This document shows positions 1 to 64,000 of a stretch of DNA of 64,000 nucleotides, piece after piece. Location: assembly GCF_000336875.1 (NCBI RefSeq), contig NZ_AOJK01000073.1, positions 53,410-117,409 of the forward strand, written 5' to 3'. Source of the stretch: Halorubrum californiense DSM 19288. GTDB taxonomy: Archaea; Halobacteriota; Halobacteria; Halobacteriales; Haloferacaceae. The notes below the pieces were generated by a model that had not been told where the DNA came from, did no database searches, and saw only the letters and a list, made by a program, of their open reading frames with translations. Numbering within the stretch: position 1 is the stretch's first letter; the number at the start of each line of letters is the position of its first letter. Both the position numbers and the translations under genes were made by a program.

Positions 1-1740
1 GGCGTTGCTCCGTGCGAACCGGTAGATCTCGGCGCGCTCGGCGTTGCCGAGGTACGTGTCCTGCATGTCCGGCGTGTCGCAGATCACCTCGAAGGCGGTG
101 AGCGTCGTCGCCTCCGTGAGGCCGGCCGCCGCTCGCAGGCCCGCGACGATCCGCTCGCCGGTCTCGGGGCGGACGTACTGCTTCGAGGTGGTCTCGCCGA
201 CGGCCGTCGCGACGAGCCGGTAGTCCTCGACGCCCCCCGTCTCCCGCGCGACCATCCCGGCCGCGACGAGGTCGTCGACCGCGACGGCGACCGCGTCCGC
301 GAGGCCGCCCGCGCCCGTCTCCCGCGCGTAGAAGGTCCCCTCGAACACGTCGAGGATCTCAGACTCGGTCGCCGCGAAATCCGTCGCTATCGCCGCGAGG
401 ACGTGGGTGCGGAGCGCGGCCGGGTCGGCGAGCTGCGACTCGACCGCCTCCGGCTCGCCCTCGACGTACCGCTCGTGAACCTCGGCTCTGGTGTCAGCAT
501 CGGCGACGAGCACCGCCTCCCCGTGGGGGTCGAGGCCGGGTCTGCCGGCGCGGCCGCACATCTGGTGGACTTCGAGGGTCGGGATCCACGCCATGCCGCC
601 CTCCCCGTACCGGCGCTGGTCGCGGACGACCACCCGCCGGGCGGGGACGTTGACGCCGGCCGCCAGCGTGGGGGTGGCGCAGATACAGGCCACGTCGCGC
701 TCGCGGAACGCGGACTCGACGACCGCGCGGTGGCCGGACCGGAGCCCGGCGTGGTGGAACGCGACGCCCGAACGCAGGCAGTCCGCGAGCTGTCGGCCGG
801 TGAGCGTGCCGTCCACGTCGGTGGCCTCCTCGGCCGCCGCGGCGGCCGCGTCTTCGACCCCCAGCTCCGCGGCGAGGCCGTCGTCCGCGAGCCGCTCCGC
901 GAGGTCGACCGCCTCGCGGCGGGAACGGACGAACGCGAGGCACTGGCCGCCGTCCGCGACCGCGTCGGCGACGAGGGCGGCCGTCACCTCGGTCGGGTCG
1001 AGATCCTCGCCCTCGGCGGCCTCCACCTCGTCGTCTTCGTCGCCGTCTCCGTCGTCATCACTCACTTCAAGGTCGACGTCGACCGATAGGCCCGTCCCGT
1101 CGTCGAACGCGACCTCGCCGCCGACGGCGACGCCGGTCCGTAGCTCGACGGGACGCCAGTCGGACTCGACGAGCGCGGCGTCGAGCCAGTCGGCGATCGC
1201 GTCGGGGTTGTCGACGGTCGCCGACAGCGCCACCGTCTGGAGGTCGGGGTTCCGGCGCCGCAGCGTCGCCAGCGTCACTTCGAGGGTCGGCCCGCGCCGC
1301 TTCGCGCCGAGCAGGTGGACCTCGTCGACGACGACGCAGGCCAGCTCGTCGACCCACGAGGCGCCGTTGCGGATCGCCGAGTCGACCTTCTCGCTCGTGG
1401 CGACGACGACGTCGTTGCCCGCGAGCGCCTCGCCCGTCGCGTCGAAGTCGCCGGTGGAGATGCCGACGTCGACGCCGGGCAGCGCGGCGAACGTCTCGTA
1501 CTTCTCGCGGGCGAGCGCACGGAGCGGGCAGACGTAGAGGCCGGGCCCGTCGGCGGTCAGCAGCGCGAGCTGGGCGACGAACGTCTTCCCCGACGCGGTC
1601 GGCACCGCCGCGACGACGTCGGCGCCCTCGCAGACGCCCGCGTCGACCGCCGCGCACTGTGGCGGATACAGCTCGCACACGCCGCGTTCGGCGAAGTGGT
1701 CGACGACGGGCTGAGACAGTGGCAGGTCCCGGACGCGCAT
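1..1740 (-). CDS. hel308: ATP-dependent DNA helicase Hel308 (Ski2-like), C-terminus cut by window edge
   Basis: Superfamily 2 DNA helicase that in archaea acts on stalled replication forks by 3'-5' unwinding. The ATG is at 1740 (MRVRDLPLSQPVVDHF) and 580 residues are visible before the frame leaves the window at base 1; the family is usually 700-830 residues, so the C-terminal ratchet/HLH part is missing. Visible in order: a Q-motif-like YPPQ, Walker A VPTASGKT, the DEVH box (VVVDEVHLL), motif III ALSATVDN, motif IV FVRSRREA, HHAGL, and motif VI QMCGRAGRPG. An acidic linker lies between the two RecA lobes, as often in halophiles. The gene is followed upstream at 1811-2398 by a same-strand response regulator, with a 70-base gap. 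The family assignment is confident. Confidence 0.93.
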   Translation of the reverse strand, partial: MRVRDLPLSQPVVDHFAERGVCELYPPQCAAVDAGVCEGADVVAAVPTASGKTFVAQLALLTADGPGLYVCPLRALAREKYETFAALPGVDVGISTGDFDATGEALAGNDVVVATSEKVDSAIRNGASWVDELACVVVDEVHLLGAKRRGPTLEVTLATLRRRNPDLQTVALSATVDNPDAIADWLDAALVESDWRPVELRTGVAVGGEVAFDDGTGLSVDVDLEVSDDDGDGDEDDEVEAAEGEDLDPTEVTAALVADAVADGGQCLAFVRSRREAVDLAERLADDGLAAELGVEDAAAAAAEEATDVDGTLTGRQLADCLRSGVAFHHAGLRSGHRAVVESAFRERDVACICATPTLAAGVNVPARRVVVRDQRRYGEGGMAWIPTLEVHQMCGRAGRPGLDPHGEAVLVADADTRAEVHERYVEGEPEAVESQLADPAALRTHVLAAIATDFAATESEILDVFEGTFYARETGAGGLADAVAVAVDDLVAAGMVARETGGVEDYRLVATAVGETTSKQYVRPETGERIVAGLRAAAGLTEATTLTAFEVICDTPDMQDTYLGNAERAEIYRFARSNA

Positions 1741-1810
1741 ACGAACACGTCTTCGGCCGGATCGCTGATAAAGAGTCCGCGGCGCCCCCTCGGTCTCGTT
1801 CGTTCGCCGG

Positions 1811-2398
1811 CTATCCGTCGGTGTCGAAGTCTTGGAAGAGCTTCTCGTAGTCCTCGTCGTCGGTCGCGACCGCGTCGCGCGACTCGTCGGCACGGTCGCG
1901 GAGGTCCTCGATGCGCTCGGTGAGCCGCTGGTACTCCTCGTTGTCGGCGAGGTCGTTGGCGCTCTTTTCGGACTCCAGCATCGCCTTCTTCGAGGTCAGC
2001 GAGAACAGCTCTTGGACCTCCGAGTCGTACTCGCCGCGGCGCAACAGTCCCTCCACGGTCTCGCGGAGCGTCTCGCTCGTGACCGGCTTGACGAGGTAGT
2101 CGTCGAACCCCATCTCCAAGATGTCGAAGTCGGGCTCGACGGCGGTGACCATCGCGACCCGGCAGTCGATGCCGCGGTCGCGGACGGCCGTGAGGACCTC
2201 GTCGCCGGAGAGGCCCGGCATCCGACGGTCGAGCAGGATCGCGTCGACCTCGTCGTCGGCCTCGTCGATCTGATCGAGGGCCTCTCGGCCACCGTACGCG
2301 GTTCGGACGCGATACTCGTCGCCGAGCCAAGCGGCGTACAGGTCGGCCAAGTCGGGTTCGTCCTCGACCACGAGGACCAGCGGCGGTTGCTCACTCAT
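1811..2398 (-). CDS. HalX-domain response regulator
   Basis: Two-component receiver protein of 195 residues. The receiver domain (about 1-115) has the acidic pair E12/D13, phosphoacceptor D57 in LLDRRMPG and the conserved K104 in DDYLVKP. The remainder (about 115-190) is a charged helical HalX domain, an output module found in haloarchaeal regulators without a classical DNA-binding fold. The cognate kinase is not adjacent. The nearest histidine kinase in the window is at 28900-29976, which is too far away to infer pairing. A TATA-like TTTTAATATA lies on the minus strand near 2452-2463, about 55 bases before the ATG, so a short leader is likely. Effector and regulon are unknown. Confidence 0.9.
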   Translation of the reverse strand: MSEQPPLVLVVEDEPDLADLYAAWLGDEYRVRTAYGGREALDQIDEADDEVDAILLDRRMPGLSGDEVLTAVRDRGIDCRVAMVTAVEPDFDILEMGFDDYLVKPVTSETLRETVEGLLRRGEYDSEVQELFSLTSKKAMLESEKSANDLADNEEYQRLTERIEDLRDRADESRDAVATDDEDYEKLFQDFDTDG

Positions 2399-2568
2399 GG
2401 ATGACGGGAGCGAGGGGGTGTTCGCTCACACGTTTCTTCTCGCCGCTGGCTATATTAAAATACCTCTTCGACGCGCGGCCCGAGCGGCCGATCGGTCGGC
2501 GGTCGGCCGTGAGCGTGTCCGGCCGAGGGGCCGTTCGCGGACCCGTCCGCCCGAGCCGACCGTCCGGG

Positions 2569-4056
2569 TTACTCGTCCGGGCTGTAGTTGGGCGCCTCGT
2601 CCGTGATCATCACGTCGTGCGGGTGGCTCTCACTCTGGCCCGCGGTGGAGACGCGGACGAACTCCGCGCGCTCGTGGAGGTCGGGGACGGTCTCCGCGCC
2701 GACGTACCCCATCCCGGAGCGAATCCCGCCCGTGAGCTGGTGGAGTTCGGAGGCGAGGCTCCCCTTGTACGGGGTCGCCGCCTCGACGCCCTCGGGGACG
2801 AACTCCTCGTCCTCGTCCTCCTCCTTGAGGTAGCGGTCGCCGCCGCCGGACTTCATCGCGCCGACCGAGCCCATCCCGCGGTACTGCTTGTACTTCTTGC
2901 CCTGCATCGTGATGACGCGGCCGGGGGCCTCGTCGGTCCCGGCGAAGTAGGAGCCGAGCATCACCGCGTCGGCGCCTGCCGCGAGCGCCTTGATCGCGTC
3001 GCCGGAGTAGCGGATGCCGCCGTCGGCAATGACGGGGACACCGTGTTCGGCGGCGACGTCCGCGACCTCAGCGACCGCGGTCATCTGGGGCATGCCGGCG
3101 CCGCTGACGACGCGCGTGGTACAGATCGAGCCCGGACCGATACCGACCTTCAGCCCGTCGGCGAAGTCGACGGCGGCCTCGGCGGCCTCGCGCGTGCCGA
3201 CGTTGCCGACGACGACGTCGGCGTCGACGGTCCCTTTGATCGCCTCCGCCGAGTCGAGCACGTTGAGGTTGTGCGCGTGCGCGCAGTCGATGAAAATGAT
3301 GTCGACGCCGGCCTCGTCGGCCGCGACCGCGCGCTCCTCCTCGAAGGGGCCGACGGCGACGCCGGCCAGCAGGCGCCCTCGCCCGTCGCGGGCCGCCTCC
3401 TCGTGTTCGCGGCGCTGGAGGATGCCCTGCATCGTGACGAGCCCGACGAGCCGGTCGTCGCCGTCGACGACCGGGACCCGCTCGATCTTGTGGTCGTACA
3501 TCAGCTCCAGCGCCTCGCGGGCCTCGACGTCCTCCGGCGCCGTGATGACCTCGTCGGTCATCGCCTCGCGGACGGCGTCGTCCTCGCCGACCTCCAGGTA
3601 CGGGCGGATGTCGGTGCCGGAGATGATCCCGAGGACGGTGTCGTCGGCGGCGACGACGGGAGCGCCCGAGACGCCCTGTCGCTCCATCACGGCGTCGGCC
3701 TCGCGGACGGTGTCGTCCGGCGAGACGGTGACGACGTTCTCGCGGCGGATGACGAGCTCGTGGGCGCGCTTGACGCGCTCGACCTCAGCGGCCGTCTCCT
3801 CGACAGTCATGTTTCGGTGGAGGACGCCGAGCCCGCCCTCGCGGGCCATCGCGATGGCGAGGTCGCTTTCGGTGACGGTGTCCATCGCCGCCGACAGCAC
3901 GGGGACGGTGAGTTCGACGTTCTTCGACACCCGAGTGCTCAGGTCGGCGTCGTCTGGCTCGACCCGGCTCTCCTTGGGTCGGAGCAGCACGTCGTCGAAC
4001 GTCAGCGCTTCCGGAACCTCGAGCTTCTCAGAGAATCGGCCAGAATCTGTCGCCAT
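2569..4056 (-). CDS. guaB: IMP dehydrogenase
   Basis: Oxidises IMP to XMP with NAD+, the committed step of guanine nucleotide synthesis. The 495-residue protein starts [12 protein letters not shown]. The frame is open further upstream to 4101, but 4056 is preferred because a minus-strand TATA box at 4077-4084 sits about 25 bases before it, giving a leaderless message, and family members begin with this segment. Features: N-terminal LTFDDVLL, a pair of CBS domains inserted near residues 90-210, the phosphate/cofactor-binding GVGNVGT-like region, the catalytic loop with Cys in GSICTTR, and a C-terminal flap. Length and motifs are full. Monocistronic by position. Confidence 0.97.
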
Positions 4057-4076
4057 ATAATCCGTCACGAACGGCC

Positions 4077-4084
4077 GATAAAAA
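4077..4084 (-). promoter_or_regulatory. TATA box of guaB, leaderless-type
   Basis: TTTTTATC on the minus strand is centred about 24-25 bases before the ATG at 4056. That is the archaeal distance from TATA box to transcription start, so the transcript would start at or next to the start codon. Confidence 0.55.
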
Positions 4085-4101
4085 GCGTTGCGAGACGGCA
4101 C

Positions 4102-4579
4102 GGACGTGGTTGTTGGTCACATTCGAGCCCGTGTTGTATCCACGATCGTGGTTATTCGGCGGGCAAACCGCGCACAGCGCGCGGGCGCTCGGGGGTGACT
4201 CGCCGGCCGGAACCGGTTCATCGTCCCCGGGACGCCGCTGCCGAGAAATGTTTGAATATGTTCGAAAATATCGACGTATCGTCGTCGAATATGGCGTTTT
4301 GCCGTCGATACTTCGTGTCGTGCGGACACGTCTCACACAACCTTTAACGCGACCGAAACACGTATACTATGTATGGACTCCGACAGTCCCGTGAACGCGC
4401 GCATCGCCGGCCAGCCGAACGCCGCCATCGGCGTCCGCTTTACAGCCGGCAATCCGCGCAAACCGTTTACATGGGCTCGTCGGACCCCCCACGGCGTGGA
4501 CTCCGCGTGCTGGTCCCCCGACCACCGCGAGTCGCACGCGTCCCACCGCCACCCCTCAGGTCAGGGCTATCGTCCCTAA
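4102..4579. other. Long intergenic stretch with AT-rich core
   Basis: About 480 bases between the divergent guaB and the DUF5794-like gene. The part at 4240-4370 is clearly lower in GC than its surroundings, with TTTGAATATG, GAAAATATCG, CTTTAACGCG and GTATACTATG. It may hold promoters for a short transcript or an ncRNA. A frame at 4373-4579 (68 codons, Arg/His-rich) ends exactly at the next gene's ATG, but its composition is not acidic like real genes here and I do not call it. No RNA fold was identified by eye. Confidence 0.4.
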
Positions 4580-5602
4580 ATGAGCACGTCACGCCATCCG
4601 GTCGCCCTGCGACTGGAACAGCAGGTCGGGAGCGCGACGAAGCTGCTCGCGACGGTCATGGTCCTGCCGCTCGTCGACGGTATCTTCCCCGCCCTAGTCG
4701 TCGCCGGCGTCCTCTCGACCGCGACTGGCGTCATCGAGACCGGCATCCTGATCTTCGGCGGCTCCGCGACCGCCGCCGTGATCCTCGCGGAGATGGACGG
4801 CTCCCGTCGAGAGATGGTCACTTCCGTGCTGCTGATCGGCGCAGTGATCATTCCGGTCGCCGCCGTCGAGGCCGCCCTCGCGCCGATGCTCCAAGAGCTC
4901 CTCGACCTGCTCGTCTTCGAGCGGTTCGCCGGGCTGGTGATCCTGACGATCGCCGCCAAGACCGCCAGCTCGGAGATCGGCGAGTACCTGCCGAGTCCGG
5001 GCGTGATCATCGGACTCGGTCTCGTGGCGAGCTTCAACCCATCCGGATTCACCTTCCGGACCTCGACCGAGTACGTTGTCAACGGCACCGCGGCCGCCGC
5101 CGTCGGCGTCGCGTTCGCGCTGTCGATCGCGCTGCTGTCGCCGCACCTCCGCGGCCGCGTCGACATCGACCGCTTCCGGTTCGGCTCCGCGGTCGCGCTG
5201 GGCGTGCTCGCGCTGCCGATCCTGCTCGGCCCGTTCGACCTGATGCAGACGGAGGCGCCGATCGCGCTCGCGGTGCTCGCCGTGACGACCCTGTTCGCGT
5301 ACGACCCGAACGCGGACGGCGTGGCGGGCCCCGGCGGCGACGACGATGCCCCCGACGACGACGCACCCGACGACGACACCCCCGACAAGCCCGCCGACGG
5401 AGGGGACGAGGACGCGGCCGACGCCGACGAGGAGCCCGCGGAGTCGCCGAGCGACCCCCCGCTCGACGCGCCGCCCGAGGGGCCCTCCCCGATCGTCGAT
5501 GACGACGTCGCGGTCCTCGCGAACGGCGGCGAGCGGCGGGAGGCCGACGACGACGGCTCGGACCCGTTCACGGACGACGACTCCCGGGCGCCGTGGCTCT
5601 GA
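4580..5602 (+). CDS. DUF5794-like haloarchaeal membrane protein
   Basis: 340 residues. The first 235 or so are a polytopic membrane region with about six or seven hydrophobic segments, beginning with a short cytoplasmic helix (MSTSRHPVALRLEQQVG) and including GLVASFNPSGFTFR between segments. The last hundred residues are a hydrophilic acidic tail starting with repeated DDAPDDDAPDDDTPD and ending in DDDSRAPWL. It resembles the haloarchaeal DUF5794 family from memory; no function is known. The ATG directly follows a stop codon in the same frame. Stand-alone gene. Confident as coding from length, composition and membrane pattern. Confidence 0.8.
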   Translation: MSTSRHPVALRLEQQVGSATKLLATVMVLPLVDGIFPALVVAGVLSTATGVIETGILIFGGSATAAVILAEMDGSRREMVTSVLLIGAVIIPVAAVEAALAPMLQELLDLLVFERFAGLVILTIAAKTASSEIGEYLPSPGVIIGLGLVASFNPSGFTFRTSTEYVVNGTAAAAVGVAFALSIALLSPHLRGRVDIDRFRFGSAVALGVLALPILLGPFDLMQTEAPIALAVLAVTTLFAYDPNADGVAGPGGDDDAPDDDAPDDDTPDKPADGGDEDAADADEEPAESPSDPPLDAPPEGPSPIVDDDVAVLANGGERREADDDGSDPFTDDDSRAPWL

Positions 5603-5710
5603 CTCCGGGGTGATCGGCCGCGGGGCTCGGCGCGTTCGACTCGCGTTGGTTCTCGCTTCGCGCCCCGCGCGTGTCGCCGGGGTTTAGGTACTCGGCCCCG
5701 AACAGCCGGT

Positions 5711-5935
5711 ATGTCGAACCGCGTCGTTCAGGGGCGGATGGTGACGCCCGAGAAGCTCGCAGAGCTGGTCGAAGGGGAGTCGGTACTGGAGGCCGAATCG
5801 ATCGCGGACGCCGACCGCGACTGCCCGGAGTGCGGCGGCGACGTCATCTCGGTCGGGTATATGCCGAGCGTGACGGAGTTCGTCACCGGCTACAAGTGCC
5901 AAGACTGCGACTGGAGCGACGACGACCGGGAGTAA
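5711..5935 (+). CDS. Small zinc-ribbon protein (DUF5795-like)
   Basis: 74 residues with two CxxC knuckles (CPECGG near residue 38 and CQDC near residue 64) separated by about 24 residues, which is a treble-clef/zinc-ribbon arrangement, plus an acidic C-terminus. It is a haloarchaeal conserved small protein by recollection, with no known function. It may bind nucleic acid or protein. It lies in its own short transcription unit about 110 bases ahead of tRNA-Trp. Confidence 0.75.
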   Translation: MSNRVVQGRMVTPEKLAELVEGESVLEAESIADADRDCPECGGDVISVGYMPSVTEFVTGYKCQDCDWSDDDRE

Positions 5936-6051
5936 TCCCGCCCGGATCGCCGAGGCGTCACGCGCTTTCGTCGTCGCCGTCGCGTCCCCGAGGGCCTTCG
6001 ATCGAAACCCCTTTATCCGCGTTTCGGCAAGCAACTGATGCGAGATCACGC

Positions 6052-6226
6052 GGGGCTGTGGCCAAGCCAGGCATGGCGACTGACTCCAGAGGCTTGCGCC
6101 CGGGACGACACTCCAGACTGATATACCGAGCGGCCGACTGATCATCGGTCGTGTTGACGACCCTCTGGAGTTCCGAGGCGCACCGGAGATATCAGTCGAT
6201 CGGGGGTTCAAATCCCTCCGGCCCCA
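6052..6226 (+). tRNA. trpT: tRNA-Trp (CCA), intron-containing
   Basis: The acceptor strand GGGGCTG pairs with CGGCCCC followed by discriminator A at 6226; the CCA tail is not encoded. The T-arm contains GGTTCAAATCC. The anticodon CCA is at 6086-6088. The anticodon stem is split by an intron. A bulge-helix-bulge is visible: CTCC (6084-6087) pairs with GGAG (6185-6188), with 3-nt bulges AGA (6088-6090) and ATA (6189-6191). Cutting after the second bulge base puts the intron at 6090-6190 (101 nt) and leaves a 74-nt mature tRNA. This is the known haloarchaeal tRNA-Trp layout. A TTTAT box near 6011 is a plausible promoter. Confidence 0.97.
6090..6190 (+). ncRNA. tRNA-Trp intron with C/D-box 2'-O-methylation guide
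   Basis: The intron reads as a C/D guide: box C-like GGGACGA (6102-6108), D' CCGA (6126-6129), C' TTGACGA (6154-6160), D CCGA (6173-6176). The guide before D pairs with the anticodon region so that G6168, fifth base before D, faces C6086, which is position C34. The guide before D' (6116-6125) pairs with exon 2 so that A6121, fifth base before D', faces T6192, which is U39. This reproduces the established Haloferax rule that the tRNA-Trp intron directs methylation of C34 and U39. Both D boxes read CCGA rather than the usual CTGA. Confidence 0.9.
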
Positions 6227-6255
6227 TTCCAAGATTAAGCCGTTGTGAACCTCAG

Positions 6256-6354
6256 GTAAACGCAGATCCGAAGATCTGCGAATTCTGCGGGTTCTACATC
6301 ACCGAGTACCAGCAGCGGTGCGCCGCGCTCGACGACGGGGTGTGTCGGGCATGA
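6256..6354 (+). pseudogene. Start-less small zinc-finger ORF fragment
   Basis: The frame reads VNADPKICEFCGF then about 19 more residues to the stop, with a CxxC knuckle and two further Cys (QRC, GVC) that could complete a zinc site. No ATG, GTG or TTG lies in frame between the tRNA end (6226) and the first conserved codon, so the 5' end seems lost. The stop overlaps the ATG of the next ORF (ATGA). This arrangement is typical of small genes in haloarchaeal viruses and integrative elements. Best read as the truncated left edge of an element remnant beside tRNA-Trp. Confidence 0.45.
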
Positions 6355-6458
6355 GGTTCTGCCCCCACTACGGAGCGCGAATCCAGCGGACGTCGAAGCC
6401 CGGCAGCGCGATCCCCTACGACACCTGCCCAGACTGTTCGTTCGGAGGTGACATCTGA
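6351..6458 (+). CDS. Tiny zinc-ribbon ORF (35 aa)
   Basis: MRFCPHYGARIQ followed by TCPDCSFGG: a CPxxG...CPDC pair as in minimal zinc ribbons (one expected Cys is Tyr, CPHYG). Start and stop overlap its neighbours by ATGA on both sides, implying translational coupling. Unknown function. Probably an element-borne gene. Confidence 0.5.
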   Translation: MRFCPHYGARIQRTSKPGSAIPYDTCPDCSFGGDI

Positions 6459-6565
6459 TGGCCGAGACGCGCGTCGACGAGTGCGCTCATGTCGGAGCAG
6501 GCACCCGAACGCGCTACCTATATTCCGTCGACTGTCCCTCGCCCTCCAGCAGGATGGACGTGTAG
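6458..6565 (+). CDS. Very small ORF of unknown function (35 aa)
   Basis: Starts MAETRVDECAHVG at the ATGA overlap with the preceding zinc-ribbon ORF and ends at TAG 6563-6565. It has two Cys but no recognisable domain, and its 3' half runs over the truncated regulator on the other strand. The start context is good, but the C-terminal half (Ser/Pro/Arg) looks non-native, so it may be a gene interrupted by a rearrangement near 6515. Confidence 0.3.
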   Translation: MAETRVDECAHVGAGTRTRYLYSVDCPSPSSRMDV

Positions 6566-6654
6566 AGTCGGGCAAGTCGTGGTTCTTCGACCAGCTGTGC
6601 GGCCGTCATGTGCCCACTCACGACCCGTTCTGGTTCGGCCGCTGTCTTCGCCAT
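6514..6654 (-). pseudogene. Truncated DUF7342-like winged-helix regulator
   Basis: 46 residues from ATG 6654 (MAKTAAEPERVVSG). The segment LVEEPRLARLYTSILLEGEG matches the N-terminal start of a haloarchaeal winged-helix family (DUF7342 type, usually over 150 residues) from memory. It then breaks off into QSTEYR and a stop, so the DNA-binding wing and the rest are absent. It lies inverted against the tiny + strand ORFs. Read as a broken gene in an element remnant; identification rests on about 20 residues. Confidence 0.45.
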
Positions 6655-6699
6655 ACGGTCTTCTGATTCCCGCCTCGCGTGATGATGGCTTGGCTGTGC

Positions 6700-6790
6700 G
6701 ATCGCCAATCCGAAATAGTAAAATCGCGATTAGTAAATTTGAGTTTTAGATAGTCGCCAGCATTACGTAGGCGGTTCACGTAGTGTTCAC
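6700..6790 (+). promoter_or_regulatory. AT-rich promoter region with TAGTAAA direct repeats
   Basis: Upstream of the ATPase gene, TAGTAAA occurs at 6716-6722 and 6731-6737 (15-base period), followed by TTTGAGTTTTAGATAG. The region is far lower in GC than its flanks. A further near repeat (TTACGTAG, TCACGTAG) lies at 6763-6783. Probable promoter/operator of the gene at 6791 and a compositional sign of acquired DNA. Confidence 0.4.
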
Positions 6791-8182
6791 ATGGCACGAC
6801 CCCAGTTCGTCGACCGGGACGACGAACTCGATCTCCTGCGTTCACGCTTCGAGCGTGACGACTCCGACCTCGTCGTCATTTACGGGCGGCGACGCCTCGG
6901 GAAGAGCGCGCTCGTCCGCGAAGCGATTGCCGAGCGCGACGACGCCGTCTATTGGCAGGCGACCGAGGAGACACCCGACGCACAGCTCGCGAACTTCCTC
7001 GACACCGCGAGTGAGACGTTCCCGCTCCTCGAAGATATCCAGCGAGACTGGGAGGCCCTGCTCCGCGCCCTCGGTCGCGAGGACGCCATCGTCGTCCTAG
7101 ACGAATTCCCGTATCTCGTGGAGTCCGACGACGCCCTGCCCTCAAAGGTCCAGCGCGTCTGGGACCTCGACCTCGAAGAGACCGGCATGACGCTCGTGCT
7201 CGTTGGGTCGTCGATAAGTATCATGGAGGAGAAGGTGCTGTCCGGTGGGAGTCCCCTCTACGGTCGGCGGACCGCGACCATCGACCTGTCACCGCTCGCC
7301 CTCGACGACGCTCGGGAACTCTACCCGAGCGACGACCCCGACGAGATCATCCAGACGTGGGGTGTCTTCGGTGGAACACCGTACTACCTCCGCGCGCTCA
7401 GTGACGATGCGTCGCTCGGGGAGAACATCCAAGCACAGGTACTCTCCGAACACGGTGTCCTCCACACCGAGCCCGAGTTCCTCCTCCGGACCGAGTTCGG
7501 CATCCGGGAGCCCCAGACCTACTACACGGTCCTGCGCGCAATCGCGACGGGACGCCGCGCAGCCAACGAGATCGCGGACTTCGCGGGTGTCGACTCGAAC
7601 GCCCTCGGCTCCTACCTCTCGAAGCTTCGCCGTCTCCGCCTCGTCGAACGCGATATCCCCGTGACGGCAAACCCGAACGCGACGCGGAAGAGCCGGTACC
7701 GTCTCAGAGAGCCGCTCTTTCGGTTCTGGTTCCGGTACGTATACGGCCAGGAGGAGAAGATCACCCAGCTCGGCGAGGACGCGTACGACGAACTCGTTGC
7801 CCCCTCGTTCACTGAGTACATGGGCGCGATGTTCGAACTCGTCTGCCAGAATGCCCTCCCTGACCTCGTTCCGAAGACGTATCGCGGGATCGGCTACTGG
7901 TGGCACAGTCAAGATGAACTCGATGTCGTCGGCCTCGCGAGCGACGGTACGCTTGTCGCCGGCGAGTGTAAGTACACGACGCGCGAGATGCACGAAGGCG
8001 ACCTCGCCGACCTCGAACGCGGCGCCGCGCAGGTTGACTGGACACCGCCCGCGGGAGGCGACCCCGACTACCACTACTGCTGTTTCTGTCGCTCCGGATT
8101 CTCCGAAGGCCTACAGCAGACCGCGGAAGCGCGAGACGACGTCTCGCTGTTCACTCCGGATGACATCGTCGGCGATAGATGA
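6791..8182 (+). CDS. Archaeal AAA-family ATPase with C-terminal DUF234 (nuclease-like) domain
   Basis: 463 residues. Walker A GRRRLGKSA is at 32-40 and Walker B VVLDEFPYL near 101-109. A lid with the GSSISIMEE sensor follows, then a winged-helix stretch around 235-300 (NEIADFAGVDSNALGSYLSKL), and a C-terminal domain typical of DUF234. In the last domain, DELDVVG and GECKY fit a PD-(D/E)XK nuclease-like core. Such ATPases are abundant in archaea, often in mobile or variable regions; the molecular role is unknown. Location beside tRNA-Trp, an AT-rich promoter and gene fragments suggests cargo or toxin/defence-like function, which is inference. Start chosen at ATG 6791, the first Met of the conserved MARPQFVDRDDEL. 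Confidence 0.85.
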   Translation: MARPQFVDRDDELDLLRSRFERDDSDLVVIYGRRRLGKSALVREAIAERDDAVYWQATEETPDAQLANFLDTASETFPLLEDIQRDWEALLRALGREDAIVVLDEFPYLVESDDALPSKVQRVWDLDLEETGMTLVLVGSSISIMEEKVLSGGSPLYGRRTATIDLSPLALDDARELYPSDDPDEIIQTWGVFGGTPYYLRALSDDASLGENIQAQVLSEHGVLHTEPEFLLRTEFGIREPQTYYTVLRAIATGRRAANEIADFAGVDSNALGSYLSKLRRLRLVERDIPVTANPNATRKSRYRLREPLFRFWFRYVYGQEEKITQLGEDAYDELVAPSFTEYMGAMFELVCQNALPDLVPKTYRGIGYWWHSQDELDVVGLASDGTLVAGECKYTTREMHEGDLADLERGAAQVDWTPPAGGDPDYHYCCFCRSGFSEGLQQTAEARDDVSLFTPDDIVGDR

Positions 8183-8430
8183 ACGGTCGTCGATGACGGG
8201 TGGCAGAGCGTGGTGGTTAGTGAGATACACAACTGTTGGCGACCCACTCTGTGAACCGTGTTAGCCGCCTCGCAGCACGGTACGTTGGATCGACTGAGGA
8301 CGATGATCGTGATTTACACTGTGCTGTCATCTGAACGGGGATCTATTCCTCCATTCGGTTGGACCGACCGGCACCGGGCGCCGACCGCAACGCTCGTTCG
8401 TCCGCGCCGAACGCGGCAGGGACGGTCACG

Positions 8431-8631
8431 TCACCGTCGAGCCACGATCCGTGCGGCCATCACGCCGACGAGCCCGATCATGCCGGCCATCGCGAGGTAC
8501 AACACGAGACCGATCGTCTCGCCGTTCGCGCCGTTCACGCCCGCGAGGCCCAAGAACACGACGGCGATGACGGCGTGGAGCGCGAACACGCCGAACGGGA
8601 CGTTCGCGCCGAGGTCGAATCCGACATCCAT
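8431..8631 (-). CDS. Small two-helix membrane protein
   Basis: 66 residues from ATG 8631 (MDVGFDLGANVPFG). Two hydrophobic segments (AVIAVVFLGLAG and VLYLAMAGMIGLVGVMAA) are separated by NGANGET, ending in ARIVARR. The frame is open upstream to 8709, but that stretch is unlike a membrane protein. Conserved small membrane proteins of this sort are common in haloarchaea; no function is known. The 250 bases between it and the ATPase gene hold nothing recognisable. Confidence 0.6.
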   Translation of the reverse strand: MDVGFDLGANVPFGVFALHAVIAVVFLGLAGVNGANGETIGLVLYLAMAGMIGLVGVMAARIVARR

Positions 8632-8741
8632 ACCCTCGATTCGGACGGCCGCGGAAAAAGTCGTCCGGTCAGAACGCGCGACGCCGCCGGTGACCGGTGC
8701 GGCCGTCACACTAAAGCGACCCGGGCGCGACGACTATCCCG

Positions 8742-10043
8742 ATGACCGACGCCCTCTCCCGACGCGAGTGGATCGCCGCGGTCGGCGCGGCGACGACCGC
8801 CGCCGCGGCCGGCTGCTCCTCCGTCGACAGTCCGCCCATCGACGACGAGCGGGAGGCCCCGGACGTACAGCCCGGTGCGGGGGATCCGACGCCGCAGACG
8901 CTCCCTCCGGGCGTCGCGCAGTTCCGCGGGTCGCTGGAGCGGTGGGGGTACTACCCGGACGAGACAGTCCCCGACGCGGTCGAGGAGGCGTGGCGGATCC
9001 CGGAGGTGAACACCGGCGACCACAGCGCGGCGAAGGCGAGCGCGGTGCCGACCCCCGACGGCGGGGTCGTCCTCCCGGGGGACACCGGCGAACTCCTCGC
9101 GATAACGGCCGGCGGCGACGTGCGCTGGCGCGGCGAGACCGACATGGACGGCCGCGGGCTCCACGGGACGCCGGCGGTCGCGGACGGCCGGGCGTACGTC
9201 GGCGCGTACGACGGCGTCCTCTACGCGTTCGCGCTCGACTCCGGCGACCTGGAGTGGTCGACGGACCTCGGCGGTTCGATCGGGTCGAGCCCGCTGTATC
9301 TCGACGGTGAGCTGTACGTCTCCGTCGAGTTCCCGGACCCAGAGGGGCGGCTGTTCGCCGTCGACGCCGAGACGGGCGACGTGACGTGGGAGGAGCCCGC
9401 GCACCGCCCCACCGACCACCCGCACTCCTCGCCCGCCCTCTCGCTCGACGCGGGGCGGATGGTGTGCGGGTCGAACGACGGCTACCTCTACTGCTGGACC
9501 TTCCCGGAGCTGGAGTTCCAGTGGCGGTTCGCGACCGACCCGCCCGACTCCAACGACGGCGAGATCAAGGGGCCGATCGCGACGTACGACGGCGCCGCCT
9601 TCTTCGGCTCGTGGGACTTCAACGTGTACCGCGTGGACCTCGCGACGGGCGAGGAGGACTGGTCCTTCGAGACGGGCGACCTCTCGATGACGGGGCCCGC
9701 GATCGACCCGGAGCGCGACGCGGTGTACATGGGGAGCCACGACGACCACCTGTACGCGCTCGACGCCGCGACCGGCGAGATGGAGTGGCGCTTCCGGACC
9801 GGCCGCCCGCTGACCGGCTGCGCGACGACGACCGGCGACCGCGTGCTGACGGGGTCGAAGGACGGCACGCTCTACGCGCTGGACGCCGACTCCGGCGATG
9901 AGCTCTGGCGGGTCGAACACGACGGGTGGATAACGAGCGCGCCCCGCGTCGTCGACGGCGAGATCTACTACGCCGAGCGCGCGCCGGACCCGGACGGCGG
10001 CGACGTCGACGGCGGCGGCTACAAGCTCGTCGCGGCAGAGTGA
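8742..10043 (+). CDS. Tat-exported PQQ-type beta-propeller lipoprotein
   Basis: 433 residues. The N-terminus has a twin arginine (SRREW, R7-R8), a hydrophobic stretch and a lipobox AAAGC with Cys25, so it should be exported folded and lipid-anchored outside the cell. The rest is made of repeated blades of the AxDxxTGxxxWRF type (for example VDAETGDVTW, VDLATGEEDWSF, LDAATGEMEWRF, LDADSGDELWRV), the BamB/PQQ-like eight-bladed propeller. Haloarchaeal members have no proven substrate; they may be scaffold or binding proteins. Stand-alone. Export and fold are confident, function unknown. Confidence 0.88.
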   Translation: MTDALSRREWIAAVGAATTAAAAGCSSVDSPPIDDEREAPDVQPGAGDPTPQTLPPGVAQFRGSLERWGYYPDETVPDAVEEAWRIPEVNTGDHSAAKASAVPTPDGGVVLPGDTGELLAITAGGDVRWRGETDMDGRGLHGTPAVADGRAYVGAYDGVLYAFALDSGDLEWSTDLGGSIGSSPLYLDGELYVSVEFPDPEGRLFAVDAETGDVTWEEPAHRPTDHPHSSPALSLDAGRMVCGSNDGYLYCWTFPELEFQWRFATDPPDSNDGEIKGPIATYDGAAFFGSWDFNVYRVDLATGEEDWSFETGDLSMTGPAIDPERDAVYMGSHDDHLYALDAATGEMEWRFRTGRPLTGCATTTGDRVLTGSKDGTLYALDADSGDELWRVEHDGWITSAPRVVDGEIYYAERAPDPDGGDVDGGGYKLVAAE

Positions 10044-10073
10044 GAGGAGACCGTTCCGAATCCGAATCCAGTT

Positions 10074-10271
10074 TTACAACACGTCGCCGATCCGAACCGG
10101 TTCGCCGTCCAGATTCGGGTCCTCGGCGACGATCGTCAGGACCTCGTGGTCGGTGACGTCGCGGTACGACTTCCCGGTCGCCTCCTCGATCAGCGTCTTC
10201 TCCAGCTCGAACTCGGTCCCCTCGTAGACGACGTCGACCCCGCGGTCGGTGAACGTCAGGTCGGTGCTCAT
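10074..10271 (-). CDS. Small conserved haloarchaeal protein (DUF5800-like)
   Basis: 65 residues, MSTDLTFTDRGVDVVYEG at the start, acidic, with mixed alpha/beta pattern (VVYEGTEFELEKTLIEEATGKSYRDVTDHEVL) and no Cys or membrane segment. Resembles a widespread haloarchaeal family of unknown function (DUF5800 from memory). Convergent with the propeller gene, 30 bases apart. Start at ATG 10271. Confidence 0.7.
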   Translation of the reverse strand: MSTDLTFTDRGVDVVYEGTEFELEKTLIEEATGKSYRDVTDHEVLTIVAEDPNLDGEPVRIGDVL

Positions 10272-10441
10272 GTGTCGGCGTAGGCGGCGTATCTGTAAAA
10301 GGAGCGCGACACGGGCGGGTCGCCGTCTCCGCCGCCGGACGGTCAGGGCGGTTCGGCCTATGCGGTACGGCAGGGGGCGGTGCGGCCGAAGCGTGCGGCC
10401 GGAGCGGTGGGGATCCGCCCTCAACGGGCGTTCGTCGCCGG

Positions 10442-10621
10442 CTACTCCTCGTCGTCGTCCCGCATCTCGGAGAGGCGGCCGACGAGGTCGTCGGTGTCGG
10501 CGTCGCCCTCGATAGAGACGTCGCCGTCGTGGTCGTTCTCGTGGACGTTCACCGCATCGTCCTCGTCGGTGTCGACGTCTTGGTCCTTCTGTTCGCTCTC
10601 GTCGTACGATCCGAATCCCAT
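10442..10621 (-). CDS. Very acidic small protein (DUF5786-like)
   Basis: 59 residues, MGFGSYDESEQKDQDVD onward, with roughly one third Asp/Glu, ending LSEMRDDDEE. MGFGSYDESEQ matches a haloarchaeal conserved small family (DUF5786 from memory). Probably disordered. No function known. It is too short for many gene callers, but the conserved N-terminus and clean start support it. Confidence 0.7.
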   Translation of the reverse strand: MGFGSYDESEQKDQDVDTDEDDAVNVHENDHDGDVSIEGDADTDDLVGRLSEMRDDDEE

Positions 10622-10760
10622 AGGTATCTCTTCGGCGGCGCACTGAAAAGCGCAGCGACCGTGATCCGCCGCGGTAGGGGTTCACGTCCCATTTCGGGAA
10701 GCACAGCCTCGGCGGTGCGGCGGCGCGCCCGCGTCCGACGCTCGTCCGACGGCCCGTACC

Positions 10761-10770
10761 GTTTATACGG
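10761..10770 (+). promoter_or_regulatory. TATA box for the bactofilin gene
   Basis: GTTTATACGG is centred about 26 bases before the GTG at 10791, the distance expected for a leaderless haloarchaeal transcript. This supports the GTG as the true start. Confidence 0.5.
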
Positions 10771-10790
10771 GCGGGGCGACTGCTCCCGGT

Positions 10791-11921
10791 GTGTCGCTGC
10801 GAGGAGACGGCCCGATAGAGGAGCTCGCGATCCCCTCGGGAACGACCGTCGAGGAGCACGACGTCGTCGTCGACGGCGACGTGCTCGTGGGCGGCCAGTC
10901 GACCGTCGAGCTCGGCGTCCGCGGCCGCAACGTCGCGATCGGCGAGCGCGTGCGCGTCGCCAACGACATCGAGGCCGAGGGCGACTGCCGACTCGACACC
11001 TGGTGTTCCGTCGACGGCAACGTACTGGTCGGCGAGGACGCGTACCTTGGCGAGCGGGTGACCGTCACCGGCCGCCTGATGGTGTCCGGCGACCTCGACA
11101 TCGGCGACGACGTGACGATCGAGGAGGGGTTCGAGGCCAACGGCTGGATTGTCATCCGCAACCCCGTCCCCACTATCGTCTTCTACTTCATCGTCCTCTC
11201 GCAGCTGCTGCGCGTCGGCGAGACCGACGCCGCCGACGAGCTGGCGGAGGCGCTCGCCGACGGCGACGATGTTCGCGACCCCCTGCTGGTGCCACGGAGC
11301 GCCGAGATTTCCGACGACGCGTGGCGCGTCTCGACGCCGGCGACCGTCGGCGACGACTGCCGGCTCCACGGCAACCTCCGCGCGGCGTCGATCCGCGTCG
11401 GCGAGCGCAACGAGGTGTTCGGCTCGCTGCGCGCCCGCGAGGACATCTCCGTGGGCGGAGATACGGTGATCCACGGCGACGTGACGACCCGCGGCGGGAC
11501 CGTGACCGTCGAGAGCGGGGCGCGCGTGCTCGGCGACGTCTCCGCGGGCGACCTGGTGGTTTACGACGGCGCCGAGATCCAAGGCACTCTCCGAGCGCGC
11601 GGCGAGATGAAACTGATCCAAGAGTCGGAGAGCGACGCGGACGAAGCGGACGAAGCAGAGGCCGAGGAATCGAACGAGACGGAGACCGACGAACCGGCCG
11701 ACGTCGAGGCAGACGAAACGGCCGACGTCGAGGCCAACCACGAGCCAGACGACGACACCGACTCCGCCGACCCGGACGGAAGCGAGACCACGGAGTCCGC
11801 GCGCGAGGACGACCCGGCGGCGTCCGACGACGATACCGACGGTGACGCAGAGGAGACCGCGACGGTGACGGCCGACGCGGGGTCCGCGGCGGACGCGGTC
11901 GAGACCGACGGCGATTCCTGA
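10791..11921 (+). CDS. Bactofilin-like polymer-forming protein
   Basis: 376 residues from a GTG start supported by a TATA box 26 bases upstream. Residues about 20-120 and 180-270 are built of short turns such as GDVLVGG, VTVTGRLMVSGDLDIGDD, GDVTTRGGTVTVESGARVLGDVSAGD and AEIQGTLRARG, the right-handed beta-helix repeats of bactofilins. Between the two halves is a hydrophobic segment (TIVFYFIVLSQLL) that could be a membrane anchor. The tail after residue 275 is a long acidic low-complexity region. Bactofilins form nucleotide-free filaments in bacteria; archaeal relatives are little studied. Function here is inferred only from fold. Confidence 0.82.
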   Translation: MSLRGDGPIEELAIPSGTTVEEHDVVVDGDVLVGGQSTVELGVRGRNVAIGERVRVANDIEAEGDCRLDTWCSVDGNVLVGEDAYLGERVTVTGRLMVSGDLDIGDDVTIEEGFEANGWIVIRNPVPTIVFYFIVLSQLLRVGETDAADELAEALADGDDVRDPLLVPRSAEISDDAWRVSTPATVGDDCRLHGNLRAASIRVGERNEVFGSLRAREDISVGGDTVIHGDVTTRGGTVTVESGARVLGDVSAGDLVVYDGAEIQGTLRARGEMKLIQESESDADEADEAEAEESNETETDEPADVEADETADVEANHEPDDDTDSADPDGSETTESAREDDPAASDDDTDGDAEETATVTADAGSAADAVETDGDS

Positions 11922-12136
11922 TCCGACGGACCGAACGTGTTCGGCGCACACCCGCCGAAACACCAAACGGGCATTTCAGGCCACAGAAGCGGTTTTTCGA
12001 ACGATAAGCAGAAGCGTTACCGGTGTGAAACACCCTCACCGCCGACGTGTTACGCGATTTTACCCGGTTTAATTTCAGTCATTTTGTTAACTGACACAAG
12101 TCACTTACAAGGAGCGCGGAAAAGCCCGGGTGCGTC

Positions 12137-13090
12137 ATGAGCCGATCACTGACGGCGACCCGCCGCGCGACGCTGGCGGGACTGGGTGCGCTCGTCGCAT
12201 CGGGCAGCGTAGGTACCGTCGCCGCGACCGCGGAGAGCGAGTGGACCGTCGAGAAGACCGAGACCAACAGCACGCTCCACGACGTGGTGTCGGCGAACGC
12301 CGGTCGCTTCGCGGTCGGCGGCGGCGGGGTCCTCGCCGCGCCCGCGGCCGAGGGCTGGCGGACGCTCCGCGACGGCGGCCCGACCGGGAACGGGAACAAC
12401 CTCTACGGGGCGTCCGTCACCGACGACGGCGAGCGCGTCTGGTTCGTCGGCGCGAGCGGCGCCATCGGCGAGTACGTCCCCGCGACGGACACGCTCGTCG
12501 ACCGCTCCGCGCCGATGGACAACACGAACAACTACAACGACATCGCGGTCACCGGCTCCGCCGGCGAGGCGAACGTGTACGTCGCCGGGGACTCGGGGAA
12601 TATCTACTACAGCTTCGAGAACGGGGCAACGGGCACGTGGGACTACGTCACGCCGGGCAGCGGCTCCGCGCTCCCCGCGATCGACTTCCACGGCCCGCGC
12701 AGCGGCCACGCGATCGACACGAACGGCCGCGTGTTCGTCACCGACGGCGGCGTCACGTGGAACGCGATCGGCATCGAAGACGCCAACGTGACGTTCTACG
12801 GCCTCGACAGCGACGCGCCCGACGATGTCGCCGTCTCCGGCGGTAACGGCACCGTCCTGACGTACGACGGCGCGAACTGGGCGCCCGACGCCCTCGGCGA
12901 CGCCGACCTCGTCGACGTCGAGACCGACGGCGAGGCCGGTTACGTCGTCGGCAGCGGCGGCGTGGTCCAAGAGCTGGCGCCCGACGGCCGGGTCACGCTC
13001 GACACGCCGACCGGCGAGAACCTGAACGCGGTCGACGTCGACGGCGACGCGGTCGTCGTCGGGTCCGGCGGCATCGTCCTGCGTCGGTAA
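12137..13090 (+). CDS. Secreted YCF48/WD-like beta-propeller protein
   Basis: 317 residues with a Tat-type signal (TRRATLAGLGALVASGSVG, R9-R10) and probable cleavage after the AATA region, but no lipobox, so likely released or wall-associated. The mature part is repeated VxVxGxxGxI/V blades (WFVGASGAIGEYV, VYVAGDSGNIYYS, VAVSGGNGTVLTYD, YVVGSGGVVQEL, VVVGSGGIVLRR), as in YCF48/photosystem-assembly-like propellers. No enzymatic motif. The 215-base upstream gap has an AT-rich piece (TCATTTTGTTAACTGACACAAG) that probably contains the promoter. Confidence 0.8.
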   Translation: MSRSLTATRRATLAGLGALVASGSVGTVAATAESEWTVEKTETNSTLHDVVSANAGRFAVGGGGVLAAPAAEGWRTLRDGGPTGNGNNLYGASVTDDGERVWFVGASGAIGEYVPATDTLVDRSAPMDNTNNYNDIAVTGSAGEANVYVAGDSGNIYYSFENGATGTWDYVTPGSGSALPAIDFHGPRSGHAIDTNGRVFVTDGGVTWNAIGIEDANVTFYGLDSDAPDDVAVSGGNGTVLTYDGANWAPDALGDADLVDVETDGEAGYVVGSGGVVQELAPDGRVTLDTPTGENLNAVDVDGDAVVVGSGGIVLRR

Positions 13091-13165
13091 CTGTCCCGAG
13101 CGCACCGACCTCGGCAGTCCATCCTCGACGGTCCGTACCCGCCGCTCGCCGATCTATCGGATCCC

Positions 13166-13936
13166 TCAGTCGCCGTCTCCGTCCGGGGCGGCGACGAACA
13201 CCTCGTCGTCGAGCGCCTCGCAGACCGCGTCCGCGAGCGCCCGGAGGTTCACCGTGTCCTCGCGGTTGTACGAGACGAGCGTCTCCAGCGCCGCCTCGTC
13301 CCCGCGCTCGTACTCGCGCCAGAGGCGGACCGCGTCGCGCCCCGAGATGTCCGGTCGGTCGCGGTCGATCCCGAGTTCCTTCTCGATCGGTTTCAGCCCG
13401 CCCGAGAGCCCGATTCGCTTCGCGGGGTACATCAGGTCGAGGTGCGGCGTGTCGATGTCGACGTCGAATGAGGTCTCCAAGAAGGGGACGTCGAAGCGCG
13501 CGCCGTTGAACGTCGCGAGCAGGCTCGCGTCCGCGAACTGCTCCCGGAGCCGGCGCGCGGTGAGGTCCTCGCCCGCGACAAGCGTCGTCGTTTCGCCGCC
13601 CTGATGGAAGCTCACCGTCGTCACGCGGTCGCGGCGCTCGTCGAGGCCGGTCGTCTCGATGTCGAAGAAGCAGGTCTCCTCGCGGAAGTTCTTGTAGAGT
13701 CGCCAGCGCTCGCCGGAGGGGAACGCCCGGTCGAAGTACGCGGAATCGCCGTCGTCGAGCCGCGTCAGCGCCTCCGCGATGAACGAGTCGATCCGGTCGG
13801 CGGTCGTCGATCCCACGCCCGCGACGTCGACCGCGGGGTCGAACGCCTCCCACGTGGTGACGCCCCGCCCCCAGAGGCGTCGTTCGGTCGTCTCGCCCAC
13901 CCCCTCGACGGGAATGAAGCTGTTCTCGATACGCAT
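13166..13936 (-). CDS. Ribonuclease H-like (YprB-type) exonuclease with N-terminal HhH
   Basis: 256 residues from ATG 13936 (MRIENSFIPVEGVGE). Two helix-hairpin-helix-like turns (VEGVGETTERRL, VAGVGSTTADRI) precede a DEDD-type fold: FFDIETTGLD with D92/E94 as metal ligands, FNGARFDVPFLE around the second acidic site, and SYNREDTVNL as the third motif. This is the YprB/RNase H-like exonuclease family. Substrate unknown; it likely acts on DNA or RNA in repair or turnover. The open frame extends upstream into the neighbouring region, but the promoter side and the conserved start favour 13936. Divergent from the GDPD gene. Confidence 0.82.
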   Translation of the reverse strand: MRIENSFIPVEGVGETTERRLWGRGVTTWEAFDPAVDVAGVGSTTADRIDSFIAEALTRLDDGDSAYFDRAFPSGERWRLYKNFREETCFFDIETTGLDERRDRVTTVSFHQGGETTTLVAGEDLTARRLREQFADASLLATFNGARFDVPFLETSFDVDIDTPHLDLMYPAKRIGLSGGLKPIEKELGIDRDRPDISGRDAVRLWREYERGDEAALETLVSYNREDTVNLRALADAVCEALDDEVFVAAPDGDGD

Positions 13937-14033
13937 GTCCGTCCCGGAGCGACGCGCGGGCAAAAACCCGACGGGAGCGGACGCAGGGCCGATCGGGGGA
14001 AGAGATAACACGGTCCGGCGCCGAGACGGGCGC

Positions 14034-14810
14034 ATGAGCGAGGGAGACGGCCAACGGGAGGGTCGTGAGGCCGCCGAGGGCGACGAGGTCGCCGAAATGA
14101 GCGGGACGGACCCCGACGGCGTCGCCCTGATCGCCCACCGCGGCTGCGCCGGGCAGTACCCGGAGAACACGGTCGCGGCGTTCGAGCGCGCGGCGCCGCA
14201 CGTCGACGCCGTCGAGATCGACGTGCGCCGGTGCGCGAGCGGCGAACTCGTCGTCTTCCACGACGCGGAACTCGACCGGCTTACCGGTTCGTCCGGGCGC
14301 GTCGCGGACGCCGACTGGGACGAACTCCGCGGACTGACGGTTCTCGACTCCGGCGAATCGATCCCGCGGCTCGAAGGAGCGCTCGACGCGGCCCCCGACA
14401 CGCTCCTCGTCAACGTCGAACTCAAGGAGCCGGGCGTCGCGGGCGACGCGCTCGACGCGGCCCGACGAGCGGCGAACGACGTGCTGTTCTCGTCGTTTCA
14501 CCCCGACGCGCTGGCGACGTTGCGGGACCGCGATCCCGAGACGGACCGCGCGCTGCTCGTCGCGGACGGGAGCGCCGAGCGCGCGGTCGATGCGGCGACC
14601 GACCTCGGCTGCGTCGCGCTCCACCCGCCGATCGACCTCGCGACCGAGCCAGGATTCGTGGCGACGGCGCACGAGTCCGGACTGCGAGTGAACGCCTGGA
14701 CCGCCGCGAACCGCGAGGACGCCGAGCGGCTCATCGCGGCCGGGGTCGACGGGATCATCTCGGACCGATGGGACGTGCTCCCGGGGTCGGAGCGGTCGTC
14801 GCGGGACTAA
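14034..14810 (+). CDS. Glycerophosphodiester phosphodiesterase
   Basis: 258 residues. Hydrolyses glycerophosphodiesters to glycerol phosphate and an alcohol. GDPD signatures are complete: HRG at 35-37, PENT at 43-46, EIDV with E61/D63, and FHDAELDRLT with H76/D77. It ends with the typical VNAWTAAN and GVDGIISDRWD of the TIM barrel. No signal peptide, so cytoplasmic. The first 22 residues are an acidic extension; an internal Met at 22 (MSGTDPDG) is an alternative start. It lies 26 bases before the SRAP gene on the same strand, possibly co-transcribed. Confidence 0.92.
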   Translation: MSEGDGQREGREAAEGDEVAEMSGTDPDGVALIAHRGCAGQYPENTVAAFERAAPHVDAVEIDVRRCASGELVVFHDAELDRLTGSSGRVADADWDELRGLTVLDSGESIPRLEGALDAAPDTLLVNVELKEPGVAGDALDAARRAANDVLFSSFHPDALATLRDRDPETDRALLVADGSAERAVDAATDLGCVALHPPIDLATEPGFVATAHESGLRVNAWTAANREDAERLIAAGVDGIISDRWDVLPGSERSSRD

Positions 14811-14836
14811 GGTAGCTCCCGCTCCAACGCGACACC

Positions 14837-15571
14837 ATGTGCGGCCGCTACACGCTCTTCACCCCGACCGACGACCTCGAGGATCGGTTCGGCGCCGACT
14901 TCGGCGACCGCGAACCGAGCTACAACTGCGCGCCCGGGCAGTCGCTCCCCGTGATCGCCGACGAGGATCCGACGGAAGCGACCCGAATGGAGTGGGGCCT
15001 GACTCCCTCGTGGGCCGACGAGTCGTTCGACCTCATCAACGCCCGCGCGGAGACGGTCCGCGAGAAGCGGAGCTTCGCCGACGCGTTCGAGCGCCGGCGC
15101 TGTCTCGTCCCCGCCGACGGGTTCTACGAGTGGGTCGGCGGCGACCGCGGCTCCGGGAAGACCCCCTACCGCGTCGCGTTCGACGACGACCGTCCGTTCG
15201 CGATGGCCGGGATCTACGAGCGCTGGGAACCCCCTGAGCCGGAGACGACGCAGACCGGGCTCGGCGCGTTCGGCGGCGGGAGCGATGACCAGGGAGAGTT
15301 GCCCGGCGACGGAGACGACGTGATCGAGACGTTCGCGGTCGTCACCACCGAGCCGAACGACCTCGTCGCGGACCTCCACCACCGGATGGCGGTGATACTC
15401 GACCCCGGCGCGGGCGAGGAGGAGACGTGGCTCCGCGGCGACCCCGACGAGGCCGCCGCGCTGCTCGACCCGTACCCGAGCGACGAACTGACCGCACACC
15501 CGGTGTCGACGCGGGTGAACTCGCCGAGCGTCGACGCGCCGGACCTGATCGAGTCCGTCGCCGGGGACTGA
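14837..15571 (+). CDS. SOS-response-associated peptidase / SRAP (HMCES/YedK) family
   Basis: 244 residues. SRAP proteins form a thiazolidine DNA-protein crosslink with abasic sites in single-stranded DNA, shielding them. Catalytic Cys2 follows the initiator Met (MCGRYTLF), which must be removed. Other active-site residues are visible: N68 in INARAE, E98 in GFYEW and H182 in HHRM. A Gly/Asp-rich insertion at about 135-165 is a halophile-style loop. Directly downstream of the GDPD gene. Confident family call. Confidence 0.93.
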   Translation: MCGRYTLFTPTDDLEDRFGADFGDREPSYNCAPGQSLPVIADEDPTEATRMEWGLTPSWADESFDLINARAETVREKRSFADAFERRRCLVPADGFYEWVGGDRGSGKTPYRVAFDDDRPFAMAGIYERWEPPEPETTQTGLGAFGGGSDDQGELPGDGDDVIETFAVVTTEPNDLVADLHHRMAVILDPGAGEEETWLRGDPDEAAALLDPYPSDELTAHPVSTRVNSPSVDAPDLIESVAGD

Positions 15572-15613
15572 CCCGCGGGGCGACCGGCGGGTCGCGGCCG
15601 CGATGCCGACCCC

Positions 15614-17077
15614 TCAGGGCGCGACGAGGTCGACGACCGTCTCGTCGTCGACGACGACGTTGTACGCGCCCTCGTCCTCGTTCCAGAGGACGAGTCCGTT
15701 CTCGACGAAGACCACGGCTCCGTAGCCGGCCTCACCGAGGTCGCGGTTCAGCGCCGTCTCGCGGGTACAGACGAGGTAGTGGTCGGTCGCCTGCGAGCCG
15801 TCGCCCACGCGGTACAGCGCGTTGTCCCCTTCGCTCAGGTCGTGGCTCAGCTTCACCGCGAGGACGTTCACCCGGTCGGTGACGTGGCGCTCCGACTCGG
15901 CCATGCGTGCGCATCGCTCGGCGCTCGCCTCGACGTCGACCCCGCGTTTCCCGTCTTTCCGGAGGATCGAGTAGGCGAACTGGACGTCGACGTTGACGAA
16001 CTCGCCGGGCTCGTCCGTCTCGCCGCGCGTCGTCGCCTCGTCGAGCCGGCGCTGGAACGGGGGGACCTCCAAATCGGGCTCGACGTCGAAGGACCACCCC
16101 GGGTCACTCGGGACCGCGTCGGGCCACAGCCGGAGCGCCGGCGAGTAGATCTCGGCGTCGTTGCCGGGGAAGTCGCCGTCGTCGCCCGCGACGAGCGCGC
16201 GCTCGACCCGGCGGAGCCCGACCGCGGTGTTCCGGTCGGCCGGCGCGAACGCGACGAGGCTCCCGTCGGGCGCGAGCGCGTCGAGCGCGGCGTCCGCGAC
16301 CGCGACCGGGTCGGCGAGTTCGGAGAGGACGTTGCCGAAGCAGACGAGGTCGAAGGGGTCGTCGGTCGCCGGATCGCGCTTTTCGTCCCCATCGATCCCG
16401 AGGAACGCCTCGGCCGTCGTCTCGTGGACCGTCGTCCGGAAGTTGCGGCCGGTCTCCTCCAGCATGCGGTCGAGGACGTCGGTCGCGGCGCTCGGCTCGA
16501 CGGCGTGGTAGTCGACGACCGCGTCCTCGGAGAGGTAGTCGTGGAGTCCGAGCGCGGGACCGCCCACGCCCGCGCCCACGTCGAGGACGCGGAGCGTCCG
16601 GTCGAGCAGCCCGTTCTCGGTCAGGTCGTCGAGGACGTAGCCGACCGTCGCGTAGTACGCCGGCAGGTGATAGATCGCGTAGCCGAGCGCCGCGACGCGG
16701 TCGTACTCGACCTCGTTCTCGTAGAGGTAGTCGGTCTTCAGCCGGCGGACGCGCTCGCGGAGTGCGTCGCCGGACTCGCCGCGATGCCAGTTGGCGCCGT
16801 ACTCGCGGACCAGCAGGTCCTCGACCGCGAACGCGTACGCTTCCGGCAGCGACTCCGGTTCCCAGCGCGGCGGGTCGACGGGCGTCTCCTCGACGGGGAC
16901 GAAGGCGCCGTCCTCGCGCTCGCGGAGTCGGAGGTCGAACGCCTCCTCGCGGAGCGTCTCCCGGACGACCGCCGGGTGCGGCGTCCCCTCGATGTACTCG
17001 GCGATCTCCTCTGGGTCGATCGGTCTGACGTTGCGCAGGTAGTTCGCGTTGTTCCGGACCGCAGTTCTGTCGATCAT
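15614..17077 (-). CDS. Rsm22-like SAM-dependent methyltransferase
   Basis: 487 residues from ATG 17077 (MIDRTAVRNNANYLRNVRPIDP). A helical N-terminal part leads to a Rossmann methyltransferase with the SAM loop VLDVGAGVGGPALGL near residue 185 and LVCFGNVLSELADP downstream. The C-terminal portion (about 350-487) is a beta-rich domain. It resembles the small ribosomal subunit Rsm22 family, which in mitochondria is needed for ribosome assembly; haloarchaeal homologues are uncharacterised. The gene starts 26 bases after the stop of tyrA at 17104, so the two are likely one transcript. The four-Cys signature of mitochondrial Rsm22 is not obvious here, so the label describes similarity, not function. 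Confidence 0.75.
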   Translation of the reverse strand: MIDRTAVRNNANYLRNVRPIDPEEIAEYIEGTPHPAVVRETLREEAFDLRLREREDGAFVPVEETPVDPPRWEPESLPEAYAFAVEDLLVREYGANWHRGESGDALRERVRRLKTDYLYENEVEYDRVAALGYAIYHLPAYYATVGYVLDDLTENGLLDRTLRVLDVGAGVGGPALGLHDYLSEDAVVDYHAVEPSAATDVLDRMLEETGRNFRTTVHETTAEAFLGIDGDEKRDPATDDPFDLVCFGNVLSELADPVAVADAALDALAPDGSLVAFAPADRNTAVGLRRVERALVAGDDGDFPGNDAEIYSPALRLWPDAVPSDPGWSFDVEPDLEVPPFQRRLDEATTRGETDEPGEFVNVDVQFAYSILRKDGKRGVDVEASAERCARMAESERHVTDRVNVLAVKLSHDLSEGDNALYRVGDGSQATDHYLVCTRETALNRDLGEAGYGAVVFVENGLVLWNEDEGAYNVVVDDETVVDLVAP

Positions 17078-17103
17078 TGGTGTCTCGTCTGCCTCGCGTC
17101 GTC

Positions 17104-17877
17104 TCACTCCAGCCGGTCCCGCCCCTCGCCGTCGCCGCGAGCGCGTTCGTAGAGGTCGGCGAACGCCTCGTCGTCGGCCCCGGCGATCTCGGCCGCGGCG
17201 TCGGCCACGTCCTCGGCGCCGTCGAAGGCGCGCTGGATCTCCGCGTACACCGCGGGCGACCCCTCCGTGACGGTGTCGGCGACCTCGTCGAGCGCGGCCG
17301 ACACGGGAGTGTGGAACTCCTCGCGGACCGGCTCCGCGGCGAGCCGCCACGCGAGCACCGCCGCGTGTGCCCCCGCCTGAACGGTCTCCATCGCCTCGTC
17401 GTGTTCGGCCGCGGTCGTCTCGAACACGTCGTTGCCACCGGTCTCGATCGCGGCGGTGAGGCCCTCGACCGCCGGCCCCCCCTCGTCGACGACGACCGCG
17501 ACGTTGCCCGGCACGCGCGGCGGGGCGAACAGCGGGTGGTAGCTCGCGCGTTCGAGGTCGGAGGCGTGCTCGCGCATGGCGGCGAGCGCGGCGGTCATCT
17601 CGCCGGAGACGTCGACGATCGCCTGCGCCGCGCGCGGCGCGTACGCCTCGACCGCGGCGGGCACCGCCGACATCGGCACCGCGAGGCAGACGGCGTCGTG
17701 GACGGAGTCACCGTCGGCGTCGGCCGTCCGCGCGTCGCGTCCCGCCGCGGCGTCGGCTGCCACGTCCGGGTCGCGGTCGGCGAACGCGACGCTCGCGTCG
17801 ACCGGCGCGGCCTCGGCCGAGACGGTGTCGGCGACCCAGCGCCCGATCTCTCCGGCGCCGACCACGAGGAGGTCCAT
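17104..17877 (-). CDS. tyrA: Prephenate/arogenate dehydrogenase family protein
   Basis: 257 residues. The NAD(P)-binding motif VVGAGEIGRWVA is at the N-terminus, with CLAVPMSAV as the second Rossmann strand, and VDVSGEM and YHPLFAPPRVPG resembling the active-site segment of TyrA. It should oxidatively decarboxylate prephenate (or arogenate) for tyrosine synthesis. It is a compact form without chorismate mutase or ACT domain. A CTTTTAACC box at 17906-17914 lies about 33 bases ahead. First gene of a probable operon with the Rsm22-like gene. Confidence 0.85.
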   Translation of the reverse strand: MDLLVVGAGEIGRWVADTVSAEAAPVDASVAFADRDPDVAADAAAGRDARTADADGDSVHDAVCLAVPMSAVPAAVEAYAPRAAQAIVDVSGEMTAALAAMREHASDLERASYHPLFAPPRVPGNVAVVVDEGGPAVEGLTAAIETGGNDVFETTAAEHDEAMETVQAGAHAAVLAWRLAAEPVREEFHTPVSAALDEVADTVTEGSPAVYAEIQRAFDGAEDVADAAAEIAGADDEAFADLYERARGDGEGRDRLE

Positions 17878-17964
17878 CGGTTACGCGAACGCAGGTGACG
17901 CGCCGGTTAAAAGGACTCGCCTCGGGGCGGGTGAGGTCGGCACTGGGACGTACGGCGTCGCCCG

Positions 17965-19224
17965 CTACCCCTCTGCGCCGAGTCGGCCGATCACGCCCGC
18001 GCCGGGCGAGATGGCGCGGACCGCCGGCAACAGCGCGAGCGCGATAGCCAGTTCCAGTCCGCCGACAACGAGGAACGCGGGGGTGTAGCCGAACGCCTCC
18101 GTGGCGCTCCCGCCGATGAGGAACCCGGTCAAGAAGCCGAGCGAGCCGAACACGTTGAACAGCCCCATCGCCGCGCCGCGGACCTCCGGCTCGACGAGGT
18201 CGGTGACGAGCGCCATCGTCGCCGGGGCCATCAGCGCGCCGCAGACGCCGACCAGCACCATCAGCCCCGCGGCGAGCGGATATACGGGCGCGACGCCGAC
18301 GCCGATCGTGACCACGCCGTACGCGAGCGAGCCGGCGACCACGGGGAGGAAGCGACCGATCCGGTCGGAAAGCGCACCGAAGGGAGACTGGAGCAGCGCG
18401 AACGGGACGAAGAAGAGCGCGAGCGTCGCGCCCGCGCCGGCCGCCGAGCGTCCGAACGTCGCCGGGTCTTGGAAGTAGTAGACGCCGACGAGCGCGAAAA
18501 AGCCCGCGGTGAGCCGGTCCACGAAGCCGAACGCGAGCGGCACGAGGAGCCCGGGGGTCGTCCGGGCCCGGGCGAGCACGTCTCGGAGTCTGGCGTCTTC
18601 GGACGCTTCGGAGTCGGTCCCCGAGCCGCTCGCGGTGGCCGTCCCCGCCCGGTCGTCGACGGTCGCCGCGAGCAGCCCCGCTCCGGCCAGCACGACCGCG
18701 CCGCCGTACACCGGGTACAGCGCGCCGAGGTCGGCGAGCGAGCCGCCGACGACCGAGCCGACCGCGGCGCCGAGGCCGATCGCGAGCCCCGCGGTCCCCA
18801 TGTTGCGGCCGTTGCCGCCACGGAGGTCCATCAGGAGCGTGATCGAGAGGGAGAACGCGCCGATGGTGAGCGCGCCCCCGACGGCTCTGACGAGGAGCGC
18901 GGCCTCGAAGCCGAGTCCGAGCCCCGGCAGCGACGCGAGCGCGACGTACGACGCCGCGCCGCCGAGCGCGCCGGCGACGATCAGCGGGACCCGCGTCCCG
19001 AGCGCGTCCGAGAGCGCACCCCAGACGACGGCGAACGTCACGAACGCGCCGAACTCCGCGACGAGGAACCACATCCCGGCGTCGATGCCCGCTGGGGCGC
19101 CGAGCGCGACGACGAGGTCCGGCACGCCGGGGTAGAGGAGGACCTGCGAGATCAGCACCGCGAGGACGACTGCGCCGAGGCGACGGCGGTCGCCGGCGTC
19201 GGCGGCGGGATCGGCGTCGCTCAT
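17965..19224 (-). CDS. MFS transporter
   Basis: 419 residues with 12 predicted membrane helices in two groups of six, separated by an acidic/Thr/Ser-rich loop around residues 195-215. A degenerate MFS loop motif (GALSDALGTRVP) follows helix 2 and a second, better-preserved GALSDRIGRFLP follows helix 8. This is the drug/H+ antiporter-like or sugar efflux branch; the substrate cannot be read from sequence. Stand-alone gene 88 bases downstream of the divergent tyrA start. Confidence 0.88.
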   Translation of the reverse strand: MSDADPAADAGDRRRLGAVVLAVLISQVLLYPGVPDLVVALGAPAGIDAGMWFLVAEFGAFVTFAVVWGALSDALGTRVPLIVAGALGGAASYVALASLPGLGLGFEAALLVRAVGGALTIGAFSLSITLLMDLRGGNGRNMGTAGLAIGLGAAVGSVVGGSLADLGALYPVYGGAVVLAGAGLLAATVDDRAGTATASGSGTDSEASEDARLRDVLARARTTPGLLVPLAFGFVDRLTAGFFALVGVYYFQDPATFGRSAAGAGATLALFFVPFALLQSPFGALSDRIGRFLPVVAGSLAYGVVTIGVGVAPVYPLAAGLMVLVGVCGALMAPATMALVTDLVEPEVRGAAMGLFNVFGSLGFLTGFLIGGSATEAFGYTPAFLVVGGLELAIALALLPAVRAISPGAGVIGRLGAEG

Positions 19225-19332
19225 CTACTTATAAAACGGGACGAACGGGCAAAAGATCGACGCTCCGGGAGGATCCGTCGGGTGGTCGCGGCGATGTCTC
19301 GTCCGTTCCGGGCCGCGGCGGTCGCGGGCGGC

Positions 19333-20010
19333 TCAGAACTCGGACTCGATCGCCGCGGCGATCGACTGGGCACCGTACCCCTCGACGGGGCTCCCGTTCA
19401 CGAAGATCGTCGGCGTTCCCTCGACGCCCATCGACACGCCCTCCGACCTGTCGTCCGCGGTCGCCTCTCCGTACGCCGCGTAGCGCGCGTCCGACAGCAC
19501 CGCACAGGGGTCGACGCCGGCGGCCTCGGCGGCCGCGCCGAGCGCCTCGCCGCTGTAGGACCCCTGCGACTCGTAGGCCGCCTTCGAGAGCTCGAAGAAC
19601 GCCTCGTCGCCCGATCGAGCGCCGACGCCGCGGGCCGCGCTGGCGACCGGGACCGCCCACCGCTCGTTCACCGGGATGGGGAAGTCCCAGTGTTCGTACC
19701 GGATCTCTCCCGGCTCGATATACTCCTCGCGGATCGTCGGGAAGTGGTCGAGGTTGTAGCTCGCGCAGTGTCCGCAGGTGAAGTCCTCGAACGCTTTGAC
19801 GACCACGTCCGACTCGGGGTCGCCGAGGGCCGGTCGGTAGTCGAGGTTCGGATCCGACGGCTCGGTCAGTTCGCAGTCGTACTCGCCGGTGTCGAGTTCG
19901 ACGCCGCTGAGGTCGAGGCTGGTACCGCCGCCGCCGCCGAGGCACCCCGCCGCGCCGACGACGCCGACCGACGCCGCACCCGCGATCAGGGACCGCCGCG
20001 TCCGTTTCAT
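19333..20010 (-). CDS. DsbA-family thiol-disulfide oxidoreductase lipoprotein
   Basis: 225 residues. The twin-arginine signal (RTRRSLIAG, R5-R6) ends in lipobox GAAGC (Cys23), so the protein is lipid-anchored outside the membrane. The thioredoxin fold with helical insertion has the active site C79-G-H-C82 in EDFTCGHCASYN, and the cis-proline loop VEGTPTIFVNG near the end. It probably forms or shuffles disulfides in extracellular proteins. Start taken at ATG 20010 because the Tat motif begins there, not at the longer open frame upstream. Confidence 0.92.
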   Translation of the reverse strand: MKRTRRSLIAGAASVGVVGAAGCLGGGGGTSLDLSGVELDTGEYDCELTEPSDPNLDYRPALGDPESDVVVKAFEDFTCGHCASYNLDHFPTIREEYIEPGEIRYEHWDFPIPVNERWAVPVASAARGVGARSGDEAFFELSKAAYESQGSYSGEALGAAAEAAGVDPCAVLSDARYAAYGEATADDRSEGVSMGVEGTPTIFVNGSPVEGYGAQSIAAAIESEF

Positions 20011-20122
20011 ACCGGCTGCTGGGGGAGGCGCGCACTTAACGACTCCGTGACCGGCCGAGAGTCCGGTCCGGGGAGCGGTCCCGCTCCCGAACGCTTTTGC
20101 CGTCTCCTGTCGACCCCCAGGT

Positions 20123-20527
20123 ATGAGCGACTGGGACCTCGACCTGCGGGACGCCGAGGCGAAGATGGACGAGGCGTTCGCGGCGGCCGGCGACGTCGTC
20201 CTCGGCGTCTTGGACGGCACGACCGACCCGGAGGAGTGGGTCCGCAGCGTCGATTACGGGAACACGCTGGTGTTGTCGATCGAGGGGGACCTCAACGAGC
20301 TCGCCGCCCCCTTCGCGCGCGACGTGAAAGAGATGGACGGCGAGCTGATGCACTTCCGGGGCTTCTTGGTGGTGACCCCGCCGGGCGTGAGCATCGAGGC
20401 CGACCGCCTGAGCGACTCCGCCGAGCGAGCGGACGGCGACGCCGACGAGACCGACGCCGACACCGCGGAAGCAAACAGCGGCAACACCGAGACGGACCGG
20501 GCCGACGCCGGAACCGATCAGAACTGA
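20123..20527 (+). CDS. Conserved haloarchaeal protein (DUF5779-like)
   Basis: 134 residues. The first 95 are an ordered alpha/beta domain (MSDWDLDLRDAEAKMDEAF at the start, then LVLSIEGDLNELAAPFARDVKEMDG and FLVVTPPGVSIEADRL). The last 40 are an Asp/Ala/Thr-rich disordered tail. It resembles a haloarchaeal family of unknown function (DUF5779 from memory). Divergent from the DsbA gene; 110 bases of shared upstream region. Confidence 0.75.
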   Translation: MSDWDLDLRDAEAKMDEAFAAAGDVVLGVLDGTTDPEEWVRSVDYGNTLVLSIEGDLNELAAPFARDVKEMDGELMHFRGFLVVTPPGVSIEADRLSDSAERADGDADETDADTAEANSGNTETDRADAGTDQN

Positions 20528-20592
20528 GCGGCTCGCTGAGAAAACGGAGCCGTTGACCGTCCGAAACGCCCCGCGAACTCGGCCGGCGCCCG

Positions 20593-22209
20593 CTACCCCT
20601 CGCCGACCATCCGGTCTTCTTCGTCCCACTCGCGCTCGCGAAGCTCGTACTTCTGGATCTTCCCGGTCGCGGTCGTCGGGAGTTCGGCGACGAACTCCAC
20701 CTCGCCGGGCGTCTTGTAATCGGCGACGCGCTCCCGGACGAAGGTTTTGAGCTCCTCGGTAGTCGCACCCGCGTCGTCGGGGTCGCCGCTCGCGGGGACG
20801 ACGAACGCCTTCGGCGTCTCGCCCCAGCGCTCGTCGGGCGCGGGGATGACGGCGGCCTCGGCGACGGCGTCGTGTTCGAAGAGGGTGTCCTCCAGTTCGA
20901 TCGAGGAGATGTTCTCCCCGCCGGAGATGATGATGTCCTTCTTCCGGTCCTGGATCGAGACGAACCCGTCCTCGTCGACGACCGCCAGATCGCCCATGTG
21001 GTAGTACCCCTCCAACCGCTCCGAGAACGCCTCCTCGGTGGCCTCGGGTTTGTTCCAGTAGCGGTCCATCACCTGATTGCCGCGGACGACGATCTCGCCG
21101 ATCGTCTCGCCGTCGGCGGCCACGTCCTCGCCGTCCTCGCCGACGACGCGCACGTCAGTGCCGAGGTAGCCGATCCCCTGCGTCTTCTTGACCGCGAAGC
21201 GGTCGTCGGCCATCTCATCGAAGTGCCGCTTCGCGTCGGAGGTGGTGATCAGCGGGCCCGTCTCGGTCGCGCCGTACACGTGTTTGAGGTCCCAGCCGAA
21301 CTCCTCCTCGACGGTGCGGATCGTCGTCTCCGGCGGCGCCGCGCCCGCGGTGGCGACCCGCACGTCGTTGTCGCCGGTCGTCTCGCCGCCGTGTTCGGCG
21401 TAGTGGTCGCCGAGCATGTTGAGGACGGTCGGCGCCGCACAGAAGTACGACACGTCCTCGCTGCGGATCCGGTCGAACGTCTCCGCGACGTCGACCCCGC
21501 GGGTACAGACGTGCCGGGCGCCCGCCCCCGTAATCGCGTAGATGTGCCCCCAGCCGTTGACGTGGAACATCGGCAGCGTCCAGAGGTACACGTCGTCGTC
21601 GGTGATCTCCTGATGGATCGAGATGAGGTACGCGTGGAGCGTCTCGGCGCGATGGGTGCGACAGACGCCCTTCGGGTCGCCGGTGGTGCCGGAGGTGTAG
21701 TTGATCGTGATCACCTCGTCTTCGTCCATCTCCGGGCGCTCGTAGGCGTCGGGGTCGGCGTCGTCGAGCGCCGCGTCGAACGACTCCCAGTCCCCCTCGA
21801 CCGCGTCGGCGTCGTTCGTGAGGAACGTCTCGGTGGGCACCTCGTCGCGGATCGCCTCGACGTTCGGGGCGTACTCGGCGTCGGCGTAGATGGCGTCGAC
21901 GCCGGCGTCGGAGAGCATGTACGAGAAGTCGCCCGGGGTGAGCCGGTAGTTCAGCGGCGTGTGAACCGCGCCGACCTGCATCGCGCCGTAGGCGGCCTCC
22001 AAGTGGTAGTGGGTGTTCGGGTCCAACACCGCGACCCGGTCGCCCTTCTCGATCCCGCGCGCCTGAAGCGCGGCGGAGAAGCGGTCGGCGCGCTCGCCGA
22101 GTTCCGCGTACGTGTATCGCGTCCCGTCGACCGCGAGGACGGCCTCCTCATCGGCGTAGTGGCGCCGCGCCCGGTCCAGAAAGTCTGTCGTCAACAGCGG
22201 CTTGTACAT
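20593..22209 (-). CDS. Acyl-CoA synthetase (AMP-forming), long-chain fatty acid-CoA ligase type
   Basis: 538 residues of the ANL superfamily. It activates a carboxylic acid through an acyl-adenylate to a CoA thioester. Signature P-loop YTSGTTGDPKGV lies near residue 163, the A5 motif YGATETGPL near 300, the hinge YHMGDLAVVDEDGF near 405, and the C-terminal catalytic lysine in TTATGKIQKYEL. Substrate chain length cannot be told; close relatives are called medium/long-chain or DMSP-lyase-like acyl-CoA ligases. Transcribed alone and convergent with the preceding small gene. Confidence 0.93.
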   Translation of the reverse strand: MYKPLLTTDFLDRARRHYADEEAVLAVDGTRYTYAELGERADRFSAALQARGIEKGDRVAVLDPNTHYHLEAAYGAMQVGAVHTPLNYRLTPGDFSYMLSDAGVDAIYADAEYAPNVEAIRDEVPTETFLTNDADAVEGDWESFDAALDDADPDAYERPEMDEDEVITINYTSGTTGDPKGVCRTHRAETLHAYLISIHQEITDDDVYLWTLPMFHVNGWGHIYAITGAGARHVCTRGVDVAETFDRIRSEDVSYFCAAPTVLNMLGDHYAEHGGETTGDNDVRVATAGAAPPETTIRTVEEEFGWDLKHVYGATETGPLITTSDAKRHFDEMADDRFAVKKTQGIGYLGTDVRVVGEDGEDVAADGETIGEIVVRGNQVMDRYWNKPEATEEAFSERLEGYYHMGDLAVVDEDGFVSIQDRKKDIIISGGENISSIELEDTLFEHDAVAEAAVIPAPDERWGETPKAFVVPASGDPDDAGATTEELKTFVRERVADYKTPGEVEFVAELPTTATGKIQKYELREREWDEEDRMVGEG

Positions 22210-22308
22210 CGTCTATCACTATCGATGATGTGTGAAATTGTTTGCGGCCGGCGCAAGGGACGGGCGGTCGCGGGAGCCTTTTCACGGTCGGCCGCCGAGG
22301 GATGCGAA

Positions 22309-22548
22309 ATGAGCGACCAGTCCGAAGGGTCGGCGTTCGACGAGGGGTACGTGGTTCCGATCGCGGGGCTGCTGTCGTTCATGTTCGCGCTGATGGCGGG
22401 GCTCACCGCGCAGCGGGCGCTCTCCGGCGACCCGACCGACGTCGCCGTGACTGTCGGCTTCGCCCTCGTGGCGGTCCTCGCGCTGCGAATTCGGATGAAG
22501 GCCGTCGCGGCCCAGACGAGCGAAGACGGCGAGGCGAGCGAGCAGTGA
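22309..22548 (+). CDS. Small two-helix membrane protein
   Basis: 79 residues, MSDQSEGSAFDEGYVVPIAG at the start. Two hydrophobic segments (IAGLLSFMFALMAGLTA and VAVTVGFALVAVLAL) are separated by a short loop, followed by a charged tail. No recognised family. Divergent from the acyl-CoA synthetase. Coding is supported by hydrophobic pattern and acidic ends. Confidence 0.6.
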   Translation: MSDQSEGSAFDEGYVVPIAGLLSFMFALMAGLTAQRALSGDPTDVAVTVGFALVAVLALRIRMKAVAAQTSEDGEASEQ

Positions 22549-22577
22549 TGGAAACGGGGGGGTTCGCGACGCGACGC

Positions 22578-22619
22578 GGCCGCTCGGTGCGATCTGACGG
22601 GGCCGCTCGGTGCGATCTG
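22578..22619. repeat. Two-copy 19-bp direct repeat
   Basis: GGCCGCTCGGTGCGATCTG occurs at 22578-22596 and again exactly at 22601-22619 (23-base period) in the non-coding stretch before the initiator tRNA. Origin unknown. Confidence 0.8.
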
Positions 22620-22733
22620 TCGGGACGATTCGAGCGCCGGCCGGGGGGACGCGACCGCCGCAGACGCGTGGACGAATCGCACACCGGCGTCGGGATCAGA
22701 ACCCTTAACAGTCGCACGCGATTGTGCTACGAT

Positions 22734-22808
22734 AGCGGGATGGGATAGCCAGGAGATTCCGCCGGGCTCATAACCCGGAGATCGGTAGTTCAAATCTACC
22801 TCCCGCTA
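22734..22808 (+). tRNA. Initiator tRNA-Met (CAT)
   Basis: 75 bases without intron or encoded CCA. The acceptor strand AGCGGGA pairs with TCCCGCT, discriminator A. The A1-U72 pair and the three consecutive G-C pairs of the anticodon stem (CCGGG-CTCATAA-CCCGG) are marks of the archaeal initiator rather than elongator. The T-arm carries GTAGTTCAAATCTAC. CAGAACCCTTAACAG upstream at about 22698-22712 may be the promoter. It lies 230 bases before aIF2-beta, a functional neighbour in initiation. Confidence 0.95.
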
Positions 22809-23041
22809 TCTTCTGTCGACGACAGTGAACGCCGAGCGCAGCGAGGCGTGAACGGCGTCGTCGACGAGATAGCCGCAGCGGAGATTTGAACTAGGGAACG
22901 GAGCGGTGCGGAGTGACCGTGGTTCGAATTTACCTTCCGGTGCTTCTGGCAGGCAGCTACCCTCATACTGCCGTCTCCGTCTTCCGGAGCGACGCCACCG
23001 AACCCGGAAGCGATTTCCGTCGCGCTGTCGTTTCCTCGGGT
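22809..23041. other. Post-tRNA region with T-arm-like repeats
   Basis: No gene seen. AGATTTGAACTA at 22882-22893 is the exact reverse complement of TAGTTCAAATCT in the tRNA T-arm (22786-22797), and GTGGTTCGAATTTACC at 22919-22934 is an imperfect direct T-arm-like copy. GTCGACGACAGTGAACGCC with nearby GGCGTCGTCGAC (22815-22866) can form a hairpin. This pattern is what a decayed tRNA attachment site or tRNA-associated repeat would leave. Confidence 0.5.
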
Positions 23042-23653
23042 ATGGATTACGAATCGAGTCTCGACCGCGCGATGGATGAGGTACCGGACCTTGGCGGCTC
23101 CGACGAGCGACTGTCGGTTCCCGATCCGGAGTGGCAGAAGGACGGGGCGTTCACCCGCCTGACGAACCTCTCCGGGATCGCGGACGCACTGAGCCGCGAC
23201 CCCGAGCACGTCCACTCGAAGATCCAGCAGGAGCTCGGCACAGCGGGCCAGTACGAGGACGGCCGCGCACGCTACAGCGGGAACTTCCGCGAGCGCGACT
23301 TCCAGGCCGCGATCGACTCGTACATCGAGTCGTTCGTCACCTGCTCGGAGTGCGGCCTCCCCGACACCCGACTGGAGACCGAGAACCGGACGCCGATGCT
23401 CCGCTGTGAGGCCTGCGGGGCGTTCCGCCCGGTGGCGAAACAGAACACCTCCAACACCCAGCGACAGGAGGACGCCGTCGAGTCGGGCAACACGTACGAA
23501 CTCGAGATCGTCGGCACCGGTCGCAAGGGCGACGGCGTCGCCGAGCGCGGCGAGTACACCATCTTCGTCCCCGGCGCGCAGGAGGGCGAGACCGTGACCG
23601 CCTACATCAAGAACGTCTCCGGCAACCTCGCGTTCGCCCGCCGCGAGAACTGA
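23042..23653 (+). CDS. Translation initiation factor aIF2 beta subunit with C-terminal TRAM domain
   Basis: 203 residues from ATG 23042. aIF2-beta helps the alpha/gamma subunits deliver initiator tRNA to the small ribosomal subunit. Residues about 30-135 give the standard fold, including RLTNLSGIADALSRDPEHV and the zinc ribbon C101-x2-C104...C122-x2-C125. Residues about 147-203 (GTGRKGDGVAERGEYTIFV to ISG-like end NVSGNLAFARRE) form a TRAM domain, an RNA-binding beta-barrel. The fusion is typical of haloarchaea. The initiator tRNA-Met gene is immediately upstream. Confidence 0.95.
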   Translation: MDYESSLDRAMDEVPDLGGSDERLSVPDPEWQKDGAFTRLTNLSGIADALSRDPEHVHSKIQQELGTAGQYEDGRARYSGNFRERDFQAAIDSYIESFVTCSECGLPDTRLETENRTPMLRCEACGAFRPVAKQNTSNTQRQEDAVESGNTYELEIVGTGRKGDGVAERGEYTIFVPGAQEGETVTAYIKNVSGNLAFARREN

Positions 23654-23728
23654 ATCGGCGCTGCGGACGCCGGCGCTCGCCGTTCCGCTACCCGACTTTT
23701 TATGCGCGCGTTCGCACACCTCTGAGCC

Positions 23729-24904
23729 ATGGCCACGCGACTTCCCGATTCGGCCTTCGACGACCGGCTCGCCGCCGTCCGAGACCGGCTCGCCGAGACC
23801 GACGCCGACGCCGCGACGTGGGTCGGCGCGACGTCGATAGAGTACCTCACCGGCTTCCACCACATTCAGACGGAGCGCCCGGTCGTCCTCGCGGTGACCG
23901 ACGACCGCGTCGAGATAACCGTCCCGAGACTGGAGGTCGAGCGCGTCGAGCCGAACCCGCGGATCGACGCCGTCCACCACTACTTCGACTACCCCGGCGG
24001 CGAGCCGGTCTCGGTCGCCGTCGAGATGCTGAACGGCCTCGGCGTAGAGACGATAGCCGCCGACGCGGACGGCCCGCCGGGCGTGATGGGGTACGAGGGC
24101 CCCGCCTTCTCCGACTCGGTCGACGTGGAGACGCAGTCGTGGGTCGACCGGATGCGATGGGCGAAGTCCGGCGCGGAGGTCGAGCTGATCCGCGAGTCCG
24201 CGACGTGGGCGAACCTCGGGCACCGCTACCTCGCCGACTATTCCGAGCCGGACGCGCACCCGGCCACCGTCTCGCAGCGCGCGTCCACCGACGCGTCCCG
24301 CGCCATGCTCGACGCGCTCGGGGACGCCTACAGCGTCCGCGTCCGCGGCGACGGCCCGGTCCACGCCGGCTACATCTCCGGCGAGGAGACCGCGCTCCCG
24401 CACGGTCACACGCCGAACGAACGACTCTCCGAGGGCGACGTGTTGATCACGGGCGCGAGCGCGAACGTCGACGGCTACCGTTCGGAACTGGAGCGGACGA
24501 TGTTCGTCGGCGACTACTCCGACGAACAAGAACACTACTTCGAACTGATGCTGGAGGCGCAGACGCTCGCCATCGACGCGCTCGGGCCGGGCGTCCCGGT
24601 CGCCGAGGTCGATCAGGTCGTCTGGGAGTACTTCGAGGAACAGGGCGTGACCGATCTGGCGCAACACCACGTCGGCCACAACATTGGGCTCGGCGCGCAC
24701 GAGCCGCCGTACATCGACCGCGGCTGGGGCGAGCGCTACGACGGCGAGGACGCCGTGATGCGGCCCGGACACGTGTACACGATCGAACCCGGACTGTACA
24801 CCGACGAGTACGGCTACCGGCACTCAGACACGGTGGCTATCACCGAGTCGGGAACCGAGCAGCTCACTAACTTTCCGCGCGACATCGACTCAAACGTCGT
24901 TTGA
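23729..24904 (+). CDS. M24 (pita-bread fold) protein annotated as Xaa-Pro peptidase type, metal site incomplete
   Basis: 391 residues with a creatinase/prolidase N-terminal domain (1-135) and an M24 catalytic-fold domain (140-385). The usual five dinuclear-metal ligands are only partly kept: by alignment with prolidase the first Asp falls on G242 (LITGAS), the second on E253 (SELERT), His is retained at H317 (VGHNIGLG), Glu at E353 (TIEPGLY), and the last Glu falls on S366 (YRHSDTV). PHG at 225-227 is kept. A standard dimetal aminopeptidase is therefore doubtful; a creatinase-like, metal-free or altered activity is possible. A TTTTTATG box (23697-23704) lies 28 bases before the ATG. Confidence 0.82.
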   Translation: MATRLPDSAFDDRLAAVRDRLAETDADAATWVGATSIEYLTGFHHIQTERPVVLAVTDDRVEITVPRLEVERVEPNPRIDAVHHYFDYPGGEPVSVAVEMLNGLGVETIAADADGPPGVMGYEGPAFSDSVDVETQSWVDRMRWAKSGAEVELIRESATWANLGHRYLADYSEPDAHPATVSQRASTDASRAMLDALGDAYSVRVRGDGPVHAGYISGEETALPHGHTPNERLSEGDVLITGASANVDGYRSELERTMFVGDYSDEQEHYFELMLEAQTLAIDALGPGVPVAEVDQVVWEYFEEQGVTDLAQHHVGHNIGLGAHEPPYIDRGWGERYDGEDAVMRPGHVYTIEPGLYTDEYGYRHSDTVAITESGTEQLTNFPRDIDSNVV

Positions 24905-24922
24905 GGCCGGCCGTCCGCCCGG

Positions 24923-25075
24923 CTACGCGATCCGGTCGACGACGACCCGGTGGCCGGTGGCGGCGACGTGATCGCGGCTGAGCGCGTCCGCGTCGGTCGC
25001 GACGTCGTACAGTCGTTCGAGCGGACACTCGCGACAGACGAGGTGGTATCGCTCGGTGCGGGGAGTGGTGTCCAT
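24923..25075 (-). CDS. Small putative zinc-binding protein (50 aa)
   Basis: MDTTPRTERYHLVCRECPLERL at the start, then AATGHRVVVDRIA at the end: a CxxC followed about 28 residues later by HVAATGH gives a CCHH zinc-finger spacing. Similar tiny zinc-finger proteins are widespread in haloarchaea, some affecting biofilm or motility, but no homologue can be named here. Ends 18 bases from the convergent M24 gene. Confidence 0.6.
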   Translation of the reverse strand: MDTTPRTERYHLVCRECPLERLYDVATDADALSRDHVAATGHRVVVDRIA

Positions 25076-25113
25076 ACTCACCGTACTCCCCCCCGAGGCA
25101 TAGTTACGAGCAA

Positions 25114-25137
25114 CATACCACCCCGGCAGCATACCAC
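25114..25137. repeat. Direct repeat CATACCAC upstream of the 50-aa zinc protein
   Basis: CATACCAC at 25114-25121 and 25130-25137 (16-base period, 1.5 helical turns), within CAACATACCAC and CAGCATACCAC. On the minus strand these read GTGGTATG, 39-62 bases before the start at 25075, a plausible regulator site. Confidence 0.4.
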
Positions 25138-25161
25138 TACCACGCGCACGACGCGGTCGCG

Positions 25162-27534
25162 TCACCGCGACGTCGGCCGCCGCGACTCGAACCGGTCGAG
25201 CGCGACCTCCAGCATGTCCGGACTCACGGGCTGGTACTCCTCGCGTTCGTGTTCCGGCAGGTACTCCCGGACCCCGTTCCACGAGTCGCGGGCGTAGCGG
25301 GCGTCGAGGAGGACGCGGATGCCGCGCTCGTCGGGCCCGCGGATGACGCGGCCGACCGCCTGCCGGGCCTTCCGGACCGCGGGGACGGTGAGCGCCGTCT
25401 CGAACCCGGACTCGAACCGGCGGTCGTAGGCGGTGATTACCGCCCGCGTCTGCGGTCGCGCCGTGTTAATGATCGGGACGCCACAGACGACGGCGGCCGA
25501 GAGCCGGTCCCCGCGGTAGTCGACGCCCTCCGTGAGGGTGCCGCGGAGGCTCGTCACCAGCACCTTCCCGTCGCCGGCGAAGAAGTCGTCCTTCAGCGAC
25601 TCCGTCTCGCGGTCGCCGGTCGACTCGTCGAGGAGGACGGGCTTGTCGAGGCGCTCCGAGAGCGCCTCGGCCATCCACGTCGCCTCCGCGTAGCTCGGGG
25701 TGCCCACGAGGACGTTGCCCTCGCGGCGCGCGACCGCGGCCGTCGCGTCGAGGTGCGCGAGCCGCGTCGGGTTCTCCTCGCCCGGGGCGCCGCGGTTCTG
25801 GTGGGTGAACTTCGGCGCGTCGACCGCGAGGCTCGCGCGGTTCTCCGCGGGGAACGAGAGGCCGTACGTCCGCTCGACGACCGGGCGGCCGCGCTCGGCC
25901 AAGTGATCGAGCCCGGTCACCTCGCGGAACAGGTCCATCGGCTCCAGCGTCGCGCTCATGAGGACGCCGCCGCCGAACTCGGCGAGGCGGTCGCCGATCG
26001 GTTCGCTGGGCAGGCAGTTGTGGAGCGCGAGGCGGCCGTTGTACGCGCGCCGCCACGAGTCCGGCGGCTCCGTCTCGTCGAACGTGCGTTCGAGTTCGAT
26101 CGCGCGGAAGAAGTCGGTGTGTCCCTCGCGGTACCACGCGTTGAGGGTCCGACCGACGCCGGGGGCCGCGCGCTGCTTGTCCTCGTCTTCGAGCGTGTCG
26201 AGGACGCGCTTGACCACCGCGCCGACCTGCTCGGCGCGCGCCCAGACGCGCTCGCCGTACCCCTCGCCGTCGGCCCACTCGGTGATCGCGTCTTCGCCCG
26301 GCTCCTCGGGGTCCCGAAGGGGGATCTCGTCGTCGTCGAGTTCGCGCATCGACGCCCGCCAGTCCGGGCGCTCGCGGTCGAGGTGGGCGGTCACGCGCCG
26401 GTCGAGTTCGCCGCGGAGGTCAGCGTAGAACTCCCGGACCGTCTCGATCTCCTCGACGGTCACGTCCGCGTCCTCCAGCTCGCCGCGGACCAAGGCGGCG
26501 TCGTCGGACTCCGCACCCGCGGACTCGAACGAGAGCGGCTGGACGACGCGGGTGAGCTCGTTCTCCGCGTCCCGGAGGCTCGCGTCGGCGACGGCGTCGC
26601 TCACGAGGTCGCGAACCCGCGGTTCGAGCATGTGCGCCTCGTCGCAGACGACGAACGTCGAGTCGTCGAGGAGCGCGCCGGTGAAGGTACCGGTGGTCAC
26701 CGGGTCGAACGCGTGGTAGTAGTTGCCGATAACGACCTCGACCTCGGGGACGAGCGCGCCCATGATCGAGTGCGGACACGAGCCGTGGCCCGCGGCGAGC
26801 CGGACGAGTTCGTCGGCGTCGACGTGGCCGAGTTCAATCATGTCAAACGGGACCGCCTCCGCCGGGTCGCCGTCGTCGGGGAGGTCGTCGAGGAAGCCGG
26901 CGTAGAACGGACAGAACTCGACGTCGTCGTACTCCTCGGTGTCGGGACGATACGGGGTCGGCTCGCCGTCGACGGAGAGGTAGTCGGCGTCGGGCGCGTT
27001 CCCCGCGCCGGACGCGTCGCTCGCGTCGGTTCCCGAGTCCATGAGCCCGACCTGCTGGCTCCGGGCCTCGCTCACGAGGTTCGAGGTCGTCGTCGCGCCG
27101 CCGTCGCCGACGAGGTTCCGGGTGCGCTCGCGGAGCCCCTCGCAGCGCTCATACACGTTCTCTCGGTCGATCCCGCCCCGGTTCTCCCGGGCGTACGGGC
27201 AGACGTCCGCCTTGCCGACGAGGGTGAGCCCCGAGACGGGGTCGTAGTCGCTCGGGAGGTTGTCGTTCACCGTCCGCAGGTCCGTCTCGAACTGGCGCAG
27301 CTGCTGTTTGACGCTGGTGAGGACGAAGACGCGCTCGAAGTCGGAGTCCGGGTCGCGGACGCGGTCGAGCCCGGCGGTGAGCGCCAGCATCGTCTTCCCC
27401 GTCCCGCAGGCGCCCTCCAGCGCGAGGAAGCCGCCGTCCGCGGCGGCGTCGACGGCGGCGTCGATGCCGTCGGCCTGCTCGGAGTAGGGTTCTGGATGGC
27501 CGAAGAAGTCGGCCCACGGGGGCGAGTCGGTCAC
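25162..27534 (-). CDS. XPD/DinG-family ATP-dependent DNA helicase
   Basis: 790 residues, superfamily 2 Rad3/XPD type with 5'-3' polarity expected. Walker A GACGTGKTM at 42-50; Cys112, Cys131, Cys208 and Cys253 in the right region for the 4Fe-4S domain (VCPYAREN, ERCEGL, EFCPFY, GSCPHS); DEAH box at 297-300 (CDEAHML); LMSAT-like VLMSATLEPMD; and motif VI AVGRVIRGPDERG. Between Cys131 and Cys208 is a roughly 45-residue low-complexity insert. Probably works in nucleotide excision repair or replication-linked repair. Ends 86 bases from the 50-aa zinc protein. Confident family call. Confidence 0.93.
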   Translation of the reverse strand: MTDSPPWADFFGHPEPYSEQADGIDAAVDAAADGGFLALEGACGTGKTMLALTAGLDRVRDPDSDFERVFVLTSVKQQLRQFETDLRTVNDNLPSDYDPVSGLTLVGKADVCPYARENRGGIDRENVYERCEGLRERTRNLVGDGGATTTSNLVSEARSQQVGLMDSGTDASDASGAGNAPDADYLSVDGEPTPYRPDTEEYDDVEFCPFYAGFLDDLPDDGDPAEAVPFDMIELGHVDADELVRLAAGHGSCPHSIMGALVPEVEVVIGNYYHAFDPVTTGTFTGALLDDSTFVVCDEAHMLEPRVRDLVSDAVADASLRDAENELTRVVQPLSFESAGAESDDAALVRGELEDADVTVEEIETVREFYADLRGELDRRVTAHLDRERPDWRASMRELDDDEIPLRDPEEPGEDAITEWADGEGYGERVWARAEQVGAVVKRVLDTLEDEDKQRAAPGVGRTLNAWYREGHTDFFRAIELERTFDETEPPDSWRRAYNGRLALHNCLPSEPIGDRLAEFGGGVLMSATLEPMDLFREVTGLDHLAERGRPVVERTYGLSFPAENRASLAVDAPKFTHQNRGAPGEENPTRLAHLDATAAVARREGNVLVGTPSYAEATWMAEALSERLDKPVLLDESTGDRETESLKDDFFAGDGKVLVTSLRGTLTEGVDYRGDRLSAAVVCGVPIINTARPQTRAVITAYDRRFESGFETALTVPAVRKARQAVGRVIRGPDERGIRVLLDARYARDSWNGVREYLPEHEREEYQPVSPDMLEVALDRFESRRPTSR

Positions 27535-27648
27535 GAGAGCGAGTTACGCGCCATCCGATTTAAACGCTTCATCCCCCGCCGCCGGGTCGCTGTTGACGTG
27601 GTCGACGCGCCGCTGCCGGGATGCGAAGGACGCGGGGGCGACGGTGCC

Positions 27649-28305
27649 TCACTCCACGATATCGTGGAGGTCGGAGAGCCGGTCGATCTCCCAGGTCGGC
27701 CAGACGTTCAGTTCCCAGTCGCGGCGGTGGGGACGGCGGATGAACGCGGAGTCGATCCCGGCGTTCTCGGCGGCGCGCACGTCGGACTCGTTATCGCCGA
27801 CGAACAGGGCGTTGTCCGCGTCGAGGTCGCCGAGCGCCTGCTCGATGTAGTGGGGGTTCGGCTTGCGGAGCTGGAGCGAGTGGATCGTCGGCTCGCGGCC
27901 GTACGCGGCGCCCATGCGGTCGAAGCCGTCGAAGTGGTCGACGAGGAAGTCGACGGTCGCCTGCTGGTTCGACGAGACGATCCCCATCTGGACGTCGAGG
28001 TCCTGGAGCTCGTCGAGATCGTCGTACGGGGTCTTGCGTCCCTGGCGGGCCTCCTGCTGTTGGGCCCGCGACACCACGTCGTCGCGCGTCCGCCAGAACG
28101 ACCCCGGATCGAGGTCGTACGTCTGACAGACGGTGCCGACGCTGCCGGGGGTCGCACCGATGGTCATCTGCTCTACGTCGTCCGGATCGGGCTCCTCGAC
28201 GCCGCACTCCTCGAACGCGTTCCGGGTCGCATCCCGGAGCACGTCGAAGCGCGTGCGGCCCACGAGGACACCGTCGTTGTCGAACACGACGGTATCGTAC
28301 GTCAT
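27649..28305 (-). CDS. HAD-superfamily hydrolase
   Basis: 218 residues, subfamily I with a helical cap. Motif I is VVFDNDGVLV (nucleophile D9 and D11), motif II GIVSSNQQ, motif III lysine in QLRKPNPHY, motif IV FVGDNESDVRAAENAG. These are the signatures of small phosphatases such as phosphoglycolate phosphatase or beta-phosphoglucomutase; the exact substrate is unclear. All catalytic positions are intact. Start at ATG 28305. Confidence 0.88.
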   Translation of the reverse strand: MTYDTVVFDNDGVLVGRTRFDVLRDATRNAFEECGVEEPDPDDVEQMTIGATPGSVGTVCQTYDLDPGSFWRTRDDVVSRAQQQEARQGRKTPYDDLDELQDLDVQMGIVSSNQQATVDFLVDHFDGFDRMGAAYGREPTIHSLQLRKPNPHYIEQALGDLDADNALFVGDNESDVRAAENAGIDSAFIRRPHRRDWELNVWPTWEIDRLSDLHDIVE

Positions 28306-28443
28306 AGCCTCTATTCACGGCCGGCAGGTATAAGCGTTTCAGTGACGGTCTCAGCGGCGAGAATCGTCTCGAAGCGCCCGCCGCGCTCCGATCGACGGGA
28401 GATAGCGTGCGGTTTTACGACCCGGCCGACCGTGCCGCGAGCC

Positions 28444-28893
28444 ATGCGCGTCAGCGTCATCGGCGGCAGTTCGGTCGACGGGGAGACGGCAGCGGTCGCG
28501 GCGGCGCTCGGTGAGCGGCTCGCGAAGCGTGGCCACGTCGTCGTCTGCGGCGGCCTCGGCGGCGTCATGGAGGCCGTCTGTCGCGGCGCCCGCGCGGCCG
28601 ACGGCGAGACGATCGGGATCCTCCCGACGAACGACTGCGAGGACGCGAACCCGCACGTCACGGTGCCGATCGCGACCGGCATGGGCCACGCACGCAACGC
28701 GCTCGTCGTCATGAACGGCGACGCCGCGGTCGCGGTCGACGGCGCGAGCGGCACGCTCTCTGAGATCGGGCTCGCCCTCGCGCAGGGCCGTCCGGTGGCC
28801 GGACTCGACACGCACGACGTCGACGGCGTCGAGCCCGTCGATTCGCCCGCGGCGGCGGTGGCGTACGTCGAGCGGACCGCGGGAGCCGACTGA
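28444..28893 (+). CDS. TIGR00725/LOG-like Rossmann protein
   Basis: 149 residues. MRVSVIGGSSVDGE opens a Rossmann-like fold, followed by GHVVVCGGLGGVMEAVCRGA, where the GGxxGxM segment is typical of the LOG/MoCo-carrier lysine-decarboxylase-like fold, and AVAVDGASGTLSEIGLAL near the end where GGxGTxxE is expected (here GASGTLSE). The family includes cytokinin-activating nucleosidases and DprA-like binders. The function in archaea is unknown. Convergent with the histidine kinase gene, six bases apart. Confidence 0.82.
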   Translation: MRVSVIGGSSVDGETAAVAAALGERLAKRGHVVVCGGLGGVMEAVCRGARAADGETIGILPTNDCEDANPHVTVPIATGMGHARNALVVMNGDAAVAVDGASGTLSEIGLALAQGRPVAGLDTHDVDGVEPVDSPAAAVAYVERTAGAD

Positions 28894-28899
28894 AGCCGG

Positions 28900-29976
28900 T
28901 CAGTCGTCGAACTCGACGCCGGTTATCTCGAACCTGGCGCCGCCGCGCGATCCGTCCGAGACGGCGACCTCCCACCCGTGGGCGCTGGCGACCTCCGCGA
29001 CGATGTTGAGCCCGAACCCGGTCCCGTTCGCGTCCGTCGTGTACCCCACCTCGAACACGCGCTCGCGCTCCTCGGCGGGGATTCCCGGGCCGTTGTCCGC
29101 CACGAAAAACCCGGACGGGAGGACGGCGCCGGCGCGCGTCGTCGTGTACATGGGAGAGATGTCGCCGACGACCACGGTCACGTCTCCGCCGCCGTGGTCG
29201 ACCGCGTTCCGAAACAGGTTCTCCAACAGCCGCTTCAGCCGGCCCCTGTCCGCGAGGATTCGCCGGTCCGTGTCGACGACGAGCGTCGCGTCGCCGCTCG
29301 CGACGTTCGCCCAGCACGTGTCGGCGAGGGCGGACAGCTCGACCGGTTCGAGTTCCCCCGGCTTCTCGCCCTGCCTCGCGAGCGTCAACAGGTCGGTTAT
29401 CAGTTCGAGCGTCCGGTCGACCGCGGACGCCGCGGCGTCGACGTGCCCGAGGTCGTCCTCGCTTCGCGCCATTTCGAGCCGCCCCTGCGCGACGTTGAGC
29501 GGGTTCCGCAGGTCGTGGGAGACGCCGTGAACGAACCGTTCGAGTCGGTCGTGTTGTCGCTCCGCCTCCGCGACGGCGCGGGCGGACGCGACGGCGTTCG
29601 ATATCCGGTGGACGAGGACGGGCGTCCGGTCCGAGTCGGCGTGCGCCCGGGCGACGTCGGTGGCGCCCGCCTCGAACGCCTCGGCCACGACCGACGCCTC
29701 GATCGGTTCGACGGGGCAGAACACGACCGGGAGAGACGGATGGCCGTCGCGGACCGCCTCGACGGCTGGGAGGCCGGTCGGGTCTGCGGGCCGGCCGACC
29801 GCGACCAGACAGTCGACCGGCGAGTCTCGGAGGATGTCGAGGGCCGCGTCGACCGCCGCGACCGGTTCGACGGCGAAGCGGTCGTCGGCGCGCTCCAGCG
29901 ACGCCTTGAGCTCCGCCGCTCGGTCCCGCGTACTCCCCACGAGGACGACAGCGATCGAACTTCCAAGAGTGGACAT
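28900..29976 (-). CDS. Sensor histidine kinase with degenerate receiver-like N-terminus
   Basis: 358 residues, no membrane segment, so a soluble sensor. Residues 1-125 look like a receiver fold (AVVLVGSTRDRAAELKASLE) but lack the phosphoacceptor: the strand that should end in Asp reads CLVAVGRPAD. The kinase core has an H-box VSHDLRNPLN (His near 152), N-box ENLFRNAVDHG, G1 ADNGPGIP and G2 GTGFGLNIV. This is a haloarchaeal kinase type common next to light or redox sensors. The partner regulator is not adjacent. Confidence 0.9.
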   Translation of the reverse strand: MSTLGSSIAVVLVGSTRDRAAELKASLERADDRFAVEPVAAVDAALDILRDSPVDCLVAVGRPADPTGLPAVEAVRDGHPSLPVVFCPVEPIEASVVAEAFEAGATDVARAHADSDRTPVLVHRISNAVASARAVAEAERQHDRLERFVHGVSHDLRNPLNVAQGRLEMARSEDDLGHVDAAASAVDRTLELITDLLTLARQGEKPGELEPVELSALADTCWANVASGDATLVVDTDRRILADRGRLKRLLENLFRNAVDHGGGDVTVVVGDISPMYTTTRAGAVLPSGFFVADNGPGIPAEERERVFEVGYTTDANGTGFGLNIVAEVASAHGWEVAVSDGSRGGARFEITGVEFDD

Positions 29977-30273
29977 CGCGGAGGCCTCTCTCTGAACGCC
30001 CGTCCGCCTGATCCATAAACGTTAGCGGGAACACGTCGGTCGAAGAACTCGTTCCCGGCGTCGCGCGCCGCTCGTGGTCCGCTCAGGCGAGCCGGTCGGT
30101 CGTCGTCATAGATCGATCTGACGGTCGCTTCTGAAAAAGTTCGGAGGATCCGGCGTGATAGGCGCCGCTGTGGTCACGTCCCTGCCCACTGGCCGAACCG
30201 GGTCCTCGGCCCACAGGAGCCGATAATTAGATGTAATTAAGATTTATTGGGACGGAGCGAGACGGGTTCGGCA
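29977..30273. other. Intergenic region before RHH gene
   Basis: About 300 bases with no coding frame of haloarchaeal character. The last part, ATAATTAGATGTAATTAAGATTTATTGG (30222-30249), is AT-rich with TAATTA-type inverted halves (ATTAGATGTAAT) and a TTTATT box about 30 bases before the ATG at 30274. It probably holds the promoter and possibly an autoregulatory site for the ribbon-helix-helix gene. Confidence 0.4.
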
Positions 30274-30474
30274 ATGAGCGAGTACACCACGATTTCCCTG
30301 CGGAAGGAGTTCGTCGCGGACGTCGAGGAGTACATCGAGGACGAGCCGTTCGGCTCGGTCAAGGAGTTCGTGAAACACGTGGTCGTACAGGAGATGGAGT
30401 CCGAGGAGGGGATCTCCAACGCGGAGGCGAAACAGATCGCCCAGCGGCTTCAGGACTTGGGGTACATGGAATGA
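30274..30474 (+). CDS. Ribbon-helix-helix-like small protein
   Basis: 66 residues, MSEYTTISLRKEFVADVEEYI then a helix pair EFVKHVVVQEMESEEGISNAEAKQIAQRLQDLG. The TTISLRKEF beta-strand plus two helices fit a ribbon-helix-helix DNA-binding protein or antitoxin-like dimer. It overlaps the next gene by ATGA (30471-30474), so the two are translationally coupled. Target unknown. Confidence 0.72.
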   Translation: MSEYTTISLRKEFVADVEEYIEDEPFGSVKEFVKHVVVQEMESEEGISNAEAKQIAQRLQDLGYME

Positions 30475-30686
30475 GCGGGCGACACGAAGCGACCGGGGTG
30501 ACGGGTCTCGACGGCGTCGACCGCGCCGATCTGCTCCTGCTCGCGATCCCGCTCGCGTTCTGCGCCGTGTACGCGGTCGGGTCGCTCATCACTCGCGGAT
30601 ACACGGTGCCGGTCGCGGGTGCGTCGCTCGCGGCCGCAGCGTTCGTGGCCGACGGGCTCTTTTGGCACCCTCCGAACGAGGCGTGA
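30471..30686 (+). CDS. Small membrane protein coupled to RHH gene
   Basis: 71 residues with two hydrophobic segments (ADLLLLAIPLAFCAVYAVG and VPVAGASLAAAAFVADGLF) and a short WHPPNEA tail. The start ATG overlaps the stop of the upstream RHH gene. No family recognised. The pairing of an RHH protein with a tiny membrane protein is reminiscent of type II toxin-antitoxin or stress modules, but nothing in the sequence shows toxicity. Confidence 0.6.
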   Translation: MSGRHEATGVTGLDGVDRADLLLLAIPLAFCAVYAVGSLITRGYTVPVAGASLAAAAFVADGLFWHPPNEA

Positions 30687-30748
30687 CGGCGGTCCCGCTC
30701 CGGAGACGGTAATCGACAAAAACGACTTCTCCGACCTCCTCGCCCCTC

Positions 30749-31792
30749 TTACCAGGTGTCGTGGAACGTGTCGAACTCGATCGAGTCGAGCGGCTTCTCG
30801 CCGATAGCGGCCTTGTACTCGCCGGGGGTCAGCATCGGCTTGTGGAACCGCGGGCCGTCGTCGGTCGTGATCCGGGGACAGCCGGTGTTGACGAACGCGT
30901 CCATGTCGAAGTTCCGCAGGCGGTCCGGCGTCACCTCGTCCATCGTGATCAGGTAGGCGTTCTCGTTGTTGTCGACGATCTCTTGGGCCTTCTCCCAGCG
31001 GCCCTGCCCGATCTTCGTACAGAAGATGACGCCCCACTTCTCGGCGTCCATCGCCTTGTGGACCGAGGCGTAGCGCTGCTTGAGGAACTGGTCGTGTTCG
31101 GCGACCGAGACGGCGTTGTTGACGGGGTCGGCGATGACGACGCGCTTGTCCGGGTGTTCCATCGCGAGCCCGACCGGGTGGAACTTCCCGCCGCCGACGT
31201 ACAGCACCTGCTCGGCGTCGATGTCCGCGGAGGCGTAGTTACAGCCGAGCACCTGTCCCTCCTTCGTGAGCCGGTCGTCGCCCCGACGAGTGTGGACCTC
31301 GTAGCCGCGTTCCTCCAGCCAGTCGGTCATCTCCTCGAAGCGGTTCATGTGCTGGGCGGTCGTGACGAGCCCCACGTCGGCGTCCTCCTCCGGGGGCGTC
31401 AGCTCCTCTTCGAGGGCGTCCTCCATGATCGGGAAGGGGTCGACGTTCGAGAAGAGGGGGACGTAGACGATGCTGTCGGACTCCTTCATCGGCGTGTGGC
31501 CGAAGTGGACGAACACGTCCGTCCGCCGCATCAGGTACGTGTCGAGGTCGCAGGCGCCGTAACAGGGCTGCCCGGAGAGCATGAAGGTCACGTCGTCGGG
31601 GGCGACCTCGCGGAGGTCGTCGGCGACCTTCGGTCCGCGGCGCTTCAGCCCTTCCGGGAACTGGAGGCCGACCTTCGTCGCGTCGCGCTCCTCGATGGCC
31701 TCGAGAATCCGATCGAGCTCGTAGTCCCACTCGCGGTCGTGTTTCAGGGCCATCCCCGTCTTCGTGAGGTCGCCCTCCGTGGAGCCGCTCAT
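30749..31792 (-). CDS. dph2: Diphthamide biosynthesis enzyme Dph2 (radical SAM-like)
   Basis: 347 residues from ATG 31792. Transfers the 3-amino-3-carboxypropyl group of SAM to a histidine of elongation factor 2, the first step of diphthamide formation, using a 4Fe-4S cluster. Three well-spaced Cys positions match the archaeal pattern: C77 or C81 in QPCYGACD, C184 in VLGCNYAS and C305 in NTGCPRITT. VGLQFPEGLKRR opens the first domain. Works with Dph6 encoded 9 kb away at 39509-40222. Stand-alone gene. Confidence 0.94.
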   Translation of the reverse strand: MSGSTEGDLTKTGMALKHDREWDYELDRILEAIEERDATKVGLQFPEGLKRRGPKVADDLREVAPDDVTFMLSGQPCYGACDLDTYLMRRTDVFVHFGHTPMKESDSIVYVPLFSNVDPFPIMEDALEEELTPPEEDADVGLVTTAQHMNRFEEMTDWLEERGYEVHTRRGDDRLTKEGQVLGCNYASADIDAEQVLYVGGGKFHPVGLAMEHPDKRVVIADPVNNAVSVAEHDQFLKQRYASVHKAMDAEKWGVIFCTKIGQGRWEKAQEIVDNNENAYLITMDEVTPDRLRNFDMDAFVNTGCPRITTDDGPRFHKPMLTPGEYKAAIGEKPLDSIEFDTFHDTW

Positions 31793-31970
31793 ATTGGACG
31801 GATTGTGCGGCAGGACGGTTAAACAGCGCGTTCGACGACGGATGATGTAACCGCTCCCGGTTACCGGTGTCGGGGGCGACGGCGTTGGCCGGTGTACGCT
31901 CTCGCCGTGCGTCCTCGTATCCCTGCCGCGGTCGACGAACCTAACGGCCGTCCCCGCCAACGAACGGTCG

Positions 31971-32630
31971 ATGACCGACATTCCGCTCGAACACGTCCAC
32001 GTCGCGCCCGACGACGGGGCCGACAGCGAGCCCGCGCCCGCCGTCTTCGTCCTCCACGGCCGCGGCGCCGACGAGGAGGACCTGCTCCCTGTCGCGGCCG
32101 AACTGCCGGACGAACTCCACGTCGTCAGCCTTCGTGCGCCCGACCCGCTCCAGGGCGGGTACACGTGGTACGAACTCGACCTCTCGGCAGGTGGACTGGA
32201 GTCGAGTCAGCCCGACGCCGAGGACTTCCGGCGGAGCCTCGACCTGATCGTCGAGAGCGTCGACGCCGCGGTCGACGCCTACGGGCTCGACGCCGACCGG
32301 ATCGGGCTGCTCGGGTTCAGTCAGGGCGCGATCACGAGCCTCTCGCTGCTGCTGGAGGAGCCCGACCGCTACGCGTGGGTCGTCGCGCTCCACGGCTACC
32401 TCGCGGCGTCGTACGCATCCCTCGACCCGGACGGGATCGAGAGCAAGCCGGTCTTCGTCGGTGCGGGTGCCGGCGACCGGGTGATCCCCGAGTCGCGGAC
32501 GACGGCGGCCGTCGACCGACTCGAAGACGTCGGCGCAGACGTCGCGAGCGGGAGCTTCCCCGGGGGCCACGGCATCGGCCCGCAGGAGCTGGAAGCGGTC
32601 GTCGAGTTCGTCGCGGCGCGCGCGGTGTAG
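31971..32630 (+). CDS. Phospholipase/carboxylesterase family serine hydrolase
   Basis: 219 residues, alpha/beta hydrolase. LHGRGADEEDL is the oxyanion region, GFSQGAITSL holds the nucleophilic Ser, PVFVGAGAGDRVIP carries the acidic member and GGHGIGPQEL the catalytic His. No signal peptide, so cytoplasmic. Members hydrolyse short acyl esters or lysophospholipids. Start at ATG 31971. The upstream gap to dph2 (178 bases) would hold two divergent promoters. Confidence 0.9.
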   Translation: MTDIPLEHVHVAPDDGADSEPAPAVFVLHGRGADEEDLLPVAAELPDELHVVSLRAPDPLQGGYTWYELDLSAGGLESSQPDAEDFRRSLDLIVESVDAAVDAYGLDADRIGLLGFSQGAITSLSLLLEEPDRYAWVVALHGYLAASYASLDPDGIESKPVFVGAGAGDRVIPESRTTAAVDRLEDVGADVASGSFPGGHGIGPQELEAVVEFVAARAV

Positions 32631-32699
32631 CGGGCGCCGGAAACCGTTCTTGAGCCCCGGCTCCGGCAGGTTCAAACCGCTCGGCCACGATGTTCGGAC

Positions 32700-33074
32700 A
32701 TGAGCGTTGAACAGGTCTCCATCGAGGACCTCGGCCGAGAGCTCGGCGAGCGGATCGCCGAAACGCCGGAGTACGAGCGCTTCGAGGAGGCGAGAGCCGC
32801 GGTCCAGCGCGACGAGGACGTCCAAGAGCGGATCGACGAGTTCGAGCAGCTGCGCGCGGAGTTCATGCAGGCCCGACAGACCGGGCAGGCGACGAACGAC
32901 GGGCTCCAGCGCGTCCAAGAGGCCCAAGACGAACTCCACTCGATGCCGGTGATGAGCGAGTACCTCGACGCGCAAGACGAGCTCGAGGACACGCTCGAAG
33001 CGGTCAACGAGGCCATCTCCGAGCCCCTCGCCGTCGACTTCGGCGGCGAGGCCGGCGGCTGCTGTCAGGACTGA
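32700..33074 (+). CDS. YlbF/YmcA-family protein
   Basis: 124 residues, mostly helical. YERFEEARAAVQRDEDVQERIDEFEQLR and the downstream VMSEYLDAQDELEDTLEAVNEAIS match the YlbF fold (Com_YlbF). In Bacillus these proteins form an Fe-S complex with RNase Y partners; haloarchaeal ones are unstudied. The C-terminus ends GGEAGGCCQD, a paired Cys that could hold a metal or cluster. Stand-alone. Confidence 0.85.
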   Translation: MSVEQVSIEDLGRELGERIAETPEYERFEEARAAVQRDEDVQERIDEFEQLRAEFMQARQTGQATNDGLQRVQEAQDELHSMPVMSEYLDAQDELEDTLEAVNEAISEPLAVDFGGEAGGCCQD

Positions 33075-33140
33075 CGACGGCCCGAATCCGCCGTCGCGGC
33101 GAACCGGGCACCGAACCGCGAGCGTTTTTCGACCGACTCC

Positions 33141-33150
33141 TTATATCGGA
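33141..33150 (+). promoter_or_regulatory. TATA box of the MinD-like gene
   Basis: TTATATCGGA is centred about 25 bases before the GTG at 33169, supporting a leaderless message and the choice of GTG. Confidence 0.5.
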
Positions 33151-33168
33151 TCCCGACCCACGCCCGCC

Positions 33169-33888
33169 GTGATAGCCGTCGCCGGCGGCAAGGGCGGAAG
33201 CGGAAAGACGACGACCACCCTCGGGCTCGCCCGCGCGCTCTCGCGGCGCGGCGCGCCGGTGGTCGCGGCCGACGCCGACTGGGACCTCCCGAACCTCGCG
33301 CGGCTGGCCGCGGAGACGAACCCCGAATCCCCGACGGCGACCGGAGCCGAGGACTCGGTCCCTGCCGACCGTCACACCGACGGGACGGGCGCGCGGACCG
33401 TCCTCGACGCGGTCCGCGGGACGGAGCCGGTCCGTCCCGGTCGCTCGTCGCCGGCGGTGCTCGCGGGTCCCGACGCGCCGCGGTCGGTCGACGCGAGCGC
33501 GGCGCTCGACGCGCTCGACGGCGCGACGCCCGACGGTGCGCCGGTGTTGCTCGACAGCCCGGCGGGCGCGTCGCCGGACGTGGCCGCGCCCCTGCGGGCG
33601 GCGGACCGGGCGCTGATCACGACGCCGCTGCGGCGCGCAGCGCTCCGCGACGCCGCGAAGACGGCGGCGATCGCCCGCCGGCTGGACTGTCCGCCGGTCG
33701 GAGCGGTCGTGGTCGGCGAGACGAGCGTGCCGGATCGGGTGGCGACGCTGCTCGACTGTCCCGTTCTCGGCGCGATCCCCGACGGGGGGGCCGCTCCGCT
33801 GTCCGACCCGAGCGTCCGGAGCGCGTACGACGACCTCGCCGCGCGGTTGGGCGAGACCGCGGCGGCGAGCGGGTGGCAGATCGCGTGA
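33169..33888 (+). CDS. MinD/ParA-family P-loop ATPase
   Basis: 239 residues from GTG 33169, chosen because the P-loop follows at once: deviant Walker A GGKGGSGKT at 6-14 with the signature lysine. The second motif ADADWDLPNLARL and LLDSPAGASPDVAAPLRAAD follow, and the C-terminus lacks a clear membrane-targeting helix. Haloarchaeal MinD-like paralogues position cell poles, archaella or chemosensory arrays; which role applies here cannot be read. The KaiC-like gene at 33993 follows on the same strand, 104 bases on. Family assignment is certain. Confidence 0.88.
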   Translation: MIAVAGGKGGSGKTTTTLGLARALSRRGAPVVAADADWDLPNLARLAAETNPESPTATGAEDSVPADRHTDGTGARTVLDAVRGTEPVRPGRSSPAVLAGPDAPRSVDASAALDALDGATPDGAPVLLDSPAGASPDVAAPLRAADRALITTPLRRAALRDAAKTAAIARRLDCPPVGAVVVGETSVPDRVATLLDCPVLGAIPDGGAAPLSDPSVRSAYDDLAARLGETAAASGWQIA

Positions 33889-33992
33889 GGATCGCACCTA
33901 CCCGCGGCGCCGAAACGGTGGACGACGGCGTCGCGAGCGGCCGAGAGGGCCGCCATCGACAGACCCAAGCGTCCACGGGCGACAGCGATCGT

Positions 33993-34613
33993 ATGGAGAC
34001 GCTTCCGACTGGGATCTCGGTGCTGGACCGACAGTTCGGCGGAGGCCTCCCGAGCGGCAGCGTCGTCGTGGTGAAGGCGAACCCCGACAGTCAGTCCGAA
34101 CTCATTCTGAACCGGTTCGCCCGGGTCCGGCAGTGCCGCTACCTGACGACGGTCCGGTCCGCGGACGCGGTGGCGGCAGCGCTTAGCCGCGACGGCGACG
34201 AGGAGACGACCGTCGAGGCCGTCGAGGACGGCGGCGACTTCGACGAGGCGGCGTCGCTGACCGCCGACCTCCCCGAGGAGGGCACGCTGATCGTCGATTC
34301 CGTGGAGCCACTCGAGGAGAGCGCGTCCCCGACGGCGTACGCCGAGTTCCTCGACGGCGTGCGCTCCCGGGTGACCGACGCCGGCGGCGTCGCGGTACTC
34401 CACGCGCTCCGCGGCGGGGAGGACCCGCGGACGCGACGCGTCACGGAGCAGGTCGCGGACGTGGTGTTCGACCTGCGCACCACCGTCACCGGGACCGAGA
34501 TCGCGAACCGCCTCATAGTCTCCAAGTTCCGGGGCGGCGCCGCCCTCGAAGAGCCGCTGAAGCTGAAGCTCACCGACGAGGTCGCCGTCGACACGAGCCG
34601 CGACATCGCCTGA
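33993..34613 (+). CDS. KaiC/RAD55-like RecA-fold protein with altered P-loop
   Basis: 206 residues from ATG 33993 (METLPTGISVLDRQFGGGLPSGS). The opening is typical of KaiC/RAD55 ATPases (GISVLDRQFGGGLPxGS), but the Walker A lysine is missing: residues 29-36 read ANPDSQSE where GxxxxGKT is expected. The Walker-B-like LIVDSVEPL is present. It is likely a non-hydrolysing or signalling member. It follows the MinD-like gene on the same strand with a 104-base gap, suggesting joint action. The open frame extends upstream over the gap, but the conserved start is Met at 33993. Confidence 0.78.
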   Translation: METLPTGISVLDRQFGGGLPSGSVVVVKANPDSQSELILNRFARVRQCRYLTTVRSADAVAAALSRDGDEETTVEAVEDGGDFDEAASLTADLPEEGTLIVDSVEPLEESASPTAYAEFLDGVRSRVTDAGGVAVLHALRGGEDPRTRRVTEQVADVVFDLRTTVTGTEIANRLIVSKFRGGAALEEPLKLKLTDEVAVDTSRDIA

Positions 34614-34639
34614 GTCGGTCCTTCGTTCACGCACCGAGC

Positions 34640-34900
34640 CTACAGCACGGCGGAGGCGCCGAGGACGACGACGCCGACGACGGCCGCCGCGACCGCCCAG
34701 TTCCGCGCGGTGTCGAACGATCCGTACGGCCCGCCCTTCCGCGAGAAGAGGTACAGTGCGTACACGGCGAGCGGCGCGAGCGTCGGGAGCGTGGCGACCG
34801 AGACGACGCCGGTGAGACTCGACAGCAGCGCGATCGCGACCGTCGCCGCGCCCGCGATCCCGGCGACGAGCGCGTCCTCGCGTGCCCGTTCGATCTCCAT
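34640..34900 (-). CDS. Small membrane protein (three helices)
   Basis: 86 residues from ATG 34900 (MEIERAREDALVAG). Three hydrophobic stretches: IAGAATVAIALLSSLTGVV, LPTLAPLAVYALYLF and WAVAAAVVGVVVLGASAVL, with a conserved RKGGPYGSFDTARNW loop. No known family. Convergent with the KaiC-like gene. Confidence 0.65.
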   Translation of the reverse strand: MEIERAREDALVAGIAGAATVAIALLSSLTGVVSVATLPTLAPLAVYALYLFSRKGGPYGSFDTARNWAVAAAVVGVVVLGASAVL

Positions 34901-35009
34901 ACCCGGTGTGGGCGCATCGGCGGGCAAAAGGGATTCGTTCGGCCGTCGGAGCGGTCGCTCGTCGGGAGATAAAAACGGCAGAACCGGGAACCGAGAGAAG
35001 CGGGGTCGA

Positions 35010-35945
35010 CTACTCCTCGTCGATCTCGTCGACGATCTCGTCGGCGTCGACGTCGACGTCTTCGAGCGCCTCCTCGATGTCGACGTCGCCCGCGCCGGCG
35101 CCGCCCATGCCGCCCATCATGCCGCCGAGACCGCCCATGCCGCCGCCCTCGATGACCTCCTCGATCACGACGCGGTCGAGATCGAGACGGTCCATGAGGT
35201 CCTGCGCGATCTGCTGTTTCTGGAACATCCACTGCTGGTTCATCTGCATCGCCTGCGTCGCCGTGACGTAGAGGACGTCCTTCTCGACCTCCTCGGTCTC
35301 GACGGACTCCTCGCCGTCGTCGTCCTCGGTGACGGTCTCCTCCTCCTCGGTGACCGTCTCGATGCGGACCTCCGGCGCCTCCTGGAGGTACATCCCGAGC
35401 ATGCCCGACGCCTGCTCCTCGCGGTCGTCGATGGCTTCGAGGATCTCGTACTCGTACTCGAGGTCCTCGCCGGCCAGCGGGTGGTTGAAGTCGACGCGGG
35501 CGCGGCCGCCGATGATCGTCTCGAGGTGGCCCTGCTGGTTGTCGATCTGGACCTGCGCGCCGGGGTAGCGCTCGTCTTCGGGGATCTTGTCGGCCTTGAC
35601 TGTCTCGACCTCGTCGGGGTCGTACTCGCCGAAGGCGTCCTCGGCGGGGACGTCGACCGTGCCCTCGTCGCCGACGGCGCCGCCGACGAACGCCTCCTCG
35701 ACGGAGGGGAACACGTGGCCGGCGCCGAGCGCGATGATGCGGGGCTCGAACTCGTACTCGTCGGTGTCGATCTCGGCGTCCTCGGCCGTCTCCTTGTCCG
35801 TCGTGTCGATGACGCGGTCGTCGTCGGCCGTTCGGATCGTGTACGCGACGCGGACGAAGTCGCCGTCTTCGAGTCCGCCGGCGTCAGTCTCGGTCTCGGT
35901 CTCCTCGGCCTCGGCGGCCGCGTCCGCTTGCTCCTGATCGCTCAT
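35010..35945 (-). CDS. FKBP-type (SlyD-like) peptidyl-prolyl cis-trans isomerase
   Basis: 311 residues. After an acidic N-terminus, DGDFVRVAYTIRTADDDRVID starts the FKBP domain, with PSVEEAFVGGAVGDEGTVDVPAEDAFGEYDP, where the insert-in-flap sub-domain sits, and RVDFNHPLAGEDLEYEYEIL closing it. The C-terminal part is extended, with a Gly/Met-rich patch (GGGMGGLGGMMGGMGG) and an acidic end. Chaperone/foldase of the cytoplasm. Archaeal long FKBPs carry such an extension. Transcribed alone. Confidence 0.92.
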   Translation of the reverse strand: MSDQEQADAAAEAEETETETDAGGLEDGDFVRVAYTIRTADDDRVIDTTDKETAEDAEIDTDEYEFEPRIIALGAGHVFPSVEEAFVGGAVGDEGTVDVPAEDAFGEYDPDEVETVKADKIPEDERYPGAQVQIDNQQGHLETIIGGRARVDFNHPLAGEDLEYEYEILEAIDDREEQASGMLGMYLQEAPEVRIETVTEEEETVTEDDDGEESVETEEVEKDVLYVTATQAMQMNQQWMFQKQQIAQDLMDRLDLDRVVIEEVIEGGGMGGLGGMMGGMGGAGAGDVDIEEALEDVDVDADEIVDEIDEE

Positions 35946-36121
35946 ACCTGAAGGTCTCCTGTTACACCCTTAAGAAGCACGGTTCGGGCCGAAGCCAGCC
36001 GACGAGCGGGCGATAGCGGCGGTTCAGCGGCCGACGCGCCGGCGCACGGGCCGCGGGGGCTCGTCGCGGAACTCCGCTGAGTCCCGCGCCGCTTATGAAC
36101 GCCCCGGTCGCATCCCCGGGC

Positions 36122-36724
36122 ATGTACGAGGTCGAGATCAAGGTCCCGGCCGAGTTGGACGCGACGCGGGAGCGCCTCCGCGAGGCCGGCGCCGAGCGCG
36201 TCGCCGCCAAGCGACAGCGCGACACCTACTACGACGCGCCGCACCGCGAGTTCGCCGAGACCGACGAGGCGCTCCGGATCCGACGCGAGACGCCGCTGTC
36301 GGACGGCGACGGGTCAGGAGAGGGAGACCGCGACGGGTCGGCGGAAGGGGGCGCCGACCCCGCGGCGACGGTCACCTACAAGGGCCCGCTCCTCGACGAG
36401 GCCTCGAAGACCCGCGCCGAACACGAGACGGGCGTCGACGACGGCGAGGCGCTCGCCGCAGTGCTGTCCGGGCTCGGCTTCGAGCCGGCCGCGACGGTGG
36501 AGAAGAAGCGCGATTTCTGGGCGTACGACGGCTTCACGGTGACGCTCGACGCCGTCGCCGGGCTCGACGAGTACGTCGAAATCGAGCGCGCCGTCGAGTC
36601 GGAAGGCGAGGTCGACGCGACCCGCGAGGCGGCGATCGAGGCGCTCGACCGACTCGGCCTCGACGCCGGCGATCAGGTGCGGACCTCGTACCTCGGGCTG
36701 CTGCTCGCCGACGAGGACGACTGA
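36122..36724 (+). CDS. CYTH-domain protein (class IV adenylate cyclase type)
   Basis: 200 residues from ATG 36122 (MYEVEIKVPAELD), chosen because the ExExK motif of CYTH proteins opens the domain here; the frame extends 27 bases upstream. Further charged strands (RRETPL, TVTYKGPL, KRDFWAYDGFTVTLD, YVEIER) line the triphosphate tunnel. A Gly/Asp-rich insert after residue 60 is a halophile loop. CyaB-like proteins either make cAMP or hydrolyse triphosphates (thiamine-TP, tripolyphosphate); which one is not decidable. Convergent with MaoC, 5 bases apart. Confidence 0.85.
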   Translation: MYEVEIKVPAELDATRERLREAGAERVAAKRQRDTYYDAPHREFAETDEALRIRRETPLSDGDGSGEGDRDGSAEGGADPAATVTYKGPLLDEASKTRAEHETGVDDGEALAAVLSGLGFEPAATVEKKRDFWAYDGFTVTLDAVAGLDEYVEIERAVESEGEVDATREAAIEALDRLGLDAGDQVRTSYLGLLLADEDD

Positions 36725-36729
36725 CGGCC

Positions 36730-37206
36730 TCAGTCGCTCTCGTCACCCTCCGGCCGCTTCTCGGAGAGGACGGTGCGCTCGAACTCGCAGACGAGGACGT
36801 CGTCGTCCCCGTCGACGACCTTGAACGCCTCCACGCGCATGGTGACGACGCCGCGCTCGCCGTCGCTCGTCTCGCGCTTGTCGGTCACCGTCGACCGCGC
36901 GCGGATCGTATCGCCGTGGAACACCGGGTTCGGGTGTTCGACCCCGTCGTACGAGAGGTTCGCGACGATGGTCCCGTCGGTCGTCTCGGGGATCGAGACC
37001 CCGACCGCGAGCGACATGGTGTACAGCCCGTTCACCAGTCGCTCGCCGAACTGGGTCTCCCCGGCGAGGTCGGCGTCGAGGTGGAGCGGCTGCTGGTTCA
37101 TCGTCATGTCGCAGAAGCGCTGGTTATCGGCCTCGCTGATCGTCCGGCGCTTCGCGTGGTCGATCGTCTCGCCGACCTCGAACTCCTCGTAGTACAGTCC
37201 GGGCAT
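36730..37206 (-). CDS. MaoC-family enoyl-CoA hydratase-like protein
   Basis: 158 residues, single hot-dog domain. FEVGETIDHAKRRTISEADNQRFCDMTMNQQPLHLD, where the Asp and the later His of NQQPLHLD are the hydratase catalytic pair, and GERLVNGLYTMSLAVGVSIPET follow, as in MaoC dehydratases. It is divergent from citE-like at 37291 with an 84-base shared promoter region, a pairing common in haloarchaea. It could hydrate mesaconyl-CoA, crotonyl-CoA or a related acid. Substrate unproven. Confidence 0.87.
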   Translation of the reverse strand: MPGLYYEEFEVGETIDHAKRRTISEADNQRFCDMTMNQQPLHLDADLAGETQFGERLVNGLYTMSLAVGVSIPETTDGTIVANLSYDGVEHPNPVFHGDTIRARSTVTDKRETSDGERGVVTMRVEAFKVVDGDDDVLVCEFERTVLSEKRPEGDESD

Positions 37207-37290
37207 GGCCCGTCCGTCGCCCGGCGCCGTGAAATCGGTACCGCTCTCGGGGCCGGCGGATTTTAGCCGCCCGCCCGCGGAGCCGGATAC

Positions 37291-38151
37291 ATGCCACGCC
37301 GAAGTCTACTGTTCTCGCCCGGCGACAGTCCTGACCTCATGCGGAAGGCGCCCGGCGCCGGCGCCGACGTGATCTGTTTCGACCTCGAAGACGCCGTCGC
37401 CCCCGGGCGGAAGGACGAGGCGAGGGCGGCGGTTCGCGAGGTGCTGGCGGGTCCCGACTTCGACCCGGACGCGGAGGTCTGCGTCCGGCTGACCGCCGAG
37501 TCGCCCGCGGCCGACCTCGACGGCGTGTTGGGGAGCGACGCCAACGGGAGCGACGACATCCGCCTCGACGCGGTGATGCTCCCGAAGGTGGAGGCGGCCG
37601 ACCGGGTCGAGCGCGTCGCCGAACTGTGCGCCGAGCGCGGGCGCGACGCGGCCGTGTTCGCGCTCGTCGAGACCGCGGCGGGGGTCCTCTCGGCCCGGGA
37701 GATAGCGGCCGCGGACGCGACCGACGCCCTCGTGTTCGGCGCGGAGGACCTCGCCGCCGACGTGGGTGCGACCCGGACCGACGAGGGGACGGAAGTGCTG
37801 TACGCCCGCGAACACGTCGTCCTCGCGGCGAGCGCGGCCGACGTCGACGCGGTCGACACCGTGTACACTGACTTCTCCGACGAGGACGGGCTCCGAGAGG
37901 ACGTGGCGTTCGCACGCCGGCTCGGCTACGACGGGAAGCTCGCGATCCACCCGGCGCAGGTGGCGCCGATCACCGAGGCGTTCACCCCGGACCCGGAAGA
38001 GGTCGAGTGGGCCGCGGCCGTCCTCGACGCGCGCGACGAGGCGGAGCGCGAGGGGCGCGCCGTCTTCCAGGTCGACGGCGAGATGATCGACGCGCCGCTG
38101 ATCGCGCAGGCGGAGCGCATCCTCGACCGAGCGCCCGACGGCGACCGGTGA
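37291..38151 (+). CDS. CitE/HpcH-family CoA-ester lyase
   Basis: 286 residues. RRSLLFSPGDSPDLMRKAPGAGADVICFDLEDAVAP starts the TIM barrel; VMLPKVEAADRVERVA, ALVETAAGVLSAREI with the metal-binding Glu, and FGAEDLAADVG with Glu/Asp follow, and DGKLAIHPAQVAPI near the end. The family covers malyl-CoA, beta-methylmalyl-CoA and citramalyl-CoA lyases and malyl-CoA thioesterase. Haloarchaeal CitE proteins work in the methylaspartate cycle, but the exact reaction here is not shown. It is followed 67 bases later by glutamate dehydrogenase on the same strand and is divergent from a MaoC hydratase. Confidence 0.85.
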   Translation: MPRRSLLFSPGDSPDLMRKAPGAGADVICFDLEDAVAPGRKDEARAAVREVLAGPDFDPDAEVCVRLTAESPAADLDGVLGSDANGSDDIRLDAVMLPKVEAADRVERVAELCAERGRDAAVFALVETAAGVLSAREIAAADATDALVFGAEDLAADVGATRTDEGTEVLYAREHVVLAASAADVDAVDTVYTDFSDEDGLREDVAFARRLGYDGKLAIHPAQVAPITEAFTPDPEEVEWAAAVLDARDEAEREGRAVFQVDGEMIDAPLIAQAERILDRAPDGDR

Positions 38152-38218
38152 GGCCGGTGGACGCGGCCACTATGGGGCCGTCCGTCACAGTTAACCACCG
38201 GCCACCAGAGGTGGAAGT

Positions 38219-39472
38219 ATGTCTTCTGAGGCGAACCCGTTCGAGAGTCTGCGAGAGCAGGTGGACGACGCCGCGGCGGTCGTCGACGCCGACTCGGGCG
38301 TCATCGAGCGGCTGAAGAAGCCGGAGCGAGTGCTGGAGACGAACCTGACGTTCGAGCGCGACGACGGGTCGCTGGAGACCGTCCGCGCGTACCGCTCGCA
38401 GTTCAACGGCGACCGGGGGCCGTACAAGGGCGGGATCCGCTATCACCCGGGCGTCACCCGCGACGAGGTGAAGGCGCTGTCCGGGTGGATGGCGTACAAG
38501 TGCGCCGTCGTCGACGTCCCGTACGGCGGCGGGAAGGGAGGAATCGCGATCGACCCGGCCGACTACTCCGAATCCGAACTGGAGCGGCTCACCCGCGCGT
38601 TCGCGACCGAACTCCGCCCGCTGATCGGCGAGGACCGAGACATCCCCGCGCCGGACGTCAACACCGGCCAGCGGGAGATGAACTGGATCAAAGACACCTA
38701 CGAGACGCTGGAGAACACCACCGCACCCGGCGTCATCACGGGGAAGGCTCTCGACTCCGGCGGCAGCGAGGGTCGCGTCGAGGCGACCGGTCGCTCCGTG
38801 GCGCTGTCGGCCCGCGAGGCGTTCGACTGGCTCGACCGCGACCTCGCGGGCGCGACGGTCGCCGTCCAAGGGTACGGCAACGCCGGGTCGATCGCCGCCG
38901 CGCTGCTCGACGACCTCGGGGCGAGCGTGGTCGCGGTGTCCGACTCCTCGGGCGGCGTCCACGACCCCGACGGCCTCGACCCGCGCGACGTGAAATCGCA
39001 CAAGGCCGAGACCGGGTCGGTGAGCGGCTACGCCGGCACCGACGCGCTCACGAACGACGAACTGCTCACGCTCGACGTCGACTGTCTCGTGCCGGCCGCG
39101 CTGGAGAACGCGGTGGACGCCGACCTCGCGGCGGACGTCGGTGCCGACCTGATCGTCGAGGCCGCGAACGGTCCGCTCACGCCCGACGCCGACGACGTGC
39201 TCGCCGAGCGTGACGTCCACGTCGTTCCCGACATCCTCGCGAACGCTGGCGGCGTCACCGTCTCGTACTTCGAGTGGGTCCAGAACCGCCAGCGGTTCAG
39301 CTGGACCGAGGAGCGCGTCAACGAGGAGCTGGAACGGGTGATCACGGACGCGTTCGACACGCTCGTCGACACCTACGAGTCGAACGAGGTCCCCAACCTC
39401 CGCACCGCCGCGTACGTCGTCGGCACCGGTCGGATCGTGGACGCGTACGATCAGGCCGGTAACTGGCCGTAG
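38219..39472 (+). CDS. gdhB: Glu/Leu/Phe/Val dehydrogenase (glutamate dehydrogenase)
   Basis: 417 residues. Interconverts glutamate and 2-oxoglutarate plus ammonia with NAD(P). The family signature [13 protein letters not shown] is near 64, the catalytic region [21 protein letters not shown] carries the active-site Lys, and the dinucleotide motif [12 protein letters not shown] is near 222. [21 protein letters not shown] closes the fold. Close in length to haloarchaeal GdhB (about 415-435). It may be co-transcribed with citE upstream. Confidence 0.95.
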
Positions 39473-39508
39473 CGGACCGTTTCAGCCGATTCAAGGATCG
39501 ACGCCGAA

Positions 39509-40222
39509 CTACTCCAGCCGCGCGTCGCGGATCTCGACGTGCCCGCGGTCGCCCTCCCACACCGCGTCGTACGTCAGGTCGATGCGCCGGCCCATGTGCG
39601 GCCCGTCGACGACGTACGTCTCGAACTCGCCGCCCTCGCCGAGCGGGTGAACGCCGTACTCCTCGCGGAGCGCGAGCAGGTCGTCGAGCGCCTCCGCGTC
39701 GTACCGCCGCCCGAGCCACGACTCGTCGAGCCCGTACGCCGCCACCTGAACGATCCGGATCTCGAAGCCCGCGTCGAACATCGCCTCGGCGAGTTCGACC
39801 GGGTCCCGCTGCCACAGCGGTGCGAAGAGGTCGATCTCGAGCCGGTCGCACATCGCCTGAATCCGGCTCGTCTGGAACTCGCTCTCGACGGCGCCGGCCG
39901 TGACGCCCGCGAGGTCGACATCGTCCGCCGCGGCTATCTCCCGCAGCGCGGCCTCCATCGGCTCCAGTTCGGCGTCGCCCTGCGCGCCCGCGTCGTCGAC
40001 GTCGTCCGCGCCGAAGTCGTCGGGCGACACCTCGACGAGTTCGATCCCGACGCTCTCGGCCGCGAGCGCGGCCAGCTCCGTCGCCGGCGTGTGGTACATG
40101 TACGAGTCGCCGGCGGGGTGGACGGTCAGCAGTCGCGAGACGTCGAGCCCCTCCTCGAGGGCGCGGTACAGCGCCCACGAGGAGTCTTTCCCGCCCGAGA
40201 AGAGGCTCACCCAGTTGCTCAT
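39509..40222 (-). CDS. dph6: Diphthine-ammonia ligase (Dph6)
   Basis: 237 residues, PP-loop ATPase. The pyrophosphatase loop SGGKDSS begins at residue 9, followed by YMYHTPATELAALAAESVGI. It ends with WLGRRYDAEALDDL and GGEFETYVVDGPHMG, the highly conserved C-terminal signature. It catalyses the last, ATP-dependent amidation of diphthine on elongation factor 2. The other archaeal gene, dph2, is at 30749-31792. Convergent with gdhB. Confidence 0.93.
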   Translation of the reverse strand: MSNWVSLFSGGKDSSWALYRALEEGLDVSRLLTVHPAGDSYMYHTPATELAALAAESVGIELVEVSPDDFGADDVDDAGAQGDAELEPMEAALREIAAADDVDLAGVTAGAVESEFQTSRIQAMCDRLEIDLFAPLWQRDPVELAEAMFDAGFEIRIVQVAAYGLDESWLGRRYDAEALDDLLALREEYGVHPLGEGGEFETYVVDGPHMGRRIDLTYDAVWEGDRGHVEIRDARLE

Positions 40223-40351
40223 GAGCGGGAGAGGGAGTCGCGCGGATAAAGGGTCGGCGGTCGGCCCGCGGCGGCCGTGTTCGGCGGAGTACGCACCGGC
40301 GGGGCCGCGTACCGCGTGCGACGCGAGGTCGGACGCGACGAGCGCGCCGCC

Positions 40352-40921
40352 TCAGTCCGAGATGAACTCGTTGTCGCGCCAGTTGACGCCGCCGTCGCCC
40401 TCGCCGGCGCCCTGTGGGCTCTCGACGACCTCGATGCTGGCCGGACGCGGCTCGCCCTCGACGATCCGCGTCGCCTCGAGCTCGTCGTCCTCTTCGGTGA
40501 TCGCGGTCAGCGTCCCCTTCTCGGAGAGCGTCGCGATCTTACGGAGGACGCGGAACATCGGGTACTGGAGCGCGGAGTTCTGGAGAACGGTCTCGCGGTC
40601 GCCCTTGAAGCAGGCGAACTCGACCAGCTCGGAGGGGATCTCCTCTTCCTCGTCGTCCATCCACTGCGGGCCGCCGGCGCGGGGTGGCTCTTCTTCCCAG
40701 ACGCGGGTCTCCGTGACCGACGCCTTCAGCTGCGCCGTGGGCGTGTACTTGCTGATCGACTCGTCGTCGGACAGGGCCTTGATGATGAGTGTGTTGTTTC
40801 GACGCGTGATGTCGATGTCGTCGATCTCCTGCGGTAGATCGGGATCTTCGTCGAAGTACGTCTCTACGTCTTCGAGTGGCAGTTCGAGCGTCGAATGAAG
40901 TCGGAACACGCGGCCTGTCAT
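40352..40921 (-). CDS. Conserved haloarchaeal protein (DUF7110-like)
   Basis: 189 residues, MTGRVFRLHSTLELPLEDVETYF at the start and acidic throughout. Pattern suggests alternating strands and helices (DIDITRRNNTLIIKALSDDESI; ALQYPMFRVLRKIATLSEKGTLTAI). The segment WEEEPPRAGGPQWMDDEEEEIP is a low-complexity loop. Probably a haloarchaea-wide family of unknown function (DUF7110 from memory). A strong promoter with a palindromic site precedes it (see 40981-41015), so expression appears regulated. Confidence 0.7.
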   Translation of the reverse strand: MTGRVFRLHSTLELPLEDVETYFDEDPDLPQEIDDIDITRRNNTLIIKALSDDESISKYTPTAQLKASVTETRVWEEEPPRAGGPQWMDDEEEEIPSELVEFACFKGDRETVLQNSALQYPMFRVLRKIATLSEKGTLTAITEEDDELEATRIVEGEPRPASIEVVESPQGAGEGDGGVNWRDNEFISD

Positions 40922-40980
40922 TGTTTGTGGAATGCGGTGGGGTCGAACCGGTGGTCACGGCGGCAGCGGCGACTGCTGCA

Positions 40981-41015
40981 CCTACCTTACGTAGGCACCG
41001 TGGGTTTATATGGAC
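40981..41015 (-). promoter_or_regulatory. Promoter with palindromic operator for the gene at 40352-40921
   Basis: On the minus strand a TATA box (CATATAAACCC, 41005-41015) is followed by CCTACGTAAGGTAGG (40981-40995), an inverted repeat CCTAC-N5-GTAGG with a near-palindromic ACGT centre. The predicted transcription start falls on the palindrome, where a repressor would block polymerase. About 60 bases of leader remain before the ATG at 40921. Confidence 0.5.
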
Positions 41016-41099
41016 TGCCCTTCGAGGTGTGAGGATCGGTGTGACGAGCGCACACGCCGCGTCACGGACTCGGGTCGGAGCGCGAGGCGATCTCCGCCC

Positions 41100-41444
41100 T
41101 CACTCGGCGCCGAGTTCGGCCGCGAGCTCGCCTCGTTCGTCGAGTTCGCCGAGCACGTCGCTGCCGCCGACGAACTCGCCGTCGACGAACGTCTGCGGGA
41201 TCGTCTCCCAACCGCTGTGGGACTCCAGCGCCTCGCGGTACTCCGGCAGCGCGGGCAACACGTCGACCGTCTCGAACTCCTCGACGTGCTGGGAGATCAG
41301 CTCGACGGCGCGCTGGGAGTAGCCGCACTGCGGCATCAGGCGGTTCCCCTTCATGAAGAGTACCACGTCGTTGTCGGCGAGAACCGTCTCGACGCGCTGT
41401 TCGATCTCTTCGGCGTCGGCGTCCGCTTCGGGGCTGAACGTCAT
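41100..41444 (-). CDS. Monothiol glutaredoxin-family protein
   Basis: 114 residues from ATG 41444. VVLFMKGNRLMPQCGYSQRAVELI places the single active-site Cys40 in CGYS (CGFS in classical monothiol glutaredoxins), followed by TIPQTFVDGEFVGGSDVL, with the conserved cis-Pro and GG. This class ligates 2Fe-2S clusters and moves Fe-S rather than doing classic thiol reduction. The N-terminal ten residues are acidic. Stand-alone. Confidence 0.9.
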   Translation of the reverse strand: MTFSPEADADAEEIEQRVETVLADNDVVLFMKGNRLMPQCGYSQRAVELISQHVEEFETVDVLPALPEYREALESHSGWETIPQTFVDGEFVGGSDVLGELDERGELAAELGAE

Positions 41445-41530
41445 ACAGCGCTGTACGCGTCGCCGACGCAAATGGGTTCCGCACGGGTACGGCGGGGCGG
41501 GCCGGCCGGCGACCGGCTGGCTGCCCCGGC

Positions 41531-42166
41531 TTACTCCTCGCGGTCGACGCGAACCACGTCGACGAGCGAGTAGACGGGGACGCCGTCGATGTCGTCGTAC
41601 CCCATCTTGTCGACGAGGACGACGCAGGCCACCGGCTCGCCGCCCTGCTCGCGGATCGCGTCGATCGACTCCCGCATCGTCGTCCCCGAGGTGATGATGT
41701 CGTCGACGACGTAGCAGTCGCGGTTCCGGATCGCGGCGAAGTTCCGCGAGAAACCGCCGCCGTGCTCGTCGATGTCCCCTTCCTCCCACTGGTGTTTCGC
41801 GGGCGCGTACGTCCCGAGGTCGGTGTCGAGCCGGTCCGCGACCGCGGTCGCGAGCGGCGCGCCGGCCTTCTCGATGCCGACCGTCAGGTCGACTTCCTTC
41901 CCCTGTTTGGCCAGCAGGTCCGCCATCGCGCTCGCCGCGTAGCCGAGGCGCGTCGAGTCGCGCCCGAGCGCCGACCAGTCGACGTGGATGTCGGCCGACG
42001 CCGTCGCGTCCGCGGGCGCTTCCCCCGCCTCGGCGCCGCCGCTGCGCTCGACCAGCCAGCTCGCCGTCTCGCGGGAGACGTTCAGTTCGTCCGCGATCTC
42101 TCCCTTCGAGAGCCCCCGCTCGGCGAGCTCGGCCGCGCTGTCGATGAGGTCGTCAACGTTCTTCAT
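41531..42166 (-). CDS. gfcR: GfcR-like transcription regulator (PRTase fused to HTH)
   Basis: 211 residues from ATG 42166. Residues 1-50 give a helix-turn-helix (AELAERGLSKGEIADELNVSRET). The rest is a phosphoribosyltransferase fold with the PRPP-loop CYVVDDIITSGTTMRESI near 150-165. This matches GfcR of Haloferax, an activator of glycolytic and glucose genes thought to respond to a pathway intermediate, and it was long annotated as orotate PRTase-like. It starts inside the end of the glucose dehydrogenase gene (14-base overlap), so regulator and enzyme are co-translated. Activity is likely regulatory, not enzymatic. Confidence 0.88.
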   Translation of the reverse strand: MKNVDDLIDSAAELAERGLSKGEIADELNVSRETASWLVERSGGAEAGEAPADATASADIHVDWSALGRDSTRLGYAASAMADLLAKQGKEVDLTVGIEKAGAPLATAVADRLDTDLGTYAPAKHQWEEGDIDEHGGGFSRNFAAIRNRDCYVVDDIITSGTTMRESIDAIREQGGEPVACVVLVDKMGYDDIDGVPVYSLVDVVRVDREE

Positions 42167-43223
42167 ACGCGATAAATTCGACCGCCGTTTTAATAGTCGT
42201 GTCGTCATCCGCGAACGCGGCTTCGAACTCGTCGAGCCCGTGGATTCCCGTCACGAGATCGCCGAGGAACTCCGCGGAGAGCCCCGAGAGGGACTCGACG
42301 GCGGACTCGAAGTGGCCGTACCCGGAGTTGACGCTGCCGACGAGCGCCTTGTTGTGGAGGACGAACTCGCGGTGGAGCCGGCCCCCGTCGATCTCGAACT
42401 CCCAATCTCCCGGGACGCCGAGGAGCGCGCCGACCCCGTTCGGAGCGAGGGCCTCGATCGTCTCGAAGGCGTGCGGCGCGTGGCCGGTCGCCTCGAAGAC
42501 GAGGTCCATCGGCTCGTACGCCTCCGGCACGTCTGGGATCGCGGTGTCGTTCGAGTTCACGTACGTCGCTCCCAGCGACTCGATGATGTCGATGGTGGGG
42601 TCGGGGCGCTCGCGCCGCCCGAGACAATAGATCCGGTCGAACGACTCGTCGAGGGTCGCGACCGTCAGCAGTCCGAGCGACCCGTTCCCTAACACGAGCG
42701 CCGACTCGGGCTCCCAGCCGAACGCCGACCGGCTGGCGTACGCGTGTTCGATCGCCTTCTCGGCGATCGAGATCGGCTCCACGAGGAACCCCCACTCCGC
42801 GAGCGCCGACGGAATCTCGACGAGGAACTCCGCCGGGCTGGTAAAGTATTCGGCCATGAACCCGTGTGCGCCGACGATGCCGCGCTCGTGGTACTCCCCG
42901 TCCGGCGCCATGTCTGGTTCGCCGCGCGCGAAGTACTCGTTGGCGCCGTTGGGCGGCCGGCGGACCGTCGGGACGACGACGTCGCCGACCTCGAACGGCG
43001 TGTCGTTCGGGTCCTCGACCACGCCGACGGCCTCGTGGCCCAACACGATGTGGTCCTCGCCCGCGGGGGTCCCCCCGTGACCGCCGGCGATGACCTCGTG
43101 GTCCGTCCCGTCGACGCCGACTCGGAGGGTCCGAACCAGCGCCTCGCCCGGCGCGGGTTCCGGTCGCGGCTTCTCTGTCACGACCGGTTCGTCGGCTCCC
43201 TCGTAGACGGCAATCGCGTCCAT
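42153..43223 (-). CDS. gdh: Glucose 1-dehydrogenase (medium-chain, zinc)
   Basis: 356 residues from ATG 43223. Oxidises glucose to gluconolactone with NAD(P)+, the first step of the semi-phosphorylative Entner-Doudoroff path. Zinc ligands match the haloarchaeal enzyme: D38 (VDGTD), H63 (GHEAVG) with E64, and E149 near LVEPIS. The coenzyme motif LVLGNGSLGLLTVA is intact, and the C-terminal EFEAAFADDDTTIKTAVEF is typical. The gene leads a two-gene operon with gfcR, whose start lies within this gene's end. The upstream gap to the divergent NRDE gene (103 bases) contains AAAAGATTTCTTTTATTG, the likely promoter. Confidence 0.95.
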   Translation of the reverse strand: MDAIAVYEGADEPVVTEKPRPEPAPGEALVRTLRVGVDGTDHEVIAGGHGGTPAGEDHIVLGHEAVGVVEDPNDTPFEVGDVVVPTVRRPPNGANEYFARGEPDMAPDGEYHERGIVGAHGFMAEYFTSPAEFLVEIPSALAEWGFLVEPISIAEKAIEHAYASRSAFGWEPESALVLGNGSLGLLTVATLDESFDRIYCLGRRERPDPTIDIIESLGATYVNSNDTAIPDVPEAYEPMDLVFEATGHAPHAFETIEALAPNGVGALLGVPGDWEFEIDGGRLHREFVLHNKALVGSVNSGYGHFESAVESLSGLSAEFLGDLVTGIHGLDEFEAAFADDDTTIKTAVEFIAYEER

Positions 43224-43326
43224 ATCCGGATCCACGCGGTCAGTCACCAAAAGATTTCTTTTATTGTGAGTAAACGCGTGCGTGGGACCCCGTGGATTTT
43301 TCAGTCGCTCGGGCGTACTCGGTGGC

Positions 43327-44111
43327 GTGTGTACCCTGACTCTCGCGTGGCGGGCGTTCGGCGACGCTCCAGTCGCGCTCGCGGCCACGCGCGACGAGGC
43401 GCTCGACCGCCCGAGCGAGCCGCCGGCGGTGCGTGGCGGCACCGACGATGACGGCGGCGTCCGGTACGTGGCCCCGCGCGACGCCGAGGCCGGCGGGACG
43501 TGGATCGGCGTCTCCGAGGGCGGCCTCGTCGTCGCGGTCACGAACCGATGGCTCGACGCCGACCGCGATGGCGACCGCTCGCGCGGGCTGCTCGTCCGCG
43601 ACTGCCTGACGGCCGCCTCCGCCGAGGCGGCGGTTAAATCGGTCGAGCGCGAACTCGACGAGCGCGCGTACGCCGGCTTCAACCTCGTCCTCGCCGACGA
43701 CCGCGCGGCGTTCCTGCTGATGTACGACGGCGGCCTCGTCGTGACCCGACTCGATCCGGGCGTCCACGTCGTCGGCAACGTCGGGGGGGTGGTCAACGGC
43801 GCGGAGCGGTTCGCGGTCCCCGAGCGCCGACGGGAGTTCGGTGAGGGCGCGCCGACAGCGCCCGGCGGATCGCGGCCGCGCTCGTCCCGGAGCCGGGCGA
43901 GTCGGGCGCGTCGTGGCTCGACCGCGCGAGCGGCGTCCTCGCGGACCACGAGTACGGCGCCTGCCTCCACGGCGAGGGGTTCGGGACGCGCTCGTTCACC
44001 CGGATCCGGACCGGCGACGACCCCGCCGTCGCGTACGCCGACGGACCGCCCTGCGAGACGCCCGCGGATCCGGTCCCGCTCCCCGAGGAGTTCGCGGTCG
44101 GCGACGCCTGA
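43327..44111 (+). pseudogene. NRDE (TANGO2) family protein, frameshifted
   Basis: From GTG 43327 the frame reads MCTLTLAWRAFGDAP, ATRDEALDRPSEPP, VTNRWLDADRDGD and GFNLVLADDRAAFLL, the NRDE/TANGO2 fold (heme and metabolite chaperone-like). Around 43845-43855 the frame breaks; the remaining codons continue in another frame as SARRIAAALVPEPGES then GFGTRSFTRIRTGDDPAVAY and end at TGA 44109-44111. Total length is 785 bases, 3n+2, so one base is missing near GGCGCGCC. Intact it would be about 260 residues. Either a real disruption or a sequencing error in a GC run. Divergent from glucose dehydrogenase. Confidence 0.8.
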
Positions 44112-44236
44112 GCGGAACCCCCCGACCTGCGACGCGACTCCGTCCGGGACCGGTGCTTCGAGAGATAGAACGAGTATGCGCCTCAATACCATACCGTGCG
44201 GAACGTTTTCACCTCGGACGTGAACGTTCAGGGACG

Positions 44237-45121
44237 ATGCGGCTCCTCGTCTGTGGCGACCTCCATCTGAAGCCCGCGGCCGACGACTACGACCTCGACG
44301 CGGTGTCGCCGCCCGAGGACGTCGACGCCGCGCTGGTTATCGGCGACCTCACGCACCGGGCTGGCGACGACGACGCCGACCTAGCACGTCGGTTCGTCGA
44401 ACGGCTCGCGCCGGACGTTCCGGTCGTCTACGTGCCGGGGAACCACGACCCCGATCCGATGCCGGCCGAGGTGGTGGCCCCCGTCTCCGGCGCCACCGCG
44501 GAACACCTGAGCGCCCGGACGCTCGGGGACCTCACGGTCGTCGGCTGGGGCTGCGAGCGCCGGTCGCTCACCCCGCCGCTCCCGCAGACCGAGTTCGACG
44601 CGCTCGACCCACGGACGTTCCCCCGCGAGGACCGCCGCTACGTGGCCGACCGGATCGCCGACGACCTGCTCGACGCGTGTCACCGCGTCGTCAGCGGATC
44701 GGCGTCGGTCCGGGAGGCCGCGGCGTCGCTGGGGATCGCCGACGACGAGGCCGCCGCGTTCCATCGGGGCGTCGAGACGATGGAGGCGACGTACGAGCGA
44801 CTCTCGGAGCGCCTGGGCGGTCGCTCCGACGCGCTGCTCGCGACCCACGTGCCCCCGTTCGGCACCTCGTTTGACCGTCACCACGCGGTCGGCACGCGCG
44901 AGACGGACCGCGAACACCTCCACACCGGATCGATCGCGCTCGCCCTCGCGATCCGAGACCACGACGTGTTCGCCGCGTTCAGCGGCCACTCGCACGCGTT
45001 CGGATACGACGCCGGCGAGGGAGGAGACGGTCGGCCACACCTGCTCAACCTCGGCTTCCGCGGCGTCGGGGTCGCGACGGTCGATCCGTCTCGCGGGGAG
45101 TTCGCGTTCACCCGCCGGTGA
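44237..45121 (+). CDS. Metallophosphoesterase
   Basis: 294 residues from ATG 44237. Metal-binding signatures are complete: GDLHLKP (D8, H10), VIGDLTHR, VPGNHDPD, ATHVPPFGT and FSGHSHAFG. The calcineurin-like fold with a large helical insert (about 115-200, REDRRYVADRIADDLL) fits a cytoplasmic phosphatase/nuclease. Substrate unknown. Possibly in one unit with the frameshifted NRDE gene upstream (125 bases). Start at 44237 is supported by the motif beginning at residue 8. Confidence 0.88.
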   Translation: MRLLVCGDLHLKPAADDYDLDAVSPPEDVDAALVIGDLTHRAGDDDADLARRFVERLAPDVPVVYVPGNHDPDPMPAEVVAPVSGATAEHLSARTLGDLTVVGWGCERRSLTPPLPQTEFDALDPRTFPREDRRYVADRIADDLLDACHRVVSGSASVREAAASLGIADDEAAAFHRGVETMEATYERLSERLGGRSDALLATHVPPFGTSFDRHHAVGTRETDREHLHTGSIALALAIRDHDVFAAFSGHSHAFGYDAGEGGDGRPHLLNLGFRGVGVATVDPSRGEFAFTRR

Positions 45122-45194
45122 GACGCCGGTCGTGCGGCCGCGGCGCGTGTGATCGGAAAGCCAGTTTTAAGCGATTCGGGAGGCGTGAGAGAGT

Positions 45195-45548
45195 ATGAGC
45201 GCGTCCGAAATCGAGTCCGACCTGTCGGCGGACGAGCGCGCCGGCCTCGAACTCATCCGCGAGACCGGCGGCATCCACCAGAGCGACTTCTGGAAGGAAC
45301 TCGACGTCTCCTCGCGCAAGGGGAGCCGCATCGCCGAGTCGCTGGAGGAGGCCGGAGTCATCCAGCGCGAAGACACCGTCTACGACGGCCACAACACCTA
45401 CTATCTGGAGCCCGCACCGCGCGACCTCGACTTCTCGCTGCTGATGGCCGACGATATGCTCTCGCCGTTCATCGGTGAGGAGGAGGTCGACGCGCAGGCC
45501 GACGCCTTCTCGCAGTGGATGATGAACCTCGCGTACGAGGAGTACTGA
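45195..45548 (+). CDS. Winged-helix (MarR/TrmB-like) transcription regulator
   Basis: 117 residues. ERAGLELIRETGGIHQSDFWKELDVSSRKGSRIAESLEEAGVIQRED is a winged helix with wing VYDGHNTYYLEP. The remaining 45 residues are a short acidic dimerisation tail with a conserved DFSLLMADDMLSPFIGEEEVD. Probably a haloarchaeal regulator of the DUF7343/TrmB-like group. A TTTTAAGC box at about 45164-45171 lies 27 bases before the ATG (leaderless). Confidence 0.82.
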   Translation: MSASEIESDLSADERAGLELIRETGGIHQSDFWKELDVSSRKGSRIAESLEEAGVIQREDTVYDGHNTYYLEPAPRDLDFSLLMADDMLSPFIGEEEVDAQADAFSQWMMNLAYEEY

Positions 45549-45666
45549 GCCGCCTCGATCGAGCCCTCTCGCACTGATCCGCCTCGGCCGACCCCGCTCG
45601 CCGTTTAACCACGCCGCTGACCGCGCGTATCGACGACGAACGTCTTCAGTACCTGAACGGACCCCC

Positions 45667-46026
45667 ATGAAGCGCGCCCTCCCGCTCGCGGTCGGCGTCG
45701 GTCTCTCGGTCGCTTTCGGCGTTCACCAACTGGCCCCGGTCCGCCCGACGACGTTCGGGACCGCCGCCGTCTACGCCGGCGCCGCGTACTTCTACCTCGG
45801 GTTCGACGTCTCGCTGCTCGGAGAGGCGCCGCGGTTCAGCGACCCCGTCGACCGGGTCGGCTACGGGCTGGGCCTCTTCGGTCTGAGCGTCACTCCGATT
45901 CTGTTCGCGCACTATGCCGGGGGCGACGACGGAGCCGTTCTCGGCTTCGTGATCGCGTTCTTCGGTGCGGTCGCGTTCCTCACGCTCAGCGAGCAGGCCA
46001 GACGCGTCAGTGACGGAACGGAGTAA
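45667..46026 (+). CDS. Four-helix membrane protein of unknown function
   Basis: 119 residues, about four hydrophobic stretches (LAVGVGLSVAFGVHQL, AAVYAGAAYFYLGFDV, VGYGLGLFGLSVTPILF, AVLGFVIAFFGAVAFL) and a charged C-terminus. No family recognised. Convergent with the end of the Mrp operon (42 bases). Confidence 0.65.
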   Translation: MKRALPLAVGVGLSVAFGVHQLAPVRPTTFGTAAVYAGAAYFYLGFDVSLLGEAPRFSDPVDRVGYGLGLFGLSVTPILFAHYAGGDDGAVLGFVIAFFGAVAFLTLSEQARRVSDGTE

Positions 46027-46068
46027 CACCGGACAAAAGCCGCCGAGCGCGGGCGATTCGACCCCGCG

Positions 46069-47847
46069 TCAGAGCAGCAGGGAGGCGAACAGCGCGACCC
46101 CGGCGGCGAGCGTCAGGAACAGCACGCTCCGACCGATACCGGCGCGGATCTCCGTATCGACGCCGGCCCGCGAGAGCGTCTCGCGTGGACTGGTCGCGGT
46201 CCGCATCGTCGCGCCCGCCAGCGCCATCGTCGCGCGGTCGACGGCCGCCCACAGTTCAGTGACGCCCCACACCGAACCGCGCCCGAGGTAGAAGGCGGCC
46301 GGGAAGAGGACGGCGTCGACGTCGGGCATCCGGTGGGCGAGCCAGCCGAGCGGGCGCTTCAGCGCGAAGAAGCCGGCGAAGCCGGCGACCAGCAGCGCCG
46401 CGCTCTCGACCAAGTGGCTCCGGCTGTACGGCTTGAAGTACACCTCGTCACTGAGGATGAGGTCAGTGAACGGCATCAGCTCGATCAGCTGGGTGTAGAA
46501 GACGCCGAAAAAGACGCACGCGCCGGCGGCCAACAGCATTCCGACCGTCTGGAACGGGGTAGCGTCGTCCGGCGACAGCGTCGCCGAACCGTGGAAGAAC
46601 ATGTAGTAGCCCAGCTTGATGAACGACATGAACGTCCCAACGCCGCCGAGGACGAGCAGCCACCAGAGCAGCCCGCTGTCCAGCAGAAGGACGTACTCGT
46701 GGACCTCGTGGGCGGAGTCGAGTACCATCCCCTTCGAGATGAAGCCGTTGAAGCCGGGCACCGCCGTAATCGAGGCCGCGCCGACGAGGTAGACGAGGAA
46801 GGTGACCGGCATCACGCGCCAGAGCCCGCCCATCTCGCGGATGTCCTCGACGCCGGTCCGGTAGACGACGACGCCGACCGCCATGAACAGGAGGCTCTTG
46901 TAGAGGACGTTGTTGAACAGGTGCGCGAAGCCGCCGACGACGGCGAACTCGCCGACCGCCGTGGCGAGGCCGAACCCGGCGAGCATGTAGCCGAGCTGGG
47001 CCTGGATGTGGTACGACAGCAGCCGGCGCGGGTCGTACTGGAGCAGCGCGAAGAACGCACCGTAGACGGCCATGAACCCGCCGAGGTAGGCGAGCCACAT
47101 GCCGCCCTCGGGGAACGCACGGTACATGACGTAGGCGGCGGTCTTCGTGGTGAACACCGAGAGGAACACCGACGCCGCGACGTGCGGGCGCGGGTAGGTG
47201 TCCGGCAGCCAGCTGTGCAGGAAGATGAACCCGCAGTTGATCCCGATGCCGACCGCCGCGAGGACCGCCGCGGCCGGGTGGATCCCGACCGTTTCCGAGA
47301 ACAGGAACGTCCCCGCGTTCACGAAGTGGACGACGACGGCGGCGAGCAGGATGGTCCCGCCGGTCCCGTGGAACAGCGCGTAGCGGTACCCCGCGCGTAC
47401 CGCCGCCCCGCCGTGCTGCCAGACGAGCAGCGTCGAGGTGACGGCGGTCAGCTCCCAGAAGAAGATCAGGGTGAGCCAGTCGCCGGCGTAGATCGTCCCC
47501 AGGGTCGTGGCGACGTAGGTCAGCGCGAACGCGGTCACCCACGTCGGCGCCTCGCTGCCGTAGGCGTACAGCACCGCGGCCGTCGCGAGGAACCCGACGA
47601 CGACCCCCATCAGCAGCGAGAACTGGTCGACGTTGAAGAACACGACGTCGAAGCCGAGGAACGTCGTCGCGAGGTGTGCGCCCGTGCCGCCGTCGCCGAG
47701 CAGCACCGCCTGCGCGAAGGTGAACGCCGTCGCGAGCGCGGCGACCGCGTGTCCCGCCCGCCGCGGCAGCGCCAGCACCGCGAGCGCCGCGAACGCGAGC
47801 AGGATGTACGGCGGAATCGACGCGAGGAGGCTCGTGGGCACCGTCAC
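46069..47847 (-). CDS. Mrp/NuoL-family antiporter-like subunit (last gene of operon)
   Basis: 592 residues with about 14 membrane helices. The GTG start at 47847 overlaps the upstream stop by GTGA. FFWELTAVTSTLLVW carries E132 and TTKTAAYVMYR K235, both typical of MrpA/MrpD/NuoL. The helix-7 lysine is absent: GIGINCGFIFLHSWLP has N204 where K stands in GxxxKxxxxPxHxWLP. FNGFISKGMVLDSA keeps the helix-12 region lysine. FFWELT resembles the MrpA N-terminal part more than MrpD, so it may stand in for the missing N-terminal half of MrpA. Subunit identity is less sure than family. Confidence 0.85.
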   Translation of the reverse strand: MTVPTSLLASIPPYILLAFAALAVLALPRRAGHAVAALATAFTFAQAVLLGDGGTGAHLATTFLGFDVVFFNVDQFSLLMGVVVGFLATAAVLYAYGSEAPTWVTAFALTYVATTLGTIYAGDWLTLIFFWELTAVTSTLLVWQHGGAAVRAGYRYALFHGTGGTILLAAVVVHFVNAGTFLFSETVGIHPAAAVLAAVGIGINCGFIFLHSWLPDTYPRPHVAASVFLSVFTTKTAAYVMYRAFPEGGMWLAYLGGFMAVYGAFFALLQYDPRRLLSYHIQAQLGYMLAGFGLATAVGEFAVVGGFAHLFNNVLYKSLLFMAVGVVVYRTGVEDIREMGGLWRVMPVTFLVYLVGAASITAVPGFNGFISKGMVLDSAHEVHEYVLLLDSGLLWWLLVLGGVGTFMSFIKLGYYMFFHGSATLSPDDATPFQTVGMLLAAGACVFFGVFYTQLIELMPFTDLILSDEVYFKPYSRSHLVESAALLVAGFAGFFALKRPLGWLAHRMPDVDAVLFPAAFYLGRGSVWGVTELWAAVDRATMALAGATMRTATSPRETLSRAGVDTEIRAGIGRSVLFLTLAAGVALFASLLL

Positions 47848-50057
47848 GGGCGCACCACCCCCTCGGGAAGCCGCGTGTCGACGATGAGCTCGATCAGCTC
47901 GAGGAAGCCCATCTCGTAGGGGATCACGCCGAGTAGCACCGCGAGCGTCATCGCGGTGAGGATCGGCCCGAGCGTGAACCACGTCGACTCGCGCCCGCGG
48001 AGGGCGTCGAGCCCGGCGATGTGTTCCCAGCCGCCAGCCGGCGGCCCGCCGTGGTGGCCGTCGTCGTGCGTGTCAGCGTCGTGACCGCCGTGCGGGTCGT
48101 CGTCGTGGTCGCCGTGCGGGTCGTCTGGGCCCCGATCCTCGTCGGAGGCGCGGTCCGCTTCGGCGTCGGCCGCACTCAGGTCAGACACACTCTCGTCGGA
48201 CGCGTCACCGCGTCCGGGTCCGAACGGCACGTCCGCGTCGGAGGGGCGCTGGTCGACCGCGTAATCGCCCGTGTCGACGCGCTCGGCCGGCTCCGAGAAG
48301 TCGCGCTCGCTCGTGTCGAAGTCCGGTCGGACGACGCCGTCCTCGTCGGTCGGCAGGTCGTCGAGGTCGGCGTCCGGCACCGCGGACTCGTCGACGCCGT
48401 CCGCGTCGGGCGTCGAGTCGTCGCCGCCGCCCGCGTCCGCGACGATGTCGTCCACGCCGTCGGCGTTCTCGGCTTCACCGTTCTCGTCTTCGGCGTTGTC
48501 TTCGTTCGCGTCGTCACCTGCGCGGCCCCCGTCGGTCGCCGCGTCGTCACCTGCGCGGCCCCCGTCGGTCGCCGCGTCGTCACCTGCGCGGCCCCCGTCG
48601 GTCGCCGCAGCGATCGACCGCGACTCGCCGCCGAGCGGGAAGTCGACGAGGGGCTTCGCGTCGTGGGCGTCCTCCGCCTCGAAGAAGGCGGTGTAGATGA
48701 CCGGCCAGAAGTACGCGATGTTGAGCACGCCGGAGAGGAGCAGCGCGCCGGCGAGGTAGTACGCGACCGGGGTGAAGTTCATCCCCATCCGCACGCCGCC
48801 GATCAGCATGTAATACTTGCTGACGAAGCCGGCGAGCAGCGGTATCCCCGCCATTCCGAGGGAGGCGATGGTGAAGGCCCCCATCGTCAGCGGCATCCGT
48901 TTGCCGATCCCCGCCATCTGCGAGATGTAGTCAGTGTGGGTAGACACGTGGATGTTGCCCGCGCAGAAGAACAGGGTGAGCTTCATGAACGCGTGCGCCG
49001 GGATGTGAAGCAGCGCGCCCACGAGCCCGTACCAGCCGAACAGCCCGAGCCCGAGGATGATGTAGCTCAGCTGGCTGATCGTCGAGTAGGCGAGCCGGCG
49101 CTTCAGGTGGTCCTTCCGGAGCGCGATGAGCGAGGCCGCCGTGAGCGTGATCGCGCCGATAGTCGAGAGGACGAGGCCGGCAGTGAACCCGAACGGAAGC
49201 GAGAGGTCGAAGACGAGTTCGGGACCGAACACGTCGAGGACGACCCGCGAGACGCCGAACGCGCCGGACTTGACGACCGCGACCGCGTGGAGCAACCCGG
49301 AGACCGGCGTCGGCGCCACCATCGCCTCGGGGAGCCACTGGTGGAGCGGCATGATTCCGGCCTTCACGCCGAACCCGATCGCGAGCAGGAAGAAAGCCAG
49401 CATCGCCAGCCCGGGGTCGGCGTTCGCGAGTTCCGCGATCCCGCCCGCGGTGAAGTCGACGGAGCCGGCGAGCAGGTAGACCAGCGCGGTGCCCGCCAAG
49501 ACGAGGACGCCGCCACCGAACATCGTGTACGCGAGGTACTTGCGGCCGGCCGAGCGCGCCTCGGCCGTCTCGTCGTGTGCGACGAGCGGGTACGTCGCGA
49601 TCGACAGCAGCTCGTAGAAGACGAATATCGTCACGAGGTTGCCCGCGAACGCGATCCCCATCGTCGCGGCCAGCGACACCGCGAACGCCGCGAAGTACCG
49701 GGTCTGGTTCGGTTCGTCAAGCCCGCGCATGTAGCCGATGCTGTAGAAGGAGGTGATTATCCACAGCCCGCTCGCGAGGAACGCGAACAGCATGCCGAGC
49801 GCGTCCGCGCGGAGCGCGAACTCGATCGGCGCGCCGATCCCGGGGAGGAACGCCCCGAGCGTCCACTCGAAGGTCGTGCCGTCGAGGACCGCCGGCAGCA
49901 TCGACGCGACGATGCCGAACTTCACGAGCGACGCGACGAGCGTCCACCCCTCGCGGACGTTCGGCGAGCGGTACGACGCGACGATGAGGAACGCCGCGAC
50001 GAACGAGACGAGAACCGCCAGTAGGGGTCGTGGGTCTGAGAGTACAACGTCTGTCAT
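47844..50057 (-). CDS. mnhD: MnhD/MrpD-like antiporter subunit with long acidic/His-rich insert
   Basis: 737 residues, against about 500 for the family. Residues 1-480 are the membrane core with proton-path residues E149 (FVFYELLS), K232 (GFGVKAGIMPLHQWLPEAM), KS at 263-264 (VAVVKSGAF) and K414 (FVSKYYM). Residues about 484-675 are an inserted hydrophilic stretch: three AATDGGRAGDD repeats, then acidic, ending in a His-rich run (PHGDHDDDPHGGHD). The last helix (about 690-735) follows. ATGA overlap with the upstream gene at 50054-50057, GTGA overlap with the next. The insert probably lies in a loop on one membrane face. Confidence 0.92.
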   Translation of the reverse strand: MTDVVLSDPRPLLAVLVSFVAAFLIVASYRSPNVREGWTLVASLVKFGIVASMLPAVLDGTTFEWTLGAFLPGIGAPIEFALRADALGMLFAFLASGLWIITSFYSIGYMRGLDEPNQTRYFAAFAVSLAATMGIAFAGNLVTIFVFYELLSIATYPLVAHDETAEARSAGRKYLAYTMFGGGVLVLAGTALVYLLAGSVDFTAGGIAELANADPGLAMLAFFLLAIGFGVKAGIMPLHQWLPEAMVAPTPVSGLLHAVAVVKSGAFGVSRVVLDVFGPELVFDLSLPFGFTAGLVLSTIGAITLTAASLIALRKDHLKRRLAYSTISQLSYIILGLGLFGWYGLVGALLHIPAHAFMKLTLFFCAGNIHVSTHTDYISQMAGIGKRMPLTMGAFTIASLGMAGIPLLAGFVSKYYMLIGGVRMGMNFTPVAYYLAGALLLSGVLNIAYFWPVIYTAFFEAEDAHDAKPLVDFPLGGESRSIAAATDGGRAGDDAATDGGRAGDDAATDGGRAGDDANEDNAEDENGEAENADGVDDIVADAGGGDDSTPDADGVDESAVPDADLDDLPTDEDGVVRPDFDTSERDFSEPAERVDTGDYAVDQRPSDADVPFGPGRGDASDESVSDLSAADAEADRASDEDRGPDDPHGDHDDDPHGGHDADTHDDGHHGGPPAGGWEHIAGLDALRGRESTWFTLGPILTAMTLAVLLGVIPYEMGFLELIELIVDTRLPEGVVRP
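48508..48606. repeat. Three perfect 33-bp tandem repeats inside mnhD
   Basis: The unit GCGTCGTCACCTGCGCGGCC plus 13 bases occurs at 48508-48540, 48541-48573 and 48574-48606 without a mismatch. It encodes an 11-residue AATDGGRAGDD motif on the minus strand. Length is a multiple of three, so copy number can change without breaking the frame. Confidence 0.95.
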
Positions 50058-51685
50058 GCGAACACCTCCGCGAGGAACGGGCCGAACCACTCCGCGAGCG
50101 CGAAGCCGCCGAAGCCGAGCGCGACCGTCGCCAGCACCGCCAGTCCGAGCGCGAGCAACGGCGCCGTCGGGACTCGGTCGGGAACGAGCCACGACCGCGG
50201 AGCGCCCTCGACGGGCGCCGGAAGGCCGTCAGCCGTCTTCGCCGGTGATTCGTTGCGACCACCGACCGCGGCGGCGTCCCCGCCGTCGGTGGCCGCGTCG
50301 TCGTCACCGCGGTCCCCGAATATTTCGCCGTGGTCGCCGGGGAGCCCGGCGCCGGCGAAGTAGAACCGCTCGATCAGGCGCGCGACGTACGACAGCGTGA
50401 ACAGCGTGCTGACGAATATCGCCGCCGCGACCGCGATCCCGACCGCGCCGCCGCCGGCGAGGCCGGCGTCGACCGCCCCGACGCCGATGTACCACTTGCC
50501 GAGGAAGCCGATCGAGGGCGGGATCCCGACGAGTCCGAGGCCGAGGACGGCGACCGCACCGGACGTGTACGGCGCCGCGCGGGCGGCGCTCGCGAGGTCG
50601 CTCATCTGCCGGCTGCCGTAGCCGAGCGCCAGCAGCCCGATCCCGAGGAAGAGGCCGAACTTCATGATCCCGTGACCGATCAGGTGGACGATCCCGCCGA
50701 GCAGCGCCGTCTCGTTCGCGAGCGCGACGGCCGCGCCGATCATCCCGAACTGCGCGACCGAGGAGTACGCGAACATCCGCTTGAGGTTCGACTGCATCGC
50801 GGCGAGCGCAGAGCCCGCGACGATCGAGACTGTCGAGACGACGAGCAGCGCGGTCGCGATCCCCTCGTTCGCCGCGAGGAAATCGACGGTGAACACGGTG
50901 TAGGTCACGCGGATCAGCGCGTAGGCGCTCGTCGTCGAGACCAGCGCCGCGACGACCGTCGTGACCGAGTCCGGCGCGCGCTGGTAGGCGTCGGGCTGCC
51001 ACGAGTGGACCGGGAAGATGGCGATCTTCAGCGCCAGCCCGGTCACGATAAACGCGTAGCTCGCGCGGACGAGCGGGTCGCCGTAGCCGGCCTGCGCGAC
51101 GATCTGCGCCTGGACGTCGAGCATGTTCAGCGTCCCCGTCGCGAGGAAGACGTAGCCGACGCCGAGCAGGTACAGCGAGGCGCCGACAGTGCCGACGACG
51201 AGGTACTTCAGCGAGGCGTACGCGCTCGCGCCCGACCGGTCCGAGGCGATGAGCGCGTACGTCGTCAGCCCGGTGATCTCGAGGAACACGAACAGGTTGA
51301 ACAGGTCCCCGGTGAGCACCATCCCGACGAGGCCGCCGACCAGCAGGAGGTACGCGCTGTAGAACGGGTTCCCGCGGGGGCCGGCCACGCGAGCGAACGC
51401 GAGCGTCGCGACCGAGACCGCGGCCACGAGAAGCAGCACCGCTACCGACAGCCGGTCGGCGACGAGTTCGATTCCCACCGGCGGGAGGAAGCCGCCGAGG
51501 GCGTGGTCGAACGGGCCGTTGACGACGACCTCCGCGGCGATCGCTGCCGCGATTCCGGCCACCGCGGTCGTGCCGACAGCGGCGATCGGCCACCCGACGC
51601 GGTCGTACCGCAGACCGAGCGCCAGCGGCAGCGTCGCCGCCACGATGGGGACGACGACCGCGAGCGGTAGGAGGACGTCAATCAT
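50054..51685 (-). CDS. mnhD: MnhD/MrpD-like antiporter subunit
   Basis: 543 residues, about 14 helices. LFNLFVFLEITGLTTYALIASD carries the helix-5 Glu; GLALKIAIFPVHSWQPDAYQ the helix-7 Lys; QSNLKRMFAYSSVAQFGMIG the helix-10 region; SIGFLGKWYIGVGAV the helix-12 Lys. All main proton-path residues are retained, unlike the last paralogue. Acidic loop near 450-490 (GDRGDDDAATDGGDAA). The ATG at 51685 overlaps the mnhC stop by 8 bases; a GTG at 51694 is an alternative. The ATGA link follows to the next gene. Confidence 0.93.
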   Translation of the reverse strand: MIDVLLPLAVVVPIVAATLPLALGLRYDRVGWPIAAVGTTAVAGIAAAIAAEVVVNGPFDHALGGFLPPVGIELVADRLSVAVLLLVAAVSVATLAFARVAGPRGNPFYSAYLLLVGGLVGMVLTGDLFNLFVFLEITGLTTYALIASDRSGASAYASLKYLVVGTVGASLYLLGVGYVFLATGTLNMLDVQAQIVAQAGYGDPLVRASYAFIVTGLALKIAIFPVHSWQPDAYQRAPDSVTTVVAALVSTTSAYALIRVTYTVFTVDFLAANEGIATALLVVSTVSIVAGSALAAMQSNLKRMFAYSSVAQFGMIGAAVALANETALLGGIVHLIGHGIMKFGLFLGIGLLALGYGSRQMSDLASAARAAPYTSGAVAVLGLGLVGIPPSIGFLGKWYIGVGAVDAGLAGGGAVGIAVAAAIFVSTLFTLSYVARLIERFYFAGAGLPGDHGEIFGDRGDDDAATDGGDAAAVGGRNESPAKTADGLPAPVEGAPRSWLVPDRVPTAPLLALGLAVLATVALGFGGFALAEWFGPFLAEVFA

Positions 51686-52178
51686 CCGTCTCACCTCCCG
51701 CGTCGGGCGCGCCGGCAGATCCGTCGGCGGCGGGCTCCCCGTCGGTGCCCGCCGCGTTCGGCGAGCGCCGGGCGGGGATGGAGCCCTCGTCGCGGAGCAG
51801 TTCGCGGAGCGTGTCGGTCCGTAGCGTGCCGTACTCGTCGTATATTCGGATACACAGCGCGAGCCCGACCGCGGTGAGGCTCACGCCGACGACGATGGCG
51901 GTGAGCACGAGGACGTGCGGCAGCGGGCTCACGTAGAGCCCGCCCTCCGGACCCCCGATCGGGACGATGGGGATCGATCCGCCCTCGACGTACGCCGAGG
52001 CGATGAACAGCAGGAATATCGCCGTCTGGAACAGGTTGAGTCCGATTATCTTCTTCACGAGGTTCGGGTTCGCGATCATCATGTAGAGGCCGATACACAA
52101 CAGCAGTGCGAACGCGACGTACGCGTGTCTCGTCGCGAGGATATCGACCGCGCCACCGGCCGATGCGAGCGCGAACAC
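51678..52178 (-). CDS. mnhC: Na+/H+ antiporter subunit C (MnhC/MrpC, NuoK-like)
   Basis: 166 residues from GTG 52178, its G shared with the upstream TAG (TAGTG overlap). Three helices (HAYVAFALLLCIGLYMM, LNLFQTAIFLLFIASAYVEGG, HVLVLTAIVVGVSLTAVGLAL) and IYDEYGTLR match MrpC/NuoK, with NLFQTA and the membrane-end Glu of SAYVEGG. Acidic C-terminal tail. It overlaps mnhD by eight bases. Confidence 0.92.
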   Translation of the reverse strand: MFALASAGGAVDILATRHAYVAFALLLCIGLYMMIANPNLVKKIIGLNLFQTAIFLLFIASAYVEGGSIPIVPIGGPEGGLYVSPLPHVLVLTAIVVGVSLTAVGLALCIRIYDEYGTLRTDTLRELLRDEGSIPARRSPNAAGTDGEPAADGSAGAPDAGGETDD

Positions 52179-52894
52179 TACGGCTCACCTCCGTCGGCCG
52201 CGGCCGGTCCCCCAGGGTTCGACTCCCCGTCGAGGGACTCGGCGTCGGTCGGCTCGCCGTCACCGTCGGTGCCGTCGCCGACCTCGTCGTCGAAGGCGTC
52301 CGCGTCGGCGAACCCGCCCGCGTCGCTGAACCCCTTCGCGAGGACGAAGAACAGCCCCATGAGTACGCCGGCAACGATCGTCCCGATCCCGAGGATCTCG
52401 ACGCCCTCCATCCCATACTTGACCGGGTCCGGGATCGGGAGCAGTTCGTACTGCAGGAACGCGCCGCCGAGCGCGACCGGGACCAGCCCGATGCCGGCGA
52501 AGACGAGCGCACCGCCGACGGCGAGCGCGACGACGACGGTGTTCGCGAGCCACTGCCGGGTCGCCTCGATCCCGAACGCGAACGCGATCATGAACACGAC
52601 CGCGGCCACGATCGCGCCGCCCTGGAACCCGCCGCCGGGCGAGCCGCCGCCGTGGAAGGTGACGAACAGGCCGTAGGTGAACGCGAACGGCGTGACGATC
52701 TTCACCGTCGACATGATGACCTGACTCTCCGTGTACGGGGTCCCCTGCCGACGCTCCGAGTCGAGTCGCCCGTCGCTTCGCGGCGGCCGGTCGCGACCAA
52801 ATCCGCCGTCGGTGGCGGGCTTCGAGACGGCGTCGGTGTCGGCGGCGTCAGTGTCTGCGGCGTCAGTGTCGACGCCGGAGTCGGAGCCGCTCAT
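52178..52894 (-). CDS. mnhB: Na+/H+ antiporter subunit B (MnhB/MrpB domain)
   Basis: 238 residues from ATG 52894. The first 60 residues are a disordered, Asp-rich extension (DTDAADTDAADTDAVS, from a microrepeat). Then a four-helix MnhB domain: IMSTVKIVTPFAFTYGLFVTFHGGGSPGGGFQGGAIVAAVVF, where SPGGGFQGG is the family signature. An acidic tail follows. ATGA overlap with the preceding gene at 52891-52894. A usual member would be about 150 residues, so the ends are halophile additions. Confidence 0.92.
   Translation of the reverse strand: MSGSDSGVDTDAADTDAADTDAVSKPATDGGFGRDRPPRSDGRLDSERRQGTPYTESQVIMSTVKIVTPFAFTYGLFVTFHGGGSPGGGFQGGAIVAAVVFMIAFAFGIEATRQWLANTVVVALAVGGALVFAGIGLVPVALGGAFLQYELLPIPDPVKYGMEGVEILGIGTIVAGVLMGLFFVLAKGFSDAGGFADADAFDDEVGDGTDGDGEPTDAESLDGESNPGGPAAADGGEP
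52827..52871. repeat. 15-bp microrepeats in mnhB N-terminus
   Basis: GCGGCGTCAGTGTC units at 52842-52856 and 52857-52871, preceded by a variant at 52827-52841, encode the DTDAA repeats. In frame, so length can change without breaking the gene. Confidence 0.85.
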
Positions 52895-53481
52895 GCGAAC
52901 ACCTCCCTGTGGAGGACGATGAGGGCGGCGATCCCGGCCGCGAACACGACGACCGCCTCGCCGAACGTGTCGAACCCGCGGAACGCCGCCAGCACGGCCA
53001 TCACCGTGTTCTCGACGTGCGTCTCCGCGTACGTCTCGGCGATGTACCACTGAGTCACGTCCGGGTTCGACCAGATCGGCGCGTCCGCTGAACCCACCGC
53101 GGGAATGTCGCCCATCGTGAGCATCAGCCCGGCGAACAACAGGCCGGCCGCGCCCGCCGCCGGCAGGTTCACCGACTCGAATGCGGCCTCGTGGTCGAGC
53201 CGGGTCGTCTTCGCGAGCGTGAGGAGCAGCAGCACGGTCGTCACGCCGGCGGAGATGGCGGCCTCCGTCATCGCCACGTCCGGCGCGCGGTAGAACGTGT
53301 ACAGCGCGGCCATCCCGAGGCTGTAGGCGCCGAAGATGATCACGGCCGCGAGCACGTCGCGCGCCAGCGCGGTGAACAGCGCGGTCAACACGACGAAGAC
53401 GAACAGGCTCGCCTCGATGGCGGTGACCTGCGCGACCACCGGCGCGCCGAGGGGGCCGGCCGACGCGAGCGCGCCGGTCAT
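52891..53481 (-). CDS. MrpA C-terminal-type subunit (DUF4040/MbhD-like)
   Basis: 196 residues. SLFVFVVLTALFTALARDVLAAVIIFGAYSLGMAALYTFYRAPDVAMTEAAISAGV matches the DUF4040/MbhD domain found in the C-terminal part of MrpA or as a separate subunit. Further hydrophobic stretches (GAAGLLFAGLMLTMG, FGEAVVVFAAGIAALIVLH) resemble the adjoining MbhE-like part. ATGA overlaps on both sides (52891-52894 and 53478-53481). No N-terminal NuoL-like half exists in this gene, so the operon has a split MrpA. Confidence 0.88.
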   Translation of the reverse strand: MTGALASAGPLGAPVVAQVTAIEASLFVFVVLTALFTALARDVLAAVIIFGAYSLGMAALYTFYRAPDVAMTEAAISAGVTTVLLLLTLAKTTRLDHEAAFESVNLPAAGAAGLLFAGLMLTMGDIPAVGSADAPIWSNPDVTQWYIAETYAETHVENTVMAVLAAFRGFDTFGEAVVVFAAGIAALIVLHREVFA

Positions 53482-53813
53482 CGGCGGTCGTCCCCCTCGA
53501 TCCACGGCACGATTCCCTCCTCGAAGGCGGCCCGGGCGATGGCGTGGGCCGCGGTCGGGTTCGTCACGAAGATGAAGAACAGCAAGAGGACCGACTTGAA
53601 TCCGGCCCCCGCCAGTCCGACGGTGATGGCGACGGCCGCGAGGCCGAACCCCGCGCCGAGCGTGTCGGCCTGCGAGGCGGTGTGTGCCCGCGAGTACACG
53701 TCCGGCAGGCGGAGCACGCCTACCATCGAGACGAACGAGAAGAACAGCCCGAGCAGCGTGAGCGCGACCACGAGCCACACGCGGGCCGTCTCCGTCGCGG
53801 CGGCGGCGGTCAC
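53478..53813 (-). CDS. mnhG: Na+/H+ antiporter subunit G (MnhG/MrpG)
   Basis: 111 residues from GTG 53813. Three helices; VVALTLLGLFFSFVSMVGVLRLPDVYSRAHTASQADTLGAG contains the MrpG signature RLPDxxxRxHA. Ends with acidic EGIVPWIEGDDRR. GTGA overlap with mnhF (53810-53813) and ATGA with the following gene. Confidence 0.93.
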   Translation of the reverse strand: MTAAAATETARVWLVVALTLLGLFFSFVSMVGVLRLPDVYSRAHTASQADTLGAGFGLAAVAITVGLAGAGFKSVLLLFFIFVTNPTAAHAIARAAFEEGIVPWIEGDDRR

Positions 53814-54115
53814 AGCACACCACCCCGCTCGACGGTGAACTTCGAGATGGCGATGGCCATCAGGAAGTTGAGCAGCGCGTACACTAAGGCGATGTCGAGG
53901 AACGTCGGCTCGCCGAGCGCCGCGCCGAGGATGGCGAGGATGACGACGGTGTTCGTCCCGAGGACGTTCACCGCCAACACCCGGTCTTGCATCGTCGGCC
54001 CGACGACCGCGCGGTAGAGCATGCCGACCGCGAGGACGGCGAAGCCGGCGGCCGCGACGAGCAGGAAGTCGCCGAGGGTGTAGCCGGCCGCGAGCGAGGC
54101 GTCCACGAGGCTCAT
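53810..54115 (-). CDS. mnhF: Na+/H+ antiporter subunit F (MnhF/MrpF)
   Basis: 101 residues, three helices. GFAVLAVGMLYRAVVGPTMQDRVLAVNVLGTNTVVILAILGAALGEPTFLDIALVYALLNFL includes the family's PTxxDRVLAxN motif and the conserved Asp of FLDIALVYALL. ATGA overlap with mnhE at 54112-54115. Confidence 0.93.
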   Translation of the reverse strand: MSLVDASLAAGYTLGDFLLVAAAGFAVLAVGMLYRAVVGPTMQDRVLAVNVLGTNTVVILAILGAALGEPTFLDIALVYALLNFLMAIAISKFTVERGGVL

Positions 54116-55401
54116 CGGTCGGTCACCTCGTCGGAGGCATCGTCGCTACTGATGCTACCGTCGCTCGCGTCGGCCGCGTCGATTCCGTCAGCCGCGTCGC
54201 TCGCGTCGACAACTCCGCCGGCGGCGGCGGCGATGGGCAGTTCCTCGGTGGCGTCGGGGCCTTGGAGGATCGCGACATCGTCGCGCTCGCGGGGGGTCGG
54301 GAGCCGCGCCGACCGGCGACCGTAGTAGATGAAGCGCGTCCACCGTTCGAGGGAACCGTCGAACAGCCCCTCGCGGGCCCACGGGACGAGCGAGTGGACG
54401 TAGAGGTCGCTGTCGCGGGCGCGGACGGTGAGCGTTCCGGGCGTCAGCGTGATCGAGTTCGCGAGCGTCATCAGCGGGAGCCCGCTCCCGACGATCACCC
54501 GCATCCGGTTCATCGTCGGCTCGATCGGCATCCGGGGATCGAGGATGACGCGCGCGACGACGAGGTTCGCCTTCAGGATCTCGAACAGCAGCACGGGGAC
54601 GTATATCAGCCCGCGGAGGATCCGCATCGGGGTCCGCGGAATCGCCGGGTTCGAATCGAGGCTCACCCGCGAGAGGGTGATCGAGACGATCGCGGCGGTC
54701 GCGACGCCCGTCACGGCGTCGAACCAGTAGGTCGGGTTGCCCAACAGGAGGTAAAAGGCCAGCGACAGCCCGAACAGCGCCACGAACCGGCCGGTGGTGG
54801 CCTCGGTCCGAAACCGCTCGCGTCGCGTCGGCCGGTCGACCGGGGCGGTCTCGACCGACAGCGGCGTGTTCGAGAGGGCGAACTCCAGCGGCTGGAGCAG
54901 CGTCGTGTTGCCCACCGGGGTGTACTCGGGGTCGAGGACGACGCGGTCGGCGTCGTTCGCCTCGGCGTACTCCGCGAGGACGCGGACGTAGTCGTCGGCG
55001 CCGAACAGGTAGTCGTCGGCGCCGAGCACCGCCGTGACGACCTCGACGTCCGGGGCGGCGGGCGCCTCGGAGTCGTCGAGGTCGGCGGTCGTCCACGCCG
55101 CGGCGCGTTCGAGCACGCGCTCTGCGGCGGCGGCCCGCTCCTCGCTCTCCGGGTCCCCGTTCCGCCACGAGGCGATCTCGACGAGGTGGATCGCGGACGC
55201 GCCGTCGGCCGCTGCGGCCTCCGCGACGTGGGCGACCGTCGAGCGCAGCGTGGAACTCGGCTCGACCGGAACGATGACCGCGCCGGCCGACCCCGACGCC
55301 CCCGTCGCGTCCGAATCGGCGGCAGCGGCGGCGGCGTCCGGCGCGTCGCCGTCGGGGTCGTCCCCGCCGGACGCCGGGTCGGCGTCAGCCACCCACCACA
55401 C
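54112..55401 (-). CDS. mnhE: MnhE/MrpE antiporter subunit fused to N-terminal UspA-like domain
   Basis: 429 residues, against 160-170 for a plain MrpE. Residues about 40-190 are a universal-stress-protein-like Rossmann domain (VIVPVEPSSTLRSTVAHVAEAA and YAEANDADRVVLDPEYTPVGN). The MrpE domain follows at about 205-360: FVALFGLSLAFYLLLGNPTYW, FEILKANLVVARVILDPRMP (the MrpE signature), SITLTPGTLTV, VHSLVP. The C-terminal 60 residues are an acidic tail. Start GTG 55401; another GTG at 55392 is possible. It is the first gene of the operon. A CGGATA-containing motif sits in the upstream region (55402-55612). Confidence 0.9.
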   Translation of the reverse strand: MWWVADADPASGGDDPDGDAPDAAAAAADSDATGASGSAGAVIVPVEPSSTLRSTVAHVAEAAAADGASAIHLVEIASWRNGDPESEERAAAAERVLERAAAWTTADLDDSEAPAAPDVEVVTAVLGADDYLFGADDYVRVLAEYAEANDADRVVLDPEYTPVGNTTLLQPLEFALSNTPLSVETAPVDRPTRRERFRTEATTGRFVALFGLSLAFYLLLGNPTYWFDAVTGVATAAIVSITLSRVSLDSNPAIPRTPMRILRGLIYVPVLLFEILKANLVVARVILDPRMPIEPTMNRMRVIVGSGLPLMTLANSITLTPGTLTVRARDSDLYVHSLVPWAREGLFDGSLERWTRFIYYGRRSARLPTPRERDDVAILQGPDATEELPIAAAAGGVVDASDAADGIDAADASDGSISSDDASDEVTDR

Positions 55402-55612
55402 CTCCCACGGAGCCGTGCGTGACCGTCTCGTTACACATGGTATGTCTATCCGTGTGGTTACTCCAGCGCCTCAAAACAGTTTGTATCCGCGGAGACCCTG
55501 CCGGCTGCGGGCGATACCGTCCGCGCGGCTCACGGGCGTCACGGGGGCGTCGTGGAGCGTCGCAGCGGCACCGAGTTGCTGGTCGATCCGGTCGCCGCTC
55601 GTCGGCCGCCGC

Positions 55613-56782
55613 TCAGGCCGACGCGTCGAGCGCCGCCGCGAGCCGGTCGGCGATGCGGCCGGCGACCGCGTCCTTCGACCCCGCTGCCTCCTCGGGATCG
55701 GTCCTGTCCTCGCCGACGAGGAGGACGCGCGTCTCGTCGTCGCCCATCACGCTCGCGTCGTTCGCGACGACGAACGCCAGTCCCACGCGGTCGCGGATGC
55801 GCTCGGCCTCCGCGACCATCGCCGCGTCGTCGCCGGACGTTTCGGCCTTGAACCCGACGATTGGGAGGTCGGGGTACGCCTCGCGCACCGAGTCGATGAG
55901 CTTCGGCGTCGGCTCCAGTTCGACCGACAGCGGCGACCCGGACCGGATCTTCTGGTCGACCGCGTCGGCGGTGAAGTCGGAGATGGCGGCCGCGGAGATC
56001 AGCGCGTCCGCGGTCGCCGCGGTCCGCCGACAGGCCGCCATCATCTCGTCGGCCGTCTCGACGGGGACCACGTCGGCGTACGGGACATCGGGGCCGTCCT
56101 GAACGAGCGTCACCCGCGCGCCGCGGACGTAGAGCGCCCGCGCGACCGCCCGCCCGGTCTTCCCCGACGCGCGGTTCGTCAGGATGCGGATCGGGTCGAT
56201 CCGCTCTTTCGTCGCGCCCGCGGTGACGACGACGTGCGCTCCGGAGAGGGACTGCGAAGTCGTCGCCCTCGCGACCTCCGTCACGATGTTCTCCTCGGCC
56301 GCGATCTTCGCCTTCCCCTCCTCGATCCGCGGGTCGGCGAAGCGGACGCCCCACGACTCCAAGCGATCGAGCGCGTCGAGGACGCCCGGGTGGTCGTACA
56401 TCGGCTCGTGCATCGCGGGCGCCATCACGACCGGCACGTCCGCCCCGAGCGCGGTCGTCGCGCAGGTCGTCACGGGCGTGTCGTCGACGGCCGCGGCGAT
56501 CTTCCCCGCGGTGTTGGCGGTCGCGGGCGCGAGCAGCAGGGCGTCGGCCCACCCCTCGCGGCCACAGAGTTCGACGTGTTCGACGCTTCCGGTGATCTCG
56601 GTGACGACCGGCTCGTCGGTGGCGAAGTCGACCGCCCAGGGATGAATGATGTTCGTCGCCGCCGGGGACATGACGGCGCGCACGCTCGCGCCGTAGCGGC
56701 GCAGTTCGTGCGCGAGTTCGACGACCTTCACCGCCGCGATGCTCCCCGAGACCCCGAGCGCGACGTTGACCCCGTCCAGCAT
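55613..56782 (-). CDS. coaBC: Bifunctional phosphopantothenoylcysteine decarboxylase / phosphopantothenate-cysteine ligase
   Basis: 389 residues. The CoaC domain (1-180) opens VALGVSGSIAAVKVVELAHELRR, with FMN-binding LLLAPATANTAGKIA and PAMHEPMYDHP, where the His is catalytic. The CoaB domain (190-389) starts VVVTAGATKERIDPIRILTNRASGKTG, with AAAISDF and PTPKLIDSV, where the Lys of the archaeal ligase sits. It makes 4'-phosphopantetheine for coenzyme A. A second CoA-pathway gene (PPS) is at 59312-60082. Confidence 0.95.
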   Translation of the reverse strand: MLDGVNVALGVSGSIAAVKVVELAHELRRYGASVRAVMSPAATNIIHPWAVDFATDEPVVTEITGSVEHVELCGREGWADALLLAPATANTAGKIAAAVDDTPVTTCATTALGADVPVVMAPAMHEPMYDHPGVLDALDRLESWGVRFADPRIEEGKAKIAAEENIVTEVARATTSQSLSGAHVVVTAGATKERIDPIRILTNRASGKTGRAVARALYVRGARVTLVQDGPDVPYADVVPVETADEMMAACRRTAATADALISAAAISDFTADAVDQKIRSGSPLSVELEPTPKLIDSVREAYPDLPIVGFKAETSGDDAAMVAEAERIRDRVGLAFVVANDASVMGDDETRVLLVGEDRTDPEEAAGSKDAVAGRIADRLAAALDASA

Positions 56783-56834
56783 TACCGAGACCGTTTCCCC
56801 CGCGGCGGCTTATAAGATGCCGTTGCGGCTCCGG

Positions 56835-57341
56835 TCAGGACCCGTTCGGCTGGTCGCCGTCCTGCGGCGCCGGGAAGTCGGCCGCAGACAGCAGCGCGCT
56901 CACCGGCTCGGTCTCCAGCGCTCCGAGCACCCCGGTGGCGGGCCCGGTCACCAGGGCGGCACCGGCCCGTTCGTTGGCGTCCTCCACCGACAGCCCGTCG
57001 ACGCCGGCCGCGTACGACTCCAAGTCGTCGACCGCGGCCGAGACGATCTCGGCCTGCGCGTCGAGCAGCTCCGCCCGCGCCTCATCCTGCGAGAGGTTCC
57101 CGTCCTCGACGCGCGTCTCGATGTCCTCTCGGGCGGCCTGGATCTCCGATCTGACGTCGAGCGCGACCGTCGCGCTGGCGCGGTCGCCCTGAGCGTCGCT
57201 CCCGTCGCCCGCGCTGTCGGTCCCGTCGTCCGCCTGTCCGGGCGCGTCGCCGTCCGACCCGTCGAGGCCGCCGCAGCCGGCGAGCCCGAGCGTCGATCCC
57301 GTCGCCGCGGCCGCCAGCACGCGTCGTCGCGGTGTGTCCAT
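56835..57341 (-). CDS. Tat lipoprotein of unknown function
   Basis: 168 residues from ATG 57341. Twin arginine (TPRRRVLAAAA, R5-R7) and lipobox LAGC (Cys23) indicate Tat export and lipid anchoring. An Asp/Gly linker follows, then a helical domain (about 60-150: EIQAAREDIETRVEDGNLSQDEARAELLDAQAEIVSAAV). No known family. 55 bases before coaBC on the same strand. Confidence 0.75.
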   Translation of the reverse strand: MDTPRRRVLAAAATGSTLGLAGCGGLDGSDGDAPGQADDGTDSAGDGSDAQGDRASATVALDVRSEIQAAREDIETRVEDGNLSQDEARAELLDAQAEIVSAAVDDLESYAAGVDGLSVEDANERAGAALVTGPATGVLGALETEPVSALLSAADFPAPQDGDQPNGS

Positions 57342-57526
57342 CACGGTCGCGCTCGGCTCTCGGCCCACTTGTCGGTTCCGTAGACGAGCCCCGCCGCGGT
57401 CGGCGACCGTCTCCCGTCGGCTATCGAGTCGCACGAACGCTCGCCTCGTTCGCCTCGCCTCCGGGGACGCGGCGCGGCGCACCGTCCGCCCGCGAGTCTC
57501 CGTGTGGCACCCGGCGGGACCCTCGC

Positions 57527-59231
<1,705 letters not shown>

Positions 59232-59311
59232 ACCGTGTGTTAGGGGCGGCATAGTCTTTTGCCTTCCGGCGGAGGAAGCGACGGAACGACGCTGAACCCG
59301 AACCGACGGAA

Positions 59312-60082
59312 CTACTCCGCGTCCGCGTCCCGGTCCGCGAACGACCCCTCGCGAATCGCCGCCTCGGCCGCGTCGAGCGCGGCGTCGGCGTCGAACTCGT
59401 CGACGACCCGCTTCAGTTCCGCGGGCGTCGCGTCCGCCAGATCGCGTGCGTGTTCCGTCACGTTCGGCACCGCGCGCAGGAGGTTGTCGAGTATCGGCAC
59501 GTCGGCGGTCCGCGGCGAGCGGCTTCCGGGGTTGAGGTCGATCACTATCTCCGTCTTCCCCATCGCGTCGAGCGCGGCGGCGCGGTCGCCGTCCTCCAGC
59601 GGGACGACGACGACATCGGCCGCCTCGATCCCGTCAGCATCGACGACGCCGCGCGCGTGGTCGAGCCCGGAGATCTCGCCGTCGCCGGCGAGGCCCTTCA
59701 CCTCGGCGGCGCCGTGGTCGCGGAGGTGGTCGGCGATCCGCCGGACGCGCTCGTCGGTGTGGTTGAACAGGTTCACCTCCAGATCCGCGTCGACCGCCTC
59801 AGCGAGGTCGACCGTCTCCGCGGGCGCGAGCGCGGCCACGTTCCCGTTCACCGAGATCACGGGCCGGTCGGCGAGCAGGAGCGTCGCGGCCGCGGCGCGC
59901 GCCGCGTCGTCGGCGCTCGGGAGCGTGCGCTCGCCGAGGAGGTAGTCGAACGCCTCGCCGCGCCCCTGTGCGATCAACCCCTGCTTCGAGGTGATTCCCC
60001 GCTCGACGCCCGCCTCGATCCGGTGGCGCGTCACGAGCGACGCGTAGCGCGGGTGATCCTCGGGGATCTCCGTCTCCGTCAT
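59312..60082 (-). CDS. 4-phosphopantoate-beta-alanine ligase
   Basis: 256 residues from ATG 60082. Archaeal phosphopantothenate synthetase (former DUF137) joins 4-phosphopantoate and beta-alanine for CoA. DHPRYASLVTRHRIEAGVERGITSKQGLIAQGRGEAFDYLLGE is its N-terminal signature, and LLLADRPVISVNGNVAAL, VVVPLEDGDRAAALDAMGK and VIDLNPGSRSPRTA follow. It complements CoaBC at 55613-56782. Divergent from the next gene; the 112-base gap has an inverted repeat. Confidence 0.94.
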   Translation of the reverse strand: MTETEIPEDHPRYASLVTRHRIEAGVERGITSKQGLIAQGRGEAFDYLLGERTLPSADDAARAAAATLLLADRPVISVNGNVAALAPAETVDLAEAVDADLEVNLFNHTDERVRRIADHLRDHGAAEVKGLAGDGEISGLDHARGVVDADGIEAADVVVVPLEDGDRAAALDAMGKTEIVIDLNPGSRSPRTADVPILDNLLRAVPNVTEHARDLADATPAELKRVVDEFDADAALDAAEAAIREGSFADRDADAE

Positions 60083-60140
60083 ACCCGAGCGAGGCGGTGC
60101 GTCGGTTAAAGTGGTGCGTTCGCCATCACCCTGTGTATCC

Positions 60141-60155
60141 GTGGTACCATACCAC
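60141..60155. promoter_or_regulatory. Inverted repeat GTGGTA-N3-TACCAC between divergent genes
   Basis: A perfect 6-bp inverted repeat with 3-bp spacer lies in the 112-base gap between the phosphopantoate ligase and the small gene at 60195, next to AT-rich AAATATTAAT (60158-60167). Its half-site resembles the GTGGTATG repeats at 25114-25137. Looks like an operator or regulator site. Confidence 0.45.
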
Positions 60156-60194
60156 ACAAATATTAATCAACGTCGACACGTAGCGCAACCCGGG

Positions 60195-60431
60195 ATGGAC
60201 CGTACCGGTAAATACACCGTCGTCGACGCGTGTAACGACCACGGAGCGATCACCCTCCGTGAATATCCCCGAAACGGAACGCTGTACGTCGTCGAGTACG
60301 ACGATCCCGACATCGAGTCGGCGCTGTCGGAACTGGAGGTCGGTTCCGTCGTCGAACTCGACCTGCGGCGAGCGGGCCGCCGGGGCAACGCGTGGTGCGC
60401 GGAGTCCGCTCGGGCGGTCGAAACCGGGTGA
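60195..60431 (+). CDS. Small conserved haloarchaeal protein (DUF7999-like)
   Basis: 78 residues, MDRTGKYTVVDACNDHGAITLREYPRNG at the start; predominantly beta (TLYVVEYDDPDIESALSELEVGSVVELDLRR), OB-fold or SH3-like in pattern. Probably a haloarchaeal family of unknown function (DUF7999 from memory). Convergent with the mutase gene. Confidence 0.72.
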   Translation: MDRTGKYTVVDACNDHGAITLREYPRNGTLYVVEYDDPDIESALSELEVGSVVELDLRRAGRRGNAWCAESARAVETG

Positions 60432-60488
60432 TCGACGCGGGTCGGTCACCGTCCGTCGCGGTCGGTCGCTTCTTTCGGTCCGGTCCCG

Positions 60489-62189
<1,701 letters not shown>

Positions 62190-62211
62190 GCCTCCCGGTA
62201 CCCGCCGGTCG

Positions 62212-62220
62212 CGTATAAAT
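62212..62220 (-). promoter_or_regulatory. TATA box of the methylmalonyl-CoA mutase gene
   Basis: ATTTATACG on the minus strand is centred 27 bases before the ATG at 62189. GGGAGG lies almost on top of the start and would be too close for a Shine-Dalgarno site, so initiation is probably leaderless. Confidence 0.55.
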
Positions 62221-62310
62221 ATTCATTATATTCTGAAAGGGGCGGCGGCGCGCTCTCAGTTCCCGCAGCCTCGCGGGTCCATTATAACCTGTCGCGTCGA
62301 ACTGCCGACC

Positions 62311-62667
62311 ATGACGGACTCCGCCGAGCGCCCGACGCCGCCCGAGGGACTCCCGCCGGAACTGGTGACGGAACTGCGCGAGTGTGCGCCCGGACAGCTC
62401 CGGAAGGCGATCGTCCACGCGCAGGAGCTGCTCCACTTTCACGGGGAGGCGGAGCTCCCGATCGACGCGGAGGGAAACGACGACATCCTCCGCGTCACGG
62501 AACACGACGGCTACACCGAAGTGGTGAAGCAGTTCCGCTGCGCGGACGGCTGCGACGACTGCCCGCACGGCCCGTACCTCTACCACGTCACGGAGGAGCC
62601 CCGCCCGGACGGGGAGAGCAAGGTCCACTGGTCGTTCATGGGAACAGTCAACACGGAAGAGGAGTGA
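62311..62667 (+). CDS. Small Cys-rich conserved protein
   Basis: 118 residues. ELRECAPGQLRKAIVHAQELLHFHGEAELP then VKQFRCADGCDDCPHGPYLYHVTEEPR: CxxxCxxCxxG with adjacent His (CPHGPYLYH) suggests a metal site. The C-terminus is acidic. No family recognised with certainty. An ATTATAACC box (62281-62289) lies 26 bases before the ATG, so leaderless. Divergent from the mutase. Confidence 0.7.
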   Translation: MTDSAERPTPPEGLPPELVTELRECAPGQLRKAIVHAQELLHFHGEAELPIDAEGNDDILRVTEHDGYTEVVKQFRCADGCDDCPHGPYLYHVTEEPRPDGESKVHWSFMGTVNTEEE

Positions 62668-62746
62668 CCGGGTCGGGGTAGCGGGTACCCGGAGCGCAGC
62701 GGTGGGTGACCGGAGCGACGTGACGTGCCGAGCGCGCGCTCGGCCG

Positions 62747-64000
62747 TCAGGGGTTCAGTCCCCAGATTCCGGCCCGGACGAACACCAGCACCGGAATGAT
62801 CTCCAACCGGCCGATCCACATGTTGAGGACGAACATCCCCTCGGCGGCCGGCGACATCGAGGGGCCCGTGATCCCGGTGGAGAGGCCGACGTTGCCCTGC
62901 GCGCTCGCGACCTCGAACAGCGCGTCGGCGTACCCGAACTCCGGGCCGGCGACGTTGACGAGGACGAGGCTGCCGGCGACGAGCGCGAGGAGCCACAGCA
63001 GCGTGACGATGGCGGCCTCGCCGAACTCCCGTTCCATGGTCTCGCGGTCCAGCGTCCGGTCGCCCAGCCGCGCGGTGACGACGGCGTTCTTCGGGAGGAA
63101 GACCCGGGAGAACTGCCAGACGATCCCGCGGACGACCGTGTACCCCCGGACGATCTTGATACCCCCCACAGTCGATCCGGCCGCCCCGCCGAGCGTCATC
63201 GCGCCGACGACCAACACCTTCCCGCCGGCGACCCAGCGACCGATCGGCGCGGACTGGAATCCGGTACACGTGAGCGCGCTGACCCACTGGAACGTCGAGT
63301 CCCGGACGGCGTCGAGCTGCGCCCAGTCGAGGAGCGACGCGGAGAGCGGAAGGAACGAGCCAGTCGCGAACGCGTCCGTCGTCGCCCGGACGGACGCGAC
63401 GTTCTGTACCGAGAGGACGACGACGCCCGCGCCGAGCAGCGCGAACAGCCACCTCGTCTGGAGGTCCCCGATCAGCTCGCGCACGTTCCGGTCGCGGAGC
63501 ACGACGTAGTGGACCGGAAACGCGATCGCGCCGAGGATCATGATCGGCAGCAGCGTCGCCTCCACGAGCGGGGAGCCGTACGTCGCGATCGAGTTGTCCG
63601 TCACGGAGAACCCCCCCGTGGTGAGACCGGTCATCGCGTGGTTGAGCGCCTGCCACGCCGTCTCGCCGAGCGAGAGCGACTCGGCGTACGCGCTCCCGCT
63701 CGCCCGGATCGCGGCGAACAGCATCGCGAAGGCCAGCAGCGTGTACGCCACGACGAGCTTCCAGACCGTGCGGACGGTCGAGACGACGCTCGGGTGGATC
63801 TTCTGTTCCCGCGCCTCGCTGCGGTAGAGGGCGTAGCTCCCGCTCCCGGGGCGCGAGAGGATCGAGACCGTGAGGACGATGACGCCCACCCCGCCGACCC
63901 ACTGGATGAACGAGCGCCACCACTGTACCGCCCGCGGCAGCGACGGCTCGTGGATCGCCATCGTCAGGCCGCTCCCGGTCCACCCGCTCATGCTCTCGAA
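62747..64000 (-). CDS. trkH: TrkH-family potassium uptake protein, N-terminus beyond window
   Basis: 414 residues from the first Met at 63991, but FES precedes it in frame at the window edge (64000), so the gene continues to the right; the family is about 480-550 residues. The ion-filter segments are all seen: SGWTGSGLT, TGLTTGGFS, LTCTGFQSA and QGNVGLSTGI. The first belongs to the first P-loop, so about 100 residues with helices M1A-M2A are missing. It imports K+ as the membrane subunit with a TrkA gate. Ends GIWGLNP. Convergent with the Cys-rich gene. Confidence 0.93.
   Translation of the reverse strand, partial: FESMSGWTGSGLTMAIHEPSLPRAVQWWRSFIQWVGGVGVIVLTVSILSRPGSGSYALYRSEAREQKIHPSVVSTVRTVWKLVVAYTLLAFAMLFAAIRASGSAYAESLSLGETAWQALNHAMTGLTTGGFSVTDNSIATYGSPLVEATLLPIMILGAIAFPVHYVVLRDRNVRELIGDLQTRWLFALLGAGVVVLSVQNVASVRATTDAFATGSFLPLSASLLDWAQLDAVRDSTFQWVSALTCTGFQSAPIGRWVAGGKVLVVGAMTLGGAAGSTVGGIKIVRGYTVVRGIVWQFSRVFLPKNAVVTARLGDRTLDRETMEREFGEAAIVTLLWLLALVAGSLVLVNVAGPEFGYADALFEVASAQGNVGLSTGITGPSMSPAAEGMFVLNMWIGRLEIIPVLVFVRAGIWGLNP

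Follow-up and report, generated by a model that had tools for sequence, protein, structure and literature searches.

The third antiporter-like subunit of a haloarchaeal Mrp-type gene cluster, here called D3, carries an asparagine (Asn204) at the position of the canonical helix-7 lysine, and in the proteins compared here this substitution typifies the NF009310 family, which spans archaea and bacteria and occurs in both Mrp-type and complex I-like clusters. Asn204 is accompanied by a histidine on helix 6 (His160) that appears, from the register of the two helices, to face position 204. On balance we favor the reading that the lysine was exchanged for asparagine together with His160 and that D3 still moves or gates protons through a Glu132-His160-Asn204 switch. 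The D3 family and green complex I are already known, and so is one relative without the lysine, HycC with Leu208; no description of the Asn204/His160 exchange was found in the literature searched, which covered green and other unusual forms of complex I incompletely.

The literature on the canonical helix-7 lysine is mixed. A paper on an Mrp model describes it as absolutely conserved, and as essential, among antiporter-like subunits; the coupling points of that model are the helix-5 glutamate and the helix-7 lysine, with the helix-12 lysine of the neighboring subunit (PMC7419157). The Glu-Lys pair of Nqo13 is described as essential for catalysis in a paper that treats the site and manner of pumping in antiporter-like subunits as still disputed (PMC9802314). 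One paper reports that growth in a B. subtilis test was nearly unaffected by NuoL K229A or MrpA K196A, yet it also cites severely impaired complex I activity in the NuoL K229A variant (PMC4938563).

The window, meaning the whole 64,000-nucleotide stretch of Halorubrum californiense DSM 19288 that was analyzed, encodes D3 at 46069..47847 on the minus strand as a 592-residue protein, in a frame that starts with GTG at 47847, stops at 46069 and contains no internal stop on translation. An earlier sequence-only reading of this DNA had located the gene at these same coordinates, to which the minus coding strand must be added. D3 is the last of nine genes, all on the minus strand, in the order E F G DUF4040 B C D1 D2 D3. 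These encode MrpE (54112..55401; NF009295, 516.8 bits, cut-off 290), MrpF (53810..54115; NF009244, 145.3 bits, cut-off 90), MrpG (53478..53813; TIGR01300, 85.1 bits, cut-off 63.1), a DUF4040 protein with an inferred start that matches the C-terminal part of MrpA (52891..53481; NF009159, 228.5 bits, cut-off 141), an MrpB-like subunit whose start is likewise inferred (52178..52903; NF009160, 244.5 bits, cut-off 140), an MrpC-like subunit (51678..52178; NF005621, 178.7 bits, cut-off 126), D1 (50054..51694) and D2 (47844..50057), the end of which has the four bases GTGA in common with the start of D3. D1 is MrpD-like, with K223 on helix 7 and Thr254 at the helix-8 lysine position by profile column, and its best NCBIfam match, NF009305, scores 285.8 bits, under the cut-off of 700. 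The antiporter-like D2 (NF005561, 939.6 bits, cut-off 718), with an inferred start in an open frame that extends to 50192, carries K232 on helix 7, K263 on helix 8 and K414 on helix 12. The Mrp (CPA3) gene content, namely E, F, G, B, C, the MrpA C-terminal domain and antiporter-like subunits, is complete in this one cluster. Judged from the genes alone, the window cluster is an Mrp-type antiporter complex; a literature search found no paper on such a haloarchaeal Mrp-type cluster.

Several further features of the locus were observed. The C-terminal region of D2 contains a long acidic, repetitive insert (AATDGGRAGDD repeats) followed by the last hydrophobic stretch. The helix-8 lysine absent from D1 of the window (Thr254) is replaced by Thr in 27, Ala in 3 and Val in 1 of 31 haloarchaeal D1-like proteins and is present in 41 of 62 D1-like proteins outside the haloarchaea; in haloarchaeal clusters the lysine missing from D1 is thus a different one from that missing from D3. 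Convergent with D3, an open reading frame at 45667-46026 on the plus strand encodes 119 hydrophobic residues and has no Pfam match at E 0.001.

D3 scores 666.9 bits over residues 7-564 against NF009310 (PRK12668.1, 'Na(+)/H(+) antiporter subunit D'; cut-off 564), an entry in whose line neither a tested function nor a remark on the lysine was seen. Its PF00361 score of 121.4 bits (Pfam gathering cut-off 21.5), together with the broken helices 7 and 12 of its predicted structure, places it among the antiporter-like subunits; four more PF00361 matches lie elsewhere in the source genome, three on contig C9 and one on contig C78. In the AlphaFold model (pLDDT 93.5, pTM 0.89, input alignment of 78) helix 7 is interrupted at 206-212, helix 12 at 361-366 and helix 8 at 232, and because helix 7a (191-205) stops at residue 205, Asn204 adjoins the helix-7 break. 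A long helix at 511-552 (46192..46317, minus strand), ahead of the last membrane helix at 571-591, is predicted in the same model and is probably the counterpart of the lateral helix HL of NuoL and MrpA. Foldseek against solved structures returned 7qru_A first (TM-score 0.78 by query), and VIA-align gave Z 41.9-44.7 among the best 50 matches listed, the best being MrpA and NuoL/ND5 chains. The MrpA chain 7qru_A aligned over 511 residues (Z 43.9, rmsd 2.4, 22% identity) and the NuoL/ND5-type chain 9q8i_L over 493 residues (Z 44.2, rmsd 2.4, 19% identity). The N-terminal half of MrpA and NuoL have the HL-like helix and last membrane helix in common with modeled D3, but unlike D3 they possess the helix-7 lysine. 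MrpA is also described as having a histidine six residues before its helix-8 lysine (His248/Lys254, PMC9568556), where D3 has Leu229.

Asn204 (47236..47238, minus strand) was placed near the end of helix 7a by alignments, profile and model; it is the N of the motif that reads GIGINCGFIFLHSWLP. In phmmer alignments N204 pairs without gaps with the helix-7 lysine of the solved MrpA chains 6z16_A and 7qru_A, and a single profile assigns to its column NuoL K229, NuoM K234, NuoN K217, D1 K223, D2 K232 and HycC L208. Both the replacement of the lysine by Asn204 and its retention in the two sister subunits, as claimed by the sequence-only reading, are borne out by these alignments. A different lysine occupying the same spot, the alternative which that reading had named, is not seen in the sequence: D3 has no lysine before residue 235, and hence no other lysine of its N-terminal half could replace the missing one. 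Among the residues of a canonical MrpA, MrpD or NuoL/M/N subunit, D3 has the helix-5 glutamate (E132), the helix-8 Lys/His (K235) and the helix-12 Lys/Glu (K372), and it lacks the helix-7 lysine; on account of N204 we do not file it as a canonical MrpA or MrpD.

Matches at the NF009310 level were found in 165 of 194 genomes of the class and in 77 of 196 genomes drawn from the phylum; none of 14 control genomes exceeded the cut-off, 13 of them giving weaker matches. A first sample of loci (L001-L110), assembled from searches of the source genome itself, its family, class and phylum and from three plasmids, with part of the class and phylum matches entering, separated D3 by a wide score gap (361.9 vs 218.0 bits). 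In this sample all 105 non-identical D3 proteins have Asn204, compared with lysine in all 126 other antiporter-like subunits of the same loci, a contrast far greater than chance would produce. Asparagine is likewise present at this position in both Sinorhizobium homologues. The chance that Asn204 reflects a sequencing error, a misalignment or a decaying gene is negligible: error and misalignment are ruled out by the 105 concordant proteins, by a frame without early stop and by the recurrence of the motif in an orthologue with 96% identity, local decay of D3 is ruled out by the family-wide invariance, and a loss confined to haloarchaea by the Sinorhizobium, methanogen and other homologues that carry asparagine.

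In a genome scan the best 80 loci covered archaea and about ten bacterial phyla as assigned from record titles, many of them titles of metagenome bins. Matches at 1e-60 were present in 59 of 240 genomes around an alphaproteobacterial genome, 37 of 185 around a gammaproteobacterial genome and 88 of 198 around a 'deltaproteobacterial' genome. The ten members scanned outside the haloarchaea (nine bacterial, including one Sinorhizobium, plus one Dehalococcoides record) all passed the NF009310 cut-off at 689-792 bits, three of them being Lys-type and seven Asn-type.

A larger sample comprised 363 non-identical D3-family proteins of more than 330 bits and more than 300 residues, as well as 501 other antiporter-like subunits. 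Its scores descend without a clean gap (355, 335, 334, 325, 305, 291, 281 bits) and the 330-bit line was drawn by eye; 17 identical rows, a D3 piece of 250 residues (with Asn204 and His160) and 35 other pieces of at most 250 residues were dropped, and the remaining rows are non-identical but not independent, with uneven sampling. Position 204 is Asn in 292, Lys in 68, Arg in 2 and Ser in 1 of the D3-family proteins and Lys in 496, Asn in 3, Ala in 1 and a gap in 1 of the other subunits, where three of the five non-Lys calls (L342, L365, L180) look like one-column shifts beside a lysine. The other two losses outside the D3 family, at L353:3206-4714 (Asn) and L345:3157-4722 (Ala), look real and may be independent. 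An initial expectation, that proteobacterial relatives keep the lysine, holds for one clade only (68 of the 363 family members). The substitution that had been noticed in a single subunit of one cluster is family-wide, and a second one is associated with it.

That second substitution is His160 (helix 6; 47368..47370, minus strand), present in 297 of 363 D3-family proteins and in 1 of 501 other subunits. Asn204 is combined with His160 in 291 of 292 proteins and with Leu160 in the remaining one, Lys204 with Gln160 in 63 and with His160 in 5 of 68, and the rare types are Arg204/Asn160 (2) and Ser204/His160 (1); since five Lys-type members have His160, the histidine and the lysine are not mutually exclusive. 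Around this pair the other polar residues of the family are kept, all encoded on the minus strand: Glu132 on helix 5, the remaining member of the Glu/Lys pair (47452..47454; 360/363), the central Lys235 on helix 8 (47143..47145; 361/363), Lys317 on helix 11, mostly kept (46897..46899; 343/363), and the terminal Lys372 on helix 12 (46732..46734; 359/363).

These retained residues bear on whether D3 could be a proton-inactive structural strap that grips D1 and D2 with its HL-like helix and retains a polar core for the sake of folding, a role which we regard as unlikely. Such a role would be in keeping with the essentiality of the helix-7 lysine for catalysis in Nqo13 and with the judgment of one study that the transverse helix of complex I is purely structural (both PMC9802314), as well as with reports on HycC, which lacks the lysine (Leu208) and in which E135A and K239A caused no significant drop in H2 production (PMC9474812, PMC5061711), although HycC differs at helix 12, where it has Glu391 instead of lysine. 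Glu132, Lys235 and Lys372 are, however, all present in 289 of 292 Asn-type proteins, as in 68 of 68 Lys-type proteins, which makes decay unlikely and weakens the suggestion of the sequence-only reading that the subunit does not pump and serves as a structural piece. The exceptions, namely the two Arg204 proteins, the Ser204 protein and the His160-less L253, each lack one or more of these three residues and so have the look of decay: L253, the sole Asn204 protein without His160, has also lost Glu132, Arg155, Lys317 and Lys372, L249 (Ser204) has Gln132 and Ser317, and L247 and L248 (Arg204) have Thr235 and a residue other than lysine at position 372. There are thus decayed copies in the family, and they are distinguishable from its Asn-type majority; these four proteins may be subunits that truly do not pump.

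HycC of E. coli formate hydrogenlyase resembles D3 in that its helix-7 lysine is replaced (Leu208) while the helix-5 glutamate and the helix-8 lysine are described as present (PMC9474812, PMC5061711), and its His291 falls in the column of D3 His280 (helix 10; 47008..47010, minus strand). It differs from D3 in having Gly158 instead of His160 and Glu391 instead of Lys372, and in belonging to a hydrogenase; the genes flanking D3 are mrp genes. By analogy with HycC, in which Leu208 is paired with a His291 reported to belong to an alternative path that protons take to the cytoplasmic side (PMC9474812), D3 might use its distal half only, protons entering from the cytoplasm at Lys235/His280 and leaving at Lys372 with the Glu5/Lys7 link to D2 cut. 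His280 is indeed enriched in the family (227/363, compared with 2/501 other subunits, position 280 being Ser in 125/363 and 488/501, respectively). Yet 60 Asn-type members combine Ser280 with His160, so that His280 is dispensable with Asn204 and was rejected as a general stand-in for the lysine, whereas His160 is nearly always present, and the near invariance of Glu132 is unexpected of an idle end; we consider a distal-half mechanism improbable. The other suggestion of the sequence-only reading, that the subunit uses another path, is consistent with a His160 that is associated with Asn204 and appears to face it, and with His280 in the HycC His291 column.

We compared the 70 proteins of the Lys clade (68 Lys, 2 Arg) with the 52 proteins most closely related to them (51 Asn, 1 Ser). 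Columns 204 (N to K, 1.00) and 163 (G to S, 1.00) show the strongest difference, followed by 200 (G to A, 0.96), 160 (H to Q, 0.93), 207 (0.93) and 236 (0.90), and the sums 160+204 = 364 and 163+200 = 363 are as expected of antiparallel helices 6 and 7. In a mean-field coupling analysis of 61,474 pairs, performed for all 821 proteins, for 362 D3 proteins and for the non-D3 set, the pair 160-204 ranked 20th in the full set and 27th in D3. It ranked 30,641st in the non-D3 set, in which position 204 is almost fixed. The four best helix-6/helix-7 pairs of the non-D3 set, 164-200 (rank 59), 166-199 (105), 174-193 (137) and 160-203 (188), have sums of 363-367 and thus show much the same register independently of the K/N switch, although 163-200 ranks 26,831st there and off-register pairs (155-201, 170-200) are also present. 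Positions 132 and 160 are not coupled (rank 37,277 in the full set and 14,195 in D3), so that the coupling analysis gives no support for a His160-Glu132 contact. Because the tree contains essentially one Asn-to-Lys event, the 160/204 association lacks the backing of many independent events, a weakness that extends to the coupling ranks obtained with D3 included.

A FastTree phylogeny of 362 D3 proteins and 84 others (80 of 386 other subunits plus four rows from L108-L110, pieces of at most 380 residues being left out) recovered the D3 proteins as one clade with support 1.0, within which the 70 Lys/Arg proteins form one nested clade (support 0.998). Fitch parsimony assigns Asn204/His160/His280 to the D3 root, with 3 changes at position 204, 7 at 160 and 15 at 280 inside the clade. 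The Lys rows were nested again in a 73-row tree built without columns 160, 163, 200, 204 and 280, with SH-aLRT values of 99-100 on enclosing branches (45, 26 and 15 rows), weaker branches between these and 72 on the Lys branch. A tree in which all Asn-type proteins form one clade was not rejected by the AU test with 73 rows (p 0.146), nor with 84 rows (p 0.0523, log-likelihood 38 lower). Sequence identity between a Lys-type protein and its closest Asn-type relative is 49-65% (median 60%); these closest Asn-type relatives share 32-36% identity with D3 of the window. These trees favor one ancient loss of the lysine at the base of D3 and one regain in Proteobacteria, a history that is favored rather than proven because the AU tests leave the simpler tree standing.

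Two gene orders recur, while some loci with listed context show neither. In the first, E F G (DUF4040/B) C is followed by two Lys subunits and D3, a slot filled by Asn-type or Lys-type D3 alike in haloarchaea, methanogens and several bacterial phyla. In the second, found in rhizobia, Rhodobacterales, Moritella and others, the order is nuoK, a Lys subunit, D3 and two Lys subunits, with other nuo genes before or after. Five loci (L111, L112, L115, L129, L134) do contain D3, which the context listing omits since duplicate rows were dropped. D3 takes the place of NuoL in the nuo clusters of L088, L089, L158, L159, L161, L165, L185 and L186, and does not do so in the window. One-frame fusions of a Lys-type subunit with an Asn-type D3, of about 1,090-1,175 residues, occur at L056, L102 (two), L103, L139 and L170, the last being a planctomycete record whose fused frame runs to the end of the available DNA; such natural D2-D3 fusions would support contact between D2 and D3 in the complex. 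Candidate fusions at L054, L057, L078 and L105 were rejected as long open frames over separate genes, on the basis of domains per frame. Two or three D3 genes are present at each of L094, L095, L104, L142, L145, L147, L153 and L154, which belong to some Halobacteriota (including Methanocalculus and Methanophagales) and a deltaproteobacterium.

The second gene order matches green complex I, a form described as having a pair of MrpD-like subunits in place of NuoL, with HL on MrpD2 (PMC9040806); subunits of the MrpD2 type belong to rhizobial green complex I and to Complex_I_3 of Ca. Manganitrophaceae. The Sinorhizobium homologue of D3 (NF009310, 792.1 bits) has asparagine at helix 7 and lies in the order nuoK - Lys subunit - D3 - NuoM - NuoN - nuoA-F, which suggests that it is the published MrpD2. 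The window cluster differs from green complex I in being Mrp-type, with flanking mrp genes and no nuo genes found beside it, where neighbors other than the mrp genes were viewed as open reading frames. This setting and the haloarchaeal host would suit a cation site in which Glu132, His160 and Asn204 handle Na+ or K+ rather than protons at the D2/D3 boundary; a Na+ route has been proposed at the boundary of MrpA helix 5 and MrpD helix 12 (PMC5703873), and an asparagine with an unpaired glutamate would make plausible cation ligands. The same type of D3 nevertheless occurs in complex I-like nuo clusters, where protons are the expected ion, and we give a cation site very little probability.

In the proton-switch reading that we favor, D3 would act as the third antiporter-like subunit of an Mrp-type complex encoded by nine genes, and would bear an HL-like helix. 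The exchange of the helix-7 lysine for asparagine would most probably date from the ancestor shared by all D3 proteins and would have been accompanied by the appearance of His160. This histidine would pack against the vacated position 204; the helix-5 glutamate is retained, as are the lysines on helices 8, 11 and 12. D3 is probably the neighbor of D2 at the distal end of the complex, and if it lies beyond D2, Glu132 and Asn204 would be opposite the helix-12 lysine of D2. With asparagine at 204, Glu132 would need another proton-bearing partner, and His160 is the titratable residue tied to Asn204; the switch toward D2 would thereby be rebuilt as Glu132-His160-Asn204 instead of Glu-Lys. Proton conduction by D3 and the taking over of the lysine's job by His160 are both what we infer from these patterns. 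The specific version in which the proton-bearing residue moved from helix 7 to the helix-6 histidine, with pumping maintained and the move reversed in one proteobacterial clade, is put forward tentatively, as a reasonable possibility.

The D3 family is a large natural family of archaea and bacteria whose members mostly lack the 'essential' lysine and carry a partner substitution, and its Lys-type sister clade, at a median 60% identity to Asn-type proteins, amounts to a ready-made swap for asking what the lysine does. Mrp-type and complex I-like clusters both host the lysine-less D3, which touches the question of pumping described as disputed (PMC9802314). If the proposed switch is correct, a histidine, with its lower pKa, could stand in for the 'absolutely conserved' helix-7 lysine, and an antiporter complex would combine two classical modules with a third that is tuned differently.

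Follow-up and report, generated by a model that had tools for sequence, protein, structure and literature searches.

Among the major sodium/proton exchangers of bacteria and archaea are the Mrp antiporters. The closest described relatives of the protein treated here are the MrpD/MnhD subunits of Bacillus pseudofirmus (7qru_D) and Anoxybacillus (6z16_D) and the family NF005561. They share with it a 14-helix fold, the catalytic Glu and Lys residues and the gene-cluster context, but bacterial MrpD has about 490 residues, and the Halorubrum protein adds about 209 disordered residues between transmembrane helices TM13 and TM14. Parts of this addition resemble other described systems. ZnT7, of the CDF family, is a cation/proton antiporter with a long, disordered, cytosolic His-rich loop that binds two Zn2+ (PMC10409766); the MrpD fold is unrelated to it, the Halorubrum loop holds a second conserved, non-His peptide, and metal binding at MrpD is only putative. 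Short linear motifs are short conserved peptides in a fast-evolving disordered background that recur in unrelated proteins; the MrpD module described below differs in its length, about 35 residues when complete, and in having apparently moved by DNA copying, and its partner is putative. The amino-acid tandem repeats of archaeal Borg elements are in-frame repeats that give disordered regions in membrane proteins (PMC9879509); the Halorubrum repeat is not on a Borg, and one unit type is dispersed among several genes.

The window, a 64,000-nucleotide stretch of Halorubrum californiense DSM 19288 (GCF_000336875.1, NZ_AOJK01000073.1:53410-117409), carries on its minus strand a nine-gene mrp/mnh cluster in the order E-F-G-B1-B-C-D1-D2-D3 (46069-55401), and the gene set is identical in the relatives examined, one of which has an incomplete region in the fetched stretch. 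The second of the three D-like genes, D2 (47844-50057, minus strand), encodes 737 residues; a sequence-only reading of the window had given this ORF, its coordinates and the run PHGDHDDDPHGGHD (residues 647-660), all of which we find as it described them. A 667-aa plus-strand ORF opposite the gene was rejected as a shadow of the high-GC reading frame. The D2 protein scores 939.6 bits against NF005561 ('putative monovalent cation/H+ antiporter subunit D'; curated cut-off 718) and has both the PF00361 antiporter domain and the 14-TM fold. All 78 homologues keep E149, K232, K263 and K414, which correspond to the Glu of TM5 and the Lys of TM7, TM8 and TM12. Two AlphaFold2 models were made, the first built on 78 homologues and the second on an 18-sequence haloarchaeal alignment; pLDDT exceeds 90 for most of the membrane core. 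Structure alignment with the B. pseudofirmus subunit (7qru_D) gives Z 45.7 and rmsd 2.4 over 480 aligned residues, pairing model residues 7-733 with chain residues 1-484. On the evidence of sequence and model, D2 is an MrpD-type subunit with an intact antiporter core. In the MrpE protein of the cluster (54112-55401), a soluble domain of about 200 residues at the N-terminus precedes the MNHE domain; the Pfam Usp family matches the N-terminal domain only below threshold (E 0.7), and it was detected in the clusters of 19 of 20 relatives, the remaining cluster being incomplete at MrpE.

The insert (residues 472-680; 48018-48644, minus strand), delimited by pLDDT and by the orthologue alignment, lies between TM13 (residues 431-458; 48684-48767, minus), which enters the cytosol in the model, and TM14 (residues 693-711; 47925-47981, minus). 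The first model gives nearly all of residues 472-668 a pLDDT below 50, in agreement with the second. With 67 D+E, 11 K+R and 8 H, the insert is as acidic as the earlier reading had it, and it does stand ahead of the last helix. Searched by itself, the insert matches no Pfam family at E<=1. After TM13 come a conserved exit DAKPLVDFPLGGESRS, a repeat of AATDGGRAGDD, a variable acidic stretch, a conserved module (residues 560-612), a variable acidic and His-containing stretch, and then a His cluster with HHGGPPAGGW before TM14. In Mrp complexes the loop after TM2 is a beta-hairpin on the periplasmic side (PMC7419157). Because of this landmark and helix parity the TM13-TM14 loop is expected on the cytosolic side, and any sensing by it would therefore concern the cell interior.

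Among intact Halorubrum orthologues the insert is found in 41 of the 41 aligned, with lengths of 176-245 aa and 3-19 His; it is thus neither confined to one strain nor devoid of His outside it, and a strain-specific artefact or frameshift was discarded on the same evidence. Across haloarchaea its length runs from roughly 40 to 245 residues (about 40 to 230 within the family), and the named loci that have it include Natrialba, Natrinema, Halobellus, Halohasta, Halosimplex, Halolamina and others. The D1 and D3 paralogues, read by eye, are without a comparable insert. The claim that such a domain is absent from typical MrpD proteins also stands: in bacterial and non-halophilic archaeal homologues (about 50% core identity) the insert is absent or only a few residues long, and their total beyond the matched core is only about 26-115 residues, mainly TM14. 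Short His-rich loops occur at the equivalent place in a handful of non-haloarchaeal homologues (L137, L173, L176, L187 and L192). An MrpD match is present in 51 of 52 Halorubrum genomes; 44 have the long form and seven a divergent protein (56-68% identical) whose insert, where read, is shorter and contains His. The divergent genomes are G010, G019, G028, G038, G043 (L072-L076), G034 and G049; in G043 the entire mrp cluster is divergent, as if replaced, and a PH-domain protein discussed below still has the module. A second MrpD copy was seen in three Halorubrum genomes (G008:C4:94510, G027:C20:3227 and G047:C13:3103), with equal score in each, as if on a common mobile segment.

The most constrained part of the insert is a block without His that the sequence-only reading did not mention. 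The module (residues 560-612; 48222-48380, minus strand) has the core GVVRPDF...YAVDQRPSD (residues 574-607) and a consensus of about 35 residues, GVVRPDFxxSxRDFSEPAERVDTGxYAVDxxPSD. In 820 pairwise comparisons of the 41 Halorubrum orthologues its pN/pS is 0.168, against 0.183 for the membrane core, 0.841 for the first acidic stretch and 0.733 for the acidic/His stretch that flank it, both of these close to neutrality; the juxtamembrane part has 0.389. The module has no PDB or phage match. Its end, YAVDQRPSD (residues 599-607; 48237-48263, minus), is the part conserved across haloarchaeal families. A degenerate DNA pattern of the YAVDxxPSD type, run against 167 genomes of the family, hits mostly MrpD loci, usually once per genome outside Halorubrum but twice within it, and the reversed control pattern hits nothing. 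In a class-wide run of 292 genomes the motif appears in several further families, and of 20 hits from other families that were fetched, 19 proved to be orthologues of MrpD, several of which have a longer form such as LGRPDFGGETTDRDYSDPAPLVDGEYAVDRNPSD. The one other fetched hit is an endonuclease/exonuclease/phosphatase protein ending in YAVDRYPSDHFPV; a relation to it was rejected as chance similarity, because this end aligns with the SDHxPV motif that the family itself has at its C-terminus. Hits of the form YAVDGTP[CT]D, which arise from the degenerate codon WSN and belong to a different protein, presumably SurE, were set aside.

Several haloarchaeal clades lack the module, as do Halorubrum genomes whose MrpD is divergent (about 65% identical), and it is therefore not essential to antiport. 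On the MrpD tree YAVDxxPSD changes state at least four times and occurs in separate clades; these parsimony counts give no direction and do not separate loss from regain. A different conserved peptide, HGYADDHEGQGP, was observed at the same loop position in four MrpD proteins that do not have YAVDxxPSD (L097, L110, L127 and L128), and a shorter form of it in two more of the same haloarchaeal clade (L112 and L129).

A search of the window's own genome with the module returned one other protein (E 5e-17, 65% identity), a bPH_2 (PF03703) membrane protein encoded about 50 kb away, which carries the second copy in its acidic C-terminal tail. This protein is unrelated to MrpD and is not encoded in the mrp cluster. 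The module was found in 52 of 52 Halorubrum genomes, and the best 30 loci, when fetched, were all bPH_2 protein tails, two of them with QRASD replacing QxPSD. The whole module in a bPH_2 tail is confined to Halorubrum; among sister-genus PH orthologues (58-64% identical for the nearest) the tails read have no module, three more distant ones being left out. Two genomes, G038 and G045, have a PH copy that terminates in the MrpD-type VPFGP. In G045 the 3' part of the PH copy and the genome's own MrpD copy are identical at 36 of 39 bp, against 19-31 of 39 in other genomes; segment exchange between the PH and MrpD loci is seen in one pair of genomes. The simplest reading of these sequences is that the PH gene acquired the module by copying in the ancestor of Halorubrum and that the two copies exchanged sequence later. 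A direction from MrpD to PH is suggested because the MrpD copy is the more widely distributed.

We propose that, where an ordinary MrpD-type subunit has a short turn between TM13 and TM14, this one has a cytosolic, intrinsically disordered loop. The acidic parts of the loop, expanded by repeats, would be a flexible, salt-compatible tether presenting a docking peptide, [RQ]PDF...RD[FY]S[ED]PAxx[VI]x(T)GxYAVDxxPSD, to a putative soluble or peripheral partner. The Halorubrum bPH_2 protein, with the same peptide, would recruit the same putative partner, and both proteins would place the peptide at the cytosolic membrane face. The His cluster with GGPPxGGW would form a second, juxtamembrane element, which may change charge near cytosolic pH or bind a divalent metal, beside the antiporter half-channel. 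A docking peptide is suggested because a constrained peptide in fast-evolving disorder recurs in an unrelated membrane protein; the features used to recognize short linear motifs are found here in the disordered region, in a pN/pS of 0.17 against 0.84 and 0.73, and in the recurrence in the bPH_2 tail. Taken as a whole, this account seems to us evenly poised between right and wrong; against it, cluster gene content is alike with and without the motif, a result that also led us to drop the motif as a marker of cluster composition. A fuller version is possible rather than probable: the module may be a hitherto undescribed docking peptide of archaea, recognized by a conserved cytosolic regulator in haloarchaea, ancestral in the MrpD of several families and copied in-frame as a DNA segment into the bPH_2 gene in the Halorubrum ancestor, which would bring antiporter and PH protein under one partner.

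The module might instead be a gate peptide that works within the molecule or the complex, binding MrpD itself or an adjacent subunit of Mrp, such as MrpE at its N-terminal domain. Residues 571-580 reach a pLDDT of 61 in the first AlphaFold2 model, and the soluble MrpE domain is present across clusters, both of which favour such a gate. The second model, however, gives only 46 for these residues, the MrpE domain is present also where the motif is absent, and the same peptide occurs in the bPH_2 protein, encoded outside the cluster. We consider a gate peptide unlikely.

Searches of the open-access literature returned no description of the insert or the module, most subscription papers being outside their scope, so that novelty is provisional; open-access papers on His-rich Mrp sequences, haloarchaeal short linear motifs and Halorubrum minisatellites had nothing on the insert, and no account of the regulation of haloarchaeal Mrp antiporters was found in open-access papers. 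The protein is thus of a known kind and its loop, provisionally, new. Set in a disordered loop, a conserved peptide offers a practical starting point, since it can serve as bait for a regulator; its copying between two unrelated genes, from one disordered region to the other, also lets the origin and spread of a prokaryotic linear motif be traced.

At the membrane end of the insert, the His cluster (residues 648-669, 7 His; 48051-48116, minus strand) runs into the juxtamembrane HHGGPPAGGW (residues 668-677; 48027-48056, minus). GGPP[APT] is present in 41 of 41 Halorubrum orthologues, and His accounts for 16.1% of the 45 residues that precede GGPP. The figure is 0.31% for the acidic stretch upstream, 0.35% for the acidic tail of the bPH_2 protein and 1.8% for the core. 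Individual His residues do not keep their positions, and their number is low in some haloarchaea (L090-L092 have 1-3 in the last 50 residues). A pH response or metal binding is plausible and compatible with a conserved cluster, and each can be put forward as the function of the loop itself. By analogy with ZnT7, the His-rich end could be the functional core, a cytosolic loop that binds divalent metal and regulates or feeds the transporter. This is favoured by the His density, 16.1% against 0.3% in comparable acidic regions, and by a few bacterial homologues (L137, L173, L176 and L187) that have a comparable short, His-rich loop in this position. Against it, the loop has no Cys, the spacing of its His is not fixed, MrpD lies outside the CDF family, and the His count ranges from 3 to 19 within the genus; such a core is improbable. 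Alternatively, the acidic and His-containing loop could, with no metal, collect protons as an antenna, or sense pH, where MrpD opens to the cytosol. It would sit by the C-terminal half-channel, and His beside many carboxylates would titrate near neutral pH, but the conserved YAVDxxPSD module would be left unexplained, and we regard an antenna or sensor, as the whole function, as doubtful.

The sequence-only reading had also allowed that the insert is simply a halophile spacer, and this fits the two variable acidic stretches; with pN/pS of 0.84 and 0.73 they are best explained as a tether. It fails for residues 560-612 (0.17), for the conserved His cluster and for GGPPxGGW. As an explanation of the whole insert, repeat slippage would have generated low-complexity, acidic sequence, which is tolerated where the cytosol is rich in salt. 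Halophile proteins are commonly acidic in sequence, the stretches evolve fast, and the insert opens with a feature that the earlier reading did not describe, a 33-bp tandem repeat of 3.1 identical copies encoding (AATDGGRAGDD)3 (48507-48608, minus strand), whose copy number varies from about 1 to 4 in orthologues. A spacer does not, however, account for a block of about 50 residues constrained like the membrane core, for which it is already refuted, for a motif that recurs across families and in a second protein, or for a His density about fifty times that of comparable acidic regions, and as an explanation of the whole we consider it very unlikely.

The 33-bp unit, coding for DGGRAxDD, is also dispersed in several other genes of the same genome (C20:31000, C25:122289, C36:55496, C36:188871, C36:190988 and C72:124168-124323), in the same frame where the frame was read. 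Seven of eight distinct units use the rare Ala codon GCA, which makes up 2.6% of the Ala codons of the window's genes (P ~6e-11); this points to DNA copying. The unit was found in seven of seven Halorubrum genomes tested and in none of three from other genera, and in two of the seven (G049 and G001) most hits are without the GCA codon.
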